Shown piece after piece: positions 1 through 37,941 of a DNA stretch of 37,941 nt. Positions within the stretch are counted from its first letter, which is position 1. Each line of letters begins with the position of its first letter. The notes below the pieces were generated by a model that did no database searches, was not told the origin of the DNA, and saw nothing but the letters and a program-made list of their open reading frames with translations. The stretch spans positions 1 to 37,941 of the forward strand of contig QHWQ01000015.1 of assembly GCA_003222635.1 (NCBI GenBank), in the 5' to 3' direction. A program made the position numbers and the translations under genes. This DNA comes from Acidobacteriota bacterium (GTDB taxonomy: Bacteria; Acidobacteriota; Vicinamibacteria; Vicinamibacterales; UBA2999).

Positions 1-1
1 G

Positions 2-721
2 CTGCACCTCGAGATCATCGTCGACCGCCTGAAGCGCGAGTTCAGCGTCGAGGCGAGCGTCGGCAAGCCACAGGTCGCCTACAAGGAAACCCTGACGCGT
101 CCCGCCGACGGAGAAGGTCGGTATATCCGTCAGACGGGCGGACGCGGCCAGTACGGCCACGCCAAGATCCATCTCTATCCGGCGGAGCCCGGCACGGGCT
201 ACGTGTTCGAGAATGAAATTGTCGGCGGAACGATCCCGAAAGAGTTCATCAAGCCGATCGACGAGGGGATCAAGGAAGCGCTCACGCGCGGCATCCTCGC
301 CGGCTATCCGGTCGACGACGTGAAGATCGAGCTCTACGACGGCTCGTTCCACGACGTGGACTCCTCCGAAATGGCGTTCAAGATTGCCGGGTCGATGGCG
401 TTCCAGGACGCGGCGAAGAAGGCAAAGCCGGTGTTGCTCGAGCCGATCATGCGCGTCGAGGTGGTCGTCCCGAAGGACTACATGGGCGACGTGATGGGCG
501 ACCTCGCCAGCCGGCGCGGCCGGATTCAGTCGCAGGAAGATCGCGGTGGCACGCAGATCATCAACGCGCGCGTGCCGCTGTCGGAGATGTTCGGCTACGC
601 CACGGATCTGCGGTCGCGCACGCAGGGGCGCGCCACCTACTCGATGCACTTCGATCGCTACGAGCAGGCGCCGCAAAACGTGAGCGAGGAAGTTGTCGCC
701 CGCATCCAGGGCACCAAATAG
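2..721 (+). CDS. fusA: Elongation factor G, C-terminal part (5' end outside window)
   Basis: EF-G is the GTPase that translocates tRNA and mRNA on the ribosome. Only the last 239 residues are present, because the reading frame is already open at base 2 ([11 protein letters not shown]). The ORF track starts it too late, at an internal Met at 203. Visible parts are the end of domain III, domain IV ([14 protein letters not shown], then the GGTIPKEFI and [15 protein letters not shown] stretches) and domain V ([22 protein letters not shown]). The GTPase domain lies upstream of the window. Its position directly before tuf is the normal str-operon order, so rpsL and rpsG are expected just upstream. 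The gap to tuf is 12 bases. A second, divergent EF-G paralogue is encoded at 17652-19748; this copy is the canonical one by motif and context. Confidence 0.97.
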
Positions 722-733
722 TCGGAGAGTGTA

Positions 734-2265
<1,532 letters not shown>

Positions 2266-2267
2266 CC

Positions 2268-2951
2268 ATGGTCACCGGACTGATCGGGAAAAAGGTCGGG
2301 ATGACGCAGCTGTTCGCCGCGGACGGCAGCGTGCACCCCGCGACGGTGCTCAAGGCGGGTCCGTGCGTCGTCTCGCAGGTGAAGACGGCCGACAACGACG
2401 GCTATGAAGCCGTGCAGCTCGGCCTCGTCGAGGCGGGCAAGCACAAGGAGAACAAGCCGACCGAGGGGCACTTCAAGAAGGCCGGCGTGCCGCCGACGCG
2501 CGTGCGCCGCGAGGTGCGCGTGAAGACGGGCGGCGAAACGCCGAAGGCGGGCGACCAGGTCAACGTCTCCATCTTCGCGGAGAACGAGCGCGTGGACGTG
2601 GTCGGGACGAGCCGCGGCAAGGGCTTCCAGGGCGTCGTCAAGCGCCACCACTTCAAGGGCGGACGTATGTCGCACGGCTCGATGTTCCATCGCGCGCCGG
2701 GGTCGATCGGCGCCTCGTCGTATCCGTCCCGCGTCGTGAAGGGGATGCGCATGGGCGGCCACATGGGCGCCGCCGGCGTGACGACGAGGAACCTCAAGGT
2801 GCTGCGCGTCGATCCGGAAAACAACCTGCTCCTCGTCGAGGGCTCGGTCCCCGGTGGTCCGAACGCCATCGTCGTAATCCGCAAGGCCGTGGCCGCGAAG
2901 ACCATCAAGGTCGCGCAGGTCGAGCCGGCGAAGAAGAAGGGCAAGAAGTAG
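2268..2951 (+). CDS. rplC: 50S ribosomal protein L3
   Basis: L3 is an early-assembly 50S protein whose long loop reaches the peptidyl transferase centre. The 227-residue product begins with the signature [16 protein letters not shown]. It contains the loop region [20 protein letters not shown] and ends with the family's [12 protein letters not shown] segment plus a short lysine-rich tail (AKKKGKK). Length is slightly above the usual 205-215 residues because of this tail. The start is two bases after the rpsJ stop and the stop is two bases before rplD, so it is tightly packed in the S10 operon. Confidence 0.98.
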
Positions 2952-2953
2952 CC

Positions 2954-3592
2954 ATGACGGTTGATGTCGTCAACGCAGAGAACAAGAAAGTCGGCTCGGT
3001 CGATCTGAGCGACGAGGTGTTCGGCGGACGCGTGAAGACCGACCTCATTCACGAGTCGGTCGTGCGCGCCAACGCGGCCGAGCGCCGCGGCACGCACGCG
3101 ACCAAGACGCGCGCGATGGTCAGCGGCAGCGGCAGGAAGCCGTGGCGGCAGAAGGGCACCGGCCGCGCGCGCGTCGGTGAAATCAGAAACCCGTTGTGGC
3201 GCAAGGGCGGCACCGTGTTCGGCCCGCAGCCGCGGAGCTACGAATATCACCTACCGAAGAAGGTGGAGAAGGGTGCGCTCCGCGCCGCGCTGACGCAGAA
3301 GCTGCGCGACGGCAGCGTGACCGTCGTCGACGCGCTGAGCGTCGGCGAGATCAAGACGAAGGCGGCGGCGGAGATGCTCAAGCGTCTCGGCGTCGAAGGC
3401 GGGGCGAAGCGGGCAAGCAGCGCACTGCTCGTCGACGTGAAGCCGGACGACAAGCTGTCGCTGTCGCTGCGCAACATCGAGGGCGTGCGCATCCTCGCCA
3501 GCAACCGCGTGAGCGCGCGCGACATCGTCAACGCGCGGCGCCTCGTGCTGACGCAGGCGGCGATTGAGAAGCTGCAAGAGGCACTTGGGTAA
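2954..3592 (+). CDS. rplD: 50S ribosomal protein L4
   Basis: L4 is a 50S protein lining the exit tunnel; in some bacteria it also represses the S10 operon. The 212-residue product shows the diagnostic loop [25 protein letters not shown] (partly quoted) at about residues 53-75 and the C-terminal half ending in a typical [15 protein letters not shown] helix. Length and order are normal. The stop codon TAA touches the start of a palindromic repeat (3591-3657), so the 3' end lies against a strong potential hairpin. Confidence 0.97.
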
Positions 3593-3657
3593 CCACGAAG
3601 AACGCGAAGAACACGAAGAGACAAACACTCTTCGCGAATTTCGTGACCTTCGTGGTT
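3591..3657 (+). repeat. Palindromic CCACGAAG repeat between rplD and rplW
   Basis: A 67-base imperfect hairpin. The outer arms AACCACGAAG (3591-3600) and CTTCGTGGTT (3648-3657) are perfect complements. An inner stem CGAAGAG (3614-3620) pairs with CTCTTCG (3628-3634) around a 7-base loop. The arms are made of repeated CGAAG/ACGAAG units. Read on the minus strand it encodes the NHEGHEIREE-type nonsense peptide that I recognise as the footprint of an interspersed repeat common in environmental bacterial genomes. It lies directly upstream of the rplW start, so the rplW leader is largely repeat sequence. Confidence 0.8.
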
Positions 3658-3667
3658 GAGAAAAGTT

Positions 3668-3958
3668 ATGAAGCTAACGAACGTTCTGAGGCGTCCCTTG
3701 ATTACCGAGAAGACCACGGGCATCCGCGAGGACGGCCGCACGCTGGTGTTCCAGGTGGCGCGCGACGCCAACAAGATCGACATCAGGAAAGCCGTCGAGT
3801 CGCTGCTCGGCTCGAAAGTGGAGAGCGTCCGCACCTCTCTGGCGCACGGCAAGTTCAAGCGCCAGGGGAAGTATACCGGCCGCCGCTCGGACTGGAAAAA
3901 GGCGTACGTGAAGCTGCGGGACGGCGAGAAGCTTCCGGACTTCCTCCAGGGGGCATAA
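3668..3958 (+). CDS. rplW: 50S ribosomal protein L23
   Basis: L23 sits at the exit-tunnel mouth and docks trigger factor and SRP. The 96-residue product shows RPLITEKTTGIRE, the beta-strand VFQVARDANKIDIRKAVE, the extended loop KFKRQGKYTGRRSDWKKAYV and the final strand VKLRDGEKL. I place the start at ATG 3668. The track's TTG at 3656 lies inside the repeat arm and adds only four residues. No good ribosome-binding site is visible; a GAG at 3658-3660, at the repeat edge, is the only purine cluster near it. Translation may therefore depend on coupling or on how the upstream hairpin folds. Confidence 0.95.
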   Translation: MKLTNVLRRPLITEKTTGIREDGRTLVFQVARDANKIDIRKAVESLLGSKVESVRTSLAHGKFKRQGKYTGRRSDWKKAYVKLRDGEKLPDFLQGA

Positions 3959-3964
3959 CAGATC

Positions 3965-4789
3965 ATGGCGATTCGCAAATACAACCCGACCTCGCCCGGC
4001 GTGCGCGGCAAGACGTCGCTCACCTTCGACGAGATCACGACGAACGAGCCGTATCGTCCGCTGACGGAGAACCTGGACAACTCCGGGGGCCGCGACAACA
4101 AGGGCCACCTGACGTCCTGGTGGCGCGGCGGCGGGCACAAGCGCCTCTATCGCGTCATCGACTTCAAGCGCGACAAGAAGAACATCCCGGCGAAGGTCGC
4201 GACGGTCGAGTACGACCCGAACCGCTCGTCGCGCATCGCGCTGCTCACCTACGCCGACGGCGAGAAGCGCTACATCCTGCAGCCGAACGGCATCAAGGTC
4301 GGCGACACGATCATTGCGGGCGACAGCGTCGACATCCTGCCGGGCAACTGCCTGCCGCTGAAGAACATTCCGCTCGGCACGCAGATCCACAACGTGGAGC
4401 TGCGGCCCGGCAAGGGCGGGCAGATCGCGCGCAGCGCGGGGTCGTCGGTGCAGCTGGTCGCGCGTGAAGGCGAGTACGCCAGCGTGCGCATGCCCTCGGG
4501 CGAGATTCGCAAGATCAACGTCGAGTGCGTGGCGACGATCGGCCAGGTGGGCAACCTCGATCACGAGAACGTGTCGATCGGCAAGGCGGGGCGCAGCCGC
4601 TGGCTGGGTCAGCGTCCGCACGTCCGCGGCGTCGCGATGAACCCGGTCGATCATCCGCTTGGCGGCGGTGAAGGCAAGACATCCGGCGGCCGTCACCCGG
4701 TGACGCCGTGGGGCCAGCCGACCAAGGGCTACAAGACGCGCCGCCGCAAGCAGACGGATCGCTTCATTGTTCAGCGAAGGACGAAGTAA
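3965..4789 (+). CDS. rplB: 50S ribosomal protein L2
   Basis: L2 is a core 50S protein needed for subunit joining and peptidyl transferase activity. The 274-residue product is full length, with [18 protein letters not shown] near the N-terminus, the RNA-binding middle ([34 protein letters not shown]) and the C-terminal conserved [18 protein letters not shown], in which the universally conserved histidine is present. It follows rplW by six bases, and its TAA stop abuts the rpsS ATG directly. Confidence 0.98.
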
Positions 4790-5074
4790 ATGAGCAGGTC
4801 CATGAAGAAGGGCCCGTTCGTCGACACGCCGCTTCTCGAGAAGCTGGAAGCGATGAACCGGGCCAACGAGAAGAAGGTCATCAAGACGTGGTCGCGCCGT
4901 TCGACCGTGATCCCCGAGATGGTGGGTCACACGATGGCGGTACACAACGGGAGGAAGTTCATCCCGGTCTACGTCACGGAAAACATGGTGGGCCACAAGC
5001 TCGGCGAGTTCGCGCCGACTCGGCATTTCCGCGGCCACACGGCACGCGGCGAGAAGGCCACGCGGGTCCGTTGA
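4790..5074 (+). CDS. rpsS: 30S ribosomal protein S19
   Basis: S19 is a 30S head protein that contacts S13 and the 50S subunit. The 94-residue product begins [20 protein letters not shown] and contains the signature [24 protein letters not shown] (partly quoted), followed by [14 protein letters not shown]. Length is as expected. It starts on the base after the rplB stop. The following 30-base gap holds a plausible ribosome-binding site (AGGAAACGGTGAG) for rplV. Confidence 0.98.
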
Positions 5075-5104
5075 CAACGTTGCAGATAGGAAACGGTGAG
5101 AACG

Positions 5105-5439
5105 ATGGCTGATATCGAGATCCGAGCCGTGGCCAAGAACGTGCGCATGACGCCGCGATTGCAAAGGTGCTGCGCTCGGCGGTGGCCAACGTGCAGCAGG
5201 ACGAGGCGTTCAGCGGTGACATCGATCGCCTCTACGTCTCGGCCGCGTACGCGAACCAGGGGCCGTCGATGAAGCGCGTCCGTCCAGCCCCGATGGGGCG
5301 CGCGTACCGCGTCGTCAAGCGCACCGCGCACCTGACGGTGCAGGTGTCGGAGCGGGCGCTGAAGATCCCGCGCGTCGCTACGGACACTGATGCTGCCGCG
5401 GCGAAGAAGCCGCGCGCCAAGAAGAAGGAACAGGAGTAA
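5105..5439 (+). pseudogene. rplV: 50S ribosomal protein L22 gene with internal frame-shifting deletion
   Basis: L22 lines the exit tunnel and is normally about 110 residues. From ATG 5105 the frame gives MADIEIRAVAKNVRMTPR, the normal L22 N-terminus, then loses meaning at about 5156 and would stop near 5271. The rest of L22 continues in another frame from about 5155: AIAKVLRSAVANVQQ, RLYVSAAYANQGPSMKR and RVVKRTAHLTVQV, then a lysine-rich tail ending at 5439. Compared with L22 from memory, some 28-29 codons (the KARLVVDLIRG to KKAA part) are missing, and the frame difference implies a deletion of 3n+1 bases, perhaps 85. The ORF track shows only the second piece (5167-5439). L22 is normally required for growth, so an assembly or cloning error is the likeliest cause; a real defect cannot be excluded. 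Confidence 0.88.
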
Positions 5440-5441
5440 CT

Positions 5442-6131
5442 GTGGGCCAGAAGGTTCACCCCTACGGATTCCGGCTCGGTTTCAACAAGACCTGGCGCTC
5501 GCGCTGGTACTCGGACCGCGACTACGCCAAGCTGCTGCACGAGGATCTCGCCCTGCGGCAGGACCTGAAGAAGCGGTTCTCGCACGCGGGCGTCTCGCGG
5601 ATCGAAACCGAGCGCGCGGCGAACAAGCTGAAGATCGACATCTTCACCTCGCGCCCGGGCATCATCATCGGCCGCAAGGGGACGGAAGTCGACAAGCTGA
5701 AGCAGGAAATCCAGAAGCGGACCAACCGCGAGGTCTTCATCAACATCCAGGAGATCCAGAAGCCCGAGCTCGAGGCGCAGCTCATCGGCGAATCGGTGGC
5801 GGTGCAGCTCGAAAAGCGCGTGGCGTTCCGCCGCGCGATGCGCAAGGCCGTCGAATCGGCGCTGCGCTTCGGCGCGCGCGGCATCAAGGTGCGTGTGTCG
5901 GGCCGGTTGAATGGCGCGGAAATCGCGCGCTCGGAGTGGTACCTGCACGGGCAGCTGCCGCTGCAGACGCTGCGCGCCGACATCGACTACGGCTTCGCCG
6001 AGGCGAACACGACCTACGGCCAGATCGGCGTGAAGGTGTGGCTCTACAAGGGCGAGCGGCTGGTGCCGCGCCTCGGTCGTGACGAGGAATACCGGGATCG
6101 CGCGCCGCGCCGGCCGCCCCCCCGGGCATAA
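5442..6131 (+). CDS. rpsC: 30S ribosomal protein S3
   Basis: S3 forms part of the mRNA entry pore and helicase of the 30S subunit. The 229-residue product begins with a GTG start ([17 protein letters not shown]). It has the KH domain motif [17 protein letters not shown] at about residues 70-86, and the C-terminal domain with ISGRL-like [16 protein letters not shown] and the [14 protein letters not shown] end. The tail is short and Arg/Pro-rich ([11 protein letters not shown]). The gene is intact, unlike its upstream neighbour rplV, from which it is separated by two bases. Confidence 0.98.
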
Positions 6132-6146
6132 CGAGGGACCTGCATC

Positions 6147-6572
6147 ATGTTGATGCCGAAGAAAGTCAAATACCGCAAGCAGCAGCGCGGGCGCATGACG
6201 GGCAAGGCGTGGCGCGGATCCGACGTGTCGTTCGGCGATTACGGCTTGAAGGCGATGGAGCCGGCGTGGATCACCGACCGCCAGATCGAGGCGGCGCGCG
6301 TGGCGATGACGCGCTTCATCAAGCGCGGCGGCAAGATCTGGGTGCGCGTGTTCCCGGACAAGCCGATCACGAAGAAGCCGCAGGAAACCCGCATGGGCAA
6401 GGGCAAGGGCGCGCCCGAGCAGTGGGTCTGCGTCGTCCGTCCGGGACGCATCATGTTCGAGATGGAAGGCGTGACCGAGGTCGAAGCGCGGAAGGCGATG
6501 AATCTGGCGGCGGCGAAGCTGCCGATCAAGACGAAGTTCGCGACCCGGTTCGGCCAGGAGAAGATCGCATGA
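6147..6572 (+). CDS. rplP: 50S ribosomal protein L16
   Basis: L16 organises the A-site tRNA region of the 50S subunit. The 141-residue product starts [19 protein letters not shown], close to the family consensus. It contains [37 protein letters not shown] and the [17 protein letters not shown] segment, which carries the Arg usually hydroxylated in E. coli L16. A second in-frame ATG lies six bases downstream of the first. The stop overlaps the rpmC start by four bases (ATGA). Confidence 0.98.
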
Positions 6573-6766
6573 ACGTTGAAGAGATTCGCGAGCTGTCGAT
6601 CGACGTGCTGCGCGATCGGGAGAAGGAGCTCGACGACCAGCTGTTCCGGCTGCGCATCCAGAAGTCGATGGGGCAGCTCGAGGCGCCCGCCAAGGTGCGC
6701 GACGTCCGTCGTGACCTGGCGAGGGTGAAGACGATCCTCCGCGAGAAAGAGCAGGCACAGGCATGA
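6569..6766 (+). CDS. rpmC: 50S ribosomal protein L29
   Basis: L29 is a small two-helix protein at the tunnel exit next to L23. The 65-residue frame from ATG 6569 reads [20 protein letters not shown] and continues [31 protein letters not shown] (partly quoted), which matches the family helix-turn-helix and its LRxQ/ARxKT motifs. The track hides it in the longer ORF 6209-6766, which is a shadow of rplP upstream of this point. It overlaps both rplP and rpsQ by four bases. Confidence 0.96.
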
Positions 6767-7017
6767 GCGTCAAGCAGCAGCTGACCGGCACGGTGGTCAG
6801 CGACAAGATGGAGAAGACCGTCGTCGTCGCGGTGGAGCGCAAGGTGCGCCACGGCCTCTACGGCAAGAGCCAGAAGAAGACGTCGACGTTCGTCGCGCAC
6901 AACGAGGGCAACGAGGCGAAGACCGGCGACACCGTCGCCATCGCCGAGTCGCGCCCGCTGTCGCGGCGCAAGCGGTGGATCGTGACGCGCGTCGTCGCGA
7001 AAGCACAGCAGGTCTAA
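6763..7017 (+). CDS. rpsQ: 30S ribosomal protein S17
   Basis: S17 is a primary-binding OB-fold protein of the 30S body. The 84-residue product has the conserved [20 protein letters not shown] beginning, a [22 protein letters not shown] middle (partly quoted), and [20 protein letters not shown] at the end. Length is normal. It is coupled to rpmC through an ATGA overlap. A 30-base gap with GGGACGGAG as a likely ribosome-binding site separates it from rplN. Confidence 0.98.
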
Positions 7018-7047
7018 CGCGAATCGATCCAGGGACGGAGCACAGCC

Positions 7048-7252
7048 ATGATTCAGATGCGATCGATTCTCGACGTCGCCGACAACTCCGGCGCGCGCAA
7101 GATTTCGATCATCAACCCGATCGGCGGGTCGACCGGCCGCTACGCGCGGCTCGGCGACATCGTCACGGCGTCGGTGAAGGAAGCGACGCCCGCGCGAGCT
7201 GCGCGAGCGGCGATTCATGAAGATCATTTCGCTGGCACCGGAGGTCTTATAG
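7048..7252 (+). pseudogene. rplN: 50S ribosomal protein L14 gene with internal frame-shifting deletion
   Basis: L14 is a highly conserved protein at the subunit interface, normally about 122 residues. From ATG 7048 the frame gives [18 protein letters not shown], then [19 protein letters not shown], a normal L14 N-terminal third. At about 7189-7195 it switches: in the next frame the sequence reads [19 protein letters not shown] and stops at 7252, which is the exact L14 C-terminus. About 56 codons of the core are absent, and the frame change implies a deletion of 3n+2 bases (perhaps 167). The track's 71-residue ORF (to 7263) simply reads on out of frame. Together with rplV this is the second broken universal ribosomal gene in the operon. 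Confidence 0.9.
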
Positions 7253-7328
7253 GCGGCGCGTAAAGCGCCGCCCTACACCGCCGATTGACGGTCAATGGAC
7301 AGTGTAGGGCGCCCCTTTACGGGGCGCC
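7252..7328 (+). repeat. Double-hairpin GTAAA-loop repeat, copy A (rplN-rplX gap)
   Basis: Two GC hairpins face each other across an inverted core. The left hairpin is GGCGGCGC, loop GTAAA, GCGCCGCC (7252-7272). The right is GGCGCCCC, loop TTTAC, GGGGCGCC (7308-7328). Between them lie CCTACAC and GTGTAGG as inverted partners, plus a small ATTGAC/GTCAAT palindrome (7284-7296). A shorter copy of the same design lies at 10952-11006. The element fills nearly the whole gap between the end of rplN and the rplX ribosome-binding site. It is probably an interspersed repetitive element; attenuation or RNA-stabilising effects are possible but not shown. Confidence 0.85.
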
Positions 7329-7339
7329 AGGTGAAAACG

Positions 7340-7672
7340 ATGTCGAGACTACACACGCCGATTCGCAAGAACGACACCGTGTCGATCAACACGGGCAAAG
7401 ACAGCGGCAAGCGCGGCCGCGTGCTGAAGGTGATCCCGGGCAGCAATCGCCTGATCGTCGAAGGCGTCAACATGATCAAGCGCCACACGCGCCCGAACCC
7501 GCAGCGCAACATCAAGGGCGGGATCGTCGAGCGCGAAGCGGCGCTGCACGCGAGCAACGTCCAGCTCGTGTGCCCCGAGTGCGGCGCGGTGACGCGCATC
7601 GGGCACAAGATTCTCGGCGACGGCCGCAAGGTGCGCGTCTGCCGCAAGTGCGAGGGAGTGGTCGACAAATGA
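7340..7672 (+). CDS. rplX: 50S ribosomal protein L24 with zinc-ribbon cysteines
   Basis: L24 initiates 50S assembly. I start it at ATG 7340, preceded by CAGGTGAAAACG with a usable AGGTG site; the track's start at 7295 lies inside the repeat. The 110-residue product shows the KOW motif ([21 protein letters not shown], partly quoted) and [20 protein letters not shown]. It ends with CPEC (C78, C81) and CRKC (C101, C104), a likely zinc-binding pair found in many bacterial L24 proteins. It is intact and overlaps rplE by four bases. Confidence 0.96.
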
Positions 7673-8211
7673 ACCGCTTGAAGGCCCGCTACCAGAAGGA
7701 AGTCGTGCCGGCTCTCAAGAAGGAGTTCGGCTACACGAACGTGATGGCGATCCCCAAGGTGGACAAGGTCGTCATCAACATGGGGCTTGGCGAGGCGACA
7801 TCGAACGCGAAGATCGCCGACGTCGGCGCCGACGAATTGAGCCGCATCACCGGCCAGAAGGCTATGGTGCGCCGCGCGACCAAGTCGATCGCGCAGTTCA
7901 AGCTGCGCCAGGGGATGCCGGTCGGCGCGATGGTGACGCTGCGCGGCGAGCGGATGTACGAGTTCCTCGACCGCCTGATCTCGATCGCCCTGCCGCGCGT
8001 CCGCGACTTCCGCGGCGTGTCGCCGAAGGGATTCGACGGCCGCGGCAATTACACGCTCGGCCTGCGCGACCAGCTGCTGTTCCCCGAGATCGACTACATG
8101 AAGGTCGACAAGGCGCGCGGCATGAACGTGTCCGTGGTGACGACGGCCAAGACCGACGAGGAAGCGCGGAAGCTGCTCCAGTTCATGGGCATGCCGTTCC
8201 GCACGAACTGA
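7669..8211 (+). CDS. rplE: 50S ribosomal protein L5
   Basis: L5 binds 5S rRNA in the central protuberance. From ATG 7669 (overlapping the rplX stop) the product is 180 residues: [20 protein letters not shown], then the family signature [50 protein letters not shown] (a hallmark of L5) and the final [15 protein letters not shown]. The track gives a longer ORF from 7285 that is only an upstream extension through rplX in another frame. Confidence 0.97.
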
Positions 8212-8224
8212 GAAGGACGAACGA

Positions 8225-8410
8225 ATGGCGACGACTGCAAAGATTGCCAAGGAAGCCAAGCCGCCGAAGTACAAGATTCGCCTGCGCAACCGCTGCCGCC
8301 TCTGCGGGCGCCCCCGCGCCTACATGCGCAAGTTCGCGATGTGCCGCCTCTGCTTCCGCAAGCTGGCACTGGAAGGCGACGTCACCGGTGTGACGAAGAG
8401 CTCCTGGTAG
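8225..8410 (+). CDS. rpsN: 30S ribosomal protein S14, zinc-binding (type Z) form
   Basis: S14 is a 30S head protein. This is the short zinc-dependent form: 61 residues with C24-x2-C27 and C40-x2-C43 in [21 protein letters not shown] (partly quoted), and the family end [18 protein letters not shown]. It has a slightly extended, lysine- and alanine-containing N-terminus ([19 protein letters not shown]). GAAGGACGA sits just upstream as ribosome-binding site. A zinc-free S14 paralogue, if any, would be elsewhere in the genome. Confidence 0.97.
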
Positions 8411-8425
8411 ACGGAAGGAACAACG

Positions 8426-8839
8426 ATGACCGATCCGATTTCCGACATGCTCTCCCGCATCCGCAACGCGGTGTCCGCCAAGCACGCACGCGTGGACCTG
8501 CCCGCGAGCAAGCTCAAGGCCGAGATTGCGCGGATCCTCCAGGACGAGGGCTACATCCAGGGCTATCGTTTGGTCGAGGAGCCCGCGGAGGGCAAGGGCC
8601 GGGCGCCGCGCCCGATGATCCGCGTGTTCCTGAAGTACGGGCCGCACGGCGAGAAGGTGATCTCGGGCATCGAGCGCATCAGCCGTCCGGGACGCCGCGT
8701 CTATCTCGGCGTCGACGACGTGCCGGCGGTGCTCGGCGGCCTCGGCACGAATATCCTGACGACGTCGCGCGGCGTGATGACGGGGCGTGCGGCGCGCAAG
8801 GCCGGCGTCGGCGGCGAAGTCCTCTGCAACGTATGGTAG
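8426..8839 (+). CDS. rpsH: 30S ribosomal protein S8
   Basis: S8 is a primary 16S-binding protein and, in E. coli, the translational repressor of the spc operon. The 137-residue product has [19 protein letters not shown], the [17 protein letters not shown] helix and the C-terminal signature STSRGVMT-like [20 protein letters not shown] with the final LCNVW (usually LCSVW). Length is slightly above average because of a loop around residues 50-60. It is preceded by an AAGGAAC site. Confidence 0.97.
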
Positions 8840-8858
8840 CTGCGAGCTGAGGTCAGCA

Positions 8859-9398
8859 ATGTCACGAATTGGCAAGAAACCGATTACGCTGCCGAAGGGC
8901 GTCACCGTGAAGATCGCCCGCGGCGCGATTGAAGTGAAGGGCCCGAAGGGCACGGTGAATCAGTACGTGCCGCCGGGCATCGGCTTCGCGCAGGAGGACG
9001 GCACGATCGTGGCGAAGCCGGAGCGTGACGACCCGGAACTCGGCAAGTTCCACGGCCTGGCGCGGAGCCTTATCGCCAACGCGGTGCAGGGTGTCACCGA
9101 GGGCTTCAAGAAGGAGCTCGACATCGTCGGCATCGGCTACCGCGCGGAGGTGAAGGGCAAGCAGGTGGTCTTCGCGCTCGGCTACTCGCATCCGATCGTC
9201 TACGACATCCCCAACGCGATCGACATCGCGATCGACAAGCAGACGCACATCACCGTGACGGGCGTCGATCGCCAGCTCGTGGGGCAGGTGGCGGCCAACA
9301 TCCGCCGCATGCGCAAGCCGGATCCCTACAAGCAGAAGGGCGTGCGCTACACGGGTGAAGTGCTGAAGAAGAAAGTCGGCAAGACCGGAGCGAAATAA
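8859..9398 (+). CDS. rplF: 50S ribosomal protein L6
   Basis: L6 lies near the factor-binding GTPase centre of the 50S subunit. From ATG 8859 (the track start at 8787 runs into rpsH) the product is 179 residues: [31 protein letters not shown], the central [20 protein letters not shown] motif, and the second domain ending [19 protein letters not shown], a hallmark of L6. The TAA stop shares one base with the rplR ATG. Confidence 0.97.
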
Positions 9399-9772
9399 TG
9401 CGGATGAAGACGAAGGAAGATCGCCGCGAGCGCATCAAGCACCGCATTCGCAAGCGCGTGCAGGGCACCGAGGCGCGCCCGCGTCTGACGGTGTTCCGCA
9501 GCGTGGCGCACATGTACGTGCAGGTGGTCGACGACATGACCGGCCGGACGATCGCGTCGGCCTCGACCGTCGAGCCGACGGTCAAAGGCGCGATGAAGAA
9601 GACGGAGCGCGGCGGCAACATCGCCGGCGCGAAGACGATCGGCAAGACCATCGCCGAGCGTCTCATCGAGAAGGGCGTCAAGCGCGTCGTGTTCGACCGC
9701 AACGGGTTCCTCTATCACGGCCGCGTGAAGGCGGTCGCCGACGCTGCTCGCGAAGCAGGTTTGGAGTTCTAG
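9398..9772 (+). CDS. rplR: 50S ribosomal protein L18
   Basis: L18 binds 5S rRNA together with L5. The 124-residue product has a basic N-terminus ([20 protein letters not shown]), [40 protein letters not shown] and the conserved end [19 protein letters not shown]. Length is normal. One base overlaps rplF (TAATG), and only four bases separate it from rpsE. Confidence 0.98.
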
Positions 9773-9776
9773 GCCG

Positions 9777-10301
9777 ATGGCACAGATGAATCGCAATCGC
9801 GAGAAGGTCGACGCCTCGCAGCTGGAGATCAAGGACACCGTCGTCTCGATCAACCGCGTGACGAAGGTCGTCAAGGGCGGCAAGAACCTGAGCTTCAGCG
9901 CGCTCGTGGTCGTCGGCGACGGCCACGGCGTGGTCGGCTTCGGCGTCGGCAAGGCGAAGGAAGTGCCGTCGGCGATCAAGAAGGGGATTGAGGCCGCGAA
10001 GAAGAGCCTCATTCGCGTTCCGCTCAAGGGCACGACGATCCCGCATCAGGTGGTGGGCAAGTTCGGATCCGGCAGCGTGCTGCTCAAGCCGGCGCCGGAA
10101 GGCACCGGCCTCATCGCGGGCGGCGCGGTGCGTGCCGTCGTCGAGTCGGCGGGCATTCAGAACGTGCTGACCAAGTCGCTCGGATCGGCGAACCCGCACA
10201 ACGTCGTGCGCGCGACGTTCAAGGGGCTGATGGATCTGAAGGACCCGGCGCTGGTCGCGCGATATCGCGGCAAGGAAGAATCGGAGCTCGTCGGAGCGTA
10301 G
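9777..10301 (+). CDS. rpsE: 30S ribosomal protein S5
   Basis: S5 shapes decoding accuracy and the mRNA entry site. The 174-residue product contains [39 protein letters not shown] and [16 protein letters not shown] in the N-terminal double-stranded-RNA-binding fold. The C-terminal part has [20 protein letters not shown] and [17 protein letters not shown]. All hallmark motifs are intact and length is typical. The next gene, rpmD, starts after two bases. Confidence 0.98.
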
Positions 10302-10303
10302 TC

Positions 10304-10510
10304 ATGGCCAAGAAACCAGCGGCGAAGGCAGCCGCGAAGAAACTGAAAGTGACGCTCCTGCGGAGCCCGATCGGGTTCAACAAGACGCAGGGGCTGACCG
10401 TGCAGGGGATGGGGCTGCGCCGCATCCGCCACACGGTGGAGCTGCCGGACACACCGGAGACGCGCGGCATGATTCACAAGGTGCGGCATTTAGTGGAAGT
10501 CGCGGAGTAG
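10304..10510 (+). CDS. rpmD: 50S ribosomal protein L30
   Basis: L30 is a small 50S protein absent from some bacterial phyla. The family core (KVTLLRSPIGFNKTQGLTVQ, LGLRRIRHTV-like GLRRIRHTVELPDTP, and the final GMIHKVRHLVEV) is complete. The 68-residue length is above the usual 58-60 because of an Ala/Lys-rich N-terminal extension, AKKPAAKAAAKK. rplO starts three bases after the stop. Confidence 0.97.
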   Translation: MAKKPAAKAAAKKLKVTLLRSPIGFNKTQGLTVQGMGLRRIRHTVELPDTPETRGMIHKVRHLVEVAE

Positions 10511-10513
10511 GCG

Positions 10514-10963
10514 ATGGATCAGAGCACTCTCAAACCGGCTCGCGGATCGAAGCACTCGAAGAAGCGCGTCGGCCGCGGGCATGGCACCGGCCAGGGCACG
10601 CAGGCGGGACGCGGCCACAAGGGCGCGCAGTCGCGCTCGGGCTACAAGTTCAAGCGCGGCTTCGAAGGCGGCCAGATGCCGCTGCACCGCCGCATCCCGA
10701 AGCGCGGATTCCACAACCCGTTCCGCATCGAATACGTCGTGGTGAACCTCGACACGATTGCGGAGCGGTTCGACGCGAACACGGTCGTGACGCCGGAGCT
10801 GCTGCGCGAGCGCGGCGTCGTGCGGAGCGCCGGAAAGATCAAGGTGCTGGCGCGCGGCGACGTGTCGAAGAAGCTGACCGTCCGCGCGCACAAGTTCAGC
10901 GGCAAGGCGGCCGAGAAGCTCGCCGCCGCTGGTGGAGCGGCAGAGGTACTCGGCGGGGCGTAA
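10514..10963 (+). CDS. rplO: 50S ribosomal protein L15 (stop codon inside a repeat)
   Basis: L15 is a late-assembly 50S protein with a long basic N-terminal arm. The 149-residue product shows RGSKHSKKRVGRGHGTGQG, SGYKFKRGFEGGQMPLHRR and PKRGFHNPF, then the globular domain ending in LTVRAHKFSGKAAEKLAAAGG. The last three residues (GGA) and the TAA stop are encoded by the left hairpin of repeat copy B (10952-11006), so the natural end of the gene was probably rewritten when the element arrived. This alters only the extreme C-terminus. Confidence 0.97.
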   Translation: MDQSTLKPARGSKHSKKRVGRGHGTGQGTQAGRGHKGAQSRSGYKFKRGFEGGQMPLHRRIPKRGFHNPFRIEYVVVNLDTIAERFDANTVVTPELLRERGVVRSAGKIKVLARGDVSKKLTVRAHKFSGKAAEKLAAAGGAAEVLGGA

Positions 10964-11006
10964 AGCCCCGCCCTACACCGTGTAGGGCGCCGCTTTACGC
11001 GGTGCC
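10952..11006 (+). repeat. Double-hairpin GTAAA-loop repeat, copy B (rplO-secY gap)
   Basis: Same design as copy A at 7252-7328, but compact. The left hairpin is GGCGGGGC, loop GTAAA, GCCCCGCC (10952-10972). The central palindrome is CCCTACAC, one base, GTGTAGGG (10971-10987). The right hairpin is GGCGCCGC, loop TTTAC, GCGGTGCC (10986-11006), with one mismatch. The stem bases differ between copies yet remain paired, which is covariation pointing to a maintained or self-templated structure. The element contains the rplO stop and ends 15 bases before the secY start. Confidence 0.87.
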
Positions 11007-11021
11007 AAATGGGTAATAGCG

Positions 11022-12416
<1,395 letters not shown>

Positions 12417-12427
12417 ACGCAAGGCCG

Positions 12428-12483
12428 CGGGACGGGGGCACGCGTCCCGGAGCCAGGGGGACAGCGCCGCGCGTGCGCGGCGC
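12428..12483 (+). repeat. Two short inverted repeats in the secY-adk gap
   Basis: The 78-base gap after secY holds two hairpins. The first is CGGGACG (12428-12434) with CGTCCCG (12443-12449). The second is GCGCCGCG (12464-12471), loop CGTG, CGCGGCGC (12476-12483), a perfect 8-base stem. The second ends immediately before the adk ribosome-binding site CAGGAGA. Neither is followed by a T-run, so they do not look like intrinsic terminators. They may be a repeat element like those in other gaps of this operon, or a control point for adk translation. Confidence 0.6.
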
Positions 12484-12494
12484 CAGGAGACACT

Positions 12495-13220
12495 GTGGGG
12501 CTGAACGTGATCATGATGGGACCACCCGGCGCGGGCAAAGGCACGCAGGCGGGGCGGTTCGCACGTGAACGGGGGTTGTTGAAAATCTCGACTGGCGACA
12601 TCCTTCGCGCGGCGATCAAGGCGGATTCGCCGGTGGGCCTGCGCGCGAAGACGCTGATGCATCGCGGCGAGCTGGTTGACGACGCGACGATGATCGACAT
12701 CGTGCGCGAGCGGCTGCTGCAGCCCGATGCACAGCCGGGGTTCGTGCTCGACGGGTTCCCCCGGACGGTCGTGCAGGCCGAGGCGCTCGATCGCATCGTC
12801 GCCGAGCGCAACAACGGGCCGCTCGTCGTCGTGGACGTGCGGGTGCCGGAGAAAGAGCTGGTGCGGCGCCTGGCGAGCCGGCTGATTTGCTCGAAGTGCG
12901 GCGCCAACGCGGAACTGCCGAAGGCCGGCGAGCCTGCGGCGGCGCGCTGCGCGAGGTGCGGCGGCGAGCTGGTGCAGCGCGTGGACGACAACGAGCAGGT
13001 CGTCCTCGAGCGCCTGAAAGTGTACGAACGGGAGACCAAGCCGCTCGTCGAGTTCTATCGCGACCGCCCGACGTTCCGCATCGTCAACGGTGCGCAGGGG
13101 CTGGAGCGGGTAGCGCACGAGCTCGACACGGTCATTGACGATGCGGCGCTGGTCGGCGCGAAAGAGGCGGCGGCCGAGGCGGTGAAGGCCGTATCGCCGG
13201 AGAAAGCAGCGCGCGCATGA
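12495..13220 (+). CDS. adk: Adenylate kinase, zinc-lid form
   Basis: Adenylate kinase interconverts ATP + AMP and 2 ADP in the cytoplasm. It starts at GTG 12495 after AGGAG. The 241-residue product has the P-loop GPPGAGKGT (residues 9-17), STGDILRAAI, the AMP-binding GFVLDGFPRTVVQAEAL, and a long-lid domain with four cysteines (C132, C135, C152, C155) typical of the zinc-stabilised LID of many non-enteric bacteria. The C-terminal end is extended by about 25 residues rich in Ala/Glu/Lys compared with the usual 214-217. The stop overlaps map (ATGA). Confidence 0.97.
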   Translation: MGLNVIMMGPPGAGKGTQAGRFARERGLLKISTGDILRAAIKADSPVGLRAKTLMHRGELVDDATMIDIVRERLLQPDAQPGFVLDGFPRTVVQAEALDRIVAERNNGPLVVVDVRVPEKELVRRLASRLICSKCGANAELPKAGEPAAARCARCGGELVQRVDDNEQVVLERLKVYERETKPLVEFYRDRPTFRIVNGAQGLERVAHELDTVIDDAALVGAKEAAAEAVKAVSPEKAARA

Positions 13221-14020
13221 TCGTCTGCCGGTCGAAGGCCGAAATCGACAAGCTCCGCCGGGTGAATCAGCTCGTGGCGGAAGTGCTCGCCGAATTGCGC
13301 CGGATGGCGGCGCCCGGCGTGACGACGGCCGATATCGACCGGGTGGCGGAAGAGCGCGTGCGGGCGGCGGGCGCGGAGCCGGCGTTCAAGGGATATCACG
13401 GGTATCCGGCGACGGTGTGCGTGTCGGCCAACGAGCAGGTGGTACATGGGATCCCGTCGAAGCGTCCGCTCGTCGAAGGAGACATCCTCTCCATCGACAT
13501 GGGCGCGCGGCTCGACGGTTTCTTCGGCGATTGCGCGGTGACCGTCCCGATCGGGACGGTGTCGCCGCAGGCGTCCGAGCTGCTGCGCGTCACCGAGGAG
13601 GCGCTGTTTCATGGGATCGAGGCGGTCAAGCCCGGGGCGCGCGTCTCGGACATCGGCGCGGCGATCCAGCAGCACGTCGAGGCCCACGGGTTCTCGGTGG
13701 TGCGCGAGTTCGTCGGCCACGGCATCGGCACCGCGCTGCACGAGGAGCCGCAAATCGCCAACTACGGTCCCGGCGGACGCGGGCCGCGGCTGGCGGAAGG
13801 CATGGTGCTCGCGATCGAACCGATGGTGAACGCCGGCAAGCCGGCGGTGAAGGTGCTGTCCGACGGCTGGACGGCGGTGACGCGGGACGGGAGCCTGTCG
13901 GCGCACTTCGAGCACGCGGTCGTCGTGAGCGCGGAGGGGCGCGAAATCCTGACGCTGCTGCCGGCGGACGCCGCGCGCGCGGCAGGGCGCGCCTTGTCGG
14001 GCGCGCCGACGGAAGCGTGA
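13217..14020 (+). CDS. map: Methionine aminopeptidase, type I
   Basis: This enzyme removes the N-terminal Met from nascent proteins. The 267-residue product has the pita-bread fold motifs of type [21 protein letters not shown], the metal ligands in [17 protein letters not shown] (two Asp), [12 protein letters not shown] (His), MVLAIEPM (Glu) and [10 protein letters not shown] (Glu). It starts at ATG 13217, overlapping adk. The C-terminal tail of about 15 residues is Ala-rich and its stop overlaps the infA start (GTGA). Association with adk and infA is the usual spc-operon order in many bacteria. Confidence 0.98.
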
Positions 14021-14220
14021 GCGAGCGGACGGTCGAAGGGATCGTCCGGGCGCAGCTGCCGAGCGGGTTGTACGAAGTGGAAGTCGATGCGCACCGCATC
14101 ACGGCGCACATCGGCGGCGGGCTCGAGCGGAATTTCGTCCGCGTGCTCGTGGGCGATCGAGTGATCGTCGAATTGACGCCACGGGACCTGACGCGAGGTC
14201 GAATCGTCAGGAAAGCGTAG
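14017..14220 (+). CDS. infA: Translation initiation factor IF-1
   Basis: IF-1 blocks the A site during initiation. The 67-residue frame from GTG 14017 reads [20 protein letters not shown], then [20 protein letters not shown] (family HISGKMRKNFIR) and [18 protein letters not shown], the clear IF-1 OB-fold. It is a few residues shorter than the usual 72 at the N-terminus. The gene is hidden in the track inside the shadow ORF 13417-14220. It overlaps the map stop by four bases, so translation is probably coupled. Confidence 0.94.
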
Positions 14221-14240
14221 CGAGGAAAGCGTGGACGCGT

Positions 14241-14354
14241 ATGAAGGTCAGGGCATCGGTCAAACGGATTTGCGACAAGTGCAAGATCGTGCGGCGCCGC
14301 GGGGTGGTGCGCGTGATCTGCACCAACGCGAAGCACAAGCAGAGGCAGGGGTAA
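14241..14354 (+). CDS. rpmJ: 50S ribosomal protein L36, zinc-binding form
   Basis: L36 is the smallest 50S protein. The 37-residue frame [20 protein letters not shown] with the end [13 protein letters not shown] has the zinc ligands C11, C14, C27 and H32 and the full family length. It is too short for the ORF track. It lies between infA and rpsM as expected. The upstream AGGAAAGCGTGGA gives a possible ribosome-binding site. Confidence 0.97.
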
Positions 14355-14358
14355 TTCG

Positions 14359-14733
14359 ATGGCGCGTATTGCAGGCGTTGATCTGCCGCGGACCAAGCGG
14401 ATCGAGATCGGCCTTACCTACATCTACGGCATCGGGCGGAAGCGCTCGAACGATGTCCTCGGCGCGGCGGGCGTCAGCCCCGACATCCGCGTGAAGGATC
14501 TCTCCGAGGACGACGTCCGCAAGATCAGCCGCGTGCTGGAAGAGCAGGGCGGCGTGGAAGGCGATCTCCGCAAGGAGATCTCGATGAACATCAAGCGGCT
14601 GATGGAGATCGGCTGCTACCGCGGCCTGCGGCACCGGAGAAACCTCCCGGTGCGCGGCCAGCGGACGCGCACGAACGCGCGCACGCGAAAGGGCCCGAGG
14701 AAGGGCGCAATCGCAAAAAAGAAGACAGTGTGA
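14359..14733 (+). CDS. rpsM: 30S ribosomal protein S13
   Basis: S13 contacts tRNA and the 50S subunit from the 30S head. The 124-residue product begins [20 protein letters not shown] and contains [14 protein letters not shown] (usual spacing), the helix-turn-helix [17 protein letters not shown] and the basic C-terminal [20 protein letters not shown] (partly quoted). Length is normal. The 3' end, encoding the KKKTV tail, is followed by a near duplicate of itself (14733-14749). Confidence 0.98.
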
Positions 14734-14749
14734 AAAAGAAGACGGTTTA
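14716..14749 (+). repeat. 17-base imperfect tandem duplication at the rpsM 3' end
   Basis: The unit AAAAAGAAGACAGTGTG (14716-14732) is followed directly by AAAAAGAAGACGGTTTA (14733-14749); 13 of 17 bases are identical. The first unit encodes the end of S13 and most of its stop. The second fills the space before rpsK and supplies its purine-rich leader. It looks like a small slippage duplication and may create the rpsK ribosome-binding context. Confidence 0.7.
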
Positions 14750-14753
14750 ACGT

Positions 14754-15206
14754 ATGGCAAAAGCAGTAGCAGACGCCACCGCCCCTCCTGAAAAAGGAAA
14801 GGGCGAAGGCGGAAAGAAGCCGGCGCGCAAGACGTTCAAGAAGCGCGGCGAGAAGCGCGTCGTCCATCACGGCTACGTGCACATCCACGCCTCGTTCAAC
14901 AACACGCACATCACCATCACCGACACCGAGGGGAACGTCATCGCGTGGTCGAGCGCGGGCGGCATCGGCTTCAAGGGGTCGCGCAAGGGGACGCCGTTTG
15001 CCGCGACGCAGGCCGCCATCAACGCGGGCAACACCGCGAAGACCTACGGCCTCCGCACGGTCGACGTGAAGGTGAAGGGACCGGGGTCGGGGCGCGAGTC
15101 GGCGATTCGCGCGCTGCAGACGGTCGGGATCGAGGTGAAGTCGATCCGCGACGTCACGCCGATTCCGCACAATGGCTGCCGCCCGACCAAGCGGCGCCGC
15201 GTCTGA
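14754..15206 (+). CDS. rpsK: 30S ribosomal protein S11
   Basis: S11 forms part of the 30S platform and the mRNA exit cleft. The family core is complete: [72 protein letters not shown] and the strongly conserved end [18 protein letters not shown]. The 150-residue length exceeds the usual 128-130 because of a charged N-terminal extension of about 30 residues rich in Lys, Gly and Ala. The start at ATG 14754 follows rpsM by 20 bases. Confidence 0.98.
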
Positions 15207-15230
15207 GAGATTGAGAGAGGATTCGATTTA

Positions 15231-15860
15231 ATGGCTCGATACATTGGACCCGTCTGCCGCCTGTGCCGCCGCGAGGGGATGAAGCTGTTCCTCAAGGGCG
15301 AGCGCTGCTACACGGAGAAGTGCGCGATCGAGAAGCGCAACTTCGCGCCGGGGCAGCACGGGAAGTCGCGGAAGCAGAAGCTCGCCGGCTACGGCGTGCA
15401 GCTGCGCGAGAAGCAGAAGGTCAAGCGCATCTACGGCGTGCTGGAGGATCAGTTCCGCCTTTACTTCGAGCAGGCGGAGCGGACGCGCGGCATCACCGGC
15501 GAGACGCTGCTGCAGCTGCTCGAGCGGCGGCTCGACAACGTCGCCTATCGCCTCGGCTTCGCGACGTCACGTCCGCAGGCGCGGCAGCTGGTGCGGCACG
15601 GCCACTTCACCGTGAACGGCAAGAAGGTGGACATCCCCTCGTTCTCGGTCAAGCCGGGTGACGTCGTGGCGGTGCGGCAGACCAGCCGCAAGAACGCGTC
15701 CATTGCGCACGCGCTCGAGGAAGTGAAGGGGCGCGGCGTGCCGGAATGGCTCGTCTTCGACGCCGAAGGCATGTCGGCGAAGATCAACTCGATTCCGACG
15801 CGCGAGCAGATCAACCTGCCGGTGCAGGAGCAGCTGATCGTCGAGCTGTATTCGAAATAG
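15231..15860 (+). CDS. rpsD: 30S ribosomal protein S4, zinc-binding form
   Basis: S4 nucleates 30S assembly and is often the autorepressor of the alpha operon. The 209-residue product has an N-terminal zinc motif with C9, C12, C26 and C31 ([20 protein letters not shown]), then [14 protein letters not shown], and an S4 RNA-binding domain ([38 protein letters not shown]). The end [19 protein letters not shown] is typical. The ribosome-binding site GAGAGAGGA is strong. A heptad-repeat element begins on the base after the stop. Confidence 0.98.
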
Positions 15861-15927
15861 TTGGCAGTTGGTAGTTGGTAGTTGGTAGTTGTGGTTCTAC
15901 GAACTACCAACTACTGACTACGAACTA
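15861..15927 (+). repeat. Inverted heptad-repeat element (TTGGTAG units) after rpsD
   Basis: Immediately after the rpsD stop there are four 7-base units, TTGGCAG then three TTGGTAG (15861-15888). After a short spacer the same heptads recur in inverted orientation (15899-15927; TAGTTCG, TAGTCAG, TAGTTGG and TAGTTCG when read on the minus strand). Twelve bases of perfect pairing exist (GTAGTTGGTAGT with 15903-15914). The whole could fold into one long hairpin with register slippage by sevens. It resembles short tandemly repeated heptamer elements known from other bacteria; no function is shown. Confidence 0.8.
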
Positions 15928-15937
15928 GGTCGCAACC

Positions 15938-16018
15938 GCCGGCCCGCAGCCTTACAGACCTGCGGCGGGAGGCCGGCGGATCAACATGCAGGTCTGGAGG
16001 CCGGGGCTGCCGGCCCGC
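15938..16018 (+). repeat. GC-rich direct and inverted repeat before rpoA
   Basis: GCCGGCCCGC occurs twice in direct orientation (15938-15947 and 16009-16018), bracketing the element. Within it, CAGACCTGC (15955-15963) is the inverse of GCAGGTCTG (15988-15996), and GGAGGCCGG occurs at 15968-15976 and 15996-16004. It follows the heptad element after ten bases and ends 19 bases before the rpoA start. The composition and design differ from the other elements in the operon, so this is a separate family or a composite. Confidence 0.7.
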
Positions 16019-16037
16019 TGGCGAAAGGAAGAACGCA

Positions 16038-17027
16038 ATGCTGTGGAAAGGTTTTCAGCGTCCCAAGCGTCTCGACTTCGAGCGCGAAACACTCACGGAG
16101 CGGTTCGGCCGCTTCTACGCGCAGCCGTTCGAGCGCGGCTTCGGCACGACGATCGGCAACGCCCTGCGGCGCGTCCTGCTCTCCTCGATTGAGGGCGCGG
16201 CGATCACCGCCGTGAAGATCGACGGCGTGCTGCACGAGTTCTCGCCGATCCCCGGCGTCGTCGAGGATGCGACCGACATCATCCTGAACCTGAAGCAGAT
16301 TCCGCTGAAACTGCACGTCGACTACACCAAGACGCTCTACCTGCGCGTCGACAAGCCGGGCATCGTCCGCGCGAAGGACATCGAGGTCGATCAGGACGTC
16401 GAGATCCTCGAGCCGGAAGCGCACATCGCGACCGTCTCGGACGGCGGCAAGCTGCACATGGAGCTGCGCATGAAGCGCGGCCGCGGCTACGTCTCGGCGG
16501 ACAAGAACTTCGACGAGGACCTCGGCATCGGCTGGATTCCCGTCGACTCGGTGCACTCGCCGGTGAAGAAGGTGAACTATCTCGTCGAGGCGGCGCGTCT
16601 CGGCCAGACCACCGACTACGACAAGCTGACCATCGACGTGTGGACCAACGGCTCGGTGACGGCGCAGGACGCGGTGTCGCTGGCGGCGAAGCTGATTCGC
16701 GATCACCTGAACATCTTCATCAACCTGGAAGATGTCGCCGATCAGCCGGCGGAGGCGCAGGCCGATCAGCCCGGACGCGCCGGCGCGCTCAACGAGAATC
16801 TCGACAAGAGCGTCGAGGAGCTGGAGCTCTCGGTGCGGTCGTACAACTGCCTGAAGAACGCGAACATCCGCACGATTCGCGAGCTGGTGCAGAAGACCGA
16901 GGCCGAGATGCTGAAAACGAAGAACTTCGGCCGCAAGTCGCTCAACGAGATCAAGGAGATCCTGCACAGCATGGGTCTGAGCCTCGGCATGCGCGTCGAT
17001 CAGCCGGCGGGGGCGCACTCGGAGTAG
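16038..17027 (+). CDS. rpoA: RNA polymerase alpha subunit
   Basis: Alpha dimerises to scaffold RNA polymerase and its C-terminal domain contacts UP elements and activators. The 329-residue product has the N-terminal assembly domain ([51 protein letters not shown]) and an intact C-terminal domain from about residue 255 ([36 protein letters not shown]). A flexible linker rich in Ala, Asp and Gln joins them. The start follows GAAAGGAAG. It is in the normal alpha-operon place. Confidence 0.98.
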
Positions 17028-17032
17028 GCGGC

Positions 17033-17053
17033 CGGCAGCGGGCAGCTGGCAGG
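17033..17053 (+). repeat. Three GGCAGC-type heptads between rpoA and rplQ
   Basis: Three 7-base units, CGGCAGC, GGGCAGC and TGGCAGG, run in tandem (17033-17053) in the 34-base gap. They share the 7-base period of the rpsD-rpoA element, and TTGGCAG there is one substitution from TGGCAGG in register. This may be a degenerate fragment of the same heptad family. The evidence is modest given the short length and GC-rich background. Confidence 0.5.
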
Positions 17054-17061
17054 ACATTGCT

Positions 17062-17655
17062 ATGAGACACAACCTTGCACATCGGAAGCTGGGACGCGTC
17101 AGCGAGCACCGCACGGCGCTGCTGCGCAACCAGGCGATGGCGCTCATCAGGCACGAGCGCATCGAAACCACCATGCCGAAGGCGAAGGAGCTGCGGCCGT
17201 TCGTCGAGCGGCTGATCACCATCGCCAAGCGCGGCGTCGCCTCGGGTGAGGCGAACGGCGCCTCGCTCCACGCGCGCCGGCTCGTGCTGCAGGAGCTGCC
17301 CGACAAGGGCGTCGTCGGCAAGCTGTTCGAGTCGATCGCGCCGCGCTACGCGGAGCGGCCGGGCGGCTACACGCGCATCCTGCGCGTCGGCTACCGCCGC
17401 GGCGATTCCGCCGAAGTGGCGCAGGTCGAGCTCGTGGGCAGCGAGTACAACCCGAAGTCAGCCGAGGAGAAGGAAGCCGAGAAGGCCGCGGGACCGAAGA
17501 CCAAGAGCGTCGGCGATCGCCTGCGCGAGGTTGCCCGCGGCGCCCGCACGCGCGGCGATTCGGCGGCAGGCGGCGGCTCGAAGGGCCAGGCTGGAGGTCA
17601 GACGAAGGGCCGCGCCCAGAAGAGCACGACCCCTCGAAAGGCAGGGGGCAGCTAG
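17062..17655 (+). CDS. rplQ: 50S ribosomal protein L17 with long low-complexity C-terminal extension
   Basis: L17 is a 50S protein at the exit-tunnel rim. The first ~125 residues are a normal L17: [40 protein letters not shown] and [20 protein letters not shown]. Beyond that is an extension of about 70 residues rich in Ala, Gly, Lys, Arg, Gln and Ser, with no recognisable fold; the usual total is about 120 while this one is 197. It is the last gene of the super-operon. Its TAG stop shares the palindrome CTAG (17652-17655) with the stop of the convergent EF-G paralogue, leaving no intergenic space for a terminator. Confidence 0.96.
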
Positions 17656-19748
17656 ACTTCCTCGACAGCCTCCTGACCGCGCTCCGCCTTCGCGGCGGCA
17701 ATGATTTTCGCTTGCGCGTGCTGCGGGACCTCGTCGTAGTGCGAGAACTCCATGTGGTACGTGCCGCGCCCGCCTGTCGCCGACGTGAGGTGCTGCTCGT
17801 AGGTGAGCATCTCGGCCATCGGCACCTGCGCCCGAATCACGGTGTTGATGCCGCGGGTGTCCATGCCGGAGATGCGGCCGCGCCGCCCGTTCAGATCGCC
17901 CATCAGGTCGCCGGCGTAATCGCTGGGCGCATAGACCTCGACGTTCATAATCGGCTCGAGGATGGTCGGGCGCGCCCGCGTCATCGCATCCTTGAAGGCG
18001 AGCGACCCTGCCATCTTGAACGACAGCTCGTTCGAGTCCACCGGATGGAATGAGCCGTCGATGACCGTCGCGCGGAAGTCGACCATCGGATAGCCCGCCA
18101 GATAGCCGCGCATGCGCGAGTCCTGGATACCTTTTTCCACCGCCGGGACGTATTGTCGCGGAATCGAGCCGCCGAAGATGTCGTCGACGAACTCGAAGTC
18201 GCTGCCGCGCGGCAGCGGCTCCACCTTGATCTTGCAGTCGCCGAACTGGCCGTGGCCGCCGGTCTGTTTCTTGTGGCGGCCGTGCGCTTCGGTGGCGACG
18301 GTAATCGTCTCGCGGTACGGAATGCGCGGCGGCTTGAGGTTCACCTCGACGCCGAAGCGCCGCTTCAGCTTCGCGACCGTCACCTCGATGTGCAGCTGTC
18401 CCTGGCCCGCGAGCAGCAGCTCGTGGGTCTGCGGGTCGCGCGTGTAGCTGATTGACGGGTCTTCTTCCTGTAGGCGATGCATCGAGCCGCTGATCTTGTC
18501 CTCGTCGCCGCGGCTCTTCGGCTCGATCGCGTAGGCGAGCACGGCCTCGGGGAACGTGATCTCGGGGATCTTCACCTTCGTGCTCTTCTCCGCGAGCACG
18601 TCGCTGGTGCGCGTGTCCTTCAGCTTCGCCACGGCGCCCAGATCGCCGGCCTTCAGCTCCGGCACCTGCGTCTGCGTCTTCCCCTGCAGGACCAGCAAGT
18701 GGCCGAACCGCTCGGCGCTGTCGCGCGTCTGGTTGTGGACGTTGCTGTCCTGCTTCAACGTGCCGGAGATCACGCGCAGCATCGTGATGCGGCCGGCGAA
18801 CGGATCGGCGATGGTCTTCCAGACAAACGCGGTGTATGGCGGGCTGTCCGATGCCTTGATCGTGCTCGCGTCGCCGCTCTCGGTTACCGCCGGGAACTCG
18901 CGCTCGATCGGTGACGGCACGTAGGTGACGATCGCGTCGAGCAGCGGCTGGATCCCGATCGCATGCATCCCCGACGAGCAGACCAGGGGGAAGATCTTGC
19001 CCGACTGCGTCGCCGTGCGAAGTCCCTGGGTGAGCTCGTCCTGCGTGAGCGTTCCCTCCGAGAAGAACTTCTCCATCAGCTGCTCGTCGGCCTCGGCGAC
19101 CATTTCGATCAGCTCTTCGCGCGCCTTGGCGGCGCGGTCCGCGAGCGCCGCGGGAATGTCGCCTTCGGTCATCTTGCCGCTGCCGTCGCTCGCGAAGGTG
19201 AGCGCTGTCATCCGCACGAGATCGACGACCCCCGTGAACGCGCGCTCTTCGCCGAGCGGCAGCTGGATGGGGATAATCTCGCGCGCGCAGTCGCGGTGCA
19301 GCGATTCGAGCGTCCGCTCGAGGCTCGCGCGCTCGCGCTCGAGCCGGTTGGCGACGACGATGCGCGGCAGGTTGAGGGCGGCGGCTTCCTCCCAGAGCTT
19401 CTCGGTCTGGACCTCGACGCCGGCGACGGCGTCGACGCAGACGATCGCGCCTTCAGCGACGCGCAGCGCGGCCTTGGCGTCGCTCAAGAAGTTCGCGAAG
19501 CCCGGCGTGTCGATGATGTTGATCTTGGTCTTCTGCCACTCGGCGTAGGCGAGGCTGGAGGACAGGGTGTGCTTGCGGGCGATTTCTTCTTCGTCGAAGT
19601 CGGTGATCGTGGTGCCTTCGTCGACCTTCCCCAGCCGGTTGACGGCGCCCGCCACGAACAACATCGCCGACACCAGCTGTGTTTTGCCGCATCCACCGTG
19701 CCCGACCACCGCGACGTTCCGGATGGCAGCGGCATCATAGACCTTCAT
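17652..19748 (-). CDS. fusA2: EF-G-like GTPase (EF-G-2 type paralogue)
   Basis: A 698-residue translation-factor GTPase related to EF-G but distinct from the canonical copy at the window start. It has the P-loop GHGGCGKT (residues 16-23), an [20 protein letters not shown] segment that in this family replaces the RGITI switch I, DTPGFANF (G3), and NRLERERA at the G4 position, where NKxD is usual. Domain IV keeps [19 protein letters not shown] and [13 protein letters not shown] recall the same layout in the Thermus EF-G-2 protein. Its role is uncertain: a slower or conditional translocase, recycling, or stress function. The start has a strong upstream site (GGGAGGAGG on the minus strand). The 3' end converges on rplQ with overlapping stops. 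Confidence 0.9.
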
Positions 19749-19832
19749 AAGGGGAATCCTCCTCCCGCGAGGTGAGGTGAAGCTGGAGCGAAGCCTGTGT
19801 CTAAGCGCGGATCATAGATCAAGATCGCTGTG

Positions 19833-19846
19833 AGACATTTATGTCT
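19833..19846 (+). promoter_or_regulatory. 14-base palindrome, possible operator
   Basis: AGACATTTATGTCT reads AGACAT, two bases, ATGTCT: perfect 6-base arms with a TT/AA centre. It stands in the AT-richer part of the divergent control region, about 85-100 bases upstream of the EF-G-like start. Size and symmetry suit a dimeric regulator site. No second copy was noticed nearby, so an operator role is inference only. Confidence 0.35.
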
Positions 19847-19908
19847 GCTTGGACGCAACGGTTGACGAATATGTGTTATGAAGCGCTGCTGCGGTGCAGA
19901 TCGGGCTT

Positions 19909-19939
19909 GCCCCGAGCGAGCGGAGCGAGTCGAGGGGGC
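19909..19939 (+). repeat. CGAGCGAGCGGAGCGAGTCG-type interspersed element
   Basis: The string GCCCCGAGCGAGCGGAGCGA and the following GTCGAGGGGGC form an imperfect palindrome of repeated GAGCGA/GCGAG units bounded by CCCC and GGGG. I recognise this wording (read on the other strand as CCCCTCGACTCGCTCCGCTC) as a widespread REP-like sequence in bacterial intergenic regions. It is a further repeat family in this window, outside the ribosomal operon. Confidence 0.6.
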
Positions 19940-20032
19940 GTCGCGTGCGCGTCCCGGACGCGGGGGGTTCCGCGCTGGAACTGACCGCAACATCGTTGTG
20001 GTCGTTTTCATCGAGCGGCACATTTTTGTTTG

Positions 20033-21250
20033 ATGCGCGGCGCATGCGCGGCGGCACCTGCAGGGATTTCCCAGCGAAACAAGCGATCGCTGAAATCCCT
20101 GGTGTCGAAGTACGTGTGTCTCACGCTCGCGACGACGGGGCTCGTCGCATGGCTGGCATTGCCGGCGGCGGCGCAAACCGCCGCAGCTGCACCCGCGGAC
20201 GCGGCGACGGCGCAACAGCCGGATGCCGGAGCCAAGGCGGCGCCGCTGCTTCACGGCTTCGAACTCGGTGGTCTCGCCGACGTGTACTACACCTACTACT
20301 CCACCGAGCCGGAAGGCGACGCGCTCTTCCGGAACTTCGACACTCGGCACAATGCGCTTCGGTTCAGCATGGCGCAGATCTGGATCACCAAGGCGCCAAC
20401 GGACGAATCCCGCGCCGGCATGAATCTGAAGTTCAATTTCGGCCATGCGGCGAAGATGATCAATGCCTACGAGCCGGCGTCGGCGCGCGCGCTCGAGAAC
20501 ATCGAGCAGGCGTACGGCAGCTATCTGGTGCCGGCGGGCAAGGGGTTGCAGGTCGACGCGGGCAAGTTCGTGACGCAGCACGGCGCCGAAGTGATCGAAG
20601 CGAAGGATAACTGGAACTACTCACGGTCGCTGCTGTTCGCGCTCGCGATTCCGTACTATCACACCGGCGTCCGTGCGACGTATGCCGCGACCGACAAGGT
20701 CACCCTCATGGGCAACGTGGTGACGGGGTGGAACAGCGTCAAGGACAACAACGGCGGCAAGTCGGTCGGCGCACAGGTCATCCTCAAGCCGGTCTCGCAG
20801 GTCACAATCGTGCAGAACTACATGACCGGTTACGAACAGCCTCACAACTCGACGGACCTCCGGCACCTGTTCGACTCCGTGGTCACGATCACTCCTACCT
20901 CGATGGTGAGCCTGATGGCGAACTATGACTACGGCAAGGATTCGGTTGGCGGTCTGCCGGTGTCATGGCAGGGCGTGGCCGGCTACCTGAAAGTGCAGGC
21001 GACGCCATGGTTCGCCGTGATCCCGCGCGTCGAGGTGCTCAGCGATCCCGACGGATTCACCACGGGCGCGACCCAGACGTTGAAAGAGGCGACCATTACC
21101 GGTGAATTCAAAGCAAAGGGTGGGCTTCTGACACGCGTGGAGTACCGGCGTGACGCCTCTGATGTGGCGAGCTTCTCCAAGCCCTCTGGTCCGGTCACCT
21201 CGCAGAGCTCGTTTGCAATCGGCATCCTCTATTCGTACGCGCTGAAATAG
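20033..21250 (+). CDS. Porin-like outer-membrane beta-barrel protein
   Basis: A roughly 405-residue secreted protein. It has a basic N-region (RNKRSLKSLVSK), a hydrophobic core (YVCLTLATTGLVAWLALP) and a probable signal peptidase site after AAAQ. The mature part consists of alternating strands with aromatic ends, for example FELGGLADVYYTYYS, AGMNLKFNFGHAAK and VTLMGNVVTGWNSV, and ends in a strand closing with LYSYALK. This fits the putative beta-barrel porin-2 (BBP2) type of porin; the substrate is unknown. The start is uncertain: ATG 20033 gives a long N-region, while GTG 20102 gives a compact signal peptide; neither has a clear ribosome-binding site. The glnD-glnB neighbours suggest uptake of a nitrogen compound, but that is inference. 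Confidence 0.75.
   Translation: MRGACAAAPAGISQRNKRSLKSLVSKYVCLTLATTGLVAWLALPAAAQTAAAAPADAATAQQPDAGAKAAPLLHGFELGGLADVYYTYYSTEPEGDALFRNFDTRHNALRFSMAQIWITKAPTDESRAGMNLKFNFGHAAKMINAYEPASARALENIEQAYGSYLVPAGKGLQVDAGKFVTQHGAEVIEAKDNWNYSRSLLFALAIPYYHTGVRATYAATDKVTLMGNVVTGWNSVKDNNGGKSVGAQVILKPVSQVTIVQNYMTGYEQPHNSTDLRHLFDSVVTITPTSMVSLMANYDYGKDSVGGLPVSWQGVAGYLKVQATPWFAVIPRVEVLSDPDGFTTGATQTLKEATITGEFKAKGGLLTRVEYRRDASDVASFSKPSGPVTSQSSFAIGILYSYALK
20061..20101 (+). other. Inverted repeat at the 5' end of the porin gene
   Basis: CAGGGATTT (20061-20069) pairs perfectly with AAATCCCTG (20093-20101), and inside it CAGCG (20072-20076) pairs with CGCTG (20088-20092), leaving an 11-base loop and a CC bulge. The stem ends exactly before GTG 20102, an alternative start of the porin. 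If translation begins at 20102 this is a leader hairpin that could hold back or stabilise the transcript; if at 20033 it lies in coding sequence. Confidence 0.55.
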
Positions 21251-21293
21251 TCAGGAGGCGGATCGAGCGAGGTCTCACAACGGAGGCACGACG

Positions 21294-22082
21294 ATGTCAC
21301 TTCGATCGCAGTATGTCGCGCTATTGGTGTCCGCGCTGGCAGCGATGACGGTTCCAACCTTGGCGTTCGCGACGCCGAGCACGACCTATTGGGCGCCATC
21401 AACGGCGAATTGCCAGGCGAAAGGCGTTCCTCACATCACGTACGACACGTACTACGGCAAGGGGACGCCGCCGCCGGGCGCCGGGGCGCCCGCCTACCCG
21501 ATCGATACGGGTCTGACGATCGGCGTGCTTCCGTCCAGCAAGGTGCAGGCGGAGGTCGGCTATGACGTGCTGCTTCCGAGTTCCAACCCTGTGTTCTTCT
21601 TCCTGAACGCGAAGGTGTGTACGCCCGAATCGACGTTGTTCAAAGGCGCGCCGGCCATAAGCTTTGGAATCTGGAATGTCGGCTTCAAGAAGGACGTCAC
21701 CGACTACAACCCGATTCACCTGATGTTCCAGAAGGCCATTCCGGGAAACGGGTACGTGGCCGCGGGCGTGTATCACGGGATGAGCGACGTGCTGTTCACG
21801 AACAGCGACGGCAAGGTCGTGAAGAACGGAGCGATGCTGGGCTTCTTCTCGCCCGATATTCCGGTTGGCGTGAAGGGTCTGCAGAAGCTCAATTTCACGG
21901 CGGACGTCCAGACGGGCAAGAACGTGCTCGGGGCCGGCGGGTTCGGGCTGTACTTCTATTTCAATCAGTACGTGGACCTGCTCGTGGGTCCGGTGTTCTA
22001 CCTTGACAGCAAGCTGCAGCCGGGCGGCGCCAAGCATCTCTGGACCACGCAGCTCGACGTGGACATCCCGCTGGGGAAGTGA
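21294..22082 (+). CDS. Predicted outer-membrane or periplasmic barrel protein, function unknown
   Basis: 262 residues with a clear signal peptide (residues 1-26, MSLRSQYVALLVSALAAMTV then PTLAFA). The mature part is rich in Gly, aromatic residues and alternating beta-strand patterns (YPIDTGLTIGVLPSS, VQAEVGYDVLLPSS, LNFTADVQTGK, GGFGLYFYFNQYVDLLVGPV) and ends with a strand LWTTQLDVDIPLGK. Two cysteines (in TANCQAK and NAKVCTPES) could form a disulphide. I do not recognise a named family with confidence. It starts after a good GGAGG site, 43 bases downstream of the porin, and is probably cotranscribed with it, so a shared transport role is plausible. Confidence 0.7.
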   Translation: MSLRSQYVALLVSALAAMTVPTLAFATPSTTYWAPSTANCQAKGVPHITYDTYYGKGTPPPGAGAPAYPIDTGLTIGVLPSSKVQAEVGYDVLLPSSNPVFFFLNAKVCTPESTLFKGAPAISFGIWNVGFKKDVTDYNPIHLMFQKAIPGNGYVAAGVYHGMSDVLFTNSDGKVVKNGAMLGFFSPDIPVGVKGLQKLNFTADVQTGKNVLGAGGFGLYFYFNQYVDLLVGPVFYLDSKLQPGGAKHLWTTQLDVDIPLGK

Positions 22083-22102
22083 CCGCTGCCCGCGCCGCCA
22101 TC

Positions 22103-22138
22103 TGATGGCGCAGATGAGAAACGATGGCTGCGCCATCA
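22103..22138 (+). other. Perfect 11-base inverted repeat before glnD
   Basis: TGATGGCGCAG (22103-22113) pairs with CTGCGCCATCA (22128-22138) around a 14-base loop. There is no T-run after it, so it is a weak candidate for an intrinsic terminator of the porin unit. It could be an attenuator or mRNA-processing hairpin ahead of glnD. The ATG that the ORF track uses for glnD (22124) sits in the loop. Confidence 0.6.
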
Positions 22139-22174
22139 TATGATTGTGCGGGCGAGCCCCGCTATGTTCCCAGC

Positions 22175-24697
22175 ATGTCGGTAACGCGGCCGGATTCCAC
22201 CGGCGCTCCGCTGAAGGCTTCTCTGCATGCCGCGAGAGAAGAGCTGCGCGCGTCGATCGCGCGCGGCGCCGGCGGGCGCGGCGCGCTCGAGCGCTACGCG
22301 GATCGCGTCGACGCGCTCATCCGCCAGTTGTTCACCGACGCGGGCGCCCACGACGGGCCGATTGCCATCATCGCGCTCGGCGGCTATGGACGCCGCCATC
22401 TCTGCCTGCACTCCGACATCGATCTGCTGCTGCTCTTCGGCAATGGCATCGGTCCCGCGGAGGAGCGCTTCGTCAACAGCTTTCTCAACCCGCTCTGGGA
22501 TCTCGGCGTCGTCGTCGGCCATCAGGTACGCGACATCGAGGATTTCCAGCAGCTCGAGACCGACAATCCCGAGTTCCTGCTGGCGCTGCTCGATGCGCGG
22601 GCAGTGGCCGGCGCGCGGTCCGTGTTCGAGCGCTTCGGCGCCGTCTTTCACCAGCCTGGCACGCACGCGTTCATCCTGCGGTCGCTGCTGGGACTCATCG
22701 ACGATCGCCACGCGCACTTCAACTCGACGCTCTATCAACTCGAGCCGGACGTGAAGGATGCGCCGGGCGCGCTGCGCGATCTGACCGCCACGCGGACGAT
22801 CGCGCTGCTGACCGATCCGCTGCTGCTGCGCCGCGGGCCGGCCGACGCGGCGCGCTTCGATGACGTGGAGGATTTCCTGCTGCGCGTGCGCTCGACGCTG
22901 CACCTGGAGTGCGGGCGCAATCAGAACGTCTTGAGCCACGAGCTGCAGGAGCGAACGGCGGAGATGCTCGGGTATCCGGGCGCCGAACCGCGGCAGCGCG
23001 TGGAACGGCTGATGAGCGACTACTTCCGCCACGCGCGGATCGTCAGCCGCTCGCTCGAGTGGGCACGCCGTACGGCGCCCGTGCCCGTCGGGCCCAACCT
23101 CGGTGTGTCTCGCGACGGCGTCCGCTTCATCGATCCGGCGCAGGCCGCGCGCAACCCCGCCTCATGGCTCGGCGCGTTTCAGGCGGCCCTCGATGGCGGC
23201 ACCGAAGTCTCGGAAGAAGCGCTCTCGTGCATTCAGCAGCACGTGGATCGCTATCGCGCCGACGATTTCTTCGTCGACGCGCGGGACCGCTCCGCGCTGC
23301 TTCGGTTCCTGAAGCCGCGTCCCGGTCTGTACGCGCGGCTGTCGCAGATGCACGACTGCGGGCTGCTCGGCCGCGTGTTCCCAGAGTTCCAGGCGATCTC
23401 GTGGCGGGTGGTCCGCGACTTCTACCACAAGTACACCGTTGACGAGCATACGCTGCTGACGATCCGCAATCTCGAGCGGCTCATCACCACCGACGCGGCC
23501 GATCGCATGCGGTTCCGTTCGATCCTGCTCGACCTGCAGGAGCCGGAGCTGCTCGTCCTGGCGTTGCTGTTCCATGACGTCGGCAAGTGGCGCGATGACG
23601 ACCACGCGCTCGAAAGCGTGCACATGGCCGAACACGTCCTCGATCGTCTGCATGTCTCTGAGGACGCGCGTGAGACGGTTCTCTTCCTGATCCGCCACCA
23701 CCTGCGGATGTCGCTCGCCGCGTTCCGCCGCGACACCGAGGATCCCGACATCGTCAAGCAGTTCGCCGCGCTCGTCGGCACGGAGGACCGGCTGAAGCTG
23801 TTGTGCCTGATGACGCTCGTCGACATCGAGGCGGTGAGCCCGGAGACGCTGACGCCCTGGAAGGCGGAGCTGCTCTGGCGTCTGTACGTCGACACCTACA
23901 ACCACCTCACGCAGCGCTACGGCGACGAGCGCATCGAGCGCAACGAAGCGGGGTTGAACGAGCTGCTGGCGAACACGCCCGAGGACGTGACGCCGGGCGA
24001 GATCGCAGGGTTTCTCGAAGGGCTGCCGCAGCGGTACCTCAACGTCTTCCCGCGCGAGGCGATCTATCGGCACATCTGGCTCGCGCGCGACATCAAGCCG
24101 GACGAAGTGCATCTGTCGCTCGAGCGGAAGGGCGCGGTCTGGAGCCTGGCCGTCGCGACGCTCGACAAGCCCTTCCTCTTCTCGAACATCTGCGGCGTGC
24201 TGTCGTCGTTCGGCATGAACATCCTGCGCGGCCACGCGTTCACCAACCCGAACGGGCTCGTGCTCGACGCGTTCGAGTTCACCGACGAGGAGCGGTTCCT
24301 CGAGCTGAATCGCGACGCGCACAACCAGCTGCTGAAGGTGATGCAGGACGTGGTGTCGGGGCGCGCCGACGTCACCTCGCGCCTCCGCGGCCGCGAGCAG
24401 GGGATCCTGCAGGCGCGCAGCGCGCAGCGGTTCACGCCGGTCGTCCACACCGACAACAAGGCGTCGGGCCGCTACACGATCCTCGACATCGTCACGGGCA
24501 ACGCGCTCGGTCTGCTCTACCGTATCAGCCGCGTCATCTCGCAGCATGGCTGCGACGTCGATCTCGTGCTCATTTCGACCGAAGGGGAAAAGGCCATCGA
24601 CGTGTTTCACATCACGAAGGCGGGAGCCAAACTCACGGAGGCGGAGCAGATCGCGCTGACCTCCGATCTGCAACGCACATTGGAGGGAACGGTATGA
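22175..24697 (+). CDS. glnD: Bifunctional uridylyltransferase/uridylyl-removing enzyme GlnD
   Basis: GlnD senses glutamine and adds or removes UMP on PII. The 840-residue product (from ATG 22175) has the nucleotidyltransferase signature GGYGRRHLCLHSDIDLLLLF with the metal-binding Asp pair at D81/D83. It also has an HD phosphohydrolase domain with FHDVGKWRDDDH (H467-D468) followed by SVHMAEHVLDRL, and two C-terminal ACT domains (SLAVATLDKPFLFSNICGVL and YTILDIVTGNALGLLYRISR). All catalytic parts are present, so both activities are likely. The track start at 22124 adds 17 residues but places the start in a hairpin loop; neither start has a good ribosome-binding site. The stop overlaps glnB by four bases. 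Confidence 0.95.
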   Translation: MSVTRPDSTGAPLKASLHAAREELRASIARGAGGRGALERYADRVDALIRQLFTDAGAHDGPIAIIALGGYGRRHLCLHSDIDLLLLFGNGIGPAEERFVNSFLNPLWDLGVVVGHQVRDIEDFQQLETDNPEFLLALLDARAVAGARSVFERFGAVFHQPGTHAFILRSLLGLIDDRHAHFNSTLYQLEPDVKDAPGALRDLTATRTIALLTDPLLLRRGPADAARFDDVEDFLLRVRSTLHLECGRNQNVLSHELQERTAEMLGYPGAEPRQRVERLMSDYFRHARIVSRSLEWARRTAPVPVGPNLGVSRDGVRFIDPAQAARNPASWLGAFQAALDGGTEVSEEALSCIQQHVDRYRADDFFVDARDRSALLRFLKPRPGLYARLSQMHDCGLLGRVFPEFQAISWRVVRDFYHKYTVDEHTLLTIRNLERLITTDAADRMRFRSILLDLQEPELLVLALLFHDVGKWRDDDHALESVHMAEHVLDRLHVSEDARETVLFLIRHHLRMSLAAFRRDTEDPDIVKQFAALVGTEDRLKLLCLMTLVDIEAVSPETLTPWKAELLWRLYVDTYNHLTQRYGDERIERNEAGLNELLANTPEDVTPGEIAGFLEGLPQRYLNVFPREAIYRHIWLARDIKPDEVHLSLERKGAVWSLAVATLDKPFLFSNICGVLSSFGMNILRGHAFTNPNGLVLDAFEFTDEERFLELNRDAHNQLLKVMQDVVSGRADVTSRLRGREQGILQARSAQRFTPVVHTDNKASGRYTILDIVTGNALGLLYRISRVISQHGCDVDLVLISTEGEKAIDVFHITKAGAKLTEAEQIALTSDLQRTLEGTV

Positions 24698-25023
24698 AGC
24701 TGCTGAAGAGTATCGTCCGGCCGAACAAGGTGGACGAGGTGAAGGACGCGCTGGCCAAGCTGAATATCTCAGGCATGACGGTCACCGAGGTGCGCGGCCA
24801 CGGCAAGCAGAAGGGGCACACCGCGATCTACCGCGGCAAGGAGTACAACGTCAGCCTCCTGCCGAAGATGGAAATCGAAGTCGTCGTGCCGGATTCGATC
24901 GCCGACGACGCGATCAAGGCGATCGTGCAGGCGGCGCGCACCGGCGAGATTGGCGACGGCCGCGTCTTCGTGCTGCCCGTGGCGGAGAGCTATCGAATCC
25001 GGACCGGGGAATTGGAAAGCTAG
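24694..25023 (+). CDS. glnB: Nitrogen regulatory protein PII
   Basis: PII trimers report 2-oxoglutarate, ATP/ADP and glutamine status to nitrogen enzymes and transporters. The 109-residue frame from ATG 24694 reads MKLLKSIVRPNKVDEVKDAL, then the T-loop GHGKQKGHTAIYRGKEYNVS with the uridylylation site Tyr at position 51, the B-loop TGEIGDGRVFV, and the C-terminal RIRTGE. All are canonical, so it is a likely substrate of the GlnD encoded just upstream. The ribosome-binding site GGAGGG lies inside the end of glnD and the ATGA overlap indicates coupled synthesis. The gene is hidden in the track inside ORF 23803-25023. No ammonium transporter gene is adjacent, so GlnB versus GlnK naming is by GlnD linkage. 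Confidence 0.95.
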   Translation: MKLLKSIVRPNKVDEVKDALAKLNISGMTVTEVRGHGKQKGHTAIYRGKEYNVSLLPKMEIEVVVPDSIADDAIKAIVQAARTGEIGDGRVFVLPVAESYRIRTGELES

Positions 25024-25135
25024 CAGCCGCCGCTTCCGCAGCCGCGCCTCGACCGCGTCGGGGCGCGCGTATATTCGCGCAGCTGAGTAAACATCCGCCT
25101 CCGAATGACCGATACTGCACTCGGAGGTAAATTCC

Positions 25136-27976
25136 GTGTCTACGCGTACTTGGCGCCTGTCCACCCTGCTGCTCGGATCGGGGTGCTGCGCCCTCATCTA
25201 CCAGACGGCCTGGATCCGCGAGTTCCGCCTGATTTTTGGCGCGTCAACGGCAGCGTCTGCTGCTGTGCTCGCGATCTTCATCGGAGGGCTGGGTCTGGGT
25301 GGATGGCTTCTCGGCCGGCGCGCTGACGCGCACGCACGTCCCATTCTGTTCTATGCGCAGCTCGAGACGATCGTCGCCATCTCGGCGGCGCTCAGTCCGC
25401 TGTTGCTGCTGCTCGTCCGCGAGCTCTACGTTTATCTTGGAGGGACCCCGAAACTCGGTCTCGTCGTCGGAACGGCGGGACGGCTCCTGCTGAGCGGTCT
25501 CGTGCTTGCGATTCCGACCGTCGCGATGGGAGGAACCCTACCCGCAGTCGCTCGCGCGGCAACGGGTGGCGATGATGTGCGGCGCCGCAACGTGGCGGCG
25601 CTCTACGCGCTCAATACCGTGGGCGCCGTGATCGGTACCCTCCTGTCGACGTTCGTGCTCCTCGAGGCGCTCGGCAACCGTGAGACGCTGTGGCTCGCCG
25701 CGGCGCTCAACCTGCTGATCGCGATGGTGGCGCGGCAACTCGATCGGGTGACCACGCTGCCCGCGGACCTTCCCGCGGCGAGTGAAGCGGTCTCGCCCTC
25801 GGAAGCGCAGGCTCCAGCGGGCTTCGCCCTCCTTGCATCGGGTGTCGTCGGCTTCGCGTTCTTCCTCATGGAGCTGGTGTGGTACCGGATGCTTGGTCCG
25901 CTGCTCGGCGGCACAGTTTTCACCTTCAGCCTGATTCTCGCGGTCGCGCTCGCGGGCATCGGCATCGGCGGACTTGTATATGCGGTGTGGGGAAGCGAGC
26001 GGCGTCCCTCGCTCCGCGGCTTTGCCGCCTGCTCTCTGCTCGAAGCCCTGGCGATGGCGATTCCCTATGCGCTTGGCGATCGGCTGGCGGTGCTGACGGT
26101 GGTTCTGCAGCCGCTCGGCCACGCCGCGTTCGGCGCCGGCGTGTTCGGATGGAGCGCGATTGCGGCGATCGTCGTTCTGCCCGCATCGATTGTTGCCGGA
26201 TATCAATTCCCGATGCTCATTGCGCTGCTCGGCCGCGGCCGCCTGCACGTGGGGCGGCAGATCGGCCTCGCGTATGCCGCCAACACCATCGGCGCAATCG
26301 TCGGTTCCCTCGCCGGCGGGTTCGGATTGCTGCCGTGGCTCAGCGCACCCGGCGCGTGGCGGTTCGTGACGATCTCGCTCATCGCGCTCAGCGCCGCAGC
26401 GCTCGCGCTGTCGGACGATCGGCGTTCGCCGCGGAAGCTGCTGCCGCACGCGGCATTGATGGCCGCCACGCTGCTGCTGTTGACGGCGCTCGGTCCCACG
26501 GCCGTCTGGCGCCACAGTGGCGTCGGGACCGGTCGCGCCGCGCTGCGGGGCATCGAATCAGCCAACCATCTGAAGGCGTGGGCGAACGGCGTCCGGCGGT
26601 CGGTCGTGTGGGACGGGGATGGAATAGAGAGCTCCGTCGCCCTGGTGCGCGACGGATCCGGTTATGCGTTCATGGTGAACGGCAAGGCCGACGGCAGCGC
26701 GCGCTACGACTCCGGCACGCAGGTGATGGTCGGGTTGCTGGGTTCGATTCTCAACCCGCACGCCCGCCGCGCGATGGTGATCGGCCTTGGAACGGGAAGC
26801 ACGGCGGGCTGGCTGGGTGCAGTGCCGGCCATCGAGCGTGTCGATGTCGTTGAACTCGAGCCGCTCATCCTCGACGTGGCGCGCGCGTGCCGCGACGTCA
26901 ATCACAACGTGCTGGAAAACCCCAAGGTGCACATCACCATTGGCGACGCACGCGAGGCGCTGCTGACGAGCCGCGAGACCTACGACGTGATCGCGTCCGA
27001 GCCCTCGAATCCGTTCCGTGCGGGGATCGCCAGCCTCTTCACGCGCGAGTACTACCGTGCGGTGAACGATCGGTTGTCGCCTGACGGAGTGTTCGTTCAG
27101 TGGGTGCAGGCGTATGAGATCGATACGACGACGATGCGCACCGTGTTCGCAACGATGGCCGCGTCGTTTCCTTACGTCGAGACCTGGGAGACGAGGCCGA
27201 ACGATTTCGTGCTCGTTGGCAGCAAGCGCCCGCTGCAGCACCGGACGAGCGAGCTGGCGGCGCGCATTCAGGAGGAACCGTTCAGGACCGCGCTGCGAAA
27301 CGTATGGCAGGCCGTGGATCTGACTGGCGTGTTGGCGCACTTCATCGCCGGCGACCCCGTGACGCGCGCCATTGCCTCCGCGCCGGGAGTCGATGTGAAC
27401 ACTGACGACCGCAATGTCGTCGAGTTCGGCCTCGCGCGGTCCGTCGGTCTGAACACGCCAACGGTCATCGCGTCGGTTCGGCAACTGGCCGCAACGCTCG
27501 GCGCGAACCGTCCGCTGCTCGACAATCCCGGGACGGTCGATTGGACAGCCGTCGACACGGCGTGGATCGGGTTTCATGTCGCGGAACAGGATGAAGCCAC
27601 CGAGGTCCAGTTCGTCCATCCGACAGCGACGGAAGACGCGCGGCGGCAGGCGCTGGTCAGCTATTACCTGCGGTCCAATGCCGGCACCGCTCGAGAGGTA
27701 TTGAGTGCGGCCGGGTCACCGGCACCGCGCGATCTCAACGAGCTGTCGATGGTGGCGGACATCGCGGCCCGGAACGGCGACGAGCGCGCGGCGATGCCGT
27801 TCATCGAACAATTGCGGCAGTTCGACGGCGGCGAGGCCGACACCATTCTGGCGATGCTGCGCGTGGCCCAGCGGCGATTCGATGAAGCCGCGCCGCTCCT
27901 GCAACAGGCGTTCGCGCAGTACCGCAGGACTGCATGGGCTCTCACCCGCTACAAAGGGCGCTGGCTCGAACGGTGA
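25136..27976 (+). CDS. Membrane protein fused to spermidine-synthase-like SAM domain
   Basis: A 946-residue protein from GTG 25136, preceded by an excellent GGAGGT site. Residues 1-470 form many hydrophobic segments in two halves (for example IYQTAWIREFRLIFGAS, MGGTLPAVARA, ELVWYRMLGPLLGGT), a transporter-like membrane part. From about residue 548 comes a Rossmann SAM-binding fold: VIGLGTGSTAGWLGAVP, DVVELEPLILDVAR and GDAREALL. The position that holds the catalytic Asp in true spermidine synthases reads ASEPSNPFRAG, as in the membrane-fused family, so polyamine synthesis is doubtful. VNTDDRNVVEFGLAR follows, then a helical repeat-like C-terminus. The stop at 27976 interrupts this region; a coding frame continues as 27973-28197. 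Substrate unknown. Confidence 0.85.
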   Translation: MSTRTWRLSTLLLGSGCCALIYQTAWIREFRLIFGASTAASAAVLAIFIGGLGLGGWLLGRRADAHARPILFYAQLETIVAISAALSPLLLLLVRELYVYLGGTPKLGLVVGTAGRLLLSGLVLAIPTVAMGGTLPAVARAATGGDDVRRRNVAALYALNTVGAVIGTLLSTFVLLEALGNRETLWLAAALNLLIAMVARQLDRVTTLPADLPAASEAVSPSEAQAPAGFALLASGVVGFAFFLMELVWYRMLGPLLGGTVFTFSLILAVALAGIGIGGLVYAVWGSERRPSLRGFAACSLLEALAMAIPYALGDRLAVLTVVLQPLGHAAFGAGVFGWSAIAAIVVLPASIVAGYQFPMLIALLGRGRLHVGRQIGLAYAANTIGAIVGSLAGGFGLLPWLSAPGAWRFVTISLIALSAAALALSDDRRSPRKLLPHAALMAATLLLLTALGPTAVWRHSGVGTGRAALRGIESANHLKAWANGVRRSVVWDGDGIESSVALVRDGSGYAFMVNGKADGSARYDSGTQVMVGLLGSILNPHARRAMVIGLGTGSTAGWLGAVPAIERVDVVELEPLILDVARACRDVNHNVLENPKVHITIGDAREALLTSRETYDVIASEPSNPFRAGIASLFTREYYRAVNDRLSPDGVFVQWVQAYEIDTTTMRTVFATMAASFPYVETWETRPNDFVLVGSKRPLQHRTSELAARIQEEPFRTALRNVWQAVDLTGVLAHFIAGDPVTRAIASAPGVDVNTDDRNVVEFGLARSVGLNTPTVIASVRQLAATLGANRPLLDNPGTVDWTAVDTAWIGFHVAEQDEATEVQFVHPTATEDARRQALVSYYLRSNAGTAREVLSAAGSPAPRDLNELSMVADIAARNGDERAAMPFIEQLRQFDGGEADTILAMLRVAQRRFDEAAPLLQQAFAQYRRTAWALTRYKGRWLER

Positions 27977-28197
27977 ACTTCAAAGGTCTGTGCCGTGATG
28001 CGATCACGCCGCTGGAGTCGCCGGCTGTGTGGACACAGGACTTCCTGTCGGCGCGGCGCGATTGTTACGCCGCGACGGGCGACAGCCGGCTCGCGATGGC
28101 CACGCACGACCTCGTCGAGTACGTCACGCGCGAGCCGATGCCGATCACAGCAGGCGTGAAACAGGCTGCCGCGCCGCAGCTGTCATTCGTGCCGTAG
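27973..28197 (+). pseudogene. Displaced C-terminal segment of the spermidine-synthase-like protein, or small coupled ORF
   Basis: 74 residues from GTG 27973 (overlapping the previous stop as GTGA): VNFKGLCRDAITPLESPAVW, then FLSARRDCYAATGDSRLAMA and THDLVEYVTREP. Third codon positions are strongly G/C, like the surrounding genes, so it is real coding sequence. Helical repeat-like content and its place suggest it is the C-terminus of the upstream protein shifted out of frame, by a real mutation or a sequencing error near 27955-27975. A separate translationally coupled small protein is the alternative. Its last 15 bases overlap the end of the convergent permease gene. Confidence 0.55.
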
Positions 28198-29469
28198 CGC
28201 CTCGATCGGATCGAGGCGCGAGGCGCGAACCGCCGGCACCATGCCGAAGAAGATGCCGACGGCGGCGGAAAAGCCGAGGCCGAGCGCGAACGACCACCAG
28301 GGAAGCGAGATAGGGAATCCGGTGGCGGTGTGCACCGTGACGCCGATGCCGGCGCCGAGCGCGATGCCCAGCAGTCCGCCGACCAGCGTCAGCACGGCGG
28401 CCTCGGTGAGGAACTGGAACAGGATCTCCCGGCGGCGCGCGCCGAGCGCCTTGCGCACGCCGATCTCCCGCGTGCGCTCGGTCACCGAGATGGTCATGAT
28501 GGCCATCACGCCGATGCCGCCGACCATCAGCGCGATCGACGAAATCACCACCAGGCCCAGGAACGTCGCCCGGCTCACCTGATCCCACACGCGCAGCGCC
28601 GCGTCCTGCGTCACGATGTCGAAATCGTCGGGTTCGTCCAGCTTCAGACCGTGGCGCACGCGCATGATCTCCTCGACTTCCCCGAGCGCCTTATCGCGTC
28701 CAGCGTCCTCACGCGGCAGCACCGCAATCATCGCGCTGCGCACCGCCGGCCCGCCTCGGAACGCGCGCGTGGCGCGCGTCCCGTACAGCGCCTGATGCGT
28801 CGTCTGCGGAATGACGACGAAATCGTCCTGCGGCGGGCCGACGCCGGCCGAGGGACGCTTGCCGAGCACGCCGATGACCGTGAACTCCGCGGCCCCGATG
28901 CGGACCTTCTTGTTGACGGGATCGAGACCGCTCTGCGCAAAGAGCGCCTGGTACGGCGTGTCGCCGAGCACGACGACCTTCCGCCGGTGCTCGACCTCGG
29001 ACGCTGAAAAGAGGCGGCCGGCCTCCAGCTTGACGAAGCTGAGCGTCGCGTACTGCTCGGTGGCGCCGATGATGTTCAGCAGCTTCGTCCGGTTCCCGTT
29101 GTAGACGACGCGATCCTGCAGGTCGCCCATCGGCGCCAGCCAGATGTCGACGTTCTGCACCGACGGCGCCAGCTTCTGAATCGCCTTCGCATCGTCCACC
29201 GTCAGATTGGGCCGCCGCATCAGATCCGCGAAATCGTGCCCGGCGGCGAGGCTGACGCCACTGAACTTCGCCACGAAGATCGTGTTCGGCCCGAGCTGGC
29301 GGATGCTGTCGCGCAGCGACTGATCGAAGCCGCGGATGAGCGACGTCATGCCGACGATCGCGGTAATGCCGATGACGACGCCGAGAATGGTCAGCGCGGA
29401 GCGGAGCTTGTTCGTCCGCAGCGTGTCGAGCGCCAGCGTGACGACCTCGCGCAGCAGCAGCAGGTTCAT
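28183..29469 (-). CDS. MacB-type ABC transporter permease (second permease)
   Basis: 428 residues with an N-terminal membrane helix (LRSALTILGVVIGITAIVGMTS), a large periplasmic domain of the MacB_PCD type (VVVLGDTPYQALFAQ, FTVIGVLGKRPSAG), and three C-terminal helices of the FtsX fold including the signature VTERTREIGVRKALGARRREI (partly quoted) and PAVRASRLDPIEALRHE. It has no fused ATP-binding domain, unlike E. coli MacB. Its ATG directly follows the TAG stop of the first permease, so the two are surely cotranscribed and may form a heterodimer. The likely role is efflux or lipoprotein-related transport with the adaptor encoded upstream. Confidence 0.9.
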   Translation of the reverse strand: MNLLLLREVVTLALDTLRTNKLRSALTILGVVIGITAIVGMTSLIRGFDQSLRDSIRQLGPNTIFVAKFSGVSLAAGHDFADLMRRPNLTVDDAKAIQKLAPSVQNVDIWLAPMGDLQDRVVYNGNRTKLLNIIGATEQYATLSFVKLEAGRLFSASEVEHRRKVVVLGDTPYQALFAQSGLDPVNKKVRIGAAEFTVIGVLGKRPSAGVGPPQDDFVVIPQTTHQALYGTRATRAFRGGPAVRSAMIAVLPREDAGRDKALGEVEEIMRVRHGLKLDEPDDFDIVTQDAALRVWDQVSRATFLGLVVISSIALMVGGIGVMAIMTISVTERTREIGVRKALGARRREILFQFLTEAAVLTLVGGLLGIALGAGIGVTVHTATGFPISLPWWSFALGLGFSAAVGIFFGMVPAVRASRLDPIEALRHE

Positions 29470-30690
<1,221 letters not shown>

Positions 30691-30701
30691 AACCCGGTTT
30701 C

Positions 30702-32042
30702 TTATTTCACCGTCACCGGGGAGCCGTCGGCAATCTGGCGGACGGAATCAAAAGGACCTGTCACCACCTGATCGCCAGGCTCGAGTCCCGAGCGCACCTC
30801 GAAGTAGCGCTCGCCCGCGATGCCCACCTTCACCGGGACGAACACGACCTTGCCGTCGCGAAAGACGAACACACCTTCCGTTTCCTTCCGCGTCTGGCCT
30901 GGAGGCGGGTCGGGAGGCGCCGGCGGCGCCGCCGGCGCCGGTGTGCCGAAGAACCGCCGCTGCACGGGTGGTGGCGGCTCGTGCACGAGCGCGCCCTTTT
31001 CGTCGAACAGCATCTCGCGCACGGTCAGCGACTGAATCGGCACCGCCTTCGCGTTCTTGCGCGTCGCGGTCGTGATTTCCGCCGTGCACGTGAATCCCGG
31101 CCGCACCTCGGGCACGGGATCATCGATCGCGACAACGACCTTGAAGTTGGTCGCCTGTCCCTGTCCCAGGTTCGAGGTGACCTGCGCCGCCGCCTGCACC
31201 GGGCTGTTGCCGATGTCGGTGACGTGCCCCTTGAACATCCGATCGGGAACGGCGTCGATGGTCACGATCGCGGGCTGACCGATCGTGACGGTCGGGATGT
31301 CCGTCTCATCAACCTCGACTTCCGCCTGAATCGACGACATGTCCGCGACGGTCAGCAGGACCGTTCCCGCATTGTTCATCGTGCCGACGACGACGTTCTC
31401 GCCTTCTTCGATGTTGCGGCGCGTGACGATGCCGTTCATCGGCGAGGTGATCGTGACCTGGCTGAGGTTGTACTGCGTGGTCGAGAGCGCCGCCTGCTCC
31501 TGCTTGATCTGCTGCTCGCGCATCTGCGCTTCCTGCTGGCGCGTCTTCAGCTCCGCCTCCCGCACGGTGACGTCGTTCTGCGCGCGCTCGAGCGCCTCGC
31601 GCGTGGTCAGGCCGTCCTTCGACAGATCCTGCTGCCGCTTCAGCGTCTGCTGCGCGAGCTCGAGGTTCGCGTGCGCCTGATCGACCGCCGTGTCGGCCTG
31701 CTGCAGCGCCGATCTCGCCGCCGCGACGCTCGCTTCACCGCGCTCGAGCTGCCCGGCGAGCGAACGCGGGTCGATCTCGAGCAGGAACTGTCCGGCCTTC
31801 ACGCGCTGTCCTTCCTGCACCGCGAGCCGCGTGACGCGCCCCATGGTCGTCGCGGAGATGTTGATCTGGCGCTTCGGCTGAATCTTTCCCGACGCGGAGA
31901 CGATCGCATCGAGATCACGAGTGCGGATGACTTCCGTCGTGACCGTCGGCGATGCGTTCCGGTTCCGATAGATAGGCACGCCGATCCCGGCGGCGATCAG
32001 GACAACAACGACGCCGATGATCAGCCACGTGCGGCGTCTCAT
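30702..32042 (-). CDS. MacA/HlyD-type periplasmic adaptor subunit
   Basis: 446 residues: one N-terminal membrane anchor (TWLIIGVVVVLIAAGIGVPI), a biotinyl-lipoyl half (GRVTRLAVQEGQRVKAGQFL), a long coiled-coil hairpin at about residues 95-190 rich in Gln, Glu and Ala, then the returning lipoyl half (ITSPMNGIVTRRNIEEGENV) and a beta-barrel part. A Pro/Ala-rich insertion (GTPAPAAPPAPPDPPPG) interrupts the C-terminal domain. This is a membrane fusion protein linking inner-membrane permeases to an outer-membrane channel. The start overlaps the Yip1-family gene by four bases and it precedes the two permeases, so they form one export operon. Confidence 0.92.
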   Translation of the reverse strand: MRRRTWLIIGVVVVLIAAGIGVPIYRNRNASPTVTTEVIRTRDLDAIVSASGKIQPKRQINISATTMGRVTRLAVQEGQRVKAGQFLLEIDPRSLAGQLERGEASVAAARSALQQADTAVDQAHANLELAQQTLKRQQDLSKDGLTTREALERAQNDVTVREAELKTRQQEAQMREQQIKQEQAALSTTQYNLSQVTITSPMNGIVTRRNIEEGENVVVGTMNNAGTVLLTVADMSSIQAEVEVDETDIPTVTIGQPAIVTIDAVPDRMFKGHVTDIGNSPVQAAAQVTSNLGQGQATNFKVVVAIDDPVPEVRPGFTCTAEITTATRKNAKAVPIQSLTVREMLFDEKGALVHEPPPPVQRRFFGTPAPAAPPAPPDPPPGQTRKETEGVFVFRDGKVVFVPVKVGIAGERYFEVRSGLEPGDQVVTGPFDSVRQIADGSPVTVK

Positions 32043-32758
32043 GCGGTTCCTCCCGAGACGGCCATCGCGAGCGCCGCGAGCAGTGCCAGCGCGACGTACG
32101 CACCGGTGAAGGCGAGCGCGAGCCGGCGCGTCGGCCGGTCACAGAGAACAGACACGCCGATGGCGAGCACCACGATCCACCAGACGACGAAGAGATCAAT
32201 GACGCCTAAGAAACGCGCGACCGGTGACGCCTCGTCCAGCGAGCCGAACAGGCGCACCAGCGTCGTCGGGCTCGCGATCGATTCCTGGACGTAATAGACG
32301 GGCGTGGCAATCACCTGACGCAGCGCGAAGATAACGGTTGAATATGAAGTAATTGTGAGCAGATCGATGAATCGCGGACCTGTAAGGTCGGGCAACGCGG
32401 CGCTGCGGCGCATGGCGAGGAACAACACGCCCGCGACCGCGAAGGCCAGCAGCGGCCCGTAGGCGAGCGCCGTTCCGGCCGCGTAGAGCAGCCCCACGCC
32501 GCCTTCGGCCGCGCGCGCTTCCATCCGCGCATAGCTCTCGTCGTCCACGGCTTGACCGAAAGCGGTCGCTGTCCGCTCCCACTGGTCGACCAGCGCCTGG
32601 CGTCCCACGTCTGTTCTGAGGAACCCCGCCGAGCAGAGAAAGGTGATCGTGGTGGTGACGAGCAAGACCGCCGCCCACGGACGCGCCGGGAGGATGGCGG
32701 CAAAAGTGGCGCGAGGGCGGCGGATCACGCCCCACATGCGCGCGGCGAGCGAGCTCAA
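32039..32758 (-). CDS. Yip1-family multi-pass membrane protein
   Basis: 239 residues with an N-terminal RRPRATFAAILPARPW segment typical of bacterial Yip1-domain proteins and about five hydrophobic segments (AAVLLVTTTITFLCSAGFL, LAYGPLLAFAVAGVLFLAM, SYSTVIFALRQVIA, LFVVWWIVVLAIGVSVL, ALAFTGAYVALALLAALAMA). The middle part (DQWERTATAFGQAVDDE) is likely extracytoplasmic. It is the first gene of the export operon and overlaps the adaptor by four bases. Bacterial Yip1-family proteins often sit next to MacAB-like genes, but their task is not known; assembly or membrane-stress coupling are guesses. Confidence 0.75.
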   Translation of the reverse strand: MSSLAARMWGVIRRPRATFAAILPARPWAAVLLVTTTITFLCSAGFLRTDVGRQALVDQWERTATAFGQAVDDESYARMEARAAEGGVGLLYAAGTALAYGPLLAFAVAGVLFLAMRRSAALPDLTGPRFIDLLTITSYSTVIFALRQVIATPVYYVQESIASPTTLVRLFGSLDEASPVARFLGVIDLFVVWWIVVLAIGVSVLCDRPTRRLALAFTGAYVALALLAALAMAVSGGTA

Positions 32759-32808
32759 ATCGGTCTCCTGATGCTGATAGGATGACAGTTTTTCACACTA
32801 TAGCTGCT

Positions 32809-33804
32809 ATGCGTCTATTCCTCTTCGCCGCCGTTGCACTGACCGTCGCGACCGATTGTTTCGCGCAAATCGTGGAAAGTGTGGGAAGCCGCGCCATGGG
32901 GATGGGTGGCGCCTACGTCGCGGTCGCCGCCGACAGCACCGCCACGTGGTGGAATCCGGCCGGTCTGGCGACTGGGCCATTTTCGGACATTTCGATCGGA
33001 CGGGCCGTCACGGATTTAAAGGAGGACGTTCCGGCGCGCCGGGACCGCGTGTCCTGGTTTGCGGCAACCGCTCCAGCTGTTGGATTTAGCTATTACCGCT
33101 TAAGAATCACCGACATACGGGGATTTGGGGCTACAGGACAGGGCTCCGTGAACCGAGAAGATACACGGGCCGAAGTGTCATTGCAGTCAGTTTCTGTCAG
33201 CGAGCTGGGCCTTACCGTCGTTCAGTCGATTCTGCCAGGGGTACACGCCGGAGCCACCTTGAAATACGTGCGTGGGACGCTACGCGCCGGCACTGACGGC
33301 GCGGCGCGTCCGATCGACGACCTGCTCGACAGCGGTGAAAACCTCAAAGGGGGCGACGCCGAGAGCCGGTTCGATCTGGATGCGGGGCTGATGGGCGCGT
33401 TTGGTCCGGTTCGCATCGGCGCGGTGATGCGGAACATCCGCGAGCCAAAGTTCGCGGGCGAGACGTTCACGCTGCCACGGCAGACGAGGGTGGGCGCGGC
33501 GATCGACGCGGAACGGGCAGGAGGCCCGCCGTTCATCGCATCGATTGATGCGGATGTGAAGACCTACGCGACCGCGACCGGCGATCGGCGGGTGATCGCG
33601 GTTGGCGCCGAGCAGTGGCTCTGGCGCAAACGGATCGGCGTCCGGGGCGGCGGACGTTTCAACAGGGTAGGCGCGCGGGAGCGCGCCGCGACGGTGGGCG
33701 TCAGCGTTGGCGTCCGCAACGGGTTTTATGTCGAAGGCCAGGCGGTCCGCGGCGGTTCCGACGCCGAGCGCGGCTGGGGCATTTCGACGCGAGTGACTTT
33801 CTAG
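32809..33804 (+). CDS. Predicted outer-membrane beta-barrel protein (PorV/TraF-like)
   Basis: 331 residues from ATG 32809, chosen because it gives a clean signal peptide (MRLFLFAAVALTVATDCFAQ); the track start at 32782 adds nine residues. The mature protein opens with SVGSRAMGMGGAYVAVAADS and ATWWNPAGLA, the hallmark of the UPF0164/PorV/TraF-like outer-membrane family (GARAxGMGGA...D...NPA). The rest is strand-rich and ends in a closing strand (ERGWGISTRVTF). The family includes FadL-like barrels and type IX secretion partners; no type IX genes are seen here. It is divergent from the export operon and 110 bases upstream of pilB, so a link to pili or secretion is only positional. Confidence 0.75.
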   Translation: MRLFLFAAVALTVATDCFAQIVESVGSRAMGMGGAYVAVAADSTATWWNPAGLATGPFSDISIGRAVTDLKEDVPARRDRVSWFAATAPAVGFSYYRLRITDIRGFGATGQGSVNREDTRAEVSLQSVSVSELGLTVVQSILPGVHAGATLKYVRGTLRAGTDGAARPIDDLLDSGENLKGGDAESRFDLDAGLMGAFGPVRIGAVMRNIREPKFAGETFTLPRQTRVGAAIDAERAGGPPFIASIDADVKTYATATGDRRVIAVGAEQWLWRKRIGVRGGGRFNRVGARERAATVGVSVGVRNGFYVEGQAVRGGSDAERGWGISTRVTF

Positions 33805-33860
33805 TGGGGTGTATCAACAGATGCACTGCGAATCACGACAGCCCTTCGTCGTCGATTCTG

Positions 33861-33889
33861 CCGGGCGCGACAGCGGAGCGCCCGGTTTC
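33861..33889 (+). terminator. Possible intrinsic terminator between the barrel gene and pilB
   Basis: CCGGGCGC (33861-33868) pairs perfectly with GCGCCCGG (33878-33885) around a 9-base loop and is followed by TTTCG. The stem is strong but the T-run has only three bases, so it is a weak terminator or a leader hairpin for pilB. It lies 56 bases after the barrel gene stop and 29 bases before pilB. Confidence 0.45.
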
Positions 33890-33914
33890 GAGTTGGGAAG
33901 GACACAACCGGTAA

Positions 33915-35690
33915 ATGGCCGTACGCATCGGTGAGCTTCTTCTCAAGGAGAAGCGCATCACACCCGAGCAGCTCCAGGAGGCGTTGAACTACCAGCGCCA
34001 GAACGGGGGAAAACTCGGGTACAACCTGATCAAGCTCGGCTACGTCAAGGACGAGGAGATCACCGCTCTGCTCAGCAAGCAGTACGGCGTCCCCTCGATC
34101 GCGCTGACGCAGTTCGAGATCGATCCGGCCGTCGTCAAGCTCGTACCCGCGGACACCGCGCAGAAGTATCAGATTATTCCGCTCTCGCGTTCGGGCGCGA
34201 CGCTGACGATCGCGATGACCGACCCGACGAACGTGTTCGCCATGGACGATTTAAAGTTCATGACGGGCTACAACGTCGAGCCGGTGGTCGCCTCCGAGAC
34301 CGCAGTCGTGGCGGCCATTCAGAAGTACTACGGCAAGGCCGCAGCGGCCGCCGCGAGCGCGACCGGCGGCGGCGGCGGCGCAGCGCAGGGCCCGACGGCG
34401 CTCGAGGCCGCGAGCAAGGCGCTCGAGCAGATCGACCTCGGCGATGACAGCAACGTCGAGGTCATCGCGGAAGGTGAGGAGATCAGCGCCGACGACCTCG
34501 CGATGCAGGGCGAGGAAGCGCCGGTCATCAAGCTGGTGAACGTCATCCTGCTCTCCGCCATTCAGAAGGGCGCGAGCGACATCCACATCGAGCCGTACGA
34601 GAAAGAGCTGCGCGTCCGGTACCGCGTCGACGGCATCCTCTACAACATCATGCAGCCGCCGCTGAAGCTGCGCGACGCGATGACCTCGCGCATCAAGATC
34701 ATGTCGCGGCTGGACATCGCGGAGAAGCGGCTGCCGCAGGACGGCCGCATCAAAGTGCGCTTCCGCGGCGACAACGACACGTTGAAAGAGATCGACTTCC
34801 GCGTCTCGGTGCTGCCGACGCTGTTCGGCGAGAAGATCGTCATGCGTCTGCTCGACAAAGACAAGCTGATGCTCGACATGACGAAGCTCGGCTTCGAGCA
34901 GGAATCGCTCACCAAGTTCGAGGCCGCGATCATGCGGCCGTGGGGCATGGTGCTCGTCACCGGTCCGACCGGTTCCGGCAAGACGAACACGCTCTACTCG
35001 TCGATCTCGCGCATCAACACGATGGAAACCAACATCATGACCGCGGAGGATCCGGTCGAATTCAACCTGGTTGGTGTCAATCAGGTCCAGGTCCGCGAGA
35101 ACATCGGCCTGAACTTCGCCGCCGCGCTCCGGAGCTTTTTGCGTCAGGACCCGAACATCATCCTCGTCGGCGAAATCCGAGACTTTGAAACCGCGGAAAT
35201 CGCGGTCAAGGCGGCGCTCACCGGCCACCTCGTGCTCTCGACGCTGCACACCAACGACGCGCCGAGCACGGTCAACCGTCTCATGAACATGGGCATCGAG
35301 CCGTTCCTCGTCGCCAGCTCGCTGAACCTGGTGTGCGCCCAGCGCCTCGTGCGCCGCATTTGCAAGAACTGCGTGGAACCGCACCCCACGCCGCCGGCGG
35401 CGCTGATGCAGGCTGGCTTTACCGCCGAAGATGCCAAGACAGTGGTCCCCAACAAAGGCAAGGGCTGTGAGAAGTGCAACAACACCGGCTACAAGGGACG
35501 CGTCGGTTTGTACGAAGTGATGGAAGTGACCGAGGACCTGCGCGAGCTGATTCTGGTCGGCGCCTCGGCGCTCGAACTGCGGCGCAAGGCGGTTGACGAA
35601 GGGATGATCACGCTCCGCGGGAGCGGACTGCGCAAGATCAAAGACGGCGTGACGACGGTCGACGAGGTCGTGCGCGAGACCGTGAAGTAG
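33915..35690 (+). CDS. pilB: Type IV pilus extension ATPase PilB
   Basis: PilB is the cytoplasmic hexameric ATPase that powers pilus polymerisation. The 591-residue product has an N-terminal GSPII_E-type domain (RIGELLLKEKRITPEQLQEA, then VPADTAQKYQIIPLSR), an Ala/Gly-rich linker near residues 140-160, and the ATPase core. The core shows GASDIHIEP, RVRYRVDG, Walker A GPTGSGKT (350-357), the Asp box, Walker B-like ILVGEIRDFETAEIA, and the His box (GHLVLSTLHTNDAPSTVNRL). The zinc tetracysteine typical of PilB rather than PilT is present (C483-x2-C486 and C518-x2-C521). It heads pilB-pilT-pilC. AAGGA lies rather far (13 bases) from the start. Confidence 0.96.
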   Translation: MAVRIGELLLKEKRITPEQLQEALNYQRQNGGKLGYNLIKLGYVKDEEITALLSKQYGVPSIALTQFEIDPAVVKLVPADTAQKYQIIPLSRSGATLTIAMTDPTNVFAMDDLKFMTGYNVEPVVASETAVVAAIQKYYGKAAAAAASATGGGGGAAQGPTALEAASKALEQIDLGDDSNVEVIAEGEEISADDLAMQGEEAPVIKLVNVILLSAIQKGASDIHIEPYEKELRVRYRVDGILYNIMQPPLKLRDAMTSRIKIMSRLDIAEKRLPQDGRIKVRFRGDNDTLKEIDFRVSVLPTLFGEKIVMRLLDKDKLMLDMTKLGFEQESLTKFEAAIMRPWGMVLVTGPTGSGKTNTLYSSISRINTMETNIMTAEDPVEFNLVGVNQVQVRENIGLNFAAALRSFLRQDPNIILVGEIRDFETAEIAVKAALTGHLVLSTLHTNDAPSTVNRLMNMGIEPFLVASSLNLVCAQRLVRRICKNCVEPHPTPPAALMQAGFTAEDAKTVVPNKGKGCEKCNNTGYKGRVGLYEVMEVTEDLRELILVGASALELRRKAVDEGMITLRGSGLRKIKDGVTTVDEVVRETVK

Positions 35691-35701
35691 GACAAATTCT
35701 T

Positions 35702-36826
35702 ATGACATTACCCGAACTCCTGAAGAAGACAGTCGAGATCGAAGGCTCCGACCTGCACATCACCATCAACACGCCGCCCCAGGTGCGCGTGCATGGTCAC
35801 CTGCAGCGCGTCGAAGGGGCGGACCTCACGCCGTCCGACACCAAGGCGCTGACCTACAGCGTGTTGACGGACTCGCAGAAGAAGCGATTCGAGGAGAGCC
35901 TCGAGCTCGATTTCTCCTTCGGCATCAAAGGGCTGGCCCGCTTCCGCTGCAACATGTTCAACCAGCGCGGCGCGGTCGCGGCGGTCTACCGGCTGATTCC
36001 GGAAAAGATCCGCACCTTCCAGGAGCTCGGGCTGCCGGCGGTGCTCGCCAACCTGGCGGAGCGGCCGCGCGGCCTCGTGCTCGTCACCGGCCCCACCGGC
36101 AGCGGCAAGTCGACCACGCTCGCCGCGATGATTGACAAGATCAACGCCGAGCGGAAGGACCACATCCTCACGATCGAGGATCCGATCGAGTACATCCATG
36201 CGCACAAGGGCTGTCTGGTCAACCAGCGCGAGGTGCACAGCGACACGCAGAGCTTCTCGCTGGCGCTGCGCGCCGCGCTGCGTGAAGACCCCGACATCGT
36301 CCTCATCGGCGAGCTGCGGGATCTGGAGACCGTCGAAGCGGCGCTGCGCATCGCCGAGACGGGCCACCTGACGTTCGGCACGCTGCACACCAACTCCGCG
36401 GCGCAGACGATCAACCGCATCATCGACGTGTTCCCCGCCCATCAGCAGAGCCAGATCCGGACGCAGCTGTCGCTCGTGCTCGAAGGGATCGTCTGTCAGG
36501 CGCTGCTGCCGAAGATCGGCGGCGGCCGCGTCTGCTCGCTGGAAATCATGGTGCCGACGCCCGGCATCCGGAACCTGATTCGCGAAGACAAGGTTCACCA
36601 GATCTACTCCGCGATGCAGACCGGCCAGGAAAAGCTGGGCATGCAGACGGCGAACCAGTCGCTCGCCTCGCTGCACATGAAGAAGCTGATCTCGCTCGAT
36701 TCGGCGCTGAGCGCCTCGTCGAACAAGGAAGAATTGCAGGAAATGATCAACCGCGGGGTCGGCGTCGTGGCGGGCGCCGGCCTGGGCCGTCCGGGAATGC
36801 CTGCTCGCCCGGCGATCGGCCGATAA
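35702..36826 (+). CDS. pilT: Type IV pilus retraction ATPase PilT
   Basis: PilT drives pilus retraction and twitching motility. The 374-residue product has the N-terminal PAS-like domain (EGSDLHITINTPPQVRVHGH), Walker A GPTGSGKST (130-138), the Asp box (HILTIEDPIEYIH), Walker B DPDIVLIGELRDLETVE and the His box GHLTFGTLHTNSAAQTINRI. It also carries the retraction-specific C-terminal motif, here GIRNLIRED (usual AIRNLIRE). It lacks the tetracysteine of PilB. A short Gly/Ala/Pro-rich tail extends the C-terminus. It starts 11 bases after the pilB stop and is surely in the same operon. Confidence 0.96.
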   Translation: MTLPELLKKTVEIEGSDLHITINTPPQVRVHGHLQRVEGADLTPSDTKALTYSVLTDSQKKRFEESLELDFSFGIKGLARFRCNMFNQRGAVAAVYRLIPEKIRTFQELGLPAVLANLAERPRGLVLVTGPTGSGKSTTLAAMIDKINAERKDHILTIEDPIEYIHAHKGCLVNQREVHSDTQSFSLALRAALREDPDIVLIGELRDLETVEAALRIAETGHLTFGTLHTNSAAQTINRIIDVFPAHQQSQIRTQLSLVLEGIVCQALLPKIGGGRVCSLEIMVPTPGIRNLIREDKVHQIYSAMQTGQEKLGMQTANQSLASLHMKKLISLDSALSASSNKEELQEMINRGVGVVAGAGLGRPGMPARPAIGR

Positions 36827-36839
36827 CTAGGAAATACCC

Positions 36840-37941
36840 ATGCCTACTTTTGCTTACGCCGGACGCACGCGGGGCGGCGAAACGGTCACCGGAGAGCGCG
36901 CCGCCGAGACGATGGACGCGGTTGTGGCCGCACTGCGCCGCGAGCAGGTGCTCGTCACGAGCATCAATCCGGTCAAGGACAAGGCCGCGGGGAAGACCGT
37001 CACCAAGAAGCGGCGCGCGAAGGGCGTGTCGGCGAAGAGCCTGGCCGTGTTCGTGCGGCAGTTCTCCGTCATGATCGACGCGGGCCTGCCGCTCGTGCAG
37101 TGCCTCGAGATTCTCGGCTCGCAGGAAGAAGACAAGAACTTCGCCGAGGTCATTCTCGCCACGCGCGGTGACGTGGAAAGCGGCGCGTCGCTCGCCGACG
37201 CGATGAAGAAGCACCCGAAGGCGTTCGACCCGCTCTTCACGAACATGATTGCCGCCGGCGAGGCTGGCGGTATTCTCGACACCATTCTCAAGCGGCTCGC
37301 GACTTACATCGAGAAGGCCGTCAAGCTGAAGGGCCAGGTCAAGTCCGCGATGATCTATCCGATCGCGGTCATTGTGATCGCCGGCGTCGTCGTCGGCGTC
37401 ATTCTGTGGAAGGTCATCCCGACGTTCGCGGTGATGTTCGAGGGCCTCGGCGCGGAGCTGCCGCTGCCGACGCGCGTGGTCATCGCGCTCAGCAACAGCC
37501 TCGTGCGATTCGGCCCGTTCATCATCATCGGCATCGGCGCGGCCGGCTGGGGCTTCCAGCAGTACTACGCGACGGCGAACGGCCGCCGGGTTGTCGACGC
37601 CATCGTGCTCAAGTTGCCGATCCTCGGCGACCTCATGCGCAAGATTGCCGTCGCCCGCTTCTGCCGCACGCTGTCGACGCTGCTCGCCTCGGGCGTGTCG
37701 ATTCTCGAGGCGCTCGATATCACCGCCAAGACCGCGGGCAACGCCATCATCGAAGACGCCATCCAGAGCACGCGCAAGAGCATCGAGCGCGGCGAGACCA
37801 TCGCGCAGCCGCTCAGGGACACGGCGGTCTTCCCGTCGATGGTCGTGCAGATGATCAGCGTCGGCGAGGCGACGGGCGCGCTCGACACGATGCTCGGCAA
37901 GATTGCGGACTTCTACGAAGAAGAAGTCGACGTCGCGGTGG
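36840..37941 (+). CDS. pilC: Type IV pilus inner-membrane platform protein PilC (3' end outside window)
   Basis: The platform protein couples PilB and PilT to pilin assembly in the inner membrane. The frame from ATG 36840 stays open to the end of the window (367 codons), so it is partial and missing from the ORF track. It starts MPTFAYAGRTRGGETVTGER and contains the first GSPII_F domain (FVRQFSVMIDAGLPLVQCLE, MIAAGEAGGILDTILKRLA). Membrane helices follow (MIYPIAVIVIAGVVVGVILW, FGPFIIIGIGAAGWGF), and then the second GSPII_F domain (ARFCRTLSTLLASGVSILEA, MISVGEATGALDTMLGKIA). About 35-40 residues are expected to be missing. It is 13 bases downstream of pilT. Confidence 0.96.
   Translation, partial: MPTFAYAGRTRGGETVTGERAAETMDAVVAALRREQVLVTSINPVKDKAAGKTVTKKRRAKGVSAKSLAVFVRQFSVMIDAGLPLVQCLEILGSQEEDKNFAEVILATRGDVESGASLADAMKKHPKAFDPLFTNMIAAGEAGGILDTILKRLATYIEKAVKLKGQVKSAMIYPIAVIVIAGVVVGVILWKVIPTFAVMFEGLGAELPLPTRVVIALSNSLVRFGPFIIIGIGAAGWGFQQYYATANGRRVVDAIVLKLPILGDLMRKIAVARFCRTLSTLLASGVSILEALDITAKTAGNAIIEDAIQSTRKSIERGETIAQPLRDTAVFPSMVVQMISVGEATGALDTMLGKIADFYEEEVDVAV

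Follow-up and report, generated by a model that had tools for sequence, protein, structure and literature searches.

Short losses in rplN and rplV of an Acidobacteriota draft genome are best explained as an assembly artefact

The window, a 37,941-nucleotide stretch that constitutes the whole of contig C167 in a 428-contig, 5.63-Mb draft genome, carries lesions in two ribosomal protein genes, rplN (L14) and rplV (L22). Both are very probably artefacts of metagenome assembly, produced when short stretches went missing as contigs were joined, rather than traits of the organism. This explanation is favoured by the occurrence of the same short loss in unrelated genes across the draft.

State of the rplN gene

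The rplN gene starts at 7048 and its 5′ part (7048–7191, plus strand) retains codons 1–48 of L14, as far as KEATP, with all 48 residues identical (100%) to those of the same-genus genome G002, after which the frame is lost. The 3′ part (7193–7252, plus strand) resumes in a different frame and consists of the last 19 codons (7193–7249), whose 19 residues are also identical to G002, and the stop codon (7250–7252). Alignment of eleven sequences, ten of them from relatives, placed the junction at 7190–7193 (no strand assigned), with approximately 2 nt (CG) common to both sides, and showed that exactly 164 nt of the L14 core, or 54 codons plus 2 nt (3n+2), are absent. The span around the gene measures 385 nt in all ten relatives versus 221 nt in the window, and the remnant comprises codons 1–48 and 104–122 of the 122-residue protein, residues 49–103 of the core being gone. 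The alignment bears out a reading made earlier from the sequence only, which had matched the first ~48 and last ~19 residues to L14 and proposed a 3n+2 frame change; its figure of about 56 lost codons was nearly right. Judged from G002, the lost 164 nt have a G+C content of 69% versus 65% for the gene. When the entire draft was searched with the PF00238 (L14) profile, a single match was obtained, to positions 1–53 of 122. Repeat collapse was rejected at this locus, as any repeat linking the two sides is a few bases long at most.

The remnants differ from G002 by 7 nt in the first 144 nt and by 5 nt in the last 57 nt, and all 12 of these differences are synonymous, indicating that any break in the gene must be very recent and agreeing with the sequence-only reading that this is not random decay. 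Judged from the sequence, the break would be either very new or absent from the organism. In neighbouring genomes, a comparison that had been suggested as a check, L14 was matched in 53 of 59 relatives, once in each, and was full length (all 122 positions) in 52 of the 53, the remaining match starting at position 31, where its contig begins. Given these full-length matches, the loss in rplN is far beyond chance. A separate case was seen in Nitrospira sp. RSF11 (L094), where the L14 match covers only residues 1–57 though the contig runs on, possibly through a frameshift or similar fault of the record.

The other proteins of the S10, spc and alpha operons that were tested are colinear with those of relatives, with gaps of at most a few residues and the usual variation in length at the ends. 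Among named relatives in the public species set, the nearest is a groundwater Acidobacteria draft, to whose S3 the protein of the window is 97% identical, and the names of the nearest relatives suggest the order Vicinamibacterales. The intergenic spaces after rplN (7252–7330) and after rplO (10952–11007) each hold a copy of a palindromic repeat (GGCGGSGCGTAAAGCSCCGCCCTACACCG ... TAGGGCGCCCCTTTACGGGGCGCC), and a related element also follows rplN in G002 (L032).

The rplV lesion and the adjoining stretch

The second lesion, in rplV at approximately 5105–5439, is real but more complex than a plain deletion. By alignment, the native 3′ part of the gene occupies 5155–5439 on the plus strand and about 31 codons (about 94 nt) directly upstream of it are missing; PF00237 (L22) gave a single match in the draft, at profile positions 41–103. 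Comparison with near relatives further marked out an odd stretch at 5040–5155 (plus strand), which takes in the end of rpsS, the spacer and the start of rplV. The gene starts with MADIEIRAVAKNVRMTPR in the window and with TSAQKAG/KLV in the 20 members of the order that were read (SSAQKAGLV in one), and the S19 protein of the window is without the Ala/Gly-rich, G+C-rich tail of its nearest relatives. Where two deletions had been proposed, both lesions are real, but that in rplV is not a plain deletion, and the sequence upstream of it (5040–5155) is also unlike the family.

A donor for the stretch 5024–5153 was sought in 396 genomes of the phylum, but no clear source emerged, the only matches being short and at chance level. 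A 39-nt match to the odd stretch in contig C346 was rejected as a chance match inside a polyketide-synthase-like gene, and beyond it no second copy was found in the draft. The stretch 5040–5155 would fit a chimeric contig end lying beside the G+C-rich tail, which is hard to assemble. A model of contig joins needs this putative chimeric end as an extra step, which counts against that model.

Frame breaks and assembly quality across the draft

An iteratively trained codon-frame scan, which replaced earlier scans that were too noisy, was used to find jumps of the coding-signal frame inside genes, counted where no start codon accompanied the jump or where the dead tail was long. It covered 468 kb of the draft, taken from 40 other contigs or parts of contigs, and 891 kb of three control genomes, namely G013 (207 kb), G002 (284 kb) and the single-contig G037 (400 kb). 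The scan returned 14 frame breaks in 468 kb of the draft versus 7 in the 891 kb of relatives (2, 0 and 5, respectively; p = 0.003, pooled), the candidates being confirmed against orthologues in part only and the controls also carrying some breaks. At a stricter setting there were 8 in the draft versus 2, 0 and 2 in the controls, and a third setting with longer windows gave a weaker contrast of 11 versus 2, 4 and 4. Sensitivity to simulated deletions was about 25–50% and broadly similar among the four genomes. When the five G037 breaks were read by eye, two or more of them resembled simple frameshifts in which no residues are missing. This single-contig genome also holds a polyphosphate-kinase-like gene with a frame change (L207, position 14016, minus strand).

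The sizes of four lesions were taken from solved structures, the DNA overlap of the sampled contigs with relatives being too small for direct sizing of many. SecA is without 36 residues and changes frame (L178, contig C27, position 4710, minus strand), NuoL is without about 46 residues (L186, contig C35, position 18085, plus strand), a 1-Cys peroxiredoxin is missing 45 (L144, contig C16, position 5440, minus strand) and a PLP-dependent decarboxylase about 42 (L145, contig C17, position 13754, minus strand). The contig with the decarboxylase also carries a ModB-like (molybdate-type) permease gene that has lost an internal piece in like manner (L145, position 1364, plus strand), and further scan candidates include a xanthine-dehydrogenase-like protein, a TolB-like protein and two TonB-type outer-membrane proteins. 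The 36–46 residues lost from the four sized genes amount to about 108–138 nt, and all six measured losses, including 164 nt in rplN and about 94 nt in rplV, lie between 90 and 165 nt. After correction for sensitivity and for in-frame losses, we estimate a background of several lesions per 100 kb, against which two lesions in a 38-kb window are about as expected.

Other signs point to a difficult assembly. No rpoB was found in the draft (G000) with the main RpoB domain, PF00562, while the same search was positive in 14 of 14 control genomes. Runs of 2, 7 and 41 Ns occur inside other contigs (longer N runs were left out of the count), and these short runs point to scaffolding. In the sister draft G002, rplP of the same operon is interrupted by 100 Ns that have an identical 121-nt copy on either side (contig C143; L032, 15048–15389). 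This is a scaffolding error, and it corresponds to the second error type of Chen et al. 2020, in which Ns are inserted although the flanks overlap (PMC7111523). The same authors recognised local assembly errors by missing read support and described incorrect protein-coding genes in public databases that stem from such errors left uncorrected (PMC7111523). In the draft studied here, figures of 88% completeness and 2.4% contamination give no hint that frame breaks can be detected at intervals of about 33 kb, making claims of gene loss or split genes from it unsafe.

Origin and meaning of the lesions

Under the assembly explanation, two pieces would have been joined with neither the missing bases nor Ns between them, at a cost of about 90–165 nt; one such join would lie in rplN at 7190–7193 and another in rplV near 5155. 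The same process would have given many ordinary genes elsewhere in the draft the same lesion, and the living organism would keep an intact L14. We infer that contig joining, instead of the DNA itself, was the site of loss. In favour of an artefact are the clean loss in rplN, the excess of frame breaks over the three relatives, the undecayed remnants, the absence of rpoB and the small N gaps. Loss at joining accounts for all of these observations, which a living cell with broken L14, L22, SecA and NuoL does not. Similar faults were found in unrelated genes (SecA, NuoL, peroxiredoxin, PLP decarboxylase) at a rate above that of relatives, and the gene is intact in close relatives. The shared cause proposed earlier is best seen as an assembly fault, but its tie to ribosomal genes is lost, with secA, nuoL, the peroxiredoxin and the decarboxylase hit on other contigs.

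It is unlikely in the extreme that the idea of loss in a cloning host, to which L14 and L22 would have been harmful, applies here. The contig is close in size to a fosmid insert, but it is one of 428 in the draft and the other contigs sampled span <1 kb to 66 kb; the lesions, which also affect metabolic genes, are not limited to toxic ones. A real oddity, in which split or shortened L14 and L22 are made or the gaps are bypassed during expression, has nothing in its favour beyond the sequence itself and is scarcely credible, given that L14 core residues 49–103 are lost with a change of frame in a protein that is otherwise complete in relatives (the one exception being cut by a contig edge), that essential genes are broken while their remnants show synonymous change only, and that genes for unrelated products share the lesion.

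We also regard as quite improbable that the deletions are real, with intact L14 and L22 encoded in sequence that was left unassembled and the copies here being fresh pseudogenes. The lesions are clean and recent, and a second copy could be missing from a draft that is 88% complete; for the same reason, the finding of one L14 and one L22 match is not absolute. However, relatives that carry L14 have a single match each, the 12 synonymous differences show no relaxed selection on the remnant, and the like state of secA, nuoL and other unrelated genes would require that very many genes were duplicated and broken in the same way. About as improbable is a contig that merges diverged strains into one consensus, or one whose chimeric joins already existed in the DNA, where some sequenced molecules (for example amplified or template-switched ones) would truly carry the junctions. 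The short sequence shared at the rplN junction and the family-unlike stretch at 5040–5155 suggest chimeric joining, but the draft holds no second copy of that stretch apart from the 39-nt chance match. That the lineage truly has many recent, genome-wide short deletions in conserved genes, its cells dying or sustained by undetected intact copies, is very improbable indeed.

With loss at contig joins as the preferred explanation, the lesions in rplN and rplV leave ribosome biology unchanged, and unusual findings elsewhere in the draft can be checked cheaply by a search for similar 90–165-nt losses in unrelated genes. Ordinary pseudogene decay likewise interrupts conserved genes and shifts their frame, but here the remnants are undecayed and essential housekeeping genes are affected. 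Compared to the errors that Chen et al. 2020 report for metagenome-assembled genomes (PMC7111523), the lesions are mostly short losses without Ns and are known from sequence instead of read support, but they share with them genes broken at joins, chimeric stretches and, in the sister draft, N gaps with duplicated flanks.
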